Part shown: in pieces, positions 1 to 64,000 of the stretch
Position numbering within the stretch: position 1 is the first letter of the stretch
How the letters are laid out: every line of letters starts with the position of its first letter
Assembly: GCF_000304475.1 (NCBI RefSeq)
Contig: NC_018940.1
Location: forward strand, 682,001-746,000
Direction of reading: 5' to 3'
DNA: 64,000 nt
DNA from: Kazachstania africana CBS 2517
Lineage: Eukaryota > Ascomycota > Saccharomycetes > Saccharomycetales > Saccharomycetaceae
Program-made: the position numbers and the translations under genes
The notes under the pieces: model-generated
The model's input: only the letters and a program-made list of their open reading frames with translations
Database searches by the model: none
What the model was told of the DNA's origin: nothing

Positions 1-952
1 CGTCAGTGTAACCAGCACCTAAAACGACTGGAGCCCAGTTACCAACACCAGATCCTTCAGTACCCCAAATACAACCATCTTCGACAGAAACACCAGCGTT
101 GTTGACATAATATTGAGTCGAGGTTTTCTGACCTTCCCACATGTAGTAAGTATCTTCGTTAACTACAGAGATTGGTTGAGATGAACCGGCTTCAACTAAA
201 GTTGGGACGTTCATATTTTCGGAGCCTGGGTAATCGGTTCTACATAGGGCAATGGATTCTGAGACGTTGTTGACTGCAGATGCAGATTCTTGGCCCCATT
301 CACATAAGTAGTTGGTATCGGTGTTGGAACGGTATAGGTAACCATTTTGACAGTATAAACCACCAACAGACCTACCATCTGATGGTTGTTCAGATGGCCA
401 TTGGGTCTTGGACATACCAGCTTGACAAGCGTAAGAACAGTAGTAACCGTCTTGACAAGTGGTGGAAGTGTCACCATCAAAGTTCATGATGGAAGTGTAA
501 CCACCCATATCAACCCAGTCAACGGGAATGACACCTTGACCAGATGGGAAGTCAGTACAGGCGATTGTACCATCTTGGAATTCGACTGTTGGGTCTTCGA
601 AAGCGGTTAAGTCACCAGAAATACTAGAAGTAGAAGTAGAGGTGGAAACTGATGTGGTAGTAGTTGAAGACTCGGAAGAAGTGGTAGTGGAAGAGGCAGT
701 AGAAGCAGCAACAGAAACAGCTTCGCCAACTAAAGTGGTAGTTGGCTTGGAAGCGGAAGTGACACTGGTAGCACCGGTGGCAGCGGCAGCGATGGTGGTT
801 GCAGAACCGTCACTGTAACCGATTAAGTTACCATTGACGTCAACGTACTCAGTAACGGTGACGATATCACGTTTTTCATGGTGACGATGACCAGCTGGAG
901 CAGCAAAGGCAACAGCAGAAGTTGACAATAAAATTAAATTGGAAAGCTTCAT
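1..952 (-). CDS. UTH1/NCA3: SUN-family cell-wall protein (UTH1/NCA3 type), 3' end cut by window edge
   Basis: Only the N-terminal 317 codons are inside the window; the frame runs off at base 1 without a stop. The start ATG is at 952-950. A signal peptide covers about residues 1-18, followed by a dibasic Lys27-Arg28 that looks like a Kex2 site. A Ser/Thr-rich linker, probably O-mannosylated, spans about 50-115. The Cys-rich SUN domain begins near residue 120 and includes the family string [21 protein letters not shown] proteins (Sim1, Uth1, Nca3, Sun4) are secreted glucan-associated proteins needed for wall remodelling and septation. The minus orientation and position two genes before KAE1 match S. 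cerevisiae UTH1 (YKR042W) and its duplicate NCA3 (YJL116C). Which of the two it corresponds to cannot be decided here. Confidence in the family is very high. Confidence 0.95.
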
Positions 953-1829
953 TGAATTAGCGTTAAGGAAAGACTTTTAGTTGGATCAAATAAAAATGAA
1001 GGAATGAATACACGAAGGTAAAATTTAAAGAGAATAAATTCTTTTTTGTTTAGTTGATTGTAAATGAGTGACTTGGTTTAAAAAAGTGTTGCTTTCTTAA
1101 CTGAATTAACTTTTAATAGTAGATAAAAGAAGTATTTGTTATATACCAAAAAATAGATCAACAACGGGGGCAAAACAAAAACTTTTTCCATTATGGTGTA
1201 AACATGTCGTTGTATTTATATAGTCGAAGCCGAAACCGTGATCATTCGACTCTCTTGACCCTTTTGGGAAACTTTTTCTTCTCGAACCTCACTTTTCTTT
1301 TGCTCGAAAAGGAAATTTGCACACAGTGCGTGTCTTCACAGAGAGCTCGACGGAGAACAAAATGGCCCGATTTGGAAAAAAAAATTTCTTTTCTGTTCGG
1401 GAGGCTCTAAAGACCTTTTATAGACAACCCGGCCTTAGCACGCACTTGCGTAGTTTTCTTAGCTATCTCTCGTCAGAAAAAGCAATTAAGCCTAATCAGG
1501 ACATGTAATTAGCCTTTCTCATTGTGTGCTTTAAGATAAAAAAAAAAAGAAACGACAGCTCGCAGATGGTTCCGGGGGAGTTTCAACTGAAAGAAGAAAC
1601 GATATCTTCAACAAAGGCATTATCTAAGGAAAAGAAATACAATTAAGCTTTTAGTTTCAGGCCGGTTAAAATTACCCGCTCTGTGCCTAGAATAATTGCT
1701 TCATTCGTAAATAGAGATATGCAAAAAAATTTAAAGTAAAAAAAAGATGAATGGCAAGAGAGAGAACATCGTGGAGACTGACCTTAGTTTCTTCCACCTG
1801 CACGATTTACCTTTTCAGAAGAAAAAAAG
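953..1829. other. Intergenic: promoter of the SUN gene and 3' flank of the YKR041W-like gene
   Basis: No convincing gene. Both flanking genes lie on the minus strand, so this is mainly the SUN gene promoter. A minus-strand TATA box (TATATAAA) sits at 1222-1215, about 265 bp from the SUN start. A Reb1-type site TTACCCG lies at 1672-1678. Two short plus-strand frames of 63-68 codons (1204-1410, 1317-1508) look random. Confidence 0.6.
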
Positions 1830-2603
1830 TTAACGACCGGTTGACTTTGTAATTTCCCATAACTGGTTGATGATCTGAAACAATTTTGTAACTTTTTTTA
1901 AGCTTGTTTCAGGCGAAATCCTGCTGAATTTGTCAGGATGCCATCTTATTCTTTCTTTTTTCAATAATGTTTCCCAGTCTTTACGTACGGCATTGCAACT
2001 CAATTCATAAAATGTTCTAACAGACTCCGTCGTTATCTGTTCTATGTTAGTTTCAGCCAATGAGCTATTATATCTATACAGTGGAAGCAATACGCTTGAG
2101 CTGCTGCTACTGATACTGCCGTTATGATAGCTCTTCCAGTATTTTTTTATGAAATCCAGATCCTTTGTTGATTTCGTTACATCAAATAGAAGGGTAGTCT
2201 CTCTTGTTTCCCTTTCTACCTCGTTGTCTTCAAAGAAATGAGCGGGATCCGCAACTGGCTGTGACCTGACTTTCTCTTCACCAATAAATTTGTAACCTGA
2301 AATGGTTTCACCATATTCGTAGTATTTTTTACTATCCTGATGCTTGTTGCTGTTTGATTTGCTTTCAGCACTTCTCGAACAACTTTGATATGAGGTCTCT
2401 ATATTGACAAAGTGTAAATGCCTATCGAAATGAGCAGCTTTTCTTACTTTGAAAGTTCTCTTCCTCATTCCCTTGGGATTTGCCTTCTTCTCTTGCTTCT
2501 TGCTAATCCGTTCCTTCTTCACCCTGGAGAGGTAGATGGGTCTGGAATAAATCAGTCCCTCAGCTTGAGTATCTTCATTTGCGTAGTCTTTTGTCTCATT
2601 CAT
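1830..2603 (-). CDS. YKR041W-like protein with C-terminal RWHPDKF motif
   Basis: A 257-residue protein of unknown function. The N-terminal 60 residues are strongly basic (Lys/Arg-rich), the middle is low complexity with a serine run near 165-172, and the C-terminus is predicted helical. Residues 217-226 read ERIRWHPDKF, a J-domain-like motif also known from the C-terminus of metazoan NFKBIL1 (IkappaB-like) proteins; no full J-domain is visible. The gene lies between the SUN gene and KAE1 on the minus strand, as S. cerevisiae YKR041W does relative to UTH1 and KAE1. Orthology to YKR041W is inferred mainly from this position and from similar length. The start is the first in-frame ATG at 2603. 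Confidence 0.75.
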   Translation of the reverse strand: MNETKDYANEDTQAEGLIYSRPIYLSRVKKERISKKQEKKANPKGMRKRTFKVRKAAHFDRHLHFVNIETSYQSCSRSAESKSNSNKHQDSKKYYEYGETISGYKFIGEEKVRSQPVADPAHFFEDNEVERETRETTLLFDVTKSTKDLDFIKKYWKSYHNGSISSSSSSVLLPLYRYNSSLAETNIEQITTESVRTFYELSCNAVRKDWETLLKKERIRWHPDKFSRISPETSLKKVTKLFQIINQLWEITKSTGR

Positions 2604-4767
2604 ACCATTATCATTCTATAAAGTAACGTAGAATGGTACTATTTAACAAGTATTCTCTCATCGCTTTATGTATTCAACTGAATATTTTTCTTTTTTAAAT
2701 TGAAAAGGAAATTAATAAACCCTGAACCTGAACTATCCGAGAGTCAAATAGGTAAATCAAGTTGACAATAATAAAAAAAATACAATCTTCTGGGGCCTCT
2801 CTATACTCCTTAAACCTTTGACTGAGACTTTTGCATCAATGAACATATAGGTGTTATTCACATTCAAGTTTAATCATTTCTTTTCAAAACATTGGTATAT
2901 CTTGTTCAGAGCAATTAGCATCGCTTCATAGCATCTCCTGGACGAATTAGTAATCCAAGAACTTGTAGCAATCGATGTAAATAACGAGCTAACTCAATTA
3001 AAAAGGAAAATCTATTCCGACATTGTATATTCTAATTTAAGAAAAATTGACAAGGAATATACATTTATGTCAAGTAGTGCAACGCACCAAATATAGCTCT
3101 TCTACATATTGACACTGCAAAGGAGCATAATATGGTTAGTTATTGTATTATGCACCCTATTTTGGGCTGGTGTTCAATTTTTAATGTTTTTGACGTTTTG
3201 TTTATATTTTGGTTTAGTTTCGCCTTAATCTGGTTATTTCTAATATCTAAAAGGAAAAACCACCTTGCTATCTGTAGAAAACTAATAAAACTTCACAGAA
3301 TTTGGATGAGGCTTATTAGCAAGGTTAAAACGGCTCTGTAGATAAAATTACTGCCAGTACCACCCTTTTCACTGTATAGAGATCCATAACCACGTAACCA
3401 TATATTTTTGAACAAGCTCTTGCAAGTGCAAGTAATTTTCAATCGTAATCAAAAATTGTGTAGAAGTGGAAATTGAGGTCAACAGGCTGCGTTATATCAT
3501 TATTCATGCTATAGCATAAACAGTGATCTTTCTCAAGTTTTTTAACTTAAATTTTTAGTTTTTATCCTAGAGATTTAACTTTCTTAGTTCACATCGTGCT
3601 TGAACGTAATAGAAACACTTAAAAAAGAAAATACTGGACTAGTAGCATTGTTCAAAGCCCATGAATCGTATTTAATTAATATTGCAAGAAAAAAAGACTT
3701 CAAAACTAGTGCAGGTTGGATAGTTTAAATTCTATGTAAATAGCTTTTCAAAAATTGCTACGTGCCCAAAACTTATCTTTGAAAAAAAAGCAAACAAAAG
3801 CTCATGCCTATAAGCGCTATTCCAACAGTTACAGTTGTTCACTGAATGCTTACTGTCAGCCAAACCTCGAGTTTTAGTTAACTGGTCGAAAATTAAAATT
3901 GAAAATAAAGTGACAGAAAATCACTAAAACTTCTTTTAATTTAATCCCATCAAAAGCCAATCAGGTATATGGCGGTGACAAACCTCCACCTGACTCTAGG
4001 AGTATTCGGTGTAAGGAACAGAACTGTATTTAGTAACCGCTCTAGGAAAATTATTAAAAAAATTCCCACTGCAATACTTAAAGTGATACTAGATGTTCTA
4101 ACTATTATTTAAATCAAAATAAAGCCCTCATAACAGGATGGAGGAGGTTGAATTAAGAAAAGTAAATTCAAATAATCCACAATAGATAGATCCAAAAAAA
4201 AGTATTTGTAAGATATGTCCCTTTTTAAGTTAGGTTTGAATAATAGTTGATTGGGCGTATACACCTAATGTATTGGCCTATACTTAATCGCTTGCTGTGA
4301 TTATTGTTCCTTTTTCTATCATATGTTTACGAGAGAACTCTTCTGCAGATTATGTGGATGGCTCAGCCATATTTGTATGTTTCTGAAGGGCTTTTGATCC
4401 GATACCCTAGATAGTTATGTAAGGTTAAGCCTGTTGCTCTATTCCCGATAGCTCAGGATTAGAGTTACACAAGCATATTTAGCTTTATGAAGAACCTGCT
4501 AGAACCAACAGATGATAGTCGTAAGCCGTTGCGTTTATAAAGAAACTTGCGTATCTTGGTATTTAGGTCAAAGATCACCTTAGAAAGTTGAGGGGACATG
4601 AGGATTTCCGGCGGTCCTACAGTGCGATTAAATGAGGAGTAGTTATGTGCTTCACTTTGTTTTAGGTTGCTTGGACATTCCTGCAGTACTGGTAGTCCTA
4701 CTATGTCACATGATAGGAGAATGTACTTTCAAGGAGTTTCTTTGTTGTTAATAATCAAACAAAAAGA
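2604..4767. other. Gene-poor region left of tRNA-Lys
   Basis: No coding frame above about 70 codons looks real. S. cerevisiae has the amino-acid permease GAP1 at this position; I see no remnant of a permease here. Most of the stretch is AT-rich. About 4320-4740, directly upstream of the tRNA gene, is visibly richer in G and C, with no open frame. It could be a decayed retroelement LTR or an unannotated RNA, but no paired TGTTG/CAACA ends or snoRNA boxes were found. Confidence 0.5.
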
Positions 4768-4840
4768 GCCTTGTTGGCGCAATCGGTAGCGCGTGTGACT
4801 CTTAATCACAAGGTTAGGGGTTCGAGCCCCCTACAGGGCT
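4768..4840 (+). tRNA. tK(CUU): tRNA-Lys (anticodon CUU)
   Basis: A 73-nt cloverleaf. The acceptor arm GCCTTGT pairs with ACAGGGC, with one G-T pair, and T73 is the discriminator. The D-arm is GCGC...GCGC. The anticodon stem TGTGA (4794-4798) pairs with TCACA (4806-4810) around loop CTCTTAA, with anticodon CTT at 4801-4803. The T-arm is AGGGG/CCCCT with loop TTCGAGC, which doubles as the B box. There is no intron, as expected for the CUU isoacceptor in yeasts. A T5 tract at 4846-4850 is the Pol III terminator. The sequence is nearly identical to the S. cerevisiae gene except for a paired change in the anticodon stem. Confidence 0.97.
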
Positions 4841-5805
4841 TTCTATTTTTGCCTCATAAAACTAATGATTACACATAATTTTAATAGCACTCAATTGACT
4901 GGGGTAGGTAACTATATTTTTTGAAGAAGCATAAGAAATCGTAATATAAACAGAAATCTCGTACCTTGCAGACCCTGTCACATAAGAAACAGACATTCAC
5001 AGCGATGCGAGGCAAAATACATGGCGTAATCGTGTATAAACCCTACGTTTCCTCAATAAATAAGAAATACGTTTGGAATTTTTTACATCTATGTTCAAAA
5101 GTGTTTCCGTATATCGCTAGCTCGAGCTTATGAATACTCTTTTATATCTCTCACAACTTGGGCGTGGCATAAGCACCTCCTGATAAATGCCTATCATAGA
5201 ACATTTTAGTAACATTATACCATAAATATTTTTCACGTAAACTCATAGTTCTGTAACCTAGCCGAACTTTATAGAAGGTAGACTACATTAAGAATTAAGA
5301 TTCTAATTATTCACGTTTGGGATCTTGTGTCGGCCAAACTCTGACAAAAGGTATATTATTCTAAGAATAATCCGGACTAAGTAGAATCTGAGAGAGACAA
5401 ACTGAAGTCCACTGTCGCTAGCTGAACAGAAGAAATCAAATACATACAGAAGTAATAGGACGATAGCTTTGCATAGAGTAATTTCTATCTGATAATATTC
5501 GATGAGGGAGAAAATATTCTTGAACATCATAATTAAATGATGCTTCTGTCTTTCCAACTATTTTACCAGATGAAAATATCCTATTCAATCCTTGTAACCC
5601 CCAAAAAAGCTATATGTTCTATCCTCTACACAATTATTAGAGAGCTATATTGTCTTCTATTTTCATTTCAATATCAGCATGAATTTATTTTCTGCTATAC
5701 CGCTTTTTCGTTGAAGATAAATGAAAAATTTGATGTGAATGACCTCGACTATACAGCTAAAAGGGACCACAAAATATCTACCACGTTTCTTTTTATAGCG
5801 GCAAT
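4841..5805. other. Intergenic between tRNA-Lys and KAE1
   Basis: AT-rich spacer. Apart from the T5 tract immediately after the tRNA I see no element. Overlapping short frames at 5303-5557 (minus) and 5537-5818 (plus) have no recognisable content. The latter overlaps the KAE1 start in another frame and is regarded as chance. Confidence 0.5.
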
Positions 5806-6966
5806 ATGGTCAACTTAAACACTATTCCACCAAAAAATAATCGTGAATATTATATTGCTATTGGTCTGGAAGGGTCAGCCAACAAACTAGGCGTTGGCGT
5901 GGTGAAACATCCGCGCCTGGCAAGCCATCAATCGGGAGATAACTCTCATATATGCAAAGCTGAAATCTTATCAAATATTAGAGATACATATATTACCCCA
6001 CCAGGTGAGGGATTTTTGCCTCGTGATACGGCCAGACATCACAGAAACTGGGTTACTAGAATAATCAAGCGTGCCATCAAGGAGGCTAAACTTACCGATC
6101 CAAAACTAGATATCGATGTCATATGTTTCACAAAGGGACCCGGTATGGGAGCACCTCTACATTCAGTTGTTATTGCTGCAAGAACTATTTCTTTGCTATG
6201 GGATGTCCCACTAATCGGCGTGAACCACTGTGTCGGCCACATCGAGATGGGTAGAGAAATTACTAAGGCAGAAAATCCAGTTGTTCTGTATGTGAGTGGT
6301 GGTAACACTCAAGTAATTGCATATTCAGAAAATAGATACAGAATTTTTGGTGAAACTCTGGATGTTGCCATAGGTAATTGTCTGGACAGATTTGCCAGAA
6401 CACTGAAAATTTCTAATGCTCCTTCGCCAGGTTATAACATTGAACAATTAGCTAAACAGTGTAAAAACAAAGATAGATTAATTCAATTGCCATATACTGT
6501 AAAGGGTATGGACTTATCCATGAGCGGTATTCTAGCATATATTGATTCGTTAGCCAAAGATCTATTCAAAGAAAATAAAAAGAACAAGCTTCTATTCGAC
6601 CAGGAAACGGGTGAAGGTCTAGTGACGGTGGAGGACCTGTGTTACTCACTACAAGAAAACCTATTCGCCATGCTTGTTGAAATCACAGAAAGGGCAATGG
6701 CACATGTAAATGCTTCCCAAGTTTTAATTGTCGGTGGTGTTGGGTCAAATGTAAGACTACAGGAGATGATGGCACAAATGTGTCGCGATAGAGCAAATGG
6801 GAGGGTCCATGCAACGGATGAACGTTTCTGTATCGATAATGGGGTAATGATTGCTCAAGCGGGTTTGCTTCAATACAGAATGGGTGACGTTATCAAGGAT
6901 TTGAAAGATACTGTTGTTACACAGAAATTTAGAACTGACGAAGTTTACGTTTCTTGGCGTGAGTAG
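5806..6966 (+). CDS. KAE1: KEOPS/EKC subunit Kae1, tRNA t6A threonylcarbamoyltransferase
   Basis: A 386-residue protein, the same length as S. cerevisiae Kae1 and close to identical along its whole length, starting [11 protein letters not shown]. Kae1 is the catalytic ASKHA-fold (TsaD-family) subunit of the KEOPS/EKC complex. It transfers threonylcarbamoyl to A37 of ANN-decoding tRNAs and also affects telomeres and transcription. Visible motifs are [10 protein letters not shown] at 111-120, the metal-binding His141 and His145 in [11 protein letters not shown], the nucleotide-binding SGGNTQV at 164-170, and VGGVGSN near 308. It lies 180 bp upstream of SPC34 on the same strand, as in S. cerevisiae (YKR038C-YKR037C). 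Confidence 0.98.
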
Positions 6967-7146
6967 TATAAACCATATAGTTATCTTTTGTAGATATTAA
7001 ATCATATTTTTGCATAATAGTCGAGGTCTCGTCAATTTTTTTTTCGTTCGATAAACAGTGAACTTTTATGGGGAAAATTTTTGTTTACTAAAATTTACGT
7101 GTAGCAACAATTATATGCTAAATAGCACGTAACCGCACGAAAAGCG

Positions 7147-8055
7147 ATGAGCCAATCTCTAAACTCATGTATCAATGAGATCAACCATGCGGTGGACTCT
7201 CTATCTGGACTTAAGTTCAAACCTCCAGGAATTTTTCACAACGCAGTAATACATCATATCGTATCTGACAAAGATAAAAGAATCACAAAACTTCTTAGAG
7301 ATGGTATTGAAAGAGAGGAACTTTCCCTATTCAAAATTGATCCAAAAGATGGAATATTAAGAAGAAGAGATGGTAAGGAAGGGGTATTTGATCATCTTAC
7401 TGAACGCGATGTAAGAGCTAGGAGAAATCGAAGATTAGGAGCCATTGATTCACATCCTGTCATTCAAATTCCGAAGGACTTTTATCTGAAACAACATGAC
7501 AGTGAACTATCAAATAAAAGGAGAAGAACAAAGAACAATATGTTCTTAGATGTGGATAATGCTACATCAACAAAAATATCTAATAATACTACCGGTGCTT
7601 TCAAACTGTTATTTTCAAAGTTTAAAGATGATGAGGAAGTTACGCGATTGTTGCATGCACTGCAGAATGGAAGTGTTTTTATAGAAGATGATTCTACGCC
7701 GGGACAAAGCAATAAAAGAAGAACTACAATGTTTGTAGAGGATTTCTCATCCAGTTTAATATTCAAGGTTCTGAACGAAATAGACAACTTATGGTCCTTG
7801 GCTGATTTTAAAGACGAGTACGTTGTGCTTCAAGAAGCATATAACGAATTAGTTTCTCAAACAAATATGCTAAGAAGTGAAATCAAGACACAAGAGAATG
7901 AAATAGAGCAACAAACCCGTACGAAATATAATATCTCTCCTTCTGCTGACGTTTCAAGATTGATAGCCAAGAAAAGAAGGGAAATAGAAGAAATGGAAGC
8001 TGAAATTAAAAACATCGAAGCAACAAAGATAAACGAAAACTCAACCACAGAATGA
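7147..8055 (+). CDS. SPC34: DASH/Dam1 complex subunit Spc34
   Basis: A 302-residue protein similar in size to S. cerevisiae Spc34 (295 residues). Spc34 is one of the ten subunits of the Dam1/DASH ring, which couples kinetochores to spindle microtubules and is an Aurora B (Ipl1) target. The sequence shows a conserved N-terminal region (SLNSCINEINHAVDSL), a basic linker with the motif KRRRT near residue 125, and a C-terminal coiled coil from about 225 to 295 (heptads around SQTNMLRSEIKTQENEIEQQ). It sits between KAE1 and the MDV1/CAF4 homolog on the same strand, matching YKR037C, which supports the assignment. The gap to the next gene is only 99 bp. Confidence 0.93.
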   Translation: MSQSLNSCINEINHAVDSLSGLKFKPPGIFHNAVIHHIVSDKDKRITKLLRDGIEREELSLFKIDPKDGILRRRDGKEGVFDHLTERDVRARRNRRLGAIDSHPVIQIPKDFYLKQHDSELSNKRRRTKNNMFLDVDNATSTKISNNTTGAFKLLFSKFKDDEEVTRLLHALQNGSVFIEDDSTPGQSNKRRTTMFVEDFSSSLIFKVLNEIDNLWSLADFKDEYVVLQEAYNELVSQTNMLRSEIKTQENEIEQQTRTKYNISPSADVSRLIAKKRREIEEMEAEIKNIEATKINENSTTE

Positions 8056-8154
8056 GTGCTTCCTTTATTATAAAATTTGTGTTCTACTAGTAAACACAAG
8101 GAAAAGGAACAATATATATTCGTTAAATAATCAATAAACAATTTCACTTCCAGG

Positions 8155-10272
8155 ATGTCTGAACCAAAGATGGCATGGTCGATGCTTTTCTTGAAACTAA
8201 CCCTTTCACCGAGATCAAATATGTCACTTTGTAGTTTGTCTCGCCATGCGATAAGGTTGAAAAAGCAGAAAATGAGACAGACTTACACACAATTGAAAGA
8301 TGACTTTAGAAGTACAATGCCTCTGAATGAAAAAGATTCTTTTTCAGAGGCCTTTGACGGAATAAATGGTAGCTTCTCTGATGATATAAACTACATCAAT
8401 CGATTGCTACTGACCTATAAAAGTCCGTATTGCATATCATTACAACGGTTTTTGTTATCAACCAATAGGACACAGAATCATGGAAGATCTAACTTACACG
8501 TACTTCGCAAAAATGGCTTCATCAGAAGCTATTCCGAGAATGGTAGACAATTTTTCTCTAATAGATATGTTGGAAAGAAAGCCACCTTTCAGTTTCTGAG
8601 CCATCTTAATGATCTCACTTTAAATAATATTCCAAGGGAACCGTTACAAGGTAGTTCGAGTGAACTCACCATATTTTCTCTCTTTCAAGGGTTCAACAAT
8701 AAGATTAAAATAATAAATGAAATGATTCACTACTCTAAAGACTTGGAAAAAAATAATGAAGAACAAGACGGCCAATTTTTCTCCTTCGATATCGACCCTT
8801 CTATCATAAGAAGTTCTTTTTCAGTAGGTATACTAAATAACATCTCCAGCTCCATCACTAACAAATTGGGTTCTCTTGATATTGAGAAAAGTTCTCTTCA
8901 ATATGAACTTTCAGAACTAGAAAAAAAGGTTGAACAACTCAACATCAAGCAAGAGCTTTTATACCAAAAACTCGAGAGCATCAACAAAAATGAAAGTTTT
9001 CTAAAGGGTGTTTTGGAGATGTCTACATCTCGAAAAGACTTGGTTCGAGAGTATGGATTAGAAAAGACAAAAAATAGCTCATCTGGTGAGAATGATATCT
9101 TGGATAAATATTTGAAAAATGAGAAGAAAATAGTCGACTCTTATGAACTAAGTTCAGAGAGCAAGTCCAAATTTATGCTTGGCACTTTATCAACATTTTC
9201 TGATGATTCCTCATACCGCTTGGAAAGTACATCTGATGACCTTCTATCAAATATGTCGCTAGATAGATTCTACAGTGGTCCTCATAAGAAAATAAAGAGA
9301 TATTTAGGATTCGCCTTTGAAGATAGCTTTAATAACCAAACTGGTTATGTACAAAAGGCGCATGAGGATAACATAACTACGTTAGATTTTGATTTTCCTA
9401 ATGGTACATTAAGTACAGCTGGGCATCTTGATCATACAATAAAATTATGGGATTTAACAAAGTCGACACAAATTGGGGAATTGAAAGGCCATAAGGCTAC
9501 AGTAAATAGTTTGCAGATGGATCTAACATATAACATGGTTATAAGTGCAGGAAAAGATGCGACGGTGAAACTCTGGAATGTTGATCTGGGAATCGAATCT
9601 TTTAATACTGAGAGATACTTCAATCCATGCATATACACTTTTGACTCTCACACAGATGAAATTACTGCCATTTCTTCATATCATGAGAACTTGGTTAGCG
9701 GCTCAAGAGACAAGACGATTCGCCAATGGGACCTAAAGACTGGTAAGTGCATACAAATCCTAAACATAGGATTTCTCAATTCTCAGAAAGAACTATTAGG
9801 TACTGTGGATCCTATACGATCACCGCCTCCTATTGGAGCCCTGCAATGTCGTGATGCAGCGTTGGCGACAGGCGGTCAAGACGGAATTGTAAGGCTGTGG
9901 GACCTCAGGATAGGGAAAGTAGTAAGAAGTTTATCTGGTCATGAAAATGCCATCACTGCTCTGAAATTTGACGACCTACATGTAGTTACTGGTTCGTTAG
10001 ACAAGACTGCAATCACCTGGGATTTACGGACAGGCCATACTGTGAACAGGCTGGAGTTCGACAACCCAATATCCTCCATCGATGTAGATATTGACAAAAT
10101 TACAATTGCAACTGGGCAGAATTCAGTACGGATAGTAGACAGATATGAAGACAAGTCTTGGACGTGTGGAGAAACAGCAAATCCGCTCTCGAAGGCTACC
10201 ATTGTTAGGTACAAAGATGGCCAGATGATTGATGGCCGTTCCAATGGCGATGTAAATATTTGGCATATTTAA
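8155..10272 (+). CDS. MDV1/CAF4: Mitochondrial fission adaptor, Mdv1/Caf4 type
   Basis: A 705-residue protein. The N-terminal half is helical, with a clear coiled coil at about 238-285 (SLDIEKSSLQYELSELEKK region). The C-terminal half, about 400-705, is a WD40 propeller with repeats ending KLWDL, KLWNV, RQWDL, RLWDL and TWDL and a final NGDVNIWHI. In S. cerevisiae the duplicates Mdv1 and Caf4 link the outer-membrane anchor Fis1 (through the N-terminal region) to the dynamin Dnm1 (through the propeller), and the coiled coil dimerises the adaptor. The left neighbour SPC34 matches the CAF4 side (YKR036C), while the right neighbour CCT7 matches the MDV1 side (YJL112W). Length is nearer Mdv1 (714). 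There may be a second copy elsewhere. Confidence 0.94.
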   Translation: MSEPKMAWSMLFLKLTLSPRSNMSLCSLSRHAIRLKKQKMRQTYTQLKDDFRSTMPLNEKDSFSEAFDGINGSFSDDINYINRLLLTYKSPYCISLQRFLLSTNRTQNHGRSNLHVLRKNGFIRSYSENGRQFFSNRYVGKKATFQFLSHLNDLTLNNIPREPLQGSSSELTIFSLFQGFNNKIKIINEMIHYSKDLEKNNEEQDGQFFSFDIDPSIIRSSFSVGILNNISSSITNKLGSLDIEKSSLQYELSELEKKVEQLNIKQELLYQKLESINKNESFLKGVLEMSTSRKDLVREYGLEKTKNSSSGENDILDKYLKNEKKIVDSYELSSESKSKFMLGTLSTFSDDSSYRLESTSDDLLSNMSLDRFYSGPHKKIKRYLGFAFEDSFNNQTGYVQKAHEDNITTLDFDFPNGTLSTAGHLDHTIKLWDLTKSTQIGELKGHKATVNSLQMDLTYNMVISAGKDATVKLWNVDLGIESFNTERYFNPCIYTFDSHTDEITAISSYHENLVSGSRDKTIRQWDLKTGKCIQILNIGFLNSQKELLGTVDPIRSPPPIGALQCRDAALATGGQDGIVRLWDLRIGKVVRSLSGHENAITALKFDDLHVVTGSLDKTAITWDLRTGHTVNRLEFDNPISSIDVDIDKITIATGQNSVRIVDRYEDKSWTCGETANPLSKATIVRYKDGQMIDGRSNGDVNIWHI

Positions 10273-10531
10273 CAAAAGTACTTCAAGTAGCATATAGATT
10301 ATGCAGATGCTACCATTTAATTGGCAGCTGCTAAGGGAAATAACTCGCATTATAATCTTTAATTATTAACGTATGTTACCCTCTCACTATTCTGCATTGG
10401 TGCGCGTGTGGCAAAAAAAATCGAAGATTGAAAAATTATTATCGTTGAAAAGTGAAAAGTATCATATTTAAACATAATTATAGAGGTTCAACTATTATTC
10501 AAAAAGGTTTATAACCACTGTCTTCTAGGAA

Positions 10532-12187
10532 ATGAATTTTGGCAATAGAACTCCAACCATTGTTGTCCTTAAAGAAGGTACAGATGCATCACAGGGAAGA
10601 GGGCAGATCATATCAAATATCAATGCATGTATAGCAATCCAAGAAACATTAAAGCCAACTTTAGGACCACTGGGCTCGGATATCTTGATTGTATCATCTA
10701 ATCAAAAGACTACTATCTCGAACGATGGTGCTACAATTCTGAAATTACTGGATGTGGTTCACCCAGCTGCAAAAACTTTAGTCGACATTTCTAGAGCCCA
10801 AGATGCTGAAGTTGGTGATGGTACTACTAGTGTTACAATTCTTGCAGGTGAATTGATGAAGGAAGCCAAGCCATTTTTAGAGGAAGGTATTTCATCTCAT
10901 GTGATCATGAAGGGTTATAGAAGAGCTGTTAATTTAGCCGTTGAAAAAATCAAAGAATTAGCCACAGATGTTTCCGTTGAGGATAGCAACACTAGGGAGC
11001 TTTTGGAGCGTTGCGCAAAAACTGCTATGTCATCTAAATTGATTTATAAAAATGCTGACTTTTTCGTCAAAATGTGTGTCGATGCGGTATTATCGTTAGA
11101 CAGAAATGACCTTGACGATAAATTAATCGGTATCAAGAAGATTCCAGGTGGTGCTATGGAAGAATCAATTTTTGTTGATGGTGTTGCATTCAAGAAGACA
11201 TTCTCTTATGCTGGTTTTGAACAGCAACCAAAACAATTTACCAATCCAAAAATCTTAAGTTTAAATGTTGAACTAGAACTTAAGGCTGAGAAAGATAATG
11301 CTGAAGTTCGTGTTGAGCACGTTGAAGATTACCAAGCTATTGTAGATGCAGAATGGCAAATTATTTTAGATAAATTGAAACAAATTGAGGAAACTGGGGC
11401 CAACATTGTCTTATCTAAATTACCAATTGGTGATTTAGCCACACAGTACTTCGCTGATAGAAATATTTTTTGTGCTGGTAGAGTTAGCAGTGATGATATG
11501 GACCGTGTTATTAAAGCTGTTGGTGGATCTGTTCAATCCACTACCACTGATATAAAGACAGAACATTTAGGTACGTGCGCAGAATTTGAAGAAATGCAAA
11601 TAGGTTCTGAACGTTATAATTTATTCAAAGGTTGTCCAGAGGCCAGAACCTGTACATTATTATTAAGAGGTGGTGCTGAGCAAGTTATTGCGGAAGTCGA
11701 GAGATCGTTACATGATGCTATTATGATTGTTAAGAGAGCTTTACAAAATAAACTAGTTGTTGCTGGTGGTGGGGCTATAGAAATGGAAATATCTAAATAC
11801 TTGAGAGATTATTCCAAGACCATTGCTGGTAAACAACAACTAATCATTGGTGCATTTGCCCGTGCATTAGAGGTTATTCCAAGGCAATTATGTGAAAATG
11901 CGGGGTTTGACGCCATCGAAATTCTAAATAAGCTAAGACTTGCGCACAGTAAAGGTGAAAAATGGTTCGGTGTGGATTTTGAAACTGAAAATATTGGCGA
12001 TACTTTCAATAAATTTGTCTGGGAGCCAGCTTTAATCAAGATAAATGCATTAAATAGTGCCACTGAAGCCACAAACTTAATATTGTCAGTGGATGAAACA
12101 ATTAAAAACACCGAAAGTTCGAGTTCCAATGCAGGCATGGCCCCGCCACCGGGTAGAGGTAGAGGTATGCCAATGCCAATGCAGTAA
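10532..12187 (+). CDS. CCT7: Chaperonin TRiC/CCT subunit eta
   Basis: A 551-residue group II chaperonin subunit matching S. cerevisiae Cct7 (550 residues), starting [18 protein letters not shown]. Family motifs include the [10 protein letters not shown] and [12 protein letters not shown] nucleotide-binding region at about residues 44-66, the catalytic GDGTTSV near 94-100, and [11 protein letters not shown] near 410. The C-terminal tail is rich in Pro, Gly and Met ([11 protein letters not shown]), typical of the tails inside the chaperonin cavity. It is one of eight subunits of the cytosolic ring folding actin and tubulin. In S. cerevisiae CCT7 is kept only in the chromosome X copy of this region (YJL111W); here it sits among YKR-type neighbours. 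Confidence 0.98.
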
Positions 12188-12409
12188 ATAGGATATACAT
12201 TTAAGTAAAATTCTGTATCATATCAAACCTACCTATTTGTCATTATAAATCAGACATAAACGTAATGAAGAAATATTCGACGACGTCTAATGTTCAAAAA
12301 TCGCCCATGATTTTTCCTATATACAATTATTTACATAAGTTGGCATCATACTATACATGAAATATGCACGCATTTATATTGTAGTATCGAATATCTAGAA
12401 TAACTTTCA

Positions 12410-13024
12410 TTAACCACGTAAGGCCCTTAACCTCTGAGCTAACTTATCTTCTTTCTCATCATCCAAGACCTTATCACTAGCCTTTAAATCCGGTAATTCA
12501 TCTAACTTTGCCGATTGTTTTAATTCTAGCCCATTTTCGTCTGCAACCTTGGCCATTAGTTCATCCACTTTATCATTATCGACAGCAACAGCATCCGAAT
12601 TCATACCCATACTTTCGTATACATTAACGCTGGTATCAAGGTCTTCAAACTGAGTTTCAAATTTATCCATGATAGTCGTTATCTGTTCCAAATTCATACT
12701 CATTAGAGCCTTATCCATCCCTTTACAGACACTAGCCATCGAAGTTGAAACAGATCTCATTGTTACGGCAGTTTGTACTCTGGATGACACTGAATCCACT
12801 CTAGATGCCAATTTTAATAGTTGTAAACGTTCATTTTTCTTTCTGATAGCATTTGAGGCATAAATTTTGGCAATTTCTTCGTTTTCATTAATTATTTTCT
12901 TTAACTTATTAGTTTCTTGAAGTTCTTCCTTAGCAGCACGTTGTGCTTGTTTCTTTAATTGCTTAGAGGTAAACTTAAGCTGAAATAGCGTATTCTCTAA
13001 TCCTAATGAACTATTACGGGACAT
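12410..13024 (-). CDS. DID2: ESCRT-III-associated CHMP1 protein Did2 (Vps46)
   Basis: A 204-residue SNF7-family protein, exactly the length of S. cerevisiae Did2 and strongly similar from MSRNSSLGLENTLFQLKFTS onward. It has a basic N-terminal helical hairpin (about 1-100), an acidic C-terminal half, and a terminal MIM1 helix at about 191-204 (KEDKLAQRLRALRG), which binds the MIT domain of the AAA ATPase Vps4. Did2 recruits Vps4 and Vta1 to disassemble ESCRT-III during multivesicular-body sorting. It is convergent with CCT7 (221-bp gap). The position matches YKR035W-A. Confidence 0.98.
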   Translation of the reverse strand: MSRNSSLGLENTLFQLKFTSKQLKKQAQRAAKEELQETNKLKKIINENEEIAKIYASNAIRKKNERLQLLKLASRVDSVSSRVQTAVTMRSVSTSMASVCKGMDKALMSMNLEQITTIMDKFETQFEDLDTSVNVYESMGMNSDAVAVDNDKVDELMAKVADENGLELKQSAKLDELPDLKASDKVLDDEKEDKLAQRLRALRG

Positions 13025-13253
13025 TTTTCGCTTATTGTGTGAGATATCAGTTCGTCAACTTCTCACTTGATTTCGATTTCGTTCATTCTTTTTTTAATTC
13101 TGATATTTCACAGAACAAAAAAAGCAAGAAAAGAAAAATGGCTAAAGCACCATTTTGTCTAAAAAATTATTTAATCACGAGGAATATCGTAAATACGTCA
13201 TAATATTATAAATAATATGGAATAAAGTAGTGGTATATAAATATAAGATCATT

Positions 13254-14264
13254 TCATTCAGTGTTATTTTCATGGTTTTTGCCTAAAAAGAGTTGACCTT
13301 CTAATGATTCAAACCTCTCATTAAGTTGAAGGATGTAGTTCTTGTATAATTCTGTTGTTAACTCCAACTCCTTCAATCTAGTTTTCAGTTTGATAATTTC
13401 GACTTGGTTTGATAGATTTGATTGCAAACCGAAGTCAATGGTTGCATTTTCAACAATTTCAGATCTATGGATACGGCCTAGTTCTTTCACTAGCTCTTGC
13501 GACTTTACGTACTTATCTTGTGTAATGGGCAGAGAAGATCGCCTCTTCTGTACATCTGATGATTCTGGTGATTTAGGTTTTGGTTTCAAATAGGGTCGTA
13601 TGGGCCTTACGGCATTCATAACTTCATCCATTCTAGATATGACAGTACTATAATTGTAAGTTTCATTGTAGTTGAAAAGACGTGAAAGTGTATTAAGCTT
13701 AGGTTTGAGTAAAACGTTATTTTGAGAGTTGCTATTATCTTTAGTCCCGTTCCGGACATGCTTCCTATTTCTCGATTTTATATTCGAGCTCTTTAGTGAA
13801 ATTGGCCTTGAATTACCATGTAATTTTAAAAACAACCCACATGCATTGCAAAGAATATTACCATCGAGATCTCTTCTCCATAGTGGAGTTGTGGTAGTCA
13901 AGCAGTTCGAACAATGGTGCGCATCCTTACTTTCAGTTAGCCGTACATTTTGTTGTTGTGTACTACTTGCGATTATATCTGTCTCTACAATGGAATGATC
14001 TGTAAACGATTTAGGTGACACGGCATAATTAGCAGAAGTACTATAGGATTTACTCTCATCTGGTACGGAAAGTTTTGAATGAACAATTTGACTTGACAGT
14101 CGGGGTAATTCAATGGATATAGTATGTGCAGAACCCGAGCACTTCTTTATTGGTGGTAGCTGTTGCGGAATTGATTTTCCATTAAGTAGGGTATTTGTAT
14201 GTGTATAGTTAGTTTCATCTGTGGTGACAGGCTCCTGTCTTATGATTTCGTTAATTGGAGACAT
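13254..14264 (-). CDS. DAL80/GZF3: GATA zinc-finger repressor, Dal80/Gzf3 type
   Basis: A 336-residue protein with one GATA finger: Cys118, Cys121, Cys139 and Cys142 in the C-X2-C-X17-C-X2-C arrangement with the LWRRD and [11 protein letters not shown] signatures, followed by the basic tail RPISLK...KSRNRKH. A leucine-zipper-like coiled coil at about 287-327 would allow dimerisation, as in Dal80 and Gzf3. Those proteins bind GATAAG sites and repress nitrogen-catabolic genes. Length lies between Dal80 (269) and Gzf3 (551), and DNA-binding residues do not decide between them. Minus orientation next to CCT7 fits GZF3 (YJL110C); position next to DID2 fits DAL80 (YKR034W). Its own promoter is packed with GATA sites, suggesting autoregulation and cross-regulation. 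Confidence 0.95.
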
Positions 14265-14398
14265 AAATTGTCATGGGATTTATCAAGAAATATCTTAAGC
14301 AGATTGAAAATTGATAATAGCTAAACTTTTATGCCTTTCACAAAACAGTGATTCGATGTGACTCTTTTATATAAAAATTAGTCCGTTTGCGACAAATT

Positions 14399-14759
14399 GA
14401 TAAGAATTACTTATACTTTGATAAGCGCCTAAGAGAAATAATAATCTCAGATAAGACTAAACAAAGGAGGAGAAGGGGTAAAAAAAATACAAGATGGTTT
14501 TAACTGAATGTAAATTATCTTGAAAAGAGAAGGATAAAAAGATATCAAAACTTCCTTACAAAGTCATCGAAAGATAACTCATATCAGTGTTATTTAATCG
14601 ATTAAATGGAAAGATGCTTTTACTTCAATTGGGGAAATGGTCATTTTTTTTTCTGGGAAACTGATAAGCGAAATTTGTCCACACGTCAAAGAAAAATTGA
14701 TAACAGAAATATGGAGAAAACAGGAAATTGTTCAATAAAACGTGATAAGCACGTGATAA
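14399..14759. promoter_or_regulatory. Cluster of ten GATA-factor sites upstream of the GATA repressor gene
   Basis: GATAAG occurs at 14399, 14420, 14450, 14663 and 14744. Shorter GATAA cores start at 14533, 14573, 14699 and 14755, and one on the minus strand lies at 14519-14515. All are within 361 bp and begin 135 bp upstream of the GATA gene ATG. In S. cerevisiae, Gln3 and Gat1 activate and Dal80 and Gzf3 repress through such sites, so nitrogen regulation with feedback is the natural reading. Binding itself is inferred. Confidence 0.75.
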
Positions 14760-14948
14760 CATATTCATTTTAAGTTAGCAGCGGGGCTCCCGTACAAAAA
14801 AAAAAAAAAATCTAACTTGGAGACGGAAAAAAACTTCGGACAGCGTGGAGTTCATCCGAGATTAAATCGTGTAACACGAACGTGGAACAATGTCCGCCTA
14901 CTAAGCCCTAAACGTGGTTTATAGCGCCCTAATGGTATACAAGAGATG

Positions 14949-14955
14949 CGGGTAA
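14949..14955 (+). promoter_or_regulatory. Reb1-type site in the SPO14 promoter
   Basis: CGGGTAA, the core recognised by the general regulatory factor Reb1, 260 bp upstream of SPO14. Reb1 typically keeps promoters free of nucleosomes and separates divergent units. A single short motif, so moderate confidence. Confidence 0.4.
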
Positions 14956-15215
14956 GGCGAGACATCAATGAATGATACATTTTTTAATAGAGACAGACTT
15001 ACAAAGCGACAATTGTTGATAATATAAGGTGCAGTGCAGTATAGTAGGCCGCAAGGGAACACAGTTAGCATTCTCAAGGAAGTACCTCAAATCTTAGTAT
15101 CATCCTTTTTTTCATTATAAAAGAAAGCATAAATATCTCCTTTTTTTTTCCCAATAACCACAATAAAGGTGATTTCAAAGGAGAATTTGAAGCGATTGAC
15201 ATAATCAACTAAGAA

Positions 15216-18200
15216 ATGAATGCTTCCAGTTATTCGTCTTCAACTATTCCAGGAATAGCTGAGGCAAATGAACCCAATCAGAAAGAAAATAACAAATTGA
15301 CACATCAGAATGAAGACACCGAAAGAAGGAAAAGCTCTTCAGTTTTGCACGAGGACGATGAAACTGACATCGAAGCTAATATAAAAAATCTGACCTTCTC
15401 AGGGCTACCAAATTCTATTTTACGAAAAAATCGGAATCCCAGTAGGTCATCAATTGTATCTCCTCGACATGTTTCTAAGACACCAACATTCGAGTCGCAA
15501 CATTCACAGTTCTTTTATGATTACATGGAACAACAGGAACAGCATAGACGATCATCAGTACCCCACGCTCCTGTACGTAGCCACACCCTTGACAGCACGA
15601 TAGATCAAGCGCATAATCACCCGAATAACAGTAAAGAAACTAAACAGAGACGAAAATCACTTCTTTCACCTTCTGATCAGCCTCCTTTTAATGGATGGAG
15701 GAAAGAATTTGGAAATGCCTTCAAAAAAATATCCGTAATCTCTAAATTGAAGACTATGCGTCACTCAAAAATTGCCGCTGAGCAACATACACAATCCACT
15801 GAAGGACAGAACAATCGAGAGCCGTTTAATGAAGATACTTATACTCAAAGATTAGCCTCTGATTTAATCGATTCTTTATTATCAGCATCTCCTGCATCAC
15901 TTTTCGCAAGTACCCAATTTTTGAGAGATGAACACGGAAATAGAAGGGCGCCACTTTTACTAGCCATGCTAGACGTTAGAGTAAAACCACTAACAAACAT
16001 ATCAGATTTTTTATCAGGCGAACATGAGCATTCAAACTCTCATGTAAACTATGACAGTAACGGTGAAATAGGTTCAAGAAGAAATAGTATGTTCAGTTAT
16101 TCAACCATAGGAAACTCAGGAACCAATAATCCCGAACTTCGAACGACATCCCACAAAAAGCCACACCATATTATTTTCGAACTACAATTTGAATACGGTA
16201 TAGGAGAAAATAGATTCAAATGGTCAATAATGAAAAGTTACAAAGAAATTGAAAGATTACATCATGACTTAAGATTAATTTCATTCCAGCAGAATACTTT
16301 AAGCAAGCTTTATCAGGAACAGAATAGGTTCAGCGTTTTTAAAACACCCTATTTTCCAACTTTTCATGATGCTCACAAGAAAAGATTTCAGAATTCAAGG
16401 AATACTGAAAAAAATTCAAAAACTTTTTTATCATCAAGAAGTTCCATGTCATCTTTGAACTCCAATTCGTCAAATTCCAGTTCGTCCACTCCTTCAATTA
16501 CTTTTCAGTTGAATGAAATAAAAATGAAACACTTGCAAGATCTCATTGAAGAGGAAGATGATTATACCCAACCAATGCATATCAGGCTAGAGAGGTATTT
16601 TAGGTTACTGAATCTAGCACTTTGTCTACGGCCTCAAGCAAATAGATTATTCCAATTTTATGAGTTTTCACCAATTGGCAACTTGTTGAGTTACGAGACT
16701 GGATATCAGGGCAAGGAAGGCCTATTGATTATTAGGTCCACGGCAAAGGCACAGGGCTGGAGGGTTTCACATTTCAATGCTCATGACTTTAAGGAAATGA
16801 TAGAAAGACATACTCCTAAATGGTTCTTGGTGAGAGACTCTTATATCATCTATGTCTCTGACATCTGTAGTACGACACCATTGGATGTTTTTATGGTTGA
16901 TTCGAAATTTAACATTAAATCATCCGGCCAAAACAAGAAAAGGAGGAATAGCAAGAAGAATACAGAGTATTTTGAGGATGACATAGATTGGGATCTTGAA
17001 AATTCCAAGAAAATTTCCACTAAATTACTGGTGACGTTACAAAATAGTGAAAGAAAACTTCAAATAATTTGCAAGTCTGAATTTTCCATGAAACAGTGGG
17101 TTGCTTCTTTTACCATGATGGCCAAAAACTCCATTTGGTCTCAATCTCACAGATTTAGTAGTTTCGCCCCCGTTCGGACTAATGCTTTCTGTAAATATCT
17201 TGTAGATGGAAGAGACTATTTCTGGGCTTTAAGTGATGCAATACTTATGGCTGAAGATGTGATCTATATTCATGATTGGTGGCTTTCTCCAGAGGTATAT
17301 TTGAGGAGACCAGTAAACGGAAATCAAGAATTCAGACTTGACAGATTGCTGAAAAAAAAAGCAGAAGAAGGAGTTAAAATTTTCATAGTGGTTTATAGAA
17401 ACGTCGGTAATATTGTCGGTACGGACAGTCTATGGACAAAGCATTCCATGTTAAAACTGCATGATAACATTCACTTAATTAGATCACCGAATCAGTGGTT
17501 ACAGAATACATATTTTTGGGCTCATCATGAAAAACTCTGTGTTATTGACAGCACTGTCGCTTTCATGGGAGGTATTGATTTATGTTTTGGCAGGTATGAT
17601 ACCCCGGAACATGTATTAAGGGACGCATATGATGATTTAAAAGATCAAACGTTCCCTGGCAAAGATTACTCAAATGCCAGAGTTTGTGATTTCTATGAGC
17701 TAAATAAGCCATTCGAATCGATGTATGATAGAAACGAAGTTCCAAGAATGCCCTGGCATGATGTCCATATGATGACCATTGGGGAAGCTGCTAGAGATAT
17801 GGCAAGACATTTCGTTCAGAGATGGAATTATTTATTGAGAGAAAAAAGGCCGAGTAGACCAACTCCTTTGCTACTGCCACCAAATGATTTCACTCCCGGG
17901 GAATTGGAAAATTCTCCAATATTTCGAAATCTGAAGGAAAGATCCACTTGTGAAGTGCAAGTATTGAGAAGCGCGGGTAACTGGTCGCTAGGACTGAAAG
18001 AGACGGAACATTCTATCCAGAACGCATACTTGAAATTGATTGAGACCAGTCAGCATTATATTTATATCGAAAATCAATTTTTTGTAACTACTTCGGAGTG
18101 GGATGGAGTTATAATTGAAAATAAAATCGGTGCAGCTATAGTTGATAGAATTGTCAGAGCTAACAGCGAGGGCAAAGATTGGAAAGCCTACATTATTATA

Positions 18201-20195
18201 CCATTAATGCCTGGATTTGATTCGCCAATTGACCAACCTGAGGCTTCGAGTGTCAGAGTTATTATGCAATGTCAGTATCAAAGTATTTCACGTGGTGAAA
18301 CATCTATTTTCTCCAAATTAAAAAAGTTAAACATTGAACCAATGCAGTACATTCAATTTTTTTCACTCAGGAAGTGGTCTACAATTGGTCCCCACGATAA
18401 AATTGTGACCGAACAATTGTACGTACATGCGAAGCTTATGATCGTAGATGATAGAAGTTGCATCATTGGCAGTGCAAATATCAACGAGAGGTCACAGCTA
18501 GGTAGCAGAGACAGTGAAATTGCGATGATTGTAAGAGATACCGATTTGATTAAGACTAAAATGAATGATGAAGAATACTATGCTGGAAGATTTGCATGGG
18601 AGTTAAGGCAAAGGTTAATGAGAGAACATCTTGGATGTGATGTTGATCTAGTGGAAATTGTAGAGAGAACATTTGGTAAGCTTGAAAAAATTGCCTCACT
18701 GAATTACAATACCTTAAACACTATCGCAGCCAAATCTGCCGATTCCGCCAGCAAAAAGCAACGAATTAGTTCAGCCATGATCGAGATGGGATTCCGTGAG
18801 GTATTCGACTGTAAGTATAGTCCAATCTGGTTTGAAAAATTTGCTCATGATCAATCTGTAATTTTCCACAATTTTGGAATTTTTAGTAATGAGACGAGAC
18901 CTGGAGATAATGATTTTATTCAACAACCGATTGAAAGTACTGGAGATTTTACTACGGCTCGAAAATCAAAATTAACTTGTATTGATGAGAACAACAATAC
19001 CGATCCTGAATATTTAAATAAGATTCATTCATTTAATCATAGAGCAGGGGTTGATAATATTGGTATGAGAGATAAGAAATCCATAAGTTCTGATCCAAGA
19101 TTAGCTGGTAATAAGAAACATGATCAAGAAGTTGCAGGTAATGGGCCAGATGGATGGAAGAATGTCACTATAGAATTCAAAGAATCTGTTACTGAGCAAC
19201 TGAGGGAATGGTCATTAAAGGCCATGTCTTCGAAAACAATCGGAGGTAACTCAAAGACTAACTCAAAGAAAACTAATATTTTACCCAAGAAAGAAGATGT
19301 TTACGGCTATATGGTTGATGAAACCGTTTCTGACGACAAAAAATGGGACATGCTTAAAAGAATATGTTATTTACAACACTTGGCCTTTAAGATAGAACAG
19401 AAAGAGTACGTCAATCCGAAGATGAATCAAAAGATGAGTGGAAATAACATTACAGAGGATACTGAAGAAATTCATGAAAAAAATAAAAATATTCTTGAAG
19501 AAGAGGAATTAGACGATGAAGCACTAGATAGCTTACTGAGACAATTAACACCGGTGTTAACGACTCCTGAACGTACGAGCAAGCTGATCAATCTAAAATT
19601 TATTGATCCGTATTCTTTTGCAGACCCTTTGTCTGTAAAATTTTATGAGGAGTTGTGGTTCACAGTGGCTTTGAAGAATACGCTATTATATCGGTTAGTT
19701 TTTCATTGTCAACCTGATAATGCCGTTCAAACATGGAAGGATTATAAGGAATTTTTAAGAATGTATGATGAATTCAACAAGAACCAAGAGAGCTTGATTG
19801 ATATCGAACTGAAACATAGTAACAACAACAATAATAACAGTAATAAAGATGACAGTGAAGTACAGATCCCTGAAGATGTTGTTATTACTGATGGAACGAA
19901 AGTTGACGAAGTACCTGTCCTTGATACCGACAACGTTACTTCTACTGGTGTCACGAAGACTCTGGGACAGAGAGAGAAAAGAAGAAAAGCGATAACATTA
20001 CAAATGAAATTAAATGGAAGTCTACTGTACGGATTCAATGAGAGAATATTTGATAAATATACTGCAAGGAGAATATTGGAAAGAATTCATGGTCATTTGG
20101 TCATTTTTCCGACAGAGTGGCTTGCTAAGGAAGTTGAATCAAGAAACTGGTTTTATAATGCCGATAGATTACCACCCATCGATATCTACGACTAA
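15216..20195 (+). CDS. SPO14: Phospholipase D Spo14
   Basis: A 1659-residue protein, similar in size to S. cerevisiae Spo14 (1683). Domains in order: a long low-complexity N-terminus; a PX domain at about 316-465 interrupted by a Ser-rich insert; a PH domain at about 495-640; and two catalytic HKD motifs, HHEKLCVID near 770 and HAKLMIVD near 1070. Each HKD has the required H-x-K-x4-D and a following GGID or GSANINERS string. The C-terminal third is less conserved and ends in a conserved block. Spo14 hydrolyses phosphatidylcholine to phosphatidic acid, is stimulated by PI(4,5)P2, and is needed for prospore-membrane formation in meiosis and for Sec14-bypass. The position matches YKR031C. Confidence 0.98.
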   Translation: MNASSYSSSTIPGIAEANEPNQKENNKLTHQNEDTERRKSSSVLHEDDETDIEANIKNLTFSGLPNSILRKNRNPSRSSIVSPRHVSKTPTFESQHSQFFYDYMEQQEQHRRSSVPHAPVRSHTLDSTIDQAHNHPNNSKETKQRRKSLLSPSDQPPFNGWRKEFGNAFKKISVISKLKTMRHSKIAAEQHTQSTEGQNNREPFNEDTYTQRLASDLIDSLLSASPASLFASTQFLRDEHGNRRAPLLLAMLDVRVKPLTNISDFLSGEHEHSNSHVNYDSNGEIGSRRNSMFSYSTIGNSGTNNPELRTTSHKKPHHIIFELQFEYGIGENRFKWSIMKSYKEIERLHHDLRLISFQQNTLSKLYQEQNRFSVFKTPYFPTFHDAHKKRFQNSRNTEKNSKTFLSSRSSMSSLNSNSSNSSSSTPSITFQLNEIKMKHLQDLIEEEDDYTQPMHIRLERYFRLLNLALCLRPQANRLFQFYEFSPIGNLLSYETGYQGKEGLLIIRSTAKAQGWRVSHFNAHDFKEMIERHTPKWFLVRDSYIIYVSDICSTTPLDVFMVDSKFNIKSSGQNKKRRNSKKNTEYFEDDIDWDLENSKKISTKLLVTLQNSERKLQIICKSEFSMKQWVASFTMMAKNSIWSQSHRFSSFAPVRTNAFCKYLVDGRDYFWALSDAILMAEDVIYIHDWWLSPEVYLRRPVNGNQEFRLDRLLKKKAEEGVKIFIVVYRNVGNIVGTDSLWTKHSMLKLHDNIHLIRSPNQWLQNTYFWAHHEKLCVIDSTVAFMGGIDLCFGRYDTPEHVLRDAYDDLKDQTFPGKDYSNARVCDFYELNKPFESMYDRNEVPRMPWHDVHMMTIGEAARDMARHFVQRWNYLLREKRPSRPTPLLLPPNDFTPGELENSPIFRNLKERSTCEVQVLRSAGNWSLGLKETEHSIQNAYLKLIETSQHYIYIENQFFVTTSEWDGVIIENKIGAAIVDRIVRANSEGKDWKAYIIIPLMPGFDSPIDQPEASSVRVIMQCQYQSISRGETSIFSKLKKLNIEPMQYIQFFSLRKWSTIGPHDKIVTEQLYVHAKLMIVDDRSCIIGSANINERSQLGSRDSEIAMIVRDTDLIKTKMNDEEYYAGRFAWELRQRLMREHLGCDVDLVEIVERTFGKLEKIASLNYNTLNTIAAKSADSASKKQRISSAMIEMGFREVFDCKYSPIWFEKFAHDQSVIFHNFGIFSNETRPGDNDFIQQPIESTGDFTTARKSKLTCIDENNNTDPEYLNKIHSFNHRAGVDNIGMRDKKSISSDPRLAGNKKHDQEVAGNGPDGWKNVTIEFKESVTEQLREWSLKAMSSKTIGGNSKTNSKKTNILPKKEDVYGYMVDETVSDDKKWDMLKRICYLQHLAFKIEQKEYVNPKMNQKMSGNNITEDTEEIHEKNKNILEEEELDDEALDSLLRQLTPVLTTPERTSKLINLKFIDPYSFADPLSVKFYEELWFTVALKNTLLYRLVFHCQPDNAVQTWKDYKEFLRMYDEFNKNQESLIDIELKHSNNNNNNSNKDDSEVQIPEDVVITDGTKVDEVPVLDTDNVTSTGVTKTLGQREKRRKAITLQMKLNGSLLYGFNERIFDKYTARRILERIHGHLVIFPTEWLAKEVESRNWFYNADRLPPIDIYD

Positions 20196-21384
20196 CCTTT
20201 CCTTTTTTTTGCGCCTGTAGAAATATAGAATAGCGGAAAATGAAATAATAATATTCAATTTTTTTATACGAGACCTATTAAAAACGAACGACGTCTCAGT
20301 CTATGACACTTGTCACTTGCCAAGATTTTTTCTCCCACTATAAAGCGGAGTAACGCATCTACCCTTGCTGTTATTCTATAAACGATAGTAAAATAGACCG
20401 TACTGGGAGAGAGAGAATTGAGATAAGAGAAACATCGGAATATATATTCTTTTCGGTAAATAATAAATAAACAAACCAACGAACATGCTCAAGGAGCACG
20501 TGAATATGACATACCCGATTGTAACGGCTAATCTGGAGGCTACACTCGGGGGAAAGAACCAATGAGAAGACAGTGGCACAGAGAGGAGCAAACTCCTTGA
20601 AGGCCAATGTCAGAATCGTCGAAAAATTATATGAAAATGTAAAAATTTCTACCTTGAACAGCAAAAATCCTTATTGTAGAACGGTTATGTAAGAACGACT
20701 TTTTTGGCTTTCTCTTTGTGTTTCTTATAAAATACTATGAGTTGTGCTTATCAGCCAGCCACATAACAACCATTTTTCTCAATTTATAAGCTTGATTTTG
20801 ATAATAGATTTACTGTATGCAAGCCGTGCCATTCTCAAACTGGTCTTGGCTTAGAATGCAATGTACTTGAGAAAACAGTGAAGGACATTTGTTTCTGAGC
20901 ATGGTCGTTTAGATGAATAATACTAAACACCTTTTTTACGACTTAAAAAGCTTCGAAAAGATGATCGCCACCACCGTCTTTACTAACTTTAATTTTTTCA
21001 AGACAAAAAGGATAGTCTGTCCCAAGATGGCTCATTTATATAGCTCTCGTTCTTGCTCCTCCTCTCAAAATACTACTCCCTTGCAGCTCAAATCCGATAA
21101 TTCAGGCTACACCAACATGTTTATATAAATATATATATAGACTTACACTAGATAAAAACAAAAACCTTACTTTGAGTGCATATAAGCTGCTGCTGCCTAT
21201 AAATTCTATCAATTTCCTCTTTTTTTTACCAGGCGAGTAATCTGTTTCTTTAAATAACAGGGTCAAGAGTATATACTTGACCATACAGAAAAAAAATACA
21301 TTTAGACTAGGAAGAAAAAAAGAAAAATAATACATACTAGAAAGTAACAAAACAATATATTATTCACTGATAAAGTGGCCCAAA
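20196..21384. other. Intergenic between SPO14 and SET3
   Basis: 1.19 kb. S. cerevisiae carries GMH1 (YKR030W) here; no frame resembling that five-span membrane protein is visible. Overlapping minus-strand frames of 71-97 codons near 20264-20664 appear random. A TATA box TATATAAA lies at 21122-21129, 256 bp before SET3. A TACTAAC at 20981-20987 lacks a usable 5' splice site. Confidence 0.55.
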
Positions 21385-23832
21385 ATGACTGAATCAAATG
21401 AAATTAGTACGCGAGATACACAGAAACCACTTCAACAGGCTCACAATCAGTCCTTATTAGATGATGCCTCTACTTTATTATTGTTTTCACAAGGGAACAG
21501 AAGAGAATCACAGCAACCATCAAAACCTACTGTACATCCTACCACTAACCGCAGTCCGATCAACACAACGAATTTACCTCCTCCACCAGTCCTACAACCC
21601 ATGACTAGACCATCTTTTTCAGGAACTACCGTGCTAGATCCCATGGGAAGACCAATGTTGACAATGCCTAATACTGCTGCTGCAATAATGACCGTCCCTA
21701 CAGATACACCTACTACACGAAGAAAATCATCATTACAATCAAATATACTCCCTCCAGTGTCGAACTTCAATTCCGTCCAATCTGCATCCCAATCAGTAAT
21801 GAATCAAGATATGTTACAACATCAATTTGCATCCAGATCCGAATCCATACCTTCTTCCTCCATAGGTAATACACCTCCAAAATCCAGATCACGATCAATA
21901 ACGAACAAGGACACTTCTGCCATTGCAGCAGCAGCAGCAGCATTGGCAACAGCAGCCAATATACCACTGCCATTAAGAAAACACGAACTTGAAGTCACAC
22001 AAAAGAAGGAAGAAATAGAAGAAAACGACGAAGAACATGAAGAGCATCCAAAGAAAAAATCCAAGACAGCAAAAGACCATGAATGGCCAATCCCTGACTC
22101 TTACGTAGTCGATCAGGATTCTGGTATAATTACCTGTATTTGTGAATTTAATGATGATGATGGTTTCACAGTGCAGTGTGAACATTGTAACAGATGGCAA
22201 CATGCTATATGTTATGGTATTGAAAGGGTCGAGGACGTTCCCGATCTTTATTTATGTAATGCATGCAATCCAAGAAAATTAGATATCAAACACGCAAAGA
22301 TGATTCAAAAAAATAGGAAAGAGAATGATCTTATACACAAACAGGAAAACGAATATAATCAAGCCCAGAATAATAGAAGAAGAAGAAAAACTGAGTCTAC
22401 TAATGAACATGACAACAAATCTACTGAGACTCAAAACGATATCAGTACCAAAACAGACAACAAGGACGGAAGCAACGATCGTGACAGCAATCTGCCACCT
22501 GATAACAACATTTATAAGAAAAAGGAACATATGCTTACAGCATCGGACGCGTATGCTGCCGTCTATCTGTCATTGAATGAATTAAAATATAAGGACAAAT
22601 ATGTTAAGCTATTTCTTGAGAACCACATTAACGATGACTGCGTCATTCCATACAAAGAAAATGAGTTCAGCTCGATCCCGATAGACATATCTACTTCTTC
22701 TGATGCAAGTTACTTACGATCATTTCCTGGATTCAGCAAGTTGGGGATTGCAATTCAACAGGACTGTAATAAAAATGATCTGATATGTGAACTTCTAGGT
22801 GAACTTGATTTTCAAAGAAACTATATCACGAATCCAAGAAATCACTACAGAATTTGGGGTACGACAAAGAGGAAGGTTTTTTTCCATCCAGACTGGCCTC
22901 TAGTGCTAGATGAAAGGCTTTGTGGTAATTTGACCAGATATTTAAGAAGGAGTTGTTACCCCAACGTAGAACTTGTGACGATAAGGTTGAAAGACAATTC
23001 GATCAAATTTGTCTTAAGAGCTTTACAGGATTTGGAAAAGGGAGACGAACTACACATTGGCTGGAACTGGGATTTTACTCACCCTATTTTACAGTTAATA
23101 AAGGGTAACATGAATTTTGATGCTTTAGATGACAACATGAAGTTTACACTTATTCATTCAGTCGATACAATATTGGGGTCCTGTGAATGCGCATGTGGTA
23201 ATAACAGCAAGGACTGTCACTTGTTGAAGGTTAAAAAACTGTCCACGAATCTTTACAAATCAGTAAAATCAAAGATGAACAATAGATTCAAACTGAATGA
23301 GATATTAAATCATTATCAAAGTAAGCGAAACAAAAGGCCAGAGCCAATCTTAGATTGCTTAGTTAAACAGGCAAACGAAAGAGAGTCAAAAGATATACCA
23401 CATCCTCCAAGTATTGATGAATCTATACGGATGGGAGAAAAGAAAAATGAAGGAGTTCTTGAACACGATATCCAAGCATCATCTCCTTCATCTCCTCCAA
23501 AAAATAATACTCAGCCTTTCAAGCTAAAACTTTATGAAAACTATCATACCTCTTTTAAAACTATTGACTCATTGCAATCCACTGCAAGTAAAATACCTTC
23601 AGAGTACGACGAATCAGATTGTACTGAGCTGGATAAGCTAGCCATCCCAATCCCATTTCCCCTACCGATGGACATCAATGACAAAAGCCCCAAGGCTGTG
23701 GAAAATTCAGAGCAATTGAACGAGTCCAAAACGTTGGAACTCAGTGATAAGATAAATAAAGTCGAAGAGCATTCCCAGAATATTAAGAAAAAATTAAGTT
23801 TTGCGGATTATAGAAAAAAACAACATAAATAG
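21385..23832 (+). CDS. SET3: PHD- and SET-domain protein Set3 (Set3C histone deacetylase complex)
   Basis: An 815-residue protein (S. cerevisiae Set3 is 751, its duplicate Set4 is 560). A PHD finger spans about 247-297 with the Cys4-His-Cys3 pattern CICEF...CEHCNRWQHAICYG...CNACN. A SET domain lies at about 445-565 (SKLGIAIQQD ... GDELHIGWNWDF). The N-terminus is Pro/Thr/Ser-rich with an alanine tract near 179-185; the C-terminus is charged and low complexity. Set3 scaffolds the Hos2-Hst1-Snt1-Sif2 complex; its PHD reads H3K4 methylation, and its SET domain is regarded as inactive. The position between SPO14 and SAP fits SET3 (YKR029C), and length also favours Set3 over Set4. Confidence 0.93.
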   Translation: MTESNEISTRDTQKPLQQAHNQSLLDDASTLLLFSQGNRRESQQPSKPTVHPTTNRSPINTTNLPPPPVLQPMTRPSFSGTTVLDPMGRPMLTMPNTAAAIMTVPTDTPTTRRKSSLQSNILPPVSNFNSVQSASQSVMNQDMLQHQFASRSESIPSSSIGNTPPKSRSRSITNKDTSAIAAAAAALATAANIPLPLRKHELEVTQKKEEIEENDEEHEEHPKKKSKTAKDHEWPIPDSYVVDQDSGIITCICEFNDDDGFTVQCEHCNRWQHAICYGIERVEDVPDLYLCNACNPRKLDIKHAKMIQKNRKENDLIHKQENEYNQAQNNRRRRKTESTNEHDNKSTETQNDISTKTDNKDGSNDRDSNLPPDNNIYKKKEHMLTASDAYAAVYLSLNELKYKDKYVKLFLENHINDDCVIPYKENEFSSIPIDISTSSDASYLRSFPGFSKLGIAIQQDCNKNDLICELLGELDFQRNYITNPRNHYRIWGTTKRKVFFHPDWPLVLDERLCGNLTRYLRRSCYPNVELVTIRLKDNSIKFVLRALQDLEKGDELHIGWNWDFTHPILQLIKGNMNFDALDDNMKFTLIHSVDTILGSCECACGNNSKDCHLLKVKKLSTNLYKSVKSKMNNRFKLNEILNHYQSKRNKRPEPILDCLVKQANERESKDIPHPPSIDESIRMGEKKNEGVLEHDIQASSPSSPPKNNTQPFKLKLYENYHTSFKTIDSLQSTASKIPSEYDESDCTELDKLAIPIPFPLPMDINDKSPKAVENSEQLNESKTLELSDKINKVEEHSQNIKKKLSFADYRKKQHK

Positions 23833-24151
23833 ACAGAGGAGGATAATTTTTCTTTGCATTTATCGAAGTTGCATTTCTCTTATTGAGTAACATTTAAGTT
23901 TTTTTTTTACTTTTTGATATTAGATATTATTTATATAATTCTGTATTATTTCAGTTTTCTTTAACTAATATACCATCATTATTCAACATGACTTTTGATT
24001 TTCGAAGATCTTCAATGCTGTTTTTTCTCTTATGCCCATCCGAGTTTCGAGATAGAAGGCGCCTTTCACAGTATGGTATGGAAAAATTATAACTGCATTT
24101 TGAGATAACTAGAAAAGCCATCGAGTTGCAACTCATACAGGAGAGAGCAAA
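23833..24151. other. Intergenic: SET3 3' end and RQT4 promoter
   Basis: 319 bp, AT-rich, with T tracts just after SET3 (23898-23907) consistent with a 3' end region. No specific site identified. Confidence 0.5.
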
Positions 24152-25669
24152 ATGACCAAAGTGCAGGCAGTTGAATATGCGCTAAGCCAAATTCCCCAAA
24201 TATTACCTTTGGAGGAGAGTGAAGTTAGAACTCTTATCGACCAAAATTTAAGTACTAATAAAGATCCCGAATCAATTGCAGAAAGCTTTCTTGATGTCTT
24301 AGGTCATGGCGATCTTTCATTCCAATTCGTCTTCCATTTTAATGAACTGCTTAATCAAGAAGAACCTAAAGAAAAAATTGCAAGTGGCATAATTCAAAAC
24401 AATCAAGGACACCTTGAAAGGGAAAGACATGAGCAACCGACAACTGAATCGACGCCCGTGGTAGAGCCACCTAAAATAAACGAAACGATAGCGGTAAAGA
24501 GAGCTCAGAAGAAGGCATCTAAGCCATTATCTAGCAAGCAAGAAAAATTAAAATCCTTGGAAGAGATTAGCGATGCAGTGAATCTTCTAACAGTTACGCG
24601 GCCGGCTTCAAATGCAGCAGAATATAAATGCTCTTGTCAAGGCAGAAGACATCCTATTTTCACAGTGGCACCAAATTGTCTCTCATGTGGAAAAGTCATT
24701 TGTGCACGAGAGGGACTTAATTTAAACAACTGTACTTTTTGCGGGGCAGAGTTGATACCAATCGAAGAAAGGCTGGAGCTAATCAAACAACTAAACTTAG
24801 AAAAAGATGCACTGAATAAGAATGATACTGGAAACAGAGAAATTAAGAAAAAAACGAAGAAGAAGACTTATAAGATCTCATCTGGTATGGGTAAAAATCT
24901 TTTCAATGAGCAGGATAAATTGTTTGACTTTATCGAGAGAGAAAAGGAGAGAGAACGTAGAAGAGAAGAAGTCTTACGAGATAAGGAAAGCTTGGAAGAT
25001 TCACAGAGGGAAACATATGAAAAACTAGATGCATTGGAAATCAATGATAAAGCTGATCAAGAATTGAAAGCTGCACAAGAAAGGCTAGAAAATTTATTAC
25101 ATTTCCAAGATACATCTGCAGAACGTACCAAGATTATTGACAATGTCAGCGATTTTGATATGTCTGCTGACGTTGGATTATGGGGAAATGCAAGAGAAAG
25201 AGCATTGATGCTGAAAAATCAGCAAAGAAATTTGAAGAAGTGGGAAAAATTAGAAAGCGAGAGGAATGGCCGGCGTGACAAGTACGTAGTCAGTCTGAAC
25301 TTGGGAGTTGATGGAAAAGTCACAATGACTGAAGCTGTTAAAGATAATGATAATGTACGTGCTAACTCCGACGATGACTTGGAAAATATTTCAGATGAGG
25401 AAGATCTAAGTCATTTGAAAGATATAAAGACCTATAAGGACCAAATAAATTCCGAAAAAACTTTACAAGACAGAATCCTTCAATCCAACATTTGGGATCT
25501 TGAAAAAGACAAAAAGCAATTCGAGAGACCTATATATGTTGATGACGAAGACACTGTGGAGAACAATGGAAAGGAACTTGAGGAAATGAATACGCCGTTG
25601 AAACAAAGAGTTCAAATATCTAAAAATGATAGTACTTCATTGGAAGAGAATATTCTTGCAGTCCTATGA
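24152..25669 (+). CDS. RQT4: RQT complex subunit Rqt4 (YKR023W, TRIP4/ASC-1-type zinc finger)
   Basis: A 505-residue protein (S. cerevisiae YKR023W is 530). The N-terminus (MTKVQAVEYALSQIPQILPL) matches YKR023W. A zf-C2HC5 finger of the TRIP4/ASC-1 type covers about 160-200, with CSCQGRRHPIF, CLSCGKVIC and CTFCG. It is followed by a long charged helical region from about 240 to 370. Rqt4 acts with the helicase Slh1 and Cue3 in the ribosome-quality-control trigger complex, which splits collided ribosomes marked by Hel2 ubiquitination. The finger arrangement is clear and identification is firm. Confidence 0.94.
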   Translation: MTKVQAVEYALSQIPQILPLEESEVRTLIDQNLSTNKDPESIAESFLDVLGHGDLSFQFVFHFNELLNQEEPKEKIASGIIQNNQGHLERERHEQPTTESTPVVEPPKINETIAVKRAQKKASKPLSSKQEKLKSLEEISDAVNLLTVTRPASNAAEYKCSCQGRRHPIFTVAPNCLSCGKVICAREGLNLNNCTFCGAELIPIEERLELIKQLNLEKDALNKNDTGNREIKKKTKKKTYKISSGMGKNLFNEQDKLFDFIEREKERERRREEVLRDKESLEDSQRETYEKLDALEINDKADQELKAAQERLENLLHFQDTSAERTKIIDNVSDFDMSADVGLWGNARERALMLKNQQRNLKKWEKLESERNGRRDKYVVSLNLGVDGKVTMTEAVKDNDNVRANSDDDLENISDEEDLSHLKDIKTYKDQINSEKTLQDRILQSNIWDLEKDKKQFERPIYVDDEDTVENNGKELEEMNTPLKQRVQISKNDSTSLEENILAVL

Positions 25670-26113
25670 TCAATCCAGTATACACTCATATATTCGATTC
25701 ATATAATCTGTAGACTAAAAAAATATATGTACATATATTATACTATTCGATCTCGCATGACTCGAAATGTGTGTCCTGCGGACCCATTAAATTATATTCT
25801 GACACCTGCGCTAGATAAATAGAGAAATTCTTTCTCATCGCGTCGCTAGAAATAAAAGTGCCTCATTACTGACAAAATTTAACCACAAGCTCGATCATAA
25901 GAGTGGAAAACACTGGTACTTAGCAACAAAGTGGAAGCAACTGAAACGAATATGCTACCGGGAGTAGCAAAACGAAACCAAATCCTCAACCAACATGAAG
26001 CAGAGGTATCATGGTGCATCATATTCATTGGTTTATTGCGATAAAATATGATCTAGTTGATAATTATACTAATATACATGTTAAAATAAATGTTTCTTGT
26101 GTCGCAGAAAATT
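25670..26113. other. Convergent intergenic between RQT4 and DBP7
   Basis: 444 bp between two converging genes. TATATATGT-type efficiency elements for 3' end formation are visible near 25722-25738. Nothing else recognised. Confidence 0.5.
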
Positions 26114-28348
26114 TTAATAATTAAATTCACTTGCACTCTCTCTTACAGCCATACGAGCTATACGCCACATCTTATTTTTAGAATTTTCTTTGCTTGGTCT
26201 GTTTTCACTATTTTGTTGTTTACTAGCATTCAAACCCATAGCTTTTGGTCTTTCTCTCAGGGCAAAACTCTTTGCTAGATGCCCTAAATGCACATACTTC
26301 ACGTTGAAAAATTGTTTCTCAACTGATACATGAGTGGCATAAGCTCTAATGTGACTGCTATAACCTTTCATTGCAAGATCTTTAAAAGATGAATCTTCTA
26401 ACACATGCCTTTCAATATTAAGATGCCATGTGGTTGCGTTGGTATCCCACTCTAATGAGGCTTTGTTATTATTCTTGTCACCCAAATCATTTCTGTCTAC
26501 TTTCATATTGCTGAAGGATGGCTTCAATATGTCTTCATCAAATTTTAATAACTTCCAACCCATTGGATGATATTTTCTGATATAATCCATGTAACCTTCT
26601 TCTTCTCCAGGAAGTAAAAATAACAAACTCTCACCACTTTTACCAGCACGAGCAGTACGACCAATTCTATGGAGATGATCATCCACGCTGAAAGGAGGAT
26701 CCATTTCAATGACGGTCCCAACATATGGCAAATCCAAACCTCTACTGGCAACGTCAGTACAAAACATGATCAAATGTTTACCGTTCGTTGCTTCATTATC
26801 TGTAGCAAAATGCTTCAAAGTTGAGGTTCTTATTTGCTGCGAAAGTGAACCATGCAGCTTGTAACAAATAATATTTGGATCCTGATCTTCACCAGCATTC
26901 GGAAGAGTCCCATTTCCCTTGGTAAGAAGTCTCACAGTGTCTCCAACTAGATTACGATAATTTGAATCAGTGGATGAAAATGCCTCATAATGGAAGTCAA
27001 CGCTATCAGAACATGAAAGGAAAACCATAGTACGAAGTAGTTTTTTGTGGTTTCTCGTCAAATCCTTTTTTGTTATATTGATCAGCGTTGCCCCCAGCGT
27101 AACCAGTCTTAGCTTTGGTGGAACGATTGTTATCTTTTGTAAGAGTTGATCTGGTGCTACTTGAGTAGTTTCCTCTTTCTCTGAGCTGCCCTTCGTATTA
27201 CTATTTGATATTAATTTATTATTCTTCAGTGCCACTTTACCTAGCTTACTGACGACGTCGTTAATAGTTGCACTACATAAAACACGTATTATTCGATGAG
27301 GCAACGCTGGATACATTTTTGTATCTAAATCAACAGAGTGAATTATCTCCATAATTTGTCTCACAGTTTCCTCAAAACCTAATTCCATTAATTTATCACC
27401 CTCATCTAGAACTACATATCTTAGAGTTGCTGCTAGTTGTTCGCGAATAACTTTTGTATTTTGAAGATGGTCTAAAATACGACCTGGCGTACCAATAATA
27501 AAGTTACAACCTTTGCGTAGTCTTGCCTTTTCGGATTTTTTGCGTTCCCCACCAATTAATAGGCAAGGAACCAAATAGTGGCAGCAATTTGCCAATGTAG
27601 AGGCCACATGATAAATCTGTGACGCTAATTCACGTGTTGGCGCTATGATCAAAGCAAAACACCCAGATTTACGATCAACACGCTCATTCATATTCAAAAT
27701 AGAAGAGAATATCGGTAACAAATACGATAGTGTTTTACCTGAACCCGTTTGGGAGTGAATAAATAGGTCATTATCACTACCTTTAGAAGAAAGATTTGGG
27801 ACAGCCAATTTTTGGATACTAGTAGGTTTCTTTATTCTCATTTTCTCAATTAGATGTGACAATATCGGTTCTTTTATACCCAAGGATTCGAATGAATCAT
27901 CTAATAAAGGAGCATTGGAAGCAGTTACTACCGTGTCTTCATTTTGTGCATTCGAGTTCACAGAAGTTTCAATCTGTCTGTTAGAAGTAAATAATGAAGA
28001 TACAACCTGACTACTAGGTGGTAAATTTGATTGCACTAAAGCCTGGGTTTTTGGTAATTCGTCATTGGTTCCAGTACTTTGAAATTTAGTGCCGCGATTA
28101 CTAGATGGAGTATTCTTCCTTTTGTTTGGCATATCGGAAAGGTCTGCAGTAATTCTAGAGCTGTTGCCTCTGTTTTCAGTTTCTTCATGTGACCTTTTTC
28201 TATCCGTCTTCTTATCATCCATTGCCATTCTTAGTTTTCTTCTATCTTTCCATCTCCCTCCTGTAATCTTGTTAGATCTTTTCGTTGCGTTGGAACCACT
28301 CTCATCTGAGGTGGTAAAATTCAGTATCATACCATCATTATCGCTCAT
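26114..28348 (-). CDS. DBP7: DEAD-box ATPase Dbp7, 60S ribosome biogenesis
   Basis: A 744-residue protein (S. cerevisiae Dbp7 is 742). A basic N-terminus (about 1-110, rich in Lys/Arg) precedes the helicase core. Motifs seen are the Q motif (KKPTSIQKLAVP near 173), Walker A HSQTGSGKT near 196, PTRELASQ, VLDEGDKLMELGF with DEGD in place of DEAD near 314, the CSAT motif III, and the C-terminal HRIGRTARAGKSG near 560. The DEGD variant is also found in S. cerevisiae Dbp7, so it is not a defect. Dbp7 acts in the nucleolus on early pre-60S particles and on snoRNA release. It is divergent from RPC37 (191-bp shared promoter). Confidence 0.97.
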   Translation of the reverse strand: MSDNDGMILNFTTSDESGSNATKRSNKITGGRWKDRRKLRMAMDDKKTDRKRSHEETENRGNSSRITADLSDMPNKRKNTPSSNRGTKFQSTGTNDELPKTQALVQSNLPPSSQVVSSLFTSNRQIETSVNSNAQNEDTVVTASNAPLLDDSFESLGIKEPILSHLIEKMRIKKPTSIQKLAVPNLSSKGSDNDLFIHSQTGSGKTLSYLLPIFSSILNMNERVDRKSGCFALIIAPTRELASQIYHVASTLANCCHYLVPCLLIGGERKKSEKARLRKGCNFIIGTPGRILDHLQNTKVIREQLAATLRYVVLDEGDKLMELGFEETVRQIMEIIHSVDLDTKMYPALPHRIIRVLCSATINDVVSKLGKVALKNNKLISNSNTKGSSEKEETTQVAPDQLLQKITIVPPKLRLVTLGATLINITKKDLTRNHKKLLRTMVFLSCSDSVDFHYEAFSSTDSNYRNLVGDTVRLLTKGNGTLPNAGEDQDPNIICYKLHGSLSQQIRTSTLKHFATDNEATNGKHLIMFCTDVASRGLDLPYVGTVIEMDPPFSVDDHLHRIGRTARAGKSGESLLFLLPGEEEGYMDYIRKYHPMGWKLLKFDEDILKPSFSNMKVDRNDLGDKNNNKASLEWDTNATTWHLNIERHVLEDSSFKDLAMKGYSSHIRAYATHVSVEKQFFNVKYVHLGHLAKSFALRERPKAMGLNASKQQNSENRPSKENSKNKMWRIARMAVRESASEFNY

Positions 28349-28445
28349 ATTTATTCTATGGAGATTCCTGTGTTTCCTATATATACGTAGTAGCGTATGA
28401 TTCTTCCATTATTTTTAAAGTTAACGCTAAAATAAATCGATGCTC

Positions 28446-28456
28446 TAAAAATTTTC
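28446..28456 (-). promoter_or_regulatory. Possible RRPE element in the DBP7-RPC37 divergent promoter
   Basis: On the minus strand this reads TGAAAATTTTT, close to the RRPE consensus found upstream of ribosome-biogenesis genes. It lies about 100 bp from the DBP7 start. AT-rich background makes chance occurrence possible. Confidence 0.35.
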
Positions 28457-28539
28457 AGCGGGAATATAATTGAAAACTAATATTCTTTGATATCAAATAG
28501 CATATTATTTGATGAAATAAAGTGAAAACCAAGAAGATT

Positions 28540-29322
28540 ATGAGTGCCAAGAATAATCTATTTGTAAATGAAGAAGAAGAAGAGGAGAACAATGACCGTA
28601 TGATTTCTGATGAAACTCAAACAAATTTAGAGAGCATTGATAGCGAACAAATGAACACCGAAGAAGATGACGATGATCCTATAGTAAAGGAAATACCGAT
28701 AAACCTGGCGGGTAAAGATGAGAATTTGCATGCATTTCAATATGTGTCTAAAGCCAAACTCATAGGTGGTAAGCTTGCAGATCACCCTTTCATTGCAGCT
28801 GCAAGATATAAGACCAAGTCATCAGTTTGGGAGTTAGATACTCCATTAAATGAAAGTGCATTCTTCAACAAAAACAAAGCAGAGGAAGATTGGAATGATG
28901 TTAAGGTCCAAACTCTCAGAGGTGTCAGTGTTCCAAATGAAGGACAATATGCTGCATTCATGTCCGAGGGACAGGCGTACCTGGTACCGATCAAAACGAT
29001 ATGTCAGTTGCGACCATATTTCAAGTACATCGATGACATTACACAACAAAAGAAGAACGTGGAAGCAAAACAAAATCCAAACCCTGCAACTCAAAAGGCA
29101 CAAGTGGTTACCATGTCTGTGAAAAGTGTAAATGATCCTACGCAAATCAGATTAGCTGGTTCATTATTAGCACATAAGGTTGTTGATGAAGAACAGCCTC
29201 TTGAATTGTCTTGGGCTGAAAATACTTTCGAGCAATTCAAGGCGTCTATGATCAAGGAATGTTCGGAGCATATATTGAAACCAACGGAGACAGAGCATGA
29301 GTATATGAAGAGTTTAATATAG
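28540..29322 (+). CDS. RPC37: RNA polymerase III subunit C37
   Basis: A 260-residue protein when started at the ATG at 28540 (MSAKNNLFVNEEEEEE). The open frame extends six codons further upstream, but that extension begins with GTG at 28522, and the homolog (282 residues, starting MSIDNKLFV) supports the ATG. The N-terminus is acidic. The conserved core runs from DDPIVKEIPINL through HPFIAAARYK and QAYLVPIKTICQLRPYFKYID to VVTMSVKSVNDPTQIRLAGSLLAHK. C37 pairs with C53 as a TFIIF-like heterodimer on Pol III and is required for termination and reinitiation. Position between DBP7 and GCN3 matches YKR025W. Confidence 0.96.
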   Translation: MSAKNNLFVNEEEEEENNDRMISDETQTNLESIDSEQMNTEEDDDDPIVKEIPINLAGKDENLHAFQYVSKAKLIGGKLADHPFIAAARYKTKSSVWELDTPLNESAFFNKNKAEEDWNDVKVQTLRGVSVPNEGQYAAFMSEGQAYLVPIKTICQLRPYFKYIDDITQQKKNVEAKQNPNPATQKAQVVTMSVKSVNDPTQIRLAGSLLAHKVVDEEQPLELSWAENTFEQFKASMIKECSEHILKPTETEHEYMKSLI

Positions 29323-29406
29323 TACTTCGTAATTAAAATTCGTGTGATATATATTTATATATGTGATTTCTGTGTCTGAGTGCATATAAGATTGTTTTTA
29401 GATCTA

Positions 29407-30333
29407 TCAATCATACCACATCTTGATCAGTTCTTCTGAAACAGCACTTGGGGTTAATACACCCAAATCCGTAATCAATGCAGTGATATATTCGTGAGAA
29501 GTGTAGTCAATAGCTGGACCACGTAGAATATCATCATCATCGTCTGAACGACGAGAAAAGTCCAGACTTTTCCTTGCCATTGGTAAATCATCAGAAGATA
29601 ACGGGAACATACGAACAAACTTATGACTTTCTGTGACTACATAGAAAGGTTTTCTAGCATTCTGTGCAAGAACACCGATTGAATTTGTTCCAACAATATT
29701 AATAATACCACCACTTTCTGCAACACCTTCTGCCCCTACGATAACTTTATCAACCTTATCAATAATAGAGCCTACCGCACTATCTACTACCATAGTAACG
29801 GGTATACCTTTCTTTTCTAAAAATGCATATAGTTGTTTACCTTGTATAGTAGGCCTTGATTCAGTAACGACACATCTAAATCTAATTAATTTTTCTGCAG
29901 CATGGCTCAATAAAGAGGCGACAGCTCTGGAAAACCCATGAACTAAAATAATATCATCATCTGTAATGAAATCAATACCTATTTCAGCAATCTTGTCACG
30001 AGACATTTTAGCCCTGGAGACGAATAATTGACCATTTTCTATTAAATGCTGTTTGCAATTTTCCCAGTCACCATAAAGATGTAAATTTCTAATAACAAAT
30101 CTCATGAAAATGTCACAGCCTGCTCTCAAAGAAACAGAGTTAGGAATAGATTGAACTAATTCATCCACTGCCAGCTGTATTGTAGTTATGACTTCTGCGG
30201 CTGTACTTGGGTTTTTCACTCTTAATAATGTAACCAACGCTTCAATAGCAGCTATTGGCATTGTCATTTCCGAATCCTCTTCTAGAAACTTAAGATACGT
30301 TTGCGTAATGTTAAAACTTTCATCGTTCATCAT
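29407..30333 (-). CDS. GCN3: eIF2B alpha subunit Gcn3
   Basis: A 308-residue protein (S. cerevisiae Gcn3 is 305) with near-identical blocks such as NSVSLRAGCDIFMRFV, LHLYGDWENCKQHLIENG and VVTESRP, and the C-terminal PSAVSEELIKMWYD. It belongs to the eIF2B alpha/beta/delta family with a Rossmann-like C-terminal domain. Gcn3 is the regulatory alpha subunit that senses phosphorylated eIF2 and slows guanine exchange, which induces GCN4 translation. Two adjacent ATGs exist at 30333 and 30330; either could be used and the difference is one residue. It is convergent with RPC37 (84-bp gap). Confidence 0.98.
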   Translation of the reverse strand: MMNDESFNITQTYLKFLEEDSEMTMPIAAIEALVTLLRVKNPSTAAEVITTIQLAVDELVQSIPNSVSLRAGCDIFMRFVIRNLHLYGDWENCKQHLIENGQLFVSRAKMSRDKIAEIGIDFITDDDIILVHGFSRAVASLLSHAAEKLIRFRCVVTESRPTIQGKQLYAFLEKKGIPVTMVVDSAVGSIIDKVDKVIVGAEGVAESGGIINIVGTNSIGVLAQNARKPFYVVTESHKFVRMFPLSSDDLPMARKSLDFSRRSDDDDDILRGPAIDYTSHEYITALITDLGVLTPSAVSEELIKMWYD

Positions 30334-30597
30334 CTTAGTGGCTTACGGCTTATAATTTTACTATTACTATCTTCTTGAATAGCACTCTTTCTTATATTGA
30401 AGTTTTCTTGAATCCATTAATTTTTTTCATCAACCACCTTCCTCCTCATCGCACACACGATTTGAAGCAAGAAAACGAAAGCGAAGATTTCCTCTATGAA
30501 TTAAAAAAATGTCATACAAATGTCAGATTTTAAATGTATAATGTAGAATGTTATATATATGTAGTTAAGTCATGGATTATGTAGAAATGAATGCAAT

Positions 30598-32601
30598 TTA
30601 TTCTATTTGAACTTTGTCATTCAATAGATATACGGCGATTTCGTCACCGAAGTATTGCCTTATTTCCTTGTGTGAGTTGTCCAGATTTGTAATTCTTTCA
30701 CATAATAAGATCAAATCGTAAGTGATTTGTTCTGGCACTCTTGAATCATGTTTATAATCTTTGTGATTCAATATGAAGTTACGTATAAAGTTCGCTGCTG
30801 TTGGAATGATGCCAGTAGCTCTATCAGAAATTAGCTTCAGGTAGTAATACAATCTTCTATTTGACGTAGAATCTTTCAATTCCACCCATGTTTTACTAAC
30901 AAGTCCCTTGTGTTGTAATATTGCGTTGATGAAAGTTTCAAAGATACCATTTTCTTTGTTGTGGAAAATTTCATCGAGAGTATATTTATTAGATTTTGAT
31001 GTCTCTCCATTAAAGTTACATTTCCAATTGAATTTAATTTTTCTCCCAATTACATCTCTCATATGAGCAAAACTCATATTTTCCCATACTTTTGACATCG
31101 GTATGTATGGTATTTTTTCATTGTATGATTCTAAGATGGATTCTACCACCAGAAACATGAAATTTGAGTATGCAGCGTTTTCGAAATCTGTTAATTGGAC
31201 TTCTAATGGTCTAAATTCAACTCTCCATCCAGGAAGTGTTTTATTGTCAGGATTTGCCAATGGAGATGGAGGCTTGAATCTAAGAGTTTGCCAATTTGTT
31301 GATTGAATATTTTCAAAATGGTTCATGGAAGTTTCGCGGCTTTGGTTAATAGTTTCTTCGAACATTGAAACAGAATCTCTAATGAAAAGATGTGCGAAAT
31401 GTTTTGCCATATCATAATCGATTGTAACTTTATCATTTTCCAATAATTTTTTCAATATTGTTTCACTAACTGGAACGTTTGTATCATTAAAATTTCTATT
31501 GAAAAATTTATTTAACCCACCTAGATATAAGTCTACTTCACTGTATCTAGATTTAGGAATGATAAAATCGGCATGTTCACTTGGATCGACACCTCCCATT
31601 CCATGTGGATTATATTTGGGTAGTAGAGGTTCAACACCACGTTCCCTTGGTGTACGACAATCCACAGCCATGGATATAACATTCCAACGAACGTCTTGAT
31701 CAGCCAACCAGCCTTTGAAAGCTGGTGAGGCAGCTGAGAGAGCTAACATTATTGGTGCGAAATTGACTAAAGAATCGTAAAGAAATCTTGCCTTTTCCAG
31801 ATTTGGAGCCTGATAAGTGGTCTGTAGACACGATGAGCCCATACCGAATCCCATTGCATCCATATATATGTGGCCTTTCTTTGCTGCGACCGATGATTCT
31901 AAATCTTCTGGTATGAACCAATTTCTATTTGGAGTGTCTACGGTGGTGTCATGATCCGGAGTAAAAGAATCTCTGTACATTGGAATATTGATGCAGACTT
32001 TTTCTCCACGTCTTTTTCTTATATTTGCAGTTAGAGTTGGAAATCTGACATGTCTATTAATGACTTCATCTGGTAAAAATTGAGAACGGGAAGCAGAATT
32101 CTTATGATTCCATACATTTTCTACGTTAAGAAAGTTTTTAGTACCTAAACCTGGAAATGCAGTTAAGGATAATGGAATTAAATGAGACTTATTATATTGA
32201 TTCAATTTCATTTGAATAATTTTTCTTCTCATTTTCATATTAAATTCGACATAATCTTTAACGTAACCAGTATAAGGTAATTTTGGAGTTGCTTCAATCA
32301 TGAATCTACCATATTCTGGATGAAATTCAACGTCATTAGCTTGGCAAACTTCAGTGTCAATAGTATTTAATTCAGTGATGATGACATCATGTAGAACATC
32401 TAATCTAGCAGAATGTTTTAAATCATCGATATCAAGTAGCATATATTCTAATTCATCACCCCATAGTAATGGATCATTATCTCTCTTTGAAGTATTCTTA
32501 AAGATGGTCAATAGTTGTTCTATACCTTCATTTCTGATATGGTTATTATATTGTTTGGATTCATCCCATGGTAACGGGGTACCTGCTGTTAGTAGCCCCA
32601 T
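30598..32601 (-). CDS. GSH1: Gamma-glutamylcysteine synthetase (glutamate-cysteine ligase)
   Basis: A 667-residue protein (S. cerevisiae Gsh1 is 678), conserved from MGLLTAGTPLPWDESKQY onward. Family strings include WGDELEYMLLDID, EYGRFMIEATP, RRGEKVCINIPMY, the glutamate-binding region GFGMGSSCLQTTYQAPN, and WRVEFRPLEVQLTDFENAAYSNF. It catalyses the ATP-dependent first and rate-limiting step of glutathione synthesis. In S. cerevisiae GSH1 is YJL101C; here it is embedded between GCN3 and the SAP gene, the position expected of the pre-duplication order. A candidate Yap1 site lies 219 bp upstream. Confidence 0.98.
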   Translation of the reverse strand: MGLLTAGTPLPWDESKQYNNHIRNEGIEQLLTIFKNTSKRDNDPLLWGDELEYMLLDIDDLKHSARLDVLHDVIITELNTIDTEVCQANDVEFHPEYGRFMIEATPKLPYTGYVKDYVEFNMKMRRKIIQMKLNQYNKSHLIPLSLTAFPGLGTKNFLNVENVWNHKNSASRSQFLPDEVINRHVRFPTLTANIRKRRGEKVCINIPMYRDSFTPDHDTTVDTPNRNWFIPEDLESSVAAKKGHIYMDAMGFGMGSSCLQTTYQAPNLEKARFLYDSLVNFAPIMLALSAASPAFKGWLADQDVRWNVISMAVDCRTPRERGVEPLLPKYNPHGMGGVDPSEHADFIIPKSRYSEVDLYLGGLNKFFNRNFNDTNVPVSETILKKLLENDKVTIDYDMAKHFAHLFIRDSVSMFEETINQSRETSMNHFENIQSTNWQTLRFKPPSPLANPDNKTLPGWRVEFRPLEVQLTDFENAAYSNFMFLVVESILESYNEKIPYIPMSKVWENMSFAHMRDVIGRKIKFNWKCNFNGETSKSNKYTLDEIFHNKENGIFETFINAILQHKGLVSKTWVELKDSTSNRRLYYYLKLISDRATGIIPTAANFIRNFILNHKDYKHDSRVPEQITYDLILLCERITNLDNSHKEIRQYFGDEIAVYLLNDKVQIE

Positions 32602-32819
32602 TCAGAATGAGAGAGATGGAATATGTAATGATGGCTGCAATAAGTTAGGTTGCCGTAATACAACAATTTTCCAGTAGGTTGAAACACACTTTAAAAAAAT
32701 AAAAGTTGATAACACTGATAATAATAGTTTGCAAAAAGTGTATATATATTATATATATTTTCAAGAAAAATAATACTATCAAGAAAATACTTTAAAATCA
32801 ATCATGGTAAGCTATAGAT

Positions 32820-32826
32820 TGACTAA
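32820..32826 (-). promoter_or_regulatory. Yap1-type response element upstream of GSH1
   Basis: TTAGTCA on the minus strand, the orientation of GSH1, 219 bp from its ATG. S. cerevisiae GSH1 is activated by Yap1 through a TTAGTCA site, so the same oxidative-stress control is likely here. Occupancy is inferred. Confidence 0.6.
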
Positions 32827-33266
32827 TTGATATCAGCATATATCTACCATTCCTTTAATGAAGGGTTATTATTGAGAAAATCAATTTGTAATGCCATTTT
32901 TTTAAAGTTTGTCTGCGTTGGATGAGCGATGCCGTATGAAATTTTTCACTCCCTCCATGGAAACAAAGGAAATAAAAAAATTGCAAACAGCAGCAACAAC
33001 AAATTTTCCTTCCAAAAATTTGCTGCTCTTCAGAATGTTTCGGAGGGCCTTTTCGAGGAAGCAAAGCAAAATTTTTTTTTATTCTTTTCTTATTTTTCGC
33101 CAATGCTTCCCATCGTTGGTTTTTTCTTCTTTTTCTTCTCACTTTATTAGTAAGCATTTGAATCGCATCACACTCTTTTGTTTTTCGGTTTGCGAGGTGG
33201 AAAAAAACTGTGGTAAATCAGGGCTGACAGGAAGAAAACAAGGGTTGGGAGTATAGGGCAGGGATC

Positions 33267-33320
33267 TTGGTCGGATCCATATTAGGGCTGGACGGAATGT
33301 TGGTCGGAATATTCACGTGA
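33267..33320 (+). promoter_or_regulatory. TTGGTCGGA pair followed by a TCACGTGA E-box
   Basis: TTGGTCGGA occurs at 33267-33275 and again at 33300-33308, 33 bp apart (about three helical turns), with a palindromic TCACGTGA at 33313-33320. The first resembles zinc-cluster (CGG) sites and the second is a Cbf1/Pho4-type E-box. It lies about 520 bp upstream of the SAP gene and about 700 bp upstream of GSH1. Confidence 0.45.
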
Positions 33321-33392
33321 TCATTAATTCCATTACAAAAAAAAAACAAAACAAAAATACTGTCGTTTTTAACGGATTCTTTTTCAATTTGC

Positions 33393-33451
33393 TTTTTTTT
33401 ATTTTTATTTTTATTTTTTTATTTTTTTTTTTTTTTTTTTTTTTCTTTTTT
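33393..33451 (+). repeat. Long oligo-T tract
   Basis: 59 bases that are T except for five A and one C, including one uninterrupted run of 23 T (33422-33444). It lies about 390 bp upstream of the SAP gene. Poly(dA:dT) tracts exclude nucleosomes in yeast promoters; it is also prone to length error in sequencing. Confidence 0.85.
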
Positions 33452-33838
33452 AGTGCGGGAAAGAAAGTGGAAGACATGTAAAACAAACAACAAAATTATG
33501 GTCGTAGCTGCTGTAACTGCTTAAATAATCTTGATTCAGGTAATTCTTATTAAAGGCTGATTTTTTTGGGTATAGTCACACGATACACATACACCTGTAA
33601 CTATCATTGGTATTACTTAGTTTTGGCTATTCCATATTTTTTTTGTACATTTATAAACTTCTGTTTCTCTATTCCTCTCAAATTGTATTTTAAATTCCCC
33701 TCCACAGGTCTTTTATTCATTATCCTTTCCCTATATTTTCTGCATTGCATTAGAGTAATAGAATTTTAATCTATCTCTTTTCTGACTTTCCCTAATTTCA
33801 AAGCATTTGATCCTTTCGTTAATACCCACATTCCCCTC

Positions 33839-36742
33839 ATGTCAAATTCATTTTGGAAATTCAATCAAGACAGCTTAGTCGAATCTTCAGTCACAAGTAT
33901 TCTCAATAATGCATTTATAAAGATTGAAAATAAAAACAATAATAATATTGAAGATAATAATAGCCATAATGAAGATGATGCTGACACTAAATTAAATAAA
34001 GTTAATCGTCGTCATCACCGTAGTACTAGTAGCATTACTAGTAGTAGTACATCTCAAGCTGAAGATATTGAAAACGCTACGGAGGATGATGATGATGATG
34101 ATGATGACACTTTACCAATTAATGAAGAAGATTATCTCAAATATTATAAACCAAATTTAGATATTTTAAACAGTCTCTTGGACGATGATGAATTGTATAC
34201 CGAATTAATGTGCTCAAATTTTAAACTTTTAATTTATTTGAAATATCCTGCCGTCCTGGAAAGATTAATCGATCTGCTAACCAATGAATTCTTTCTGACT
34301 GATGATGATAATGATAAAGAAGAAAGAGAAGAAGAACACGAAGAAGAACAAGAAACCACTCATTTAAAGAATGAAATTAACCATGATCAAAACAAACAAA
34401 CCATTACCGTATCAGATACGACGTCAGAGGCTTCAGAAGAGACAAGTGTAACATTACCTCCCGAATCACAGGAACAAATTGAAACAAGAAGGGCTAAAAT
34501 GGCTGCAGAGATTTTATCTGCCGATATATGGCCATTATCTTCAACTTTAATTGAAAATAAATCACTACTATTAAAATTATGGTCAATTTTAAAATTTGAT
34601 CAAATTTCAATTCAAGCTTCCAATTATTTCATTAAGATAAATGAAAGGTTACTTGATATGGATTTGAAAAATATGTTAGATTTTGTCATTGACCAATTTG
34701 AAAATAATAATTTAATTCAAGAATTTTTGATGCACATCAATAATTCTTCAATTATGGACTTTTTATTGAAAATTTTATCTACTGATAAACCTGACTATTC
34801 AACAGGTATAATTAGGATTTTGAAGAAACAAAATTTGATATCAAGCTTAATAGATCGCTTAGATTCAAAAAAATTTGACGTTGCCACTCAAACATCATCC
34901 ACAGACCTTATAAAAGCAATCATTACCCTTAGTGCTAATACCAATAATACAAATAATATAAACACAGAAATAACACTCTCAATTGGCCCAAATGAACTGA
35001 CTAGAGAAATTGTCACTGCTGAAGTAATGGAAAAACTAATTAAGATAATGCTGCAAGGCGGAACTTCTCTAAGTAATGGCGTTGGAATAATTATTGAAAT
35101 TATCAGGAAAAATAATTCCGACTATGACTTCATCCAAGTCATGTATACTACTTTGGAGACACATCCACCAAATGATAGAGATCCAATCCACTTAATACAT
35201 CTAATCAAATGTTTCAGTAAATACATCGACAATTTTAAAGATATTTTAGCTAAAGATTGCAGTACAGAGAAGTTAATGATTCCCATAGGTGAGATTGAAC
35301 CACTGGGTTTCGAAAGATTTAAAGTTTGTGAATTGATCGCAGAACTATTGCACTGTTCAAACATGACTCTCTTAAATGAAATGAATGGTGAAGCTACCAT
35401 AAATGAACGTGATTTGGAGAGGATAAAATCTTTGAAAGATAAAGATGACACTGCGGACATTTCTGAACAATTCAATTCATTATCATTAAAGGCAGCAAAT
35501 GCCGATGAGAATGAAGAGAATGATAAAAAGGACCTCGTTCAGGAGCATGACGAATCAAATCGTAACAAAGTTCAAAATGACCTAAAAATTGAAGATGAGG
35601 AGGAGCTAGTGGTAAGTATAGGACGAGAAGGCGAAGAGCATGACGATAAAGTTGAATTAGAAGAGTTTTCAGAGGAACAATTACGTTCGATGAAACTTCC
35701 CGGTGATTTACTTAAAATTGCCTTGAAGGACTCAGGTATAGTTAATGTTATCGTGGATATGTTTTTCAAATTCGAGTGGAATAATTTTCTGCATAATGTT
35801 GTCTTTGATATTATTCAACAGATCTTCAATGGTCCATTGAAGCAGGGCTTCAACAAATTTTTGATTTCTGATTTATTGGTTAACTGTAAATTGACTCATA
35901 AAATTATTCAAGGTGATAAAAAATGTCTGGATGATGAAAAAAAGACTGGTATCAGATGTGGTTATATGGGTCATTTAACATTGATAGCCGAAGAAGTTGC
36001 CAAATTTCAAGAATACATTGACGAAATGGATGTCAATTTCAAAGATCCTAATATTAGGCTGGCACTGAACGATGAAAATTGGCAACATTATATGAACTCA
36101 ACTCTTGCTGAGAATAGAAATAATTTTAATACTGTTCTAGGTGATTTTGTATTAGACGATGAGGAGCAAGACACTGGAAACGATAGTAATAGCTTCGAGG
36201 ACGACTTCATAAATGACGAAGCTAATCATAATAACAATAGTGAAGAATATGAGAATGACGATAGCAATATCCATGATCTGTACTACGATTCGCAGAATAA
36301 TATTAATAGCGACAATGCCAATGAAGAAGATGAAAATTACGCAGAGTATACAGATCTTGATAATATGGATTATTTTGAATATATTGATGCCACTGGTCAC
36401 AAAACTACTTTACGTTTAAATAATTCAAATGATGAAAACATTAGTAACAAAAGTAATGTTGATTCAAATTTAGGATCTAATAGCGAGGTTTATCAACATC
36501 AATTCGAATTTCCAACGAATAACACTGTATTCGAAGACGACGATGATGACTATATGGATCCGAATGATGATGGACAATCTTATGCCAAACCAAACAATCC
36601 ATTATACAATGATATTCTGTTACAATCTAAAAGTTTGCCGTCGAGCACATCTGACATCGACGAGGGTGAAGAAGATGCGTTTACTGGCAGTGACATTCCT
36701 TTGAATAGATCATCAAGTAATGAAAATGTAGCACTCATTTAA
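33839..36742 (+). CDS. SAP190/SAP185: SAP-family regulatory partner of Sit4 phosphatase (SAP190/SAP185 type)
   Basis: A 967-residue SAPS-domain protein starting MSNSFWKFNQDSLVESSVTSILN. Conserved blocks include LLDDDELYTELMCSNFKLLIYLKYPAVLERLIDLL near 118-152, the armadillo-like helical core from about 220 to 500, and NFLHNVVFDIIQQIFNGPLKQGFNKFLI near 647. Acidic, Asn-rich low-complexity segments (residues about 80-100, 155-180, 765-845) and an acidic C-terminus are typical. SAPs bind the PP2A-like phosphatase Sit4 and direct it in TOR signalling, G1 progression and tRNA modification-linked pathways. The single gene here stands for the S. cerevisiae pair SAP190 (YKR028W) and SAP185 (YJL098W); which one is not decided. 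Confidence 0.94.
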   Translation: MSNSFWKFNQDSLVESSVTSILNNAFIKIENKNNNNIEDNNSHNEDDADTKLNKVNRRHHRSTSSITSSSTSQAEDIENATEDDDDDDDDTLPINEEDYLKYYKPNLDILNSLLDDDELYTELMCSNFKLLIYLKYPAVLERLIDLLTNEFFLTDDDNDKEEREEEHEEEQETTHLKNEINHDQNKQTITVSDTTSEASEETSVTLPPESQEQIETRRAKMAAEILSADIWPLSSTLIENKSLLLKLWSILKFDQISIQASNYFIKINERLLDMDLKNMLDFVIDQFENNNLIQEFLMHINNSSIMDFLLKILSTDKPDYSTGIIRILKKQNLISSLIDRLDSKKFDVATQTSSTDLIKAIITLSANTNNTNNINTEITLSIGPNELTREIVTAEVMEKLIKIMLQGGTSLSNGVGIIIEIIRKNNSDYDFIQVMYTTLETHPPNDRDPIHLIHLIKCFSKYIDNFKDILAKDCSTEKLMIPIGEIEPLGFERFKVCELIAELLHCSNMTLLNEMNGEATINERDLERIKSLKDKDDTADISEQFNSLSLKAANADENEENDKKDLVQEHDESNRNKVQNDLKIEDEEELVVSIGREGEEHDDKVELEEFSEEQLRSMKLPGDLLKIALKDSGIVNVIVDMFFKFEWNNFLHNVVFDIIQQIFNGPLKQGFNKFLISDLLVNCKLTHKIIQGDKKCLDDEKKTGIRCGYMGHLTLIAEEVAKFQEYIDEMDVNFKDPNIRLALNDENWQHYMNSTLAENRNNFNTVLGDFVLDDEEQDTGNDSNSFEDDFINDEANHNNNSEEYENDDSNIHDLYYDSQNNINSDNANEEDENYAEYTDLDNMDYFEYIDATGHKTTLRLNNSNDENISNKSNVDSNLGSNSEVYQHQFEFPTNNTVFEDDDDDYMDPNDDGQSYAKPNNPLYNDILLQSKSLPSSTSDIDEGEEDAFTGSDIPLNRSSSNENVALI

Positions 36743-36960
36743 ATGCATATAGATAAAATAGACACTAATACTAATATATTTTCCCTTCTTATTATTTCTT
36801 TTACGTTATAATTAGCCATTTCTGGCTTCTGCCATCTTCATCTTCTTAAAGTGATACTAAACCCAGACATTGTGCGTTGCGATATTTATAATATCCAAGA
36901 TGTTCCTGAAGACAAGATATTTCAAAATGAATCAAACGAGTAGCTGAGCGATGGAAGACT

Positions 36961-37914
36961 ATGGCATTTAAGAAGCGCAATAAGATTAAAGTTCCTTCTC
37001 TATCAGCGCAGGCTGGTGGAACCAATGTTACTGATTCCAAGAAGCCTATACGGCTAAATCTGTCTTATTTAGAAGATGAGGAAGAAGAGGAAGATCATGC
37101 TTCGCTACAAATAAAGCAAAATCCTCTAAAGCAAAAGAAACCTCTGATACTCCCAGTTCTACCACATACTGTTAAGATGACATCAGCTGAAGTGGACGAT
37201 GACGTCAGTCCAGAGAGGGATGATGAGTACAAAGATCTATTTAAAAAGAGAGTATCAAAGCCAGATGTTAAAATATTGAATTTGGAAGACAAAGGTATTT
37301 TCGAAAATATTGATGGGTCAGATGGAGATGAAGAATATATGAGCAAAGAACAGATCGAGAGGATCAAGCAACGACGTCGAAGGCCCTTTGAACGTGAAGC
37401 TCGCTCAAGTGAAAGAGAATATGTTAAACTTTTAAATGATGAAGAAAAACTGGATGTTATTGAGACAATCAAAGATAATGGAGGTTTTGAAAAACGGAAT
37501 GGTGACAAAAATGATAATGAATATATATATGATTTTGAAGATGAAATTTTTGAAGACAAATTAGAATTGAATGAATCCGTATTGAGCTCTAAGGAAGTTG
37601 AAAAGAGAGAAAATGTTGACAAAATATTGAATGATGATGAGATTGGAGATGAATGGGAGAAACATATACTGAGTAAAACTAATAATGTTATAGACTATTC
37701 CGATTCCCAAGACAAAATACGACGGTTGCCAAAATTATTTGATAGCGCTATGGATGATGAAGATGAAGGAGCTTTATTGGCTTCCAAATTATCTCAAATT
37801 ACCTTAGCTAAGAGGACTAAGCAATTACGAATTGATGCATTAAATAAGCAAAGGGTTGGAATCCTTGAAGAAAGAGATAAATTGTTGCAAAAGATACTAA
37901 ACAAAATTAGATAA
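36961..37914 (+). CDS. NTR2: Spliceosome disassembly factor Ntr2
   Basis: A 317-residue, highly charged protein (S. cerevisiae Ntr2 is 322), starting MAFKKRNKIKVPSLSAQ. The conserved features are the basic N-terminus, an Asp/Glu-rich middle, the KEQIERIKQRRRRPFERE block near 123-142, and a C-terminal helical segment (KLSQITLAKRTKQLRIDALNKQ). Ntr2 with Ntr1 (Spp382) recruits the helicase Prp43 to take apart post-splicing lariat spliceosomes. Position beside the ALY arrestin on opposite strands matches YKR022C and YKR021W. Low-complexity composition makes direct identification weaker than synteny. Confidence 0.85.
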   Translation: MAFKKRNKIKVPSLSAQAGGTNVTDSKKPIRLNLSYLEDEEEEEDHASLQIKQNPLKQKKPLILPVLPHTVKMTSAEVDDDVSPERDDEYKDLFKKRVSKPDVKILNLEDKGIFENIDGSDGDEEYMSKEQIERIKQRRRRPFEREARSSEREYVKLLNDEEKLDVIETIKDNGGFEKRNGDKNDNEYIYDFEDEIFEDKLELNESVLSSKEVEKRENVDKILNDDEIGDEWEKHILSKTNNVIDYSDSQDKIRRLPKLFDSAMDDEDEGALLASKLSQITLAKRTKQLRIDALNKQRVGILEERDKLLQKILNKIR

Positions 37915-37989
37915 CGCACACAAAAGTTGTAGAAATGAGAAAGCAACAACTAGAATATACAAATATACATATTTTTAAGAAGTGTTTGG

Positions 37990-39822
37990 CTAATGATTCA
38001 AAGGAATAGGCTCCCAAGAACCCCAATTATGACTGTTAAAATTACCTAAATCGATTTCATCATCCTCATTTAATATTTCTGAAACTTTTCTAAAATTTGA
38101 AATTTTTGAGGAATTTATCTTCCTTTGACAAGAATAATGATTGCTATTATTATTTACTTTTGCAGTGGTCGAAAAATCAGTCCCATAATCCTTGATATTA
38201 ATTTCATTTAATATCGAACGTTCGTCGATAGTTGGAATTGCAGCGTCATACGGTGGAGGTGGAAAAGGAGGGAAAAGAGATGACATTATTGTATTTTTAT
38301 CATTTATAATTGGTGATGAGGGTATAGCTTGAGAAGCTACCAGATCTATTGGTAGGGATCTTGGTTGATAGATATTTGACGATAATTTTGAAGATGCAAT
38401 GGGTTTGAAATGAGTATAATTTTGAATATTTGTATCAGTTCTTACTGGTAACATTGGATCCATTGCATTAGTTTCTGATGACATGATATCTGAATGAATA
38501 ATTTCATCTGGAAAATAAATATTTGGTAGAGTATCATCTATCGAATTATAATAATTTGGTAATAAAATATTGGCGTGCGAACAAAATTTATCAAGGATAT
38601 GTAGTGGAGAATCAATTGATACTTCAAAGTGTTTTAATTTATTGTCGTCATTTTTGATGGAGACTCTAAAGGAGATTTTGATCCAATGATTAATTACGAT
38701 ACTATTAAAGAAAGTATCTGGATGAAGTTTACTAAAAGAATTAATATTTTTGGGCACATAAACTTGAAATTCAAAATTTCGATTACCAATATCATCAGTA
38801 TCATTAGATTCTAGAAGATTATCGAAATCATTTGGATTTTGATACCTTGGATGCGAATCGCTTGATGATTTACCCTTTAATTCAGAAAGAAGATATTCTC
38901 TTGTGGCAGCCGATCTATGTAAAGATGGATCCTTTGTGGAATGATAATTTATTGTTTCTGTAATCCATACTCTTACTCTATGTACAATTACTTTATCCAT
39001 AGGGATCATTGTAATTGAAATTGGTAAAAATCCATCAAGGATACAAATTTTGGAATGTATTACAATATTATAAAAAATTTTTGATTTCCAATCTTTATTT
39101 ATTATTATTGGTTCATTTTCTTCAATGGAAGTATCTGAAGGTGATCTTATTATTGTAATAGGTAAAAGTTTAACAGATTTTGAATTAAATTTCTTGTAAT
39201 TTTTGACAATTAATCTTAATTGATATTTGATTGAGCCATACGGTACTTCTATAGATTCTGGTACTGAGTGAGGTATAATATATTGGAAAGTATAAAAATA
39301 CATTCCAGGTTGAAAATATGTAGGATCATTGGCCATATCAGATTTAGCGAATAAATTTTCAAACATTGATGAAGAAGAAGATAATGATGATGTCGAATGT
39401 CTTCTCGTAGTACTATTTGAAATGGGTCTATAAAGGGTTGCATTATCATGAGATGGACTTGAATTTGCATCATAAAAGGACCATTTATGATCAATAATTG
39501 AAAATGTTTCTATTTTATTATCTTTACTATTGGGCCATTCTAATTTTGATATACCAGATAATTGTAATTCTATAGATTTAAATTTGTAAGGTTTTATAAC
39601 GGATAGAACTAAGTAACCCCTTAACACATTTGAAGAGTGAGTATTGAATATGGGATCATTTGGTGATACAGAATTTGGAAACCCTCTGAGATATATTATT
39701 GGTTCTACTAATTTCAAATAGATGCTGTAAGAATTACATGTTGCAATGGGTTTCAACTGTGATAGATTAAAGGTCTCTAGATTGAATTCTTCTTCTATGG
39801 GGAAGATATCATAGTACGACAT
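37990..39822 (-). CDS. ALY1/ALY2: Alpha-arrestin, ALY1/ALY2 position (short form)
   Basis: A 610-residue arrestin-related trafficking adaptor. The N-terminal arrestin fold shows RGYLVLSVIKPYKFKSIELQLSGISKLEWP at about 69-98, and the C-terminal arrestin fold spans about 240-420. One PY motif, FPPPPYDAA near residue 522, would bind the WW domains of the ubiquitin ligase Rsp5. Such adaptors drive ubiquitination and endocytosis of nutrient permeases. The locus and strand match ALY1 (YKR021W) and ALY2 (YJL084C), but those are 915 and 1046 residues, so this copy is much shorter in its linkers and tail. Another arrestin family member at this locus cannot be excluded. Confidence 0.85.
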   Translation of the reverse strand: MSYYDIFPIEEEFNLETFNLSQLKPIATCNSYSIYLKLVEPIIYLRGFPNSVSPNDPIFNTHSSNVLRGYLVLSVIKPYKFKSIELQLSGISKLEWPNSKDNKIETFSIIDHKWSFYDANSSPSHDNATLYRPISNSTTRRHSTSSLSSSSSMFENLFAKSDMANDPTYFQPGMYFYTFQYIIPHSVPESIEVPYGSIKYQLRLIVKNYKKFNSKSVKLLPITIIRSPSDTSIEENEPIIINKDWKSKIFYNIVIHSKICILDGFLPISITMIPMDKVIVHRVRVWITETINYHSTKDPSLHRSAATREYLLSELKGKSSSDSHPRYQNPNDFDNLLESNDTDDIGNRNFEFQVYVPKNINSFSKLHPDTFFNSIVINHWIKISFRVSIKNDDNKLKHFEVSIDSPLHILDKFCSHANILLPNYYNSIDDTLPNIYFPDEIIHSDIMSSETNAMDPMLPVRTDTNIQNYTHFKPIASSKLSSNIYQPRSLPIDLVASQAIPSSPIINDKNTIMSSLFPPFPPPPYDAAIPTIDERSILNEINIKDYGTDFSTTAKVNNNSNHYSCQRKINSSKISNFRKVSEILNEDDEIDLGNFNSHNWGSWEPIPLNH

Positions 39823-40575
39823 TTGATCTGCTTTTATTTACAGTTCTAACTTGAAGAAATCAAAAAAGTATTGAATAAGTAGTATATATACTATAATAAT
39901 CAAAGGGAGTTCCCCCAAAGGCACATCCACATACACTTTACATATACGTATATTTATACTTTATATTATCAGATGAAGATATATAATAGTATTGTAAGTT
40001 CTATCGAACAGGGACGTTAGCCAAAAAAAAACAAAAAAAAAAAAAATAATGATAGTCTTCATCCCCATCTTGACGCAATGACTTCAAATTAAGAAAAGGC
40101 GGCTGAGCAATACGATAATAATAACAACAATGATAATAATTGAAAAGAAAAACCACAAAAAGAGTGTTATGCAGCCAACCGATAACTTTATTACAGATCC
40201 TTCCATCTTGACTCCGCAGTTTGGCTGGTGAGAATATGAACAGAGTTGGCGGGTGAGCCTAACTTTTGCAGTTACAAAAGTTTAGGCTCACCGCTGCCCA
40301 GCAGGTGCGGCTGAAACAGTTTGGCAGCTACGTTTTTTAGGGTTTATTTTCCGAATTGCGGGGAGGCTGTGCTGCAGAATAATCCGTCATTCATGATGTC
40401 TTCGTGGAAATCGGAGATTAAAAGTGGCGCGTCATATCGCTGCGTACGTTATGTATGGCATGGGATGCTGTTGCCATCGCATTGGTTGTTGTTGTCGCCT
40501 CCTCCTGTCGTGTCCCGGTGCACCTCCCATGTAATTTGAGTAAGCTGCCAAAAATTAAGGGAACGACGATTTACT
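39823..40575. other. Intergenic: arrestin promoter and VPS51 3' flank
   Basis: 753 bp. Includes an A-rich tract at 40025-40046, a tight hairpin at 40252-40292, and a GC-richer segment at 40200-40530. A 72-codon plus-strand frame at 40321-40539 appears random. Confidence 0.55.
40252..40292. repeat. Inverted repeat (hairpin) with 17-18 nt arms
   Basis: The left arm GGTGAGCCTAACTTTTG (40252-40268) pairs with the right arm CAAAAGTTTAGGCTCACC (40275-40292), leaving one bulged T and a 6-nt loop CAGTTA. It lies 430 bp upstream of the arrestin ATG and 284 bp downstream of the VPS51 stop. The function is unknown: paired protein-binding site, structured RNA or cruciform are all possible. Confidence 0.9.
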
Positions 40576-40980
40576 CTATTTAGACATTTCATCAATGAGG
40601 CTCTGCAATCTTGAGAAACTTGTCACCGCTATGTTCTCGTTATCATTGAGGTTCTTTAATAAATTGTTTACCTTGATCAGATCGTAGTAGTTGTCGTAGA
40701 TAGTGTCCTTGATTAGATTATTCATCTCAATCTCTTTGCCAATAAGCTTGTTATGTACAACCAACAATTCTTTCAATGTCATCTCCTCTTCATTGAAGCC
40801 ATTTCCCTCTTCTTTAATCTCTTTTGAAGCTTCTTCTTCTGTTTCTTCATCATCAAGCTTATAGTAATCTTTCAACAGCTGTCTCTTCGAGACATCCACA
40901 GTAATTGGTTTCAACGTCGACTGCTCTTCTTCTGCCCTCTTCGCTCTACTCTCCTTCTTGTGTGATATTTGCTCGGTCAT
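40576..40980 (-). CDS. VPS51: GARP tethering complex subunit Vps51
   Basis: A 134-residue protein (S. cerevisiae Vps51 is 164) starting MTEQISHKK, as the homolog does. The conserved core is the C-terminal segment ELLVVHNKLIGKEIEMNNLIKDTIYDNYYDLIKVNNLLKNL, helical and coiled-coil-like. The N-terminal linker is acidic and shorter than in S. cerevisiae. Vps51 holds the Vps52-Vps53-Vps54 complex at the late Golgi and contacts the SNARE Tlg1, serving retrograde traffic from endosomes. Divergent from the IRS4 homolog, as in YKR020W-YKR019C. Confidence 0.95.
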   Translation of the reverse strand: MTEQISHKKESRAKRAEEEQSTLKPITVDVSKRQLLKDYYKLDDEETEEEASKEIKEEGNGFNEEEMTLKELLVVHNKLIGKEIEMNNLIKDTIYDNYYDLIKVNNLLKNLNDNENIAVTSFSRLQSLIDEMSK

Positions 40981-41285
40981 TCTTAATCTATCCCTCTTCT
41001 ATTTAGACTCTCTCAGTTAATTGACGTATATTTGATTAAACCCACCTCATTATAACTTCTTGCGCACTCGTCTTTTTTTTTTCTTCTTCGCCCTTCGTTT
41101 ATCAATTTCTCTCGCTTTTTCTTTCTTTTTTCCCTCTGTTTTTTTTTTGTGATTACCATATACGTCAGGCACAGTACTGTTTTAAATATAGATTTCACAT
41201 ACAATAAATCATCAACATAACAAGCCATTTCTGTCAAAACATATCGATGGAACCCCCTTTGGTTCGATAATAGAACACTTCTCTC
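40981..41285. other. Divergent promoter between VPS51 and IRS4/TAX4
   Basis: 305 bp with long pyrimidine-rich runs (41072-41149). No specific factor site identified. Confidence 0.5.
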
Positions 41286-43073
41286 ATGGCTCTACACAAA
41301 AAAAATACATACCAGTATCGACAGCGTCCCCCAATTCCAAATGCATCGGAGGACTCATTGAAAGCTGCTCAAGCAATATTCAAAAAACATACCGATTCAG
41401 TAAATCCAACTGTAAGAACCATAGAATTTCCTTCTAAAAATTACTATACCACTAATTCCTTCTCTTCCATCAATGCCGCTGTAGTCGCCGCTTCACATAC
41501 GTCCAAGTCTAATACGGATCAAGACGTAAGGACATCCACTAGTAGGTTACCTTACAAGTTGAAGAGTAATAGCAGTGAGTACGTACCGAGACCATCAATA
41601 AATTCGTTAGCATCAGAACCTGTAGCGGTAAATACGGGAGTACGACCGGGCTCTGCTACAATAGCCGCTGCCCGAATATCAAAGTTGAATGCAAGCCTAA
41701 GCACAGATTCTTTAGTCGTTTCTAAAAATAATACTAATAAACTTAGTTCAGCTACTTTGGCAGCTATGAAGGCACAATCACATTTTGAAGAAAAGGAAAA
41801 GGAAAAATTAGCAGAATTATCAACAAGTGATGTCACCTCTTTACAACTACCACCACAAAAATTAGATCAAAGAACGTCATCAAATTATAGCTCACATTCA
41901 AGTGATGGGTTTTATCAAGAGCCTTCAATCAATAAGGACGTCATAGTTCAGCAGAAAAAACTCATTGCTCGCATGACTCCACCTTCTCTGTCAAACTTGC
42001 ACATAGCTGATGAACTAGAATCCTGTGATTCAGACATTTCGTCATCCTGTATATCAGAAAGTGACGATGCTGAAGGTGATTACAGTACAGATGATGATGA
42101 AGAAGAAGAAGGGGAAGAAGGAGATGATGATGATATCTCGATTTATAAGCCCTCGGGTCCCGATTTTAGTTATGCTACTGCAAATCTTATTGCTCCATCT
42201 ACAAGGCATGATAAAAAGAAATCTAAAGTTACGAAGTTGAAATCTAAAATTTTTAGACCTAAGAAACACAAGAACAGTGAGACTCAATTAGGTATAACTG
42301 AGAGTAATAAAAATAACCATGCGCACAACAAATTGAAAACTACCTTGAGAAAAAATGCTGATGGGTTTTCCATTGAGAATGATGAACTCCCGTCAACAGA
42401 TTCAGATTCAGTGGCTTCTGATGTTCAATCATCAAATGATAAGAAGAAAAAGAAGAAGAAGAGAACAAAAATTAAAGAAAAATTGAAAAAGACGAATAAT
42501 GAGATCAAAAATATTAAAAGTAACAATATTGACGATATTAGTAAAAAATTCCGCATATTTAATGAAGATAAACCATGGAAGTATCATCGGAACGTTGACT
42601 TTATAAATGAAAATGAACGTAAACGTTATGAAGGTGTTTGGGTATCCAATAGATTTAGACATTTGAATCTATTGGATTGGTGGCCGAATGATGCGGCAAA
42701 TGATTTACCTTTGACCAATTTACTCTTACCAGAAGATGGTTTAATATTAGGCGCTGTGGTAAAAGATATTTGGACGAGGTCGAATTTATCAAATGAAACA
42801 TTGATACAAATATACAATTTGGTTGATCAAAGAAAGGACGGCACACTAGATAGGAAGTCGTTTATCGTTGGGATGTGGCTAGTTGATCAATGTTTGTATG
42901 GTAGAAAGCTACCTGATAAAATTGATGATAAAATATGGGATAGTATTGATAAATTCATTATCAATATAATACAGAAGAATCAAAATATCATAATGAAAGA
43001 TAATAAGAAGAAATTCAAACAAGAAATCAAAAACATTAAAAAGGAGCAGAAGGCTGCTCGAGCAAATATATGA
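41286..43073 (+). CDS. IRS4/TAX4: EH-domain protein, Irs4/Tax4 type
   Basis: A 595-residue protein (S. cerevisiae Irs4 615, Tax4 604). The N-terminal 250 residues are Ser/Asn-rich. An acidic run follows (about 253-282), then a Lys-rich segment (about 300-420), and a C-terminal EH domain from about 465 to 560 with DLPLTNLLLPEDGLILGAVVKDIW and the EF-hand-like DQRKDGTLDRKSFIVGMWLVDQCL. Irs4 and Tax4 bind the 5-phosphatase Inp51 through its NPF motif and restrain PI(4,5)P2 levels, affecting wall integrity and rDNA silencing. Orientation and place match YKR019C and YJL083W; one gene represents the pair. Confidence 0.93.
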   Translation: MALHKKNTYQYRQRPPIPNASEDSLKAAQAIFKKHTDSVNPTVRTIEFPSKNYYTTNSFSSINAAVVAASHTSKSNTDQDVRTSTSRLPYKLKSNSSEYVPRPSINSLASEPVAVNTGVRPGSATIAAARISKLNASLSTDSLVVSKNNTNKLSSATLAAMKAQSHFEEKEKEKLAELSTSDVTSLQLPPQKLDQRTSSNYSSHSSDGFYQEPSINKDVIVQQKKLIARMTPPSLSNLHIADELESCDSDISSSCISESDDAEGDYSTDDDEEEEGEEGDDDDISIYKPSGPDFSYATANLIAPSTRHDKKKSKVTKLKSKIFRPKKHKNSETQLGITESNKNNHAHNKLKTTLRKNADGFSIENDELPSTDSDSVASDVQSSNDKKKKKKKRTKIKEKLKKTNNEIKNIKSNNIDDISKKFRIFNEDKPWKYHRNVDFINENERKRYEGVWVSNRFRHLNLLDWWPNDAANDLPLTNLLLPEDGLILGAVVKDIWTRSNLSNETLIQIYNLVDQRKDGTLDRKSFIVGMWLVDQCLYGRKLPDKIDDKIWDSIDKFIINIIQKNQNIIMKDNKKKFKQEIKNIKKEQKAARANI

Positions 43074-43465
43074 TACATTTCTATTACAACTACAAAGGTA
43101 ATCCCTTTACATTTAATAAATAATTAACAGACTTATACTTAGTTTTTCAAATTAATCCGGATCGATCTTAGTTAGCCAGTAGCATAGCGAATCCGAGGAC
43201 CTTTAGCATTAGTTAGGCCTCCCTCTAAATTCAGCATTTTAATTGTGGAACCTTTTACTGGTGCTATATCTCAATTTTCAAATCTGTCGCTTCAAGATTG
43301 TTCCTTGATGCGGCACGGAAAAACTCATTGTTGAGTAGAAAAAGTTCCCGCAGCTATTTGAAATTAGTTAATTCAATATAGGAATGTCACGAATATAAAG
43401 TATATATCACGACAAAGGCATAAATTTCCATTTAAAAAGGTCACACATTTAGCTACCGATAATAT
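43074..43465. other. Intergenic: IRS4 3' end and HEL1 promoter
   Basis: 392 bp with no frame. S. cerevisiae has YKR018C near this place; it is absent here. A TATATATC near 43401-43408 may serve as a TATA element for HEL1. Confidence 0.5.
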
Positions 43466-45118
43466 ATGGATTTAGGTAATAATGAAATGTTTCTCTCCAA
43501 CGATATGCTGCATGAAAAGCAGGGACATAACTCCCTTATAGAAGATAACATTATTACAAGCATAAATAACAGTAGACGAGGTAGCTTAGTTACACAGGAC
43601 TCCGAATTTGAATTAGATGATGCTTTGCTAACTGGGAGTGATTTAGATTACGATTATGAGGACGAGCTAGATGATATGATTGTGTTGCCAATAACCAACG
43701 CAAAAAGGAAACAAATCAACGAAGGTGGAGTACCTAATTTGGAATACGAATGTCTCACAACTAAAGATATTTTTAATAGAATGTTAGAAAGAGTGAATCA
43801 CTTACAGCCTATCTTTTCTTTACCCTTGGAAGATATAATTATCCTAATGCAGCATTATGACTGGAATGAAGAGAGACTGCTTGAAAAGTGGACTGATAAG
43901 ATGGATGACTTGCTGACCGAAATAGGTCTTATCCATGAAAATGGCAATTTAACCGTCAATGAACGTGGAGTTGCCCTCAAAGAAGACTTTGAATGCGGTA
44001 TTTGTTGCGAAGTAAAGTCTGTTGAAGTCTTTTCGCTAGAATGTGGACATGAATATTGTATCGAGTGTTATAGAAGATACATACAGGGTAGGCTACATAG
44101 TGGTAATATTATTACATGTATGGGCTGTTCAGTAGCATTGAAAAATGAAGATATCGATGAAATTATGGGATATGAATCAAGTAATAAGTTGATGTATTCT
44201 TCTATTAAGAGTTTTGTATCAAAACATCATAGGAACTATAAATGGTGCCCCTACACTGATTGCAAGTGCATAATCCATCTGGATGATACTTCTTCGTTAA
44301 GCGAATATTCGAGACTTCATTATTCACCCTTTGTAAAATGTAATGCATTGCATAGATTTTGTTTCAGCTGTGGTTTTGAAATACATGCCCCAGCAGACTG
44401 CGACATAACTAATGCATGGATCAAAAAGGCTAGAAAAGAATCAGAAAATTTGAATTGGGTACTATCTAACACGAAAGAATGTCCCAAATGTTCTGTTAAT
44501 ATTGAAAAGGACGGTGGATGTAACCATATGGTCTGTTCGAGCTGTAAATATGAATTTTGCTGGATTTGCGAGGGTGAATGGGCTCCCCATGGAAAGAGTT
44601 TTTACCAGTGTACCCTTTACAAGAATGAAGACGGTAAATATAATAAGTCCTCAAGTCAAGAAGCTAATAAATTGATGAAAAAATACACATTTTATTATAG
44701 AATGTTCAATGAACATGAGGTTTCCGCAAAACTGGATTGGAAACTAGGACAGACTGTAGGTATCAAAGTGAAAAGCTTACAAGAAAAGATTGGTGTTTCC
44801 TGGATTGAAGGCCAATTTTTGGCGGAAAGTCTACGGACATTGAATGAAGGTAGAACTGCCTTAAAGTGGTCATTTGCAGTCGCATTCTATTCCGATCCCT
44901 CCCATAATTTAACTAAGATATTTGTTGATAATCAAGCTTTACTATCTAAGGCGGTAGAAGATTTGTCGGAATTACTACAGATCAAGGATCCTGAACTTAT
45001 TATGAGGCGGAAACCAGACTTTTATAACAAGGCTGGATATGTTCAAAATAGAACGAATGCATTAATGGAATGTGGCAGAGATTTGTTATGTAAGGGAATA
45101 TGTAAACTTACCGATTAG
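43466..45118 (+). CDS. HEL1: RBR ubiquitin ligase Hel1 (Ariadne type)
   Basis: A 550-residue protein (S. cerevisiae Hel1 is 551). RING1 begins near 176 (CGICCEVKSVEVFSLECGHEYC), an IBR domain follows at about 240-310, and RING2 starts near 338 with CPKCSVNIEKDGGCNHMVC, in which the Cys of GGCNHM is the expected thioester acceptor. An Ariadne-like helical domain (about 400-545) closes the protein. The N-terminal 60 residues are acidic. S. cerevisiae Hel1 acts redundantly with Hel2 in degrading excess histones. The gene matches YKR017C and converges on MIC60 with a 76-bp gap. Confidence 0.96.
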   Translation: MDLGNNEMFLSNDMLHEKQGHNSLIEDNIITSINNSRRGSLVTQDSEFELDDALLTGSDLDYDYEDELDDMIVLPITNAKRKQINEGGVPNLEYECLTTKDIFNRMLERVNHLQPIFSLPLEDIIILMQHYDWNEERLLEKWTDKMDDLLTEIGLIHENGNLTVNERGVALKEDFECGICCEVKSVEVFSLECGHEYCIECYRRYIQGRLHSGNIITCMGCSVALKNEDIDEIMGYESSNKLMYSSIKSFVSKHHRNYKWCPYTDCKCIIHLDDTSSLSEYSRLHYSPFVKCNALHRFCFSCGFEIHAPADCDITNAWIKKARKESENLNWVLSNTKECPKCSVNIEKDGGCNHMVCSSCKYEFCWICEGEWAPHGKSFYQCTLYKNEDGKYNKSSSQEANKLMKKYTFYYRMFNEHEVSAKLDWKLGQTVGIKVKSLQEKIGVSWIEGQFLAESLRTLNEGRTALKWSFAVAFYSDPSHNLTKIFVDNQALLSKAVEDLSELLQIKDPELIMRRKPDFYNKAGYVQNRTNALMECGRDLLCKGICKLTD

Positions 45119-45194
45119 TACGAAATTAATGATGCTTTTTACAGGATTTTTTTATATATACATCAAAATTTATATAAAGCCGTATTCGATCGTA

Positions 45195-46790
45195 TTATGA
45201 AGTTTTTAAATCGTAGTCCATTAAATCAATCAAACTCTTTATTTCTAGTTTTCTTCTTGCATCACATATCCATTCTTCGCATAATATGCGAGGCCATCCT
45301 TCCAGTTTAATCACCTCTTCCAGTGCTAAGTTTAGTTTAGAAAGCTTTAAATAATCTGAAACTCTTGCAAATATGGAATCAAGGTCATTTTTCTGGTTAT
45401 CCCCCCTCTTTGTGACTAGTAGTAGTGAGAATAGTTTCGCCGTGAAATGGCCCAGAATCCCAGCATTTGGTGGTAATAAGGATGCAGTCTTGAAATCTCT
45501 TTCCAGCATGTTCCACCTATTATAAAGTTGTTCAGTTGATAATATTTTTTGATCATGTGAGATTTCCTCTAGTTCATCTATAGCAACATCGAGTAGTGTA
45601 GGTTTCTTCTTCGCGTGACATGAACAATTAGTTTCTGATTTTGGACTTTTATTGCTGCAATGGCATTGTCCTGTTTTTTCGTGGCAGTTGCATGACGTCT
45701 TTTGTGATTGTTTCAGCAACGTATTTAACTGCTTCAATCTGTTTACCTTGTCATTCATTGAGATACTAACGTATTCATTTGATCTTAAAAGGTCTTTCAT
45801 ATCATTCAGAATTGAAGATAGTTGGGTGATTGCCACATTCTTAGTCAAAAGTTTATTTAACCGATCAACAGACTTTTGAAAATTTGCCAAACTCCCATCT
45901 AATTCATCTAGATTAGCCAATTTTCCACTGCGCTCCTGTTCTACCTTCGACTTGACAATTTTCTCGAATTCTTTCACCTGAGCGATGGATAAAGCTGCGA
46001 TATCATTTTCCTGTTTTGATCTCAAGTTAGCTTCGTTAGAGGCTAAACTGGTTTCTAAGATCCTTTGAGTTCTTTCTTCCAAATGAGTTTTGAATCTCTC
46101 GAATTTTACATTGTAGCTTTCTTCTATTTCTTCTGTTTTAGCAGCTAATTGTTCCCTAAACTCTTTATCTAATCTAGTAATGTCATTTTTGATACCTTCG
46201 GAAATGGCGTCAGTGACATTCGCATCCAAATTATCATTAAATTCTTCTAAAATGCTACTCAAGTCATTGAAACTGCTAGAAATTGAATAAATTTGTGATT
46301 TATCCATCACCAATTTTTCACTGTTTATCTTTTGGATTATTGAATTTAATTCATTGATAATTTTATCGAGCATTGCATAATCATTGTGATCCTTGTTACA
46401 CAACCTTAGCTTTAGTATATTTTCTTCTTTTTCACCTTCTAATGGCAGAGGCCTGTGGACTGGTATTCCTATAGTACTCCCGGTGACATAACTACTCAAT
46501 TGGTTCAATTTTGTCGGATTTTTTAGTCTGGAATGATCGTAAGTATCAATGATAGAATCTGCAAAAGGGACATTATCTATGAACCAATCCGTGGCCCTAT
46601 TATCTGTATATTCAGTTAGTATTATTCCACAGGCGTAAAAGGTCACGGTACCCAACGATAATGTTAGCAGTGTATTACGAAAACGGTGTGACTTAGTCTT
46701 CTGAACGGACTTGACACCAGTGTTTATGCTTGAATAACATTGTTTCCTCGAGAGTTGAAGAGTTCTAGAAAGTGAAGTGATACGAATCAT
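45195..46790 (-). CDS. MIC60: MICOS core subunit Mic60 (mitofilin, Fcj1)
   Basis: A 531-residue protein (S. cerevisiae Mic60 is 540). It has an Arg-rich mitochondrial presequence (about 1-20), one inner-membrane span near 40-58 (TLLTLSLGTVTFYACGIIL), a long coiled coil (about 150-360) and the C-terminal mitofilin domain (KILSTEQLYNRW, DFKTASLLPPNAGILGHFTAKLFSLLL, GWPRILCEEWICDARRKLE). Between coil and mitofilin domain, at about 363-393, is a Cys-rich patch with six Cys in CxC-type spacing; the S. cerevisiae protein has a comparable patch. Mic60 forms crista junctions and inner-outer membrane contacts. Position matches YKR016W. Confidence 0.96.
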   Translation of the reverse strand: MIRITSLSRTLQLSRKQCYSSINTGVKSVQKTKSHRFRNTLLTLSLGTVTFYACGIILTEYTDNRATDWFIDNVPFADSIIDTYDHSRLKNPTKLNQLSSYVTGSTIGIPVHRPLPLEGEKEENILKLRLCNKDHNDYAMLDKIINELNSIIQKINSEKLVMDKSQIYSISSSFNDLSSILEEFNDNLDANVTDAISEGIKNDITRLDKEFREQLAAKTEEIEESYNVKFERFKTHLEERTQRILETSLASNEANLRSKQENDIAALSIAQVKEFEKIVKSKVEQERSGKLANLDELDGSLANFQKSVDRLNKLLTKNVAITQLSSILNDMKDLLRSNEYVSISMNDKVNRLKQLNTLLKQSQKTSCNCHEKTGQCHCSNKSPKSETNCSCHAKKKPTLLDVAIDELEEISHDQKILSTEQLYNRWNMLERDFKTASLLPPNAGILGHFTAKLFSLLLVTKRGDNQKNDLDSIFARVSDYLKLSKLNLALEEVIKLEGWPRILCEEWICDARRKLEIKSLIDLMDYDLKTS

Positions 46791-47253
46791 TGCTAAACTT
46801 CGTCGCGAATGGCAATATGATACAGTGTTTTCTTCAACTATTCATTCCCCTTGGGCCTTGTTTTTTTTTCTGATATCTAATATTGAAAGCCTTGCCTTTC
46901 CTTGTGTATTATTGGTGAGGAAAGAGCAGCTCAGCAAAATAACTGAAATTGCAATTTTAAAACATTGATTTGACTTTAATTTAGACAGTCTCACTATCCA
47001 TGCCTATTTGATAGTCATTGATTTAACTTGCTCATATGGTTACTCTCTATTAGGTAAGAGATTCCTATATGGAGCGAATAGTATGAACTTCTCTTTCCTA
47101 AATAGGAAACGTACGTTCAAAGCGACCCATCAAGTCATCAGGTTTTAAAAGCCTTATAAAGGAGTTAAAGGATTCAGTTTTCTCTTCAGTCAAAAATAGA
47201 TTTATAGGATTGGGTTAGTTACAAGTAAGAAAGTAAGTTTAGGATAGACAACA
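46791..47253. other. Divergent promoter between MIC60 and YPT52
   Basis: 463 bp. A TATAAA at 47155-47160 lies 94 bp before the YPT52 ATG. S. cerevisiae has YKR015C in this interval; it is missing here. Confidence 0.55.
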
Positions 47254-47877
47254 ATGTTGCAATTCAAATTAGTCTTGTTGGGGGACTCATCTGTTGGAAA
47301 ATCATCTATTGTGAATAGATTTGTTAAAGATTCATTTGAAGATTTGAGAGAAAGTACAATCGGCGCAGCCTTCTTGTCGCAAACAATAAAATTAAATGAT
47401 AATGGTAAAGAAGTTATAGTAAAGTTTGAGATTTGGGATACAGCAGGGCAGGAACGTTATAAGTCATTGGCTCCAATGTATTATAGAAATGCAAATGCTG
47501 CTCTAGTTGTATATGATATTACAGAACTTGATTCACTGAATAAAGCTAAGACGTGGGTAGAAGAATTGAAAAACAAAGTTGGAGATGATAACATCGTCAT
47601 ATATCTAGTAGGTAACAAGCTGGATGTTTGCGAGAAGGATTCTAGTAAGAGGCTCGTTTCCCTGGAGGGTGCTAAGGAATATGCCAAGGAACAAGGCTTA
47701 TTATTTATAGAGACAAGTGCGAAGACTGGTGCTAATATAAAGGAAACTTTTCAGGAAATCGGCGAAAAATTGTACGATATTAAGAAAACAGAAGTAAATA
47801 CTGATTTGGATGGGAACACTGGTGAAATCGAAATATCAAAGCCTTCAACAAACGATACTACTTCCTGTTGCAGTTGA
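47254..47877 (+). CDS. YPT52: Rab5-family GTPase Ypt52
   Basis: A 207-residue Rab GTPase. It shows the P-loop GDSSVGKSS (residues 9-17), switch I with the effector Thr in [12 protein letters not shown], switch [22 protein letters not shown], the guanine motifs GNKLD and TSAK, and the C-terminal SCCS prenylation site. The start [20 protein letters not shown] and the tail [11 protein letters not shown] match S. cerevisiae Ypt52 (234 residues) rather than Vps21 or Ypt53. It is shorter because the acidic insert found before the SAK motif in S. cerevisiae is nearly absent. It controls vacuolar protein sorting and endosome fusion. The position matches YKR014C. Confidence 0.97.
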
Positions 47878-48112
47878 AAATCCAGCAAGAAATTTGTCCG
47901 ATTTTGTAGATAAAAGCAAGTGGTACACATAAGTATATGTGGCTATATATATAGTCGCTTAGATAAATAAAAAAATGCATGATTATAATCTAAAGAAATT
48001 GTTAAAAACTTGTGAAGACTAGTAAATCAATTGGTTAAACTACATAAAACACAGGAGGCATCTATTGAAAAGGAAAAAGTAGGGCGAAAGATATTTAGAA
48101 CTTGCAGTATGT

Positions 48113-48862
48113 CTAAGACGTCAATGGCATGACGTTCTCAGAAAATTCACCGATGACATTACCTGCTGGGTTATAAGAGCAAACAACGTACTCACCCCAA
48201 GTGGTATCACAATATTTAATACCACAGCCAACTGAAGTTGTTGATTTCCAGACGACTTGAGTGAAGTGACCGGTGCTTGAAGAGTAACCAGGGCTTGAAA
48301 AGTCGTACTCAGAGATTTCATCGTACCATGCGTCAACGGCGCCAGTAATACCGTAGCCAAGTGCTAAATTTTCACCGTAGGAAGAGTCATCTTCAGTCAA
48401 AGTGCCTGAACAGTCATATGCATCAGCCAGAGATTGTGCATAGGAGGCCAATGTATCGTCCCAAGTTAAAGCACTTGTATTTTGGTGCAACGCTCTTTTA
48501 TTGTTGTGTTCAACCAGCAAGGCAGTAGCGTAGTCAGATGAAGTGGCAGTTGCTGAACCACTAGATGTAGTAGTTGTAGCTACGTTCGTTTCGCTGTCAA
48601 TGGCAGCAACACTAGAACTACTCGAGACAGTGGTGATGTCATGGACTTCATCAGAGGCAGTCATAGCAATGCTGGTTGTAGGACTAGCTTCTTGACCCAG
48701 GGTAGTGTAGGAAGTGACAGTTTGATCGTTTTCAACAAGAACAATTGCTTCGACAGTGACAGCAAGCTCTGATACTTGTTCTGTGACTGTAATTACAGCA
48801 GGAGCAGCAATCGCCACTGATATAATGCATGCAAATAGCACGCTAGGACTTGAGAATTTCAT
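48113..48862 (-). CDS. PRY1/PRY2: Secreted CAP-superfamily sterol-binding protein, Pry1/Pry2 type
   Basis: A 249-residue protein with a signal peptide (about 1-19, ending AIAAPA), a Ser/Thr-rich linker (about 55-110) and a C-terminal CAP/SCP domain from about 112. Signatures are LLVEHNNKRALHQNTSALTWDDTLASYAQ, GENLALGYG, GHFTQVVWKSTTSVGCG and YVVCSYNPAGN, with paired Cys for disulfides. Pry1 and Pry2 are exported glycoproteins that bind and carry sterols and fatty acids. It is shorter than either S. cerevisiae protein (299 and 329) because of a shorter linker. Strand and position match PRY2 (YKR013W) and PRY1 (YJL079C). A minus-strand TATATAAA sits at 49017-49010, about 150 bp upstream. Confidence 0.95.
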   Translation of the reverse strand: MKFSSPSVLFACIISVAIAAPAVITVTEQVSELAVTVEAIVLVENDQTVTSYTTLGQEASPTTSIAMTASDEVHDITTVSSSSSVAAIDSETNVATTTTSSGSATATSSDYATALLVEHNNKRALHQNTSALTWDDTLASYAQSLADAYDCSGTLTEDDSSYGENLALGYGITGAVDAWYDEISEYDFSSPGYSSSTGHFTQVVWKSTTSVGCGIKYCDTTWGEYVVCSYNPAGNVIGEFSENVMPLTS

Positions 48863-49875
48863 AAAGAATGACGATAGATTGTGGTGTTACTGTAGTAAAA
48901 TAAAACAGTAATTTTTATATGACCAAAGAATGAGTCTATTGCCGGTTCATTCAAGGAAGAAACTACATTTCAAAAAACGAAATGAGCCATAAAACTTATA
49001 GTTTTTTGATTTATATATGTTTCGAACATGGAAGGCTGACACTCGTATGCGACGTATTGGGAAAACAAAATGCCAAGAAGCCAAGAAGTAAATAGCGGTA
49101 AGCTATTGTATTTTGGCTGCCAGTCTCTCCGTGCACTGTAGTGGCAAATCCATACGTGAACAAAAAAAGGAATATAGGAACATTTCGAGACTTCGCTAAA
49201 AGAGGCAAAAAGGTAGAAGCTGGCAATATTATTTTTTTTTCTTTGGCGGCTCTTCATATCTGGCACATGAGCTAAGCCTGTTCAGAGAATGGACCGTAGA
49301 AGCTAAGAGGCGGGGTTGCTTGTTTTCGTTCGGTCAGCGATCTCGAAGATTTTGTAAAACGGAAGAGAAACTGGCGCGACCAAAAGAAACGGGCGTTTCA
49401 AATCTTCGACCGGCTTTAGAATACAGAAACATTTTAGACACTTGTTGTCAACCATTTTATTGCTTATGAGTGACCATTAAAACAAGTCTTACGTTTGCTT
49501 GAAACATGATAATTAGGAAAAAAAGATCCTGAAATTTGTTTAGCACCCAATAGGAGTGATACAAAAGATATAATTCACCTTTATTCTTGATTTTCTATTA
49601 AAAGTTATCGGAATTGTATTATATTAAATGCAGTAGAGATGATAATTAAAAAAAAGACTTTATAGTTTATTTGAAATGCGAAATTGAAAGAGATGTCAAT
49701 TTTTTCACAACCTGAACTTGATTGTGGATATCTGATATATTTAGGCATGACAAAACACATCAACATTTCAATCCTGTTGGATTGACTTGTCTTTTGACGT
49801 CTCTTACAGCTCATCTATTTTATAAAAATAATGGGCATGGGAACTTCCCTTCAGCGGTCATGCTGAAAAGAATGG
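48863..49875. other. Intergenic: PRY promoter and beta-mannosyltransferase 3' flank
   Basis: 1.01 kb. Besides the PRY TATA box, no element or frame is convincing; minus-strand frames of 69-98 codons at 48970-49266 and 49605-49814 lack recognisable content. A GC-richer segment lies at about 49290-49430. Confidence 0.55.
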
Positions 49876-51948
49876 TTAATGGTTACAATATCTGAACATG
49901 AACAATGATATTTTTACTACGATCAGTTTTTTTTGTTGGGTCACACCATATTTCGTACAGTCATCCCATTGTTTATCCTTCACACACTTTAATGTGTTTC
50001 TAATAATGCTATCAGACTCTTTACTAATCTCAAACTGGTCTCTTATTCTCTTTTCCTTATAAATCTCCAAAATATAATTCAAAACGTTCCTCAAAACAAC
50101 CACTTTAGAAGTAGCATCGGATTCACTGAACGTGAAGCCCAAATAATCCTCAAATTTCTCATTTTCTACGTCCTGATCAACGACTTCCCAGTAGGCTATC
50201 GAATTTGGACTCATTATACTAACACCCTCACAATAAGTTCCTTTCAAATCCCAAGACAGAACATCTCTCTCGAAGTCCATAGTTGGAACCATTAATTCTA
50301 GATGATAAGCTCCGTGGGTCTCTATTAATAAACTTAGCATTGGCCTATAGTAAGTACTTCCGCAACCACAACCAGAGGAGTGAGATTTGGGAAAGCCGAG
50401 CCACATTTGCTTACCTTCAACTTGAGGGATATCAGCAGGTAATTTAACAAATTGTGTGCCACCTCTCATATCATCATACGCGTTTTCACCAGAGGCTTCA
50501 ATGGTAGCGGCTTCAAATACCATTTCACATATACCGTCATTTAATGAACATTTTACAATTTCTAATGGCGCATATGTATAGATAAAATAAATAAAACCTC
50601 TAGAAAAAACGCTATCCTTATTTTCATCATGGTATGGGAAAAATGGTGCCCAATTTTTTTCTTTATCTCTTAATTTACGACCTTCAATTGAAAATTTCAC
50701 CAATGCATCAATTTTCCTATGCGGATGAAATGCATAAATTCTTCTTTTATCTTCGTCATTGTCCTGCATATTGAAAATAATGATGGGTTCTTCATATTTG
50801 TCATTTTTTCTCAAGATAACGTGAGGATCTTCTGGTCCATTGAAATATCCATTAAGATCCAGTGGTATATTGATTACAGAAGGGTAAGTCAAATAATATC
50901 TTGATAGTAGTTCATCATATCTTTGTTGGAATTTTAATTTTTTCTTTGTTATTTGAACAATACAGTCATTATAATATTCTCTATCAGAAATTTTCAAGTT
51001 ATCACAAGTTGAATAATCTAAATTCTTTTCTAAATTGGATAACTCCTTTGTTACTTCCTTTGGAATTGGAACATCACTGAATGGTATACGTTTACCTTTT
51101 ATTTCATTCCAATCTTTATCAAAAGCTTGTGCTCTAACTAAAGAGAGTTTAGCTGCTCCTTTGAAACCTTCTGGGGAATAGATTACTCTAGTGTATACGA
51201 CAAAGCATAGCTCGCTTTCTAACCATACAGCAGCACCTCCAAACCTTAACCAATTTTTACCAATGATTTCGGTTTCACTCATCATTTTTTCATTATCATC
51301 CTCAAGTTCTTTGCTCAATTTAGTTTTATCATTAGTAAGTTCTCTTCTTAACGCGACCAAATCATCTGGTAACAAAATATTCCATCGTGACAATTCCATA
51401 ATATTATTATATTGAAGATCATTACAACTGACTAAAGAATCGTATTCTTGATGATATGAAGCTTCAGGTATAATACCATTTGAATTTACCTCACTGTTCG
51501 CTGTTTTCTCTAATTGCAAATTGGAAACGAAACCAGTGACATTGACAGCTGTAAAATTATAATGTAAAATATCAGGTGTAATTGGGGTTCTCGATAGATC
51601 TTTATAACGTAACTGATTTGTTATATCAATTTTCAGTAAATCTTTCTTATTACGTACTGTCTTTAGAGCCGTGCTTGTATAGTAATAAGATTTGACATTG
51701 TTTTTATGGGTGAAAAAAAGGAAAAAGAACATGGAACCCAACAGTAGCTTGATTAAATTACTTTTAATTGATTTACACTTCATTTTTCTTGCCACGAAGA
51801 ATTTGCACTGTTGACAGATAATTCTGAATTTTCCACATATGGACGATGAAGTTCCAAGTTCAATAATCTTTGGAGGGTCACTTAGTAAAGGTACAGAATG
51901 GCCGTCATCTGAAGAAAGCTCATAGGAAAAATTATCTTCTTCGGACAT
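49876..51948 (-). CDS. Beta-1,2-mannosyltransferase family (BMT/WRY) type II membrane protein
   Basis: A 690-residue protein. A cytosolic tail of about 63 residues is followed by a single signal-anchor span near 64-80 (LIKLLLGSMFFFLFFTH) and a large lumenal domain, a Golgi glycosyltransferase layout. The lumenal domain shows blocks of the fungal beta-mannosyltransferase family: ENWAPFFPYHDE-like sequence near 430, ENAYDDMRGGTQFVKLP near 485-501, LGFPKSHSSGCGCGSTYYRP near 515-535, and DFERDVLSWDLKGTYCEGVS near 560. Candida albicans Bmt proteins add beta-1,2-mannose to phosphopeptidomannan and phospholipomannan. The family is absent from S. cerevisiae. It sits between PRY and the YKR011C-like gene where S. 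cerevisiae has only a dubious frame. Substrate and linkage are inferred. Confidence 0.88.
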   Translation of the reverse strand: MSEEDNFSYELSSDDGHSVPLLSDPPKIIELGTSSSICGKFRIICQQCKFFVARKMKCKSIKSNLIKLLLGSMFFFLFFTHKNNVKSYYYTSTALKTVRNKKDLLKIDITNQLRYKDLSRTPITPDILHYNFTAVNVTGFVSNLQLEKTANSEVNSNGIIPEASYHQEYDSLVSCNDLQYNNIMELSRWNILLPDDLVALRRELTNDKTKLSKELEDDNEKMMSETEIIGKNWLRFGGAAVWLESELCFVVYTRVIYSPEGFKGAAKLSLVRAQAFDKDWNEIKGKRIPFSDVPIPKEVTKELSNLEKNLDYSTCDNLKISDREYYNDCIVQITKKKLKFQQRYDELLSRYYLTYPSVINIPLDLNGYFNGPEDPHVILRKNDKYEEPIIIFNMQDNDEDKRRIYAFHPHRKIDALVKFSIEGRKLRDKEKNWAPFFPYHDENKDSVFSRGFIYFIYTYAPLEIVKCSLNDGICEMVFEAATIEASGENAYDDMRGGTQFVKLPADIPQVEGKQMWLGFPKSHSSGCGCGSTYYRPMLSLLIETHGAYHLELMVPTMDFERDVLSWDLKGTYCEGVSIMSPNSIAYWEVVDQDVENEKFEDYLGFTFSESDATSKVVVLRNVLNYILEIYKEKRIRDQFEISKESDSIIRNTLKCVKDKQWDDCTKYGVTQQKKLIVVKISLFMFRYCNH

Positions 51949-52422
51949 TAATAGATACCAGCCATAAATTACAACTGAAAATGTTACCTTGATAGCTGAG
52001 ATAAGAATAAACTGAAAAATCTAAAAGAGAGATATTTTTACTGTGAACTGTGAATATATATGTCTGTTCAAACAGTTTATTTTTTTGTGACAAGATCTAT
52101 TTTTCAGAAAGAGAAAAAGACAAGAAGTATACAAAATTTTAAGCATCCTTTGATGCTATCATTTAGTTCCAAAAGTCTTGTTATTGGGTCACTTAACCTT
52201 TTCAGACAGTGAATAGTACTTTAAGAGTGTTAGTACCACAAGTACTTTCTTCTATTTTTGGAAATACTCTGGAGAAATAAGATTTACTAGAATTGTATTG
52301 TTTGTTCTTTTTTTTTCGTCTTAGTCAATCTATACTGTGTATGAAAAGGTTCGTGCCTTTAGTAGAAAAGAAGATCTACGCTGAAAAGTCCGTAGAAAGT
52401 GGGAATGCAGAGTCGCGTGTTC

Positions 52423-52740
52423 TTACCCGCCAATGAATAAGTTTATGATGATTTATACTGTAATTTTCATTTGTCTCTCTTAAAGGAAGAGAATGCAATT
52501 GTTGGATAAGAAGATGAGTCCAATTGTCATTCTTGACTCGTTTTTAGACAATGAGGACCCTAGGAGGTAGAATGCTAGAAGGGCCTACTGATTTGAAAAT
52601 GTTCAACCTTTATCGAACTGATTACAATAGCGTGGAACACAAAAAGTTAAGGACTAACTATTCCTCGATTGTCTTGGTTATCTTAAAATGTAACCCGGCC
52701 TGACCATAAGAGTATTTGACGGGTAACCATTCCCGGGTAA
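52423..52740. promoter_or_regulatory. Three Reb1-type sites
   Basis: TTACCCG at 52423-52429 and its complement CGGGTAA at 52720-52726 and 52734-52740; the last two are 14 bp apart. Reb1 sites define nucleosome-free regions and can also stop Pol II readthrough. Their position in the middle of this divergent region fits an insulator-like role. Inferred from motif only. Confidence 0.5.
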
Positions 52741-52862
52741 AGTTTCTCTAAATGATTGCTTCTCTCTTTCTCCACTGGCCTCCTCTCTCTATTTGCGGCC
52801 CCACTCCTCTCCCGGCTAATCACACATGTCGGTTTTTTTTTAAATAGCCGAGAAAATGCGGC

Positions 52863-52888
52863 AGAGAGAGAGAGAGAGAGAGAGAGAG
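52863..52888 (+). repeat. (AG)13 microsatellite
   Basis: Thirteen uninterrupted AG units in the GC-rich part of the divergent promoter, about 450 bp upstream of the YKR011C-like gene. GA repeats can recruit GAGA-type factors or merely be slippage products; likely polymorphic in length. Confidence 0.95.
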
Positions 52889-53171
52889 AAGGAGAAAGCG
52901 TGTGGCGGCAAATCAGTGGTGGTCGACAGGGAAATATTTTAGTTTGCCAGTGAACAGCGCCAACAAATCACTTTTCCACACACCGAAACGAAACGATAAT
53001 TTCTTAGCGCGCAGCAAGAGACACGCGCACCCTCCGCTGCCCCTCCGGAGAAATGAAAGGCAGTATATGGCATAAATCATGCATGTTGTCATTTTCCGAA
53101 TTGAAACGTAGATTACAATACGTGTACGCTAGCAATTTGGTGGTGGTAAATAAGTCTTATGTTATATATAA

Positions 53172-53197
53172 TTTCGATATATATATATATATCGAAA
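53172..53197. repeat. 26-bp perfect palindrome
   Basis: Arms of TTTCGATATATAT and its exact reverse complement, with no spacer, 139 bp upstream of the YKR011C-like ATG. The (AT) core is flanked by TTTCGA/TCGAAA. It could extrude as a cruciform or act as a TATA-containing promoter element. Confidence 0.95.
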
Positions 53198-53335
53198 AGT
53201 GTTTCAATTTAAATACTACAAAGTGTATCTTTCCCAATTTCACAAGGACCTTCTCCCCCCATTACCTTCATTTACGCACCCCACAACAATCTTATTCTAT
53301 TTCTGTCCCTCTTTACAAACCAATTTGCATTACTA

Positions 53336-54226
53336 ATGACTGAATTAGAAACTATTTATCTACAAGTTAATGAAAATGAACCAAAAATTAAACTGACTTG
53401 CATTCATCATTTCCACAATATTTTGAAATTAACCAAATACTTAAATGCTTTACAAGATAAGTACCAATTAATCTTACAAGTCGAGGAAACTGTCACTGAC
53501 AATTTAAAACTATTTACAGATGGTGTAAAAGCACCTTTCTATATTGTGGAATTTAATGAATCTGATGATTCTTTCTACCTTTGGAAATCTGAAGGGAAGT
53601 TCATCAAAGATTCAATCATTTCAAGTTTTTATAATACACATCTTCGAACTACAAAGAGAATTGAAAATCCCTGGGAGACAAATTTTAAGGATGATTCAAT
53701 TTACCAAACTCATCCTTTCAAGGAAAAGATTAAACTGGTATTGAATGATTTGAATGTTAATTGGAAGTCATTTGATAAACAAATTTTTTGGGATAGATTG
53801 GACAGAATTATTGAAAAATGTCATTCTGATGGTAATATTTCATTTAAGAGCTTGATCTTAATGGCTTTATTAAAGACAAGATTGATTCAAAATAAAAGTT
53901 TTTTGAAAAATGAACTCTTAAACTATCACACAAAGATGAAAAGTCACATTTCATCTGAAGAAAGTATTCTATCTTCGGATGATGCTGACTATTCAACAAC
54001 TTCTTCATCGGCTAATTCCTTACTCTCTACGGAAGAAAGACAAAGAAAATTCTCAGATTCTGATATACATATCACTGAACCAATGAACAATCAATTAAAG
54101 GAGATTTTTAATGAACATTTCAAATTAATGGTCGAGAATTACGAATTTTTTGAATTGAGAACGAAGAATGGTATCCCAAAGAGAACAAGAACTAGAGAAC
54201 CTTTTAAAACAAAATCGTGTTTCTAA
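53336..54226 (+). CDS. YKR011C-like protein of unknown function
   Basis: A 296-residue protein with no domain I recognise. The N-terminal 210 residues are mixed alpha/beta in composition and appear globular. About 213-240 is a Ser/Asp-rich low-complexity segment (SSEESILSSDDADYSTTSSSA). A final conserved-looking helix (LKEIFNEHFKLMVENYEFFEL) precedes a basic tail (RTRTREPFKTKSCF). The place between the PRY and NET1 homologs and the plus strand match S. cerevisiae YKR011C (353 residues, nuclear, uncharacterised). Orthology is inferred from synteny, not from a domain. Confidence 0.7.
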   Translation: MTELETIYLQVNENEPKIKLTCIHHFHNILKLTKYLNALQDKYQLILQVEETVTDNLKLFTDGVKAPFYIVEFNESDDSFYLWKSEGKFIKDSIISSFYNTHLRTTKRIENPWETNFKDDSIYQTHPFKEKIKLVLNDLNVNWKSFDKQIFWDRLDRIIEKCHSDGNISFKSLILMALLKTRLIQNKSFLKNELLNYHTKMKSHISSEESILSSDDADYSTTSSSANSLLSTEERQRKFSDSDIHITEPMNNQLKEIFNEHFKLMVENYEFFELRTKNGIPKRTRTREPFKTKSCF

Positions 54227-54697
54227 AATGAAATGAAAGTCCCCCTTACCCAAGCATACTTGCATGTACATATTTACTCGTACGCTCGATAATTACGTGC
54301 CCAGATACATATATATGATTGCATATATATTCAATAATAATGTTACACATCAGATCATCATTATTCCTCTTTCCTGGTACAAGTCTTTCTTGTAAGATGA
54401 ATTCGGCAGTGCCACTATCAGGTCACGGATCAATATATGCATTCCCTGCCCAAATGAATGTATCAAGTTTGATATAATCTTGAAGAATAAACAGTAATCG
54501 CTATTTCTCAATAATTCACACTGTTGTACTGGTCGTCACGAACGACGCGATTCTTGTTTTCACCGAATATTTTCGTTTTTCTTCATCTCTTAAAAGTAAC
54601 ATATTGATAAAAATTGGTATAAAACTTCAATTTAGATCAAAATATAAACAAGTCAAAGGAACAGCCATCAGAAACACTATTTCAATTATAAGTAGCC
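54227..54697. other. Intergenic: YKR011C-like 3' end and NET1 promoter
   Basis: 471 bp. TATATA-type 3' end signals lie at 54309-54330. CACGAACGACGCGA at 54536-54549 resembles partial SCB/MCB cell-cycle motifs, 150 bp before NET1; neither is an exact match. Confidence 0.45.
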
Positions 54698-57600
54698 ATG
54701 TACAAATTGCAGGTGGTCTTGGTTCCTCCTAGTGCAAAAGACTTCATTTTGCCATTGGGCTTCAATTCAAATAGTGGAATGATTGATCCAAACAATACTT
54801 TAAATCAACCAAATAATTTAAGCAATAATCAGGAAGCTTCCATGAATCAGATCTTTCCAAGTAACAATTCATCAATTTTTAATTTTAACAACGTTAGATT
54901 CAAGAAATTTTTACATTTTACTAAACCTAATAATAATTTATTTGCACTATCGCAAGAAATTCTGAACAAATGTGAAAAGATGTACCCTAAATTAATAGAC
55001 GACATTGAAATATTAAGTCTACAGGACGCAAATAGTTGCGATTTAGATCCGGATTTTACGGTCAAGGATGTCTTCAATGTGGATAATGTCGTACAAGTAA
55101 TCTTGAAAAATGAGTTAGATATAGATAATAATGAAGATATGTCATTATATAGAAATGCCAAGAGAATAAAACTGGACAGTGGAAGCTCACAGATTACTCA
55201 GCAAAATTATACTGGTGGTAATAGTGGTGTAATTAAAGTTTTAAAGAAGCGTACAAATCAAGCCAACTTAAGAGTTTCAACTCCATTGGCAAACCAAATT
55301 TATCCAAATACAAATAATAATTCTGATATAGACAATAATGACGAAGATTTTGGTGAAAGATCTTTCCTACCACCCCCTACGCATCCTCAATCTCCACCAA
55401 TACGTATCAGTTCAGGTATTGACAATTATAGCGTAAAGAGGATCAAGGTAACGAATGAAGATACGGTGTCGAGATCAGCAACGGTTGATCCTGACAAAAC
55501 GAAGCAGCAACGTATGCTTTCAGGTACTCCTTTGAAAAATACAATGACACCGAATCGTGTAACTTTGACAGGTCAAAGGGTAGTATCTGAAAATAACGTC
55601 ACAAGTTCTAATAACAATAATGGTTTGATATTCACTGGAGTTACATCCTCTAATAAAAGTGCACCTAACTCAACTCCGCGTATAGCATCGGGTATGTTAT
55701 CAATACCAGAACCTAAGATTTCAGAGGTTGAAAAAGAACTCAGAGAAGGCCCCTCAAGTCCTTCTAGTTTATTGCCTGCAAAGCCTGATAGAATTCCGAT
55801 GAAAAAGCCATACATTGAAAAGACTGAGCAACCAGAATCTTCTTCTGAAGACTTTTCCGAAAGCTCATCTTCTGAGGTAAGAGACAGTAATGCATCCCCT
55901 TCCAAAGAAGCTAACGGTGTAGCAACAGAGTTGAGTATAAAGTCACCAACTAAAAATACTCCATTCAACACTGTTAGTAGCATTCAATACAGAGACTTGG
56001 CAAATCATACATCAGTTCAAAGAAAATCGTCTTTAGAAACGAGAATTGAGAGTAAAGCAATTGCTCAAACAGCTCAAGGGCATAACGAAATGAGAAGAAT
56101 TGATAATTTCTCCGATACAGATGATGAAGAAAACGAACGCATGGATGATACTTCCATTGGGAATGATACAGTGCGTCATAATGATTTAGACTCTAGTAAA
56201 ACCATGCATAAAGATGATTTAATACGGATGGTAACTGATTACCAAAATTCAAAGCAGGTAGCTCCCTCTCCTATCTTAGAGAAACCCACATTATCAAATT
56301 CTTCTCTTGATATTAAAGATTCTGAGGAAAAAATTACTCAACAGAAGAAGAGTGATATTGAGAGCTCTTTGATCTCCAAACCATTGAAAGAAAATTTAAT
56401 TGAACCAGAGAAAGGTTCGCTTTTTAAATCTGTAGAATCTTCGTCCAATAGCACAATCAGGGTATTGAGAAATACAAAAAAGGTACCTGAAGAACAGGAA
56501 AATGAAAGCGAACTTTCAGCAGATGATGAGGAAGATAAAGATAAAAACAAACCACTACATAAAAAAAGTTACAGGAAGCCTGATACTCCTGCCCCTAGTA
56601 AGGACCATTTGTCTACAGTTACTTCTAAGAAAAGCATCACGTCTGAGGATAATAAAAGTGTCGACAAACCACAAGTCAAGAGCTCAGGTGAAAATGCAAA
56701 GCCTAAACAGTCGCTTGTTACTAAAAGCAAGCCTACAAAGGTCACAAAACCTACGATTGAAGCTTCCCCTAAGGGAAAAAAAATGATCGTCCCAATTTTA
56801 AATAAGCACAATATTGTAACTCCTAAGGCTCCAAATAAAGCAAATGATGCGCCACCACCAAGAATTTCGCAAGGTACTAATGCTAAAAAGGAACAAAAAG
56901 GTGAAGTGAAAGGTAGTTCGTCAAATGATTCGGATGAGAGCAGCTCTTCTTCGGATTCTTCTAGTTCCGATAACGAAACTGAGAGAGTTGTAACTGTTAG
57001 AACCGTAACCAAGAAACCATCGACTAGAGCCTCATTAAATAAAGCTCAGGCTCAAAAAGTCATTGATAAATCTGTTAAAGAACATTTCCCTTTCAAGAAG
57101 ATCCAGAAAGAAAAGGTTTATCAGACTCCAGAATTTCTCGAGTCCAGTGACGAAAGTGATACAAATACTGAAAACGGTTTAAATCAAGACAAGAAGGGCA
57201 AGAAATTACAAGAAGAAAAGGTGGAGAAGGGAGAAGTAATCAATAAAAACTCTGAAAACGATGAAGCAGCACCTATGACCAAGTTAGAAAAAGATACGCA
57301 TAAAAAGGAACCTGTTAAGAAAGCTGTTAGTACAAAGCCTGATGTAGCCAAAAGTACTAAGGATACGCTTCAGAAGAAGGAGGCCCAAAAGAATGAACCA
57401 TCTAAAGCCAAAGACAACAAGACTGCAGCTGTCTCGCTTGAAACACATGGATTAGTATCTAGGAACGTAATGGCCCCAGGTCTTACTAGCAATGTTAAAA
57501 ATAGCAAATCTGCATCTTTATCTTCTTCAGATAGGGAATCTTCAAGTAGCAGGGACGATTCCTCTTCATATTACAGCTCAACTGACGATTCATCATCAGA

Positions 57601-58222
57601 AGAAGAAAATTCAACCTCGTCAACCAGAAAAGCAAGAAGATTGGTCGTTGCACCACCTAAAGGCATTGTAGGAACATACAGTAGGAAGACTACCTTGGGT
57701 AATATATCAGATTTAGAAAATGCTCCTCAATCTACCCAAGTTTCGTCGCTCTCTTCACAGCAAGCATCACCTAGCAAAACACTTGTACAATCAAAACAAC
57801 TAAATGGTGCAACTGCTCCATCAAAGGTGCAGCCACATGATAGTAGTAGTTCTTTGAGCTCTTCAAGTGTATCCAATAAATTGCCTCAAAAGATTCGTCC
57901 CTCCTTAAGTTCCTTATCTGATTTGGCATCAAGAGGTATACCCGATGTCAGAGAAAAAAGTAATAAAGTTGCTTCTTCACATCAGAAAACTAAGGCTGAA
58001 AAAGAAGAATCGGAATCAGACTCTGAGTCAAGTGACGATAACTCAAGCCATGAATCAAGTTCTGATGATGATGATGATTCAGAGTCAGACTCAGATAGCT
58101 CTTCAGATAACGGTAATAGCGATTTTATCAGTGCAAAGTCTGCAAGTGCTTTATTGGGAAAGAAGAAAAAGAAGGCAAGTGGTGGTTTTGCATCCTTGAT
58201 TAAAGATTCGAAGAAAAAGTAA
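54698..58222 (+). CDS. NET1: Nucleolar RENT-complex scaffold Net1 (Net1/Tof2 family)
   Basis: An 1174-residue protein; S. cerevisiae Net1 is 1189 and its duplicate Tof2 is 771, so length favours Net1. The N-terminus [12 protein letters not shown] and the region to about residue 150 form the conserved ubiquitin-like domain. The remainder is long, Ser/Lys-rich and disordered, with [13 protein letters not shown], many SP/TP sites, and a very acidic serine-aspartate stretch (about 1100-1145). It ends in a basic [13 protein letters not shown]. Net1 anchors Sir2 and the phosphatase Cdc14 in the nucleolus for rDNA silencing and mitotic exit. The position after the YKR011C-like gene matches TOF2 (YKR010C) and, by orientation, NET1 (YJL076W). 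Confidence 0.9.
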
Positions 58223-58374
58223 ATAAGTAATGGTGCTTAACGTATTGATATATAACTTTAATATTTCACGCTTGTGTAAAAGTCCAAAAGAAAATCTTTT
58301 AATGAAGGAGTTGACTTTAACCAAAAACAGGTTATAAAAAGTACTTTGAAGAGTGGTATAGAAATGAAATGCAT

Positions 58375-59679
58375 CTATACCCCAGGATTATGATTGATAT
58401 TGGCCCATTGTAGTACATATATAGCACCAGAGACAACAATTATACTTACAGGTAAACTCAAGACCACATAGCCCCAGAATAATATGTCAGCCATTTCTGC
58501 TTCAAAAAACTCATTTATTTGTGTAATTTGTGTTAATTGGATAGCAGGAGGTGAAACAGTCAAAAGGAATCCAACAACTAGAAAGATTGGGTCATCTAAT
58601 ATACTCACATTGATATATTTAACGGCGACTGTAATCACTGGTAGCAAAATCATGGAAGGTAAAATCATACGACCCACTATTGAACCTATCAATAGTTTAG
58701 TATGGTTACGAGTTTTCGGGAATGTTTCATCTGATGGATATAGATTTGAACCCAACACAATTAAAATTAAAGGAATAGAAAGTGCACCTAATTGGATGAC
58801 GGCTTCTGCGAATGTATTTGTTAGGAATCCGTTCTTATAAAATAATTCATTCTGGACAGGTTGTATACATGCAATGATTATAGCTAATAGCATAGAATAT
58901 AATGGAGGGTTTAAATATGATTTCACAACCTCCATGGAAGAATTCACTCTGATCACAGTTTTATCCCATATAGATGGTACGCTACTAGTTGGGGGAGTAA
59001 CGGCATTTGACGAATCAAATCCATTAGAAGATGCAGAGGAGCCTGCTGTAATAGTTTCTGCTGAGTTTTGATTTGATTCAAGGTGCAATTGAATTTGAGA
59101 TGGTGGCATGTGATGAGTATTTTCTCCAGACCATTTCATTAATTTGTTGTAACCCCAACTCCATCTTAGCATCTGCCCAATTTGTTGAAAGATCAATAGA
59201 TATAAAAGGCCTCTAGAGGCAACGTTATCTCTACTATCATTCGGTATTTGATCCCATGTTAAATCTGGTAGAGTGTATGCTAAAGATAAAGTCAGTGAGA
59301 CAGGTAAAGAATTACTATTACCAAATATAGAATTTGCAACGACAAAATTAGTTTCATCTTTATCTAATCTCAAAATTTTTGACATTAGCTTACCAGAAAA
59401 GAATGAAATACCTGTACTTAATGCAAAAAATAAAGGAATGATACCTATTTCTACTATCTTCGCTACAGACAGCGATTTTGCCAGTTTACTAAAAATAAGG
59501 CATGGTGTGAAAAGGTCGACATTCAAACGGGATATTATTTTCTGGCTTTGCTTCGGAAGTAATCCCGTATGTGCACTCCAGAAACCAGCAAATGCAATTA
59601 TAACAACTTGTAAAACGGATTCGAATACTAAGTAAGCCAAATGCGTGAAGGCAAACGTTTCAGCTAATGTATCAGACAT
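58375..59679 (-). CDS. Auxin efflux carrier (AEC)-family membrane protein, YBR287W ortholog
   Basis: A 434-residue membrane protein very close to S. cerevisiae YBR287W (427 residues). Strings such as HLAYLVFESVLQVVIIA, GNSNSLPVSLTLSLAYTLPDLTWDQIPNDSRDN and FLVVGFLLTVSPPAIQLTQITQ are nearly unchanged. About nine to ten hydrophobic spans are split by a Ser/Asn-rich cytosolic loop at about 190-240. AEC (PIN-like) proteins include plant auxin transporters; the yeast members (YBR287W, YNL095C, ECM3) are ER membrane proteins of uncertain substrate. A TATATATA at 59783-59776 lies about 100 bp upstream. It opens the chromosome II-type block and converges on NET1. Confidence 0.96.
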   Translation of the reverse strand: MSDTLAETFAFTHLAYLVFESVLQVVIIAFAGFWSAHTGLLPKQSQKIISRLNVDLFTPCLIFSKLAKSLSVAKIVEIGIIPLFFALSTGISFFSGKLMSKILRLDKDETNFVVANSIFGNSNSLPVSLTLSLAYTLPDLTWDQIPNDSRDNVASRGLLYLLIFQQIGQMLRWSWGYNKLMKWSGENTHHMPPSQIQLHLESNQNSAETITAGSSASSNGFDSSNAVTPPTSSVPSIWDKTVIRVNSSMEVVKSYLNPPLYSMLLAIIIACIQPVQNELFYKNGFLTNTFAEAVIQLGALSIPLILIVLGSNLYPSDETFPKTRNHTKLLIGSIVGRMILPSMILLPVITVAVKYINVSILDDPIFLVVGFLLTVSPPAIQLTQITQINEFFEAEMADILFWGYVVLSLPVSIIVVSGAIYVLQWANINHNPGV

Positions 59680-60019
59680 AAAAAAAAATAAACTTCTGAT
59701 GATAGTATGTTCACTTGAAGACTGTATTAGACTATCACTTATCTGTTAATTTATTCCTATTTACTCATCACTTCCTATATATACTATTCATACGTAATGT
59801 GATAGTAGACTATTTTTGTAGCAGTTTTGATAAGCACCGTTTCCCCTAGACAGCGCGCCGGAATTTCCGCCTGCCTAATTGAAAAGGAAAATTGCGCCTG
59901 GTTTTACCCTTTGAAGTAATAGTTACTACATTAGTGAGGAGATGCCCTTTATATATATATATATGAGAGGATTTCCACAAGCATGATGATAGAAAGACTC
60001 TGATAGTATCATACATTGA
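59680..60019. other. Intergenic: AEC-gene promoter and APE3 3' flank
   Basis: 340 bp. Contains the TATA element at 59776-59783 and an AT dinucleotide run at 59952-59965. A GC-richer island (59845-59905) may hold upstream sites; none recognised. Confidence 0.5.
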
Positions 60020-61588
60020 TCAGATGATTAGATAATCAGCTCTATACTTGAACAATGGAGTCACTATTTCATGTTCTGCTTCAGCAATAGTTGTAGCAGA
60101 GGTGTTGCTGATTTCTCTGGCTGGGAAACCTTCAAAAGAATTGGCATAAGTAGCAACAGAGTGGGCAATTAGTTGTGTATTGACCATAAATGCATCCCAA
60201 GCAATGTTGGAAACGTCGTCACATAGCAAGTGATAGCACTTGTCTAATACTTCACCATTGAACACATTTTCTTTTTCTGCACCGGCCGCAATACCACCTG
60301 CAGGTATACCGTTTTCGATGAAGCCAACGTAGTCTGATCTACCATCAAACGGAATCAATGTGTAGTTTAGGTTCTTGCTCTTATAGAAATCGATGTAAAG
60401 ATCTTTCAATTCTTCAGAACCCTTTGGATTGTCGATATTGTTTGCGTCGTAAACCTCGTATTCATAATTTGGTGAGGCCATCATATCATAATCCATAAAG
60501 ACTCTAATTTTTTCGTTTTCATCCTGTGTAAGATTATAAGCATAGAAATTCGAACCTAGCAACCCTTCTTCTTCAGCAGCCCACCAAGCGAAACGTACTT
60601 TATTATTGATTTTGAAATGAGTTAAATGTTTGGCAACGGTTAATAAAGAAATTGTTCCTGAACCGTCATCATTGATACCGGGACCTTCTTCCACGGAATC
60701 TGAATGTGCGCCAAGACCAACAATATTACCTGGATCACCATGTTTTGTATCAGCAATGACATTTTTGGTTCTGATGTTCTTGACGTAAGAATCCATTGCG
60801 AAAAATAATAGATAGTCTTCATGTGATTCGATATTTGCAACTAATTCCATACCAACTTCGAATGGAACACCGATAGTAGAGACTGTGTTGTTAGTTGGCG
60901 TACCTAGTGTTGCGTGTAATCCATTTTCAGCATTTGGTTCATTATCGTAGACAACAACAGAACGGTACCCGTTTTTACCAGCCAAATCACTCTTATCACC
61001 GAAGGGACATTTACCCCTTTCAATTAAAGCAATTTTGTCACCTTCACCACTTAACAATTCCACTGCATCATAATCAGCTTGTGAACAACCAAGATTTGGA
61101 ATTTCAACTAACTTACCGATAAAGGGATTGACTGGAGGGGATAAGGAAAAGGCTGTGATATTTGGGAATTCATAGCCAGTTTTAGCATCTGTTAGATTGA
61201 AAGATATAATATTGCCGGTGAGAGCATACAATTCTTGTAAAGTAACGTCGTAATAATCTTTCATTTCATCAAATTGGTCTAAGATATAGTCTATCGTATT
61301 CCAATGTCCTGCGGAGCCAATGACTCTTGTTGGATGGCCATATTCTTCTATCGACTCCTCGGCAATATGGTATAAATCCCATGCAGTGGAATTTAATTCC
61401 TCCAGTTTGATCATATCTTGCAACTTTTCAGAGTTAATCGTAGGTTTTAAGATGTATGGTACATGAGGTTTCCATAGGTTCGCTTTTACGTCATCTGAAG
61501 AGAATTCGTGCTGAGGGATGATATAGGCATTGGTTGTCGAGGCCAGTAATATAGCTAGTTGTGATAGCTGAGATATTGACAGCTTCAT
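60020..61588 (-). CDS. APE3: Vacuolar aminopeptidase Y
   Basis: A 522-residue M28-family metallopeptidase (S. cerevisiae Ape3 is 537). A signal peptide of about 22 residues leads into a propeptide. A PA (protease-associated) domain at about 140-265 holds IPNLGCSQADYDA and IALIERGKCPFGDKSDLAGKNG. The dinuclear zinc site is visible as LGAHSDSVEEGPGINDDGSG near 293-312 (His and Asp ligands), AWWAAEEEGLLGSNF near 335-349 (catalytic Glu and zinc Glu) and DYDMMASPNYEYE. Several Asn-X-Ser/Thr sites fit its known glycosylation. It is carried to the vacuole as a zymogen and activated by proteinase B. Neighbours match the YBR286W locus. Confidence 0.98.
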   Translation of the reverse strand: MKLSISQLSQLAILLASTTNAYIIPQHEFSSDDVKANLWKPHVPYILKPTINSEKLQDMIKLEELNSTAWDLYHIAEESIEEYGHPTRVIGSAGHWNTIDYILDQFDEMKDYYDVTLQELYALTGNIISFNLTDAKTGYEFPNITAFSLSPPVNPFIGKLVEIPNLGCSQADYDAVELLSGEGDKIALIERGKCPFGDKSDLAGKNGYRSVVVYDNEPNAENGLHATLGTPTNNTVSTIGVPFEVGMELVANIESHEDYLLFFAMDSYVKNIRTKNVIADTKHGDPGNIVGLGAHSDSVEEGPGINDDGSGTISLLTVAKHLTHFKINNKVRFAWWAAEEEGLLGSNFYAYNLTQDENEKIRVFMDYDMMASPNYEYEVYDANNIDNPKGSEELKDLYIDFYKSKNLNYTLIPFDGRSDYVGFIENGIPAGGIAAGAEKENVFNGEVLDKCYHLLCDDVSNIAWDAFMVNTQLIAHSVATYANSFEGFPAREISNTSATTIAEAEHEIVTPLFKYRADYLII

Positions 61589-62083
61589 TGGGGTCAGTTT
61601 CGTGTTATGTTTTATTTTAATCGAACTTAAAATTAATTATAATCTCATCTCTCCTTTAAATCTTGCATTTTATTTTTTTTTTTGCTCTCTTTGAGCCGTC
61701 TGACTGTTATCGAAATCCTGGGTGCCATAATGTGGATGACAGAAAGAGTCATCACCATATCGAGTAGTGTTGGATAACGGAGCTGTAATATGATTTATAC
61801 GGTAGATACTTTAAAGGTACGCTGGTAATTTAACTTGAATACGATAATTTACTTTTGTTATAAGAATAATGTACGGGTTGCACCATTGGTGGCCTGTTTT
61901 AGATATGTCTGAGTAAATAAGTAGTAATGTAGAAAGCTATTATTTATGATTTCGTCGTTCTTTTTGTAAGCAATTATTCAATTGACTGTTGCTATATTAG
62001 AAATATGTATATACTATTGAACTATATAAAGACGTTTTTGCTTTTTTTTTTACTATTATTATATGCATTTGATGAGTAGAATA
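61589..62083. other. Intergenic: APE3 promoter and YBR285W-like 3' flank
   Basis: 495 bp, AT-rich. T tracts (61671-61684) 80-95 bp from APE3. No specific site recognised. Confidence 0.5.
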
Positions 62084-62587
62084 TTACACAGGGACAACCC
62101 ATCCCTTGTGCAAATAGATTTGATTATCGTCGTTACCAATTTTTGAACGATGTCTATTTCTGAATTTTTGAGCTCTTTGCCACTTGTCATCGAATTTCAT
62201 GAATTGTGAGGAATCTAAACCGTATTCTTCGTCAAAATTTTGATTTTGACTATTATCATTTAGATTAATATCTTGATAAATTGTACTTTTCTTTATCCTT
62301 GATTGATAGCAGATTGTTTGCGGAACCTTTTGAGTTTGCTTAAAGTTCAAGAAAAAACTTGCCATCTCCTTATCTGAGATATCCATTTCCTTATCATGAC
62401 ATTTTTGATCATCATCTATGAATAATTTAATTTTATTAGATGATATTGTTGTCTTACGTATCGTTACATATTCATTTTCGGAATCACTTTCTGCAATGAG
62501 GATGCTGTCATTAGGATAGAGTCTTGTATCAGAATTTTGAACAGACTTTTTATGGAACGTAAAGAGGTTTGATAGAAACTTTGACAT
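62084..62587 (-). CDS. Small protein at the YBR285W position
   Basis: A 167-residue protein without a known domain. The N-terminus is basic and slightly hydrophobic (MSKFLSNLFTFHKKSV). The middle is acidic, and the end is basic with clustered Trp, Arg and Lys (KFDDKWQRAQKFRNRHRSK). S. cerevisiae YBR285W (144 residues, unknown function) lies next to APE3 in the same relative orientation, which is the only basis for linking them. A clean start at 62587 and normal flanks suggest it is a real gene. YBR284W, the next S. cerevisiae gene, is absent here. Confidence 0.65.
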   Translation of the reverse strand: MSKFLSNLFTFHKKSVQNSDTRLYPNDSILIAESDSENEYVTIRKTTISSNKIKLFIDDDQKCHDKEMDISDKEMASFFLNFKQTQKVPQTICYQSRIKKSTIYQDINLNDNSQNQNFDEEYGLDSSQFMKFDDKWQRAQKFRNRHRSKIGNDDNQIYLHKGWVVPV

Positions 62588-63530
62588 CGTTTAGAGTAAT
62601 GTATGAGACTAAAATTTTATTGGAAGAAGAATGACAATTTTTTATGTGGATGTTTCTTGTTCTAGAAAACTTAACTATTTTTTTCTTATCTATTTTTCTA
62701 TATATACATATATATATATATAATCCGTTTGTTTTATTTATCTACTTGTTTGTTTATTTATTGACAGGCTATAGAAGATTGTGGGGAGAAATCTAACTAC
62801 TCCCAGCACATCTGTGTATCATTCTTGTTTTTTTTTTGAATAACTTACATTCCTTGTCAATGGGATAGTGTGTCAAGAATAGTGATCGTTTTCCCTTTTG
62901 GATTCATGTCCAATTTGTGTCATTTCAGCAGTACCCGTGCAAATATAAAAGATAAGTCAGATATCCTGAAAAGCCATGGTACAGTAAATGAATGTATAAA
63001 AAATCGATTTTACAGTGATATTCGATGCCTTGGGGGGTTAAAGTTCCGTCTCCTCTGTGTTATAATATCTAAGTAAAAGTATATATATCTCCTCATCGAG
63101 GATAATTCCGGCACTCTCCGCGGCGTCAGGAGGTCGTCTCTTCTTTCAAGATCAATCGCACTGCACTATATACTACTCCCCAGAACACTTGTTTGCGGTG
63201 TTCAATCAATCAATCGGGGCAGTGTGTGGTCTACTGTGGGCACAGCACTGCCACTTATCCATCATGTCTGCTTTGGCTTACTTATAGAGAGCCAGTCAAA
63301 GAAGTTTGACGCGCGCGTCGTTTGAAATTATAAAACCCGCAATTAATGGAATGATAAATCATGAAATTTGTACGGTGGGAATAATTCGAGCAAAGCAAAA
63401 GGATGTTGGATGGAAAAAAAATTGACAATTTTTAGTGCAGTCGTGTAAATTAAATAGGTAAAATACAACAAAGGTACCATCTATCTCACTTCACAGATAT
63501 TGTTGCTATCTCTCCTTATAGATATTTGTC
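62588..63530. other. Divergent promoter between YBR285W-like gene and SSH1
   Basis: 943 bp. Includes alternating TA runs near 62700-62722 (likely TATA for the left gene), a GC-rich island (63095-63330) with a CGCGCG palindrome, and no frame of note; the 68-codon frame at 62870-63076 looks random. Confidence 0.6.
63308..63319. promoter_or_regulatory. GACGCGCGCGTC palindrome upstream of SSH1
   Basis: A 12-bp perfect palindrome holding CGCGCG, the Rsc3/Rsc30 recognition core, and two inverted ACGCG half-MCBs, about 210 bp before the SSH1 start. CpG-dense words are rare in this AT-rich DNA. The likely role is nucleosome exclusion at the promoter (inferred). Confidence 0.45.
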
Positions 63531-64000
63531 ATGGCAGGCTGTATGTACAACCACTTTGGCGAGCTTCTATCTCGCAATTGAATTCTAAATTTCATTCTTT
63601 TTTTACTAACATTCATATGGCTAAATTTTCATATTTTATAACAGTTCGTCTAATTGATGTGGTAAAACCATTCTTACCAATATTACCAGAAGTTGAATTA
63701 CCTTATGAAAAGATCGAATTTGATGATAGAGTTGTCTATACCATCTTTTCTGGTTTAATTTATCTTTTTGCTCAATTCCCATTAGCAGGCATTCCAAAAG
63801 ATTTAGAATCAAATGTTAAGGATCCAATCTATTTCTTACGTGGTGTCTTTGCCGCTGAACCAAAAACTATTTTAGAATTTGGTATCTTCCCTGTTATTGC
63901 AAGCCCTTTATTACTACAATTGATGGCAGGTTTAAGAATTATTAAAGTTAATTTCAAAATTCAGCAGGATAGAGAATTATTTCAATCATTAACTAAACTT
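63531..64000 (+). CDS. SSH1: Sec61-like translocon subunit Ssh1, spliced, 3' end cut by window edge
   Basis: Exon 1 is 63531-63540 (ATGGCAGGCT) and exon 2 begins at 63645 and runs off the window in frame. The joined product starts MAGFRLIDVVKPFLPILPEV; S. cerevisiae Ssh1 starts MSGFRLIDIVKPILPILPEV, so splicing restores the family N-terminus exactly. Downstream, VYTIFSGLIYLFAQFPLAG is the first membrane span and FLRGVFAAEPKTILEFGIFPVIASPLLLQLMAGL is a SecY/Sec61 signature. Ssh1 forms a second ER channel with Sbh2 and Sss1 for mainly cotranslational import. Without splicing, the first ATG meets a stop after 16 codons. The S. cerevisiae gene (YBR283C) is, to my knowledge, intronless. 121 codons of about 490 are present. 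Confidence 0.93.
63541..63644 (+). other. Spliceosomal intron of SSH1 (104 nt)
   Basis: 5' splice site GTATGT at 63541-63546 (exact yeast consensus), branch site TACTAAC at 63604-63610 (exact consensus, branch A at 63609), and 3' splice site ending ACAG at 63641-63644, 35 nt after the branch A. A pyrimidine-rich run precedes the branch site. The intron splits the Phe codon after its first base (T|TT). Confidence 0.92.

Follow-up and report, generated by a model that had tools for sequence, protein, structure and literature searches.

How does the SSH1 gene of Kazachstania africana begin? The gene lies at the right-hand end of the window, by which we mean the whole 64,000-nucleotide stretch of DNA analysed here, and two start codons have to be considered for it. 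A long unspliced frame begins at an ATG at 63617 and is open to its stop. A second ATG lies upstream at 63531, from which the unspliced frame runs for 16 codons and then meets a stop; the bases before it (about 110, read directly) hold no other ATG. The question is whether the upstream ATG is joined to the long frame by splicing, or whether the long frame itself supplies the start of the protein.

The upstream ATG is followed by a complete set of splice signals on the plus strand. The coding part of exon 1 (63531..63540, ATGGCAGGCT), as read from the sequence, gives Met-Ala-Gly and the first base of a Phe codon. Next to it comes a predicted spliceosomal intron of 104 nt (63541..63644), to which the sequence, the control introns and the relatives discussed below all point, and which interrupts SSH1 between positions 1 and 2 of codon 4 (phase 1). 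Direct reading places the 5' splice site GTATGT at 63541..63546, the branch-point sequence TACTAAC at 63604..63610, its end 34 nt from the end of the intron, and the 3' splice site AACAG at 63640..63644, which holds the first AG past the branch point. Exon 2, identified by its protein match and by Pfam (PF00344 and PF10559), occupies 63645..64000 and continues past the window to window-equivalent 65107, where the spliced frame stops (read in locus L003 of the same genome). Removing 63541-63644 joins ATGGCAGGCT to exon 2 in a single open frame of 490 amino acids that begins MAGFRLIDVVKPFLPILPEVELPYEK. The locus thus shows the features of a yeast nuclear intron: a GTATGT donor, a TACTAAC at the usual distance from the first downstream YAG, and a conserved frame that is restored by the join. 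An earlier note on this DNA had named the ATG at 63531, the GTATGT, TACTAAC and ACAG signals and the removal of 104 nt, and every one of its coordinates is confirmed.

The ATG at 63617 lies inside this intron. Together with the remainder of the intron (63617..63644, plus strand) it is in frame with exon 2, and it makes a mechanically called ORF resemble a gene start, with the residues MAKFSYFITV preceding RLID. The protein-collection entry for the K. africana contig (P0003, 496 amino acids) has exactly the MAKFSYFITV start. A search of 62600-64000 against Rfam, with matches accepted up to E 1, returned none within the intron. We rejected the idea of an RNA gene inside the intron, as the sole Rfam match lies outside it, at 63009-63037 (PVT1_3, 15.2 bits versus a gathering score of 45).

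Judged by sequence similarity, the gene is SSH1 and is nearer to Ssh1 than to Sec61. Residues 1-122 of the spliced protein align to residues 1-122 of the solved Ssh1 chain 2ww9_A ('Sec sixty-one protein homolog') with an E-value of 3.7e-58 and 198.3 bits, and the claim that the splice yields MSGFRLIDIVKP, the known start of Ssh1, therefore holds from the first residue onward. The same query scores 78.9 bits against the SEC61 chain 7kao_A, far below 2ww9_A; we take both chains to be S. cerevisiae proteins. Pfam finds the SecY and Sec61 plug domains (PF00344, PF10559) in P0003. SSH1 encodes the pore subunit of a second ER translocon, the Ssh1 translocon. A search of the genome (11,130,140 bases in 12 contigs) gave a second match of the Sec61 family, L004, which is homologous to Ssh1 and 37% identical to it over 4-121, but which, unlike SSH1, is contiguous at the corresponding place (MSSSGRFLDTFKP). 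From its sequence this paralogue of SSH1 is taken to be the SEC61 gene of the same genome. A minus-strand ORF at 60020-61588 has M28 peptidase and PA domains (Pfam), which fits APE3, a gene that lies close to SSH1 in S. cerevisiae.

How much weight can the splice motifs bear by themselves? We scanned both strands of the window for GTATGT, TACTAAC and YAG in order, with the branch site 40-1000 nt past the donor, and found two such triples, the SSH1 site and a minus-strand triple spanning 368 nt. In 60 first-order Markov sequences derived from the window, the mean is 1.18 triples per sequence, and 0.2 if introns are restricted to at most 200 nt. As sequence motifs alone, the SSH1 signals would be just mildly unusual and not decisive. 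The second triple (57679-57312, minus strand) we regard as a chance occurrence: it lies opposite a 1174-amino-acid ORF (54698-58222), and its join has stops in all three frames. For the SSH1 triple we reject chance when the Markov background is weighed together with two further facts, namely that the join restores a homologous N-terminus exactly and that relatives bear the trace of the same junction.

The SSH1 intron also resembles introns of other genes in the same genome. We scanned six control loci, in three of which the motifs could be joined to a start, and these we presume to be ACT1, RPS14 and ARP2 (the families come from the searches). SSH1 combines a 10-nt coding exon with an intron of 104 nt and a distance of 34 nt from branch sequence to acceptor; the corresponding values are 10, 547 and 31 nt for ACT1, 10, 266 and 31 nt for RPS14, and 22, 139 and 29 nt for ARP2. 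The ACT1 and RPS14 introns are thus like that of SSH1 in their ten-base first coding exon, in GTATGT and TACTAAC and in acceptor spacing (31 versus 34), and unlike it in being longer (547 and 266 nt versus 104). Of the 13 matches in the actin-family search only L005 and L007 were followed, chosen because ACT1 and ARP2 carry introns in S. cerevisiae. Among the five matches of the ribosomal-protein search, L013, L015, L016 and L017 were scanned. Two RPS23 loci show a motif triple with a spacing of 43 and no joined start, the ATG being sought within 60 nt only; L017 has no motif triple, and L014 has none in the orientation read. Because the join restores the exact N-terminus and because the intron is so like the control introns of this genome, we judge it to be real.

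Is the intron peculiar to K. africana, or do relatives share it? Scans of viral and genome contig collections turned up no DNA of a relative. We compared relatives as translated proteins, so that the evidence for an intron there is at the protein level. The set comprises 132 Sec61/Ssh1 proteins, 2 from a first search, 59 from a second, and a further 71 that were new within the best 120 of 228 from a third. Proteins marked lgn, ena or jgi are assumed to have been called without splicing, and some such contigs could be transcripts. If an unspliced intron is read through, its final YAG followed by the TT CGT of exon 2 must show as a Val ahead of Arg-Leu-Ile-Asp, and the residue before that Val must have a codon able to end in CA or TA. 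Asp is required in place of Val if residue four is Tyr, as in the MAGY of Torulaspora globosa (P0005). There are only two ways to read the branch sequence TACTAAC, xLT (x = L, I or V) and xTN following a codon that ends in T, since TAA occupies the third frame.

Classified by pattern, the 132 proteins divide into 74 with an ordinary short start, 21 that carry a foreign N-terminus of six residues or more, 7 too short to be counted, and 30 left out because they have no anchor. The contiguous class of 74 includes annotated proteins that annotators perhaps spliced, as well as P0120, which starts MIRLLD; the 7 too-short proteins include four with at most five residues ending in Val, which we kept out of the contiguous class on account of that Val. 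One of those four, P0047, reads MAGV and may be a normal start. Among the foreign N-termini, 20 of 21 fit an acceptor (YAG|TT or YAG|AT) at the codon of the SSH1 intron, 19 with Val and one with Asp, and in all 20 the codon of the preceding residue can end in YA. The Asp case is P0006, which falls with Torulaspora; it was on seeing this protein that we allowed Asp as well as Val. The exception is P0051 of Kluyveromyces dobzhanskii: its start, MAGCMF..., corresponds to a read-through of T|GTATGT at the same donor. These 21 sequences are related to one another, P0002 and P0008 being near-duplicates, and the counts are not independent.

The branch sequence leaves its mark as well. Residues compatible with TACTAAC occur in 13 of the 18 foreign N-termini of at least 10 residues, whereas 20,000 shuffles averaged 2.48 and never exceeded 9. 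Five of the 18 lack such a stretch: P0003 begins past its branch site, P0051 is the donor-side read-through, P0101 would fit a one-base variant of TACTAAC, P0041 would need a variant, and P0111 has no ready reason. The rule was formed on the first two protein searches, where the branch sequence is found in 7 of 8; among proteins new in the third search the acceptor fits in 10 of 10 and the branch sequence in 5 of 7. Beyond the residues of the splice signals, and leaving near-duplicates aside, the intron-derived peptides of the relatives are unlike each other. Proteins contiguous at the junction include those of Nakaseomyces and Maudiozyma and two that are S. cerevisiae-like, P0001 (longest contig 19.5 kb) and P0004 (23.6 kb).

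To place these patterns we use two quick protein trees built with the N-terminus excluded, which differ from each other in the deep Saccharomycetaceae branches. Of 61 proteins, 4 were left out of the first tree; for the second, 25 of 132 were dropped as fragments or near-identical rows. In the second, 37 of the 107 rows are labelled by hand, 21 as intron, among them P0043, in which five residues precede the anchor, and the donor-side read-through P0051, and 16 as contiguous, these being proteins with a longest contig above 10 kb, P0004 included. Two of the 16, P0011 (Maudiozyma) and P0021 (Nakaseomyces), have annotated sources as well, but their neighbours P0012 and P0031 are lgn only. Intron-labelled proteins fall with Lachancea, with Kluyveromyces, with Torulaspora/Zygosaccharomyces and with Wickerhamomyces; others fall with Monosporozyma and the yeasts near K. 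africana, and with Scheffersomyces/Suhomyces/Candida. At the protein level, the same position and phase are therefore found in relatives outside the K. africana lineage. We read the intron as old because its traces occur in several lineages of the Saccharomycetaceae and outside that family. The minimum number of state changes on the second tree is 7 over the 37 labelled rows of 107, a count that cannot alone tell gain from loss.

The age of the intron bears directly on one rival account, a recent lineage-specific gain in K. africana or its genus. The contiguous proteins of the S. cerevisiae-like yeasts, Nakaseomyces and Maudiozyma are what such a gain would leave behind, but traces at the same codon and in the same phase occur across the tree, with Lachancea, Kluyveromyces, Torulaspora, Wickerhamomyces and Scheffersomyces/Candida among the groups concerned, and we consider a recent gain scarcely credible. 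Of the two origins that the earlier note had put forward, an ancestral intron lost in Saccharomyces or a lineage-specific gain, the protein-level traces in relatives favour the ancestral one. The intron may be older still. In P0107 (next to Arthrobotrys) and P0094 (in the Trichomonascus/Blastobotrys group), Ala-Val stands before the anchor, at the end of six and seven residues only, and these two proteins have suggested to us that the SSH1 intron may predate the Saccharomycotina.

Two further accounts concern the start itself. If there were no splicing, the protein would start at ATG 63617 with a MAKFSYFITV of its own and the motifs would be there by chance; the frame from 63617 is indeed open to its stop, and chance would supply roughly one motif triple of some size per window. 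Yet none of the other listed proteins shows MAKFSYFITV, and the alignment of the spliced start begins at residue 1. The foreign N-termini of relatives, near-duplicates apart, have in common only the residues to be expected from translated splice signals. We give this account a near-negligible probability. It is also conceivable that both starts are used, with transcription beginning inside the intron on some occasions, so that a shorter transcript translated from ATG 63617 would yield a second Ssh1 carrying MAKFSYFITV in addition to the product spliced from ATG 63531. The in-frame ATG in the intron and the absence of a stop before exon 2 would permit this, whereas the intron part past the branch site is short, the peptides that relatives derive from it are unlike, and an open stretch of nine codons easily arises by chance. 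We give such an isoform, which would add to the main explanation rather than replace it, a slim chance; if it were real, the choice of start and splicing would select between two forms of the translocon pore.

Our preferred reading, to which we assign a probability of about 0.96 from the sequence comparisons above, is that SSH1 carries a spliceosomal intron at its 5' end that is older than the Saccharomycetaceae and was lost several times, including in Saccharomyces, and that it is not a recent gain. In K. africana the spliceosome would remove the 104 bases and leave a message for a 490-residue Ssh1 beginning MAGFRLIDVVKP (MAGFRLID...). A transcript left unspliced would stop 16 codons after the true ATG and, from what is generally known of NMD, would be expected to be degraded. 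The intron would have been inherited from an ancestor older than the Saccharomycetaceae and then lost repeatedly, the Saccharomyces lineage included. The losses most likely came about when a cDNA copy exactly replaced the intron-bearing sequence, as in the general mechanism described in PMC4202332; MSGF|RLID is uninterrupted in Saccharomyces after the loss, as expected of such a replacement. We propose no extra function for the intron, because it has no Rfam match and the intron peptides of relatives are unlike.

Intron loss of this kind in yeasts is well documented (PMC4202332). The main text of that study (Hooks et al., 2014) describes 250 ancestral Saccharomycetaceae introns, with K. africana listed with 226; its set was assembled from annotated S. 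cerevisiae introns and RNA-seq predictions in S. cerevisiae, S. uvarum and N. castellii, and it gives cDNA-copy replacement as the main outcome (825 of 1,168 missing introns). Those introns are like that of SSH1 in their GTATGT, TACTAAC and YAG signals and in repeated loss that leaves the protein unchanged; unlike here, the name SSH1 has zero occurrences in the main text, the supplement lying outside the comparison. SSH1 is likewise absent from the novel Naumovozyma castellii introns in Table 1 of the same paper, and N. castellii has probably lost the intron, unless it went undetected there. In the parts of the other papers that we consulted, PMC4320514 mentions SSH1 and introns separately, and PMC7394265 mentions the Ssh1 translocon in another context. 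Our literature search, with supplements, subscription papers and genome annotations outside its scope, returned no paper linking SSH1 to an intron. The SSH1 intron may well have been published already, or be recorded in the K. africana genome annotation in GenBank.

The kind of intron is well known, and the result is a sound correction of a gene model, not a surprising biological discovery. It provides the right SSH1 start for K. africana, and probably for many related yeasts, and it offers a clear example of an old intron that many budding yeasts have retained and several, Saccharomyces among them, have lost. The read-through pattern can be used for correcting annotation and leaves views on intron function unchanged. 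As judged from the protein sequences, the N-terminus is probably wrong at this junction in four or more of the public SSH1 models. Models that look suspect, through intron read-through or mis-splicing, are those of Wickerhamomyces ciferrii (P0063), Scheffersomyces coipomensis (P0111), Suhomyces tanzawaensis (P0115) and Kluyveromyces dobzhanskii (P0051). The model of Spathaspora sp. JA1 (P0119) reads MSGFQFFLPIL and lacks the RLLDLVK found in its relatives, as would result from splicing to a later AG.

Two smaller features of the window may be recorded here. Between SSH1 and the M28 peptidase gene, a minus-strand ORF of 167 amino acids (62084-62587) gave no match in a Pfam search. A tRNA-Lys gene with anticodon CTT lies at 4767-4841.
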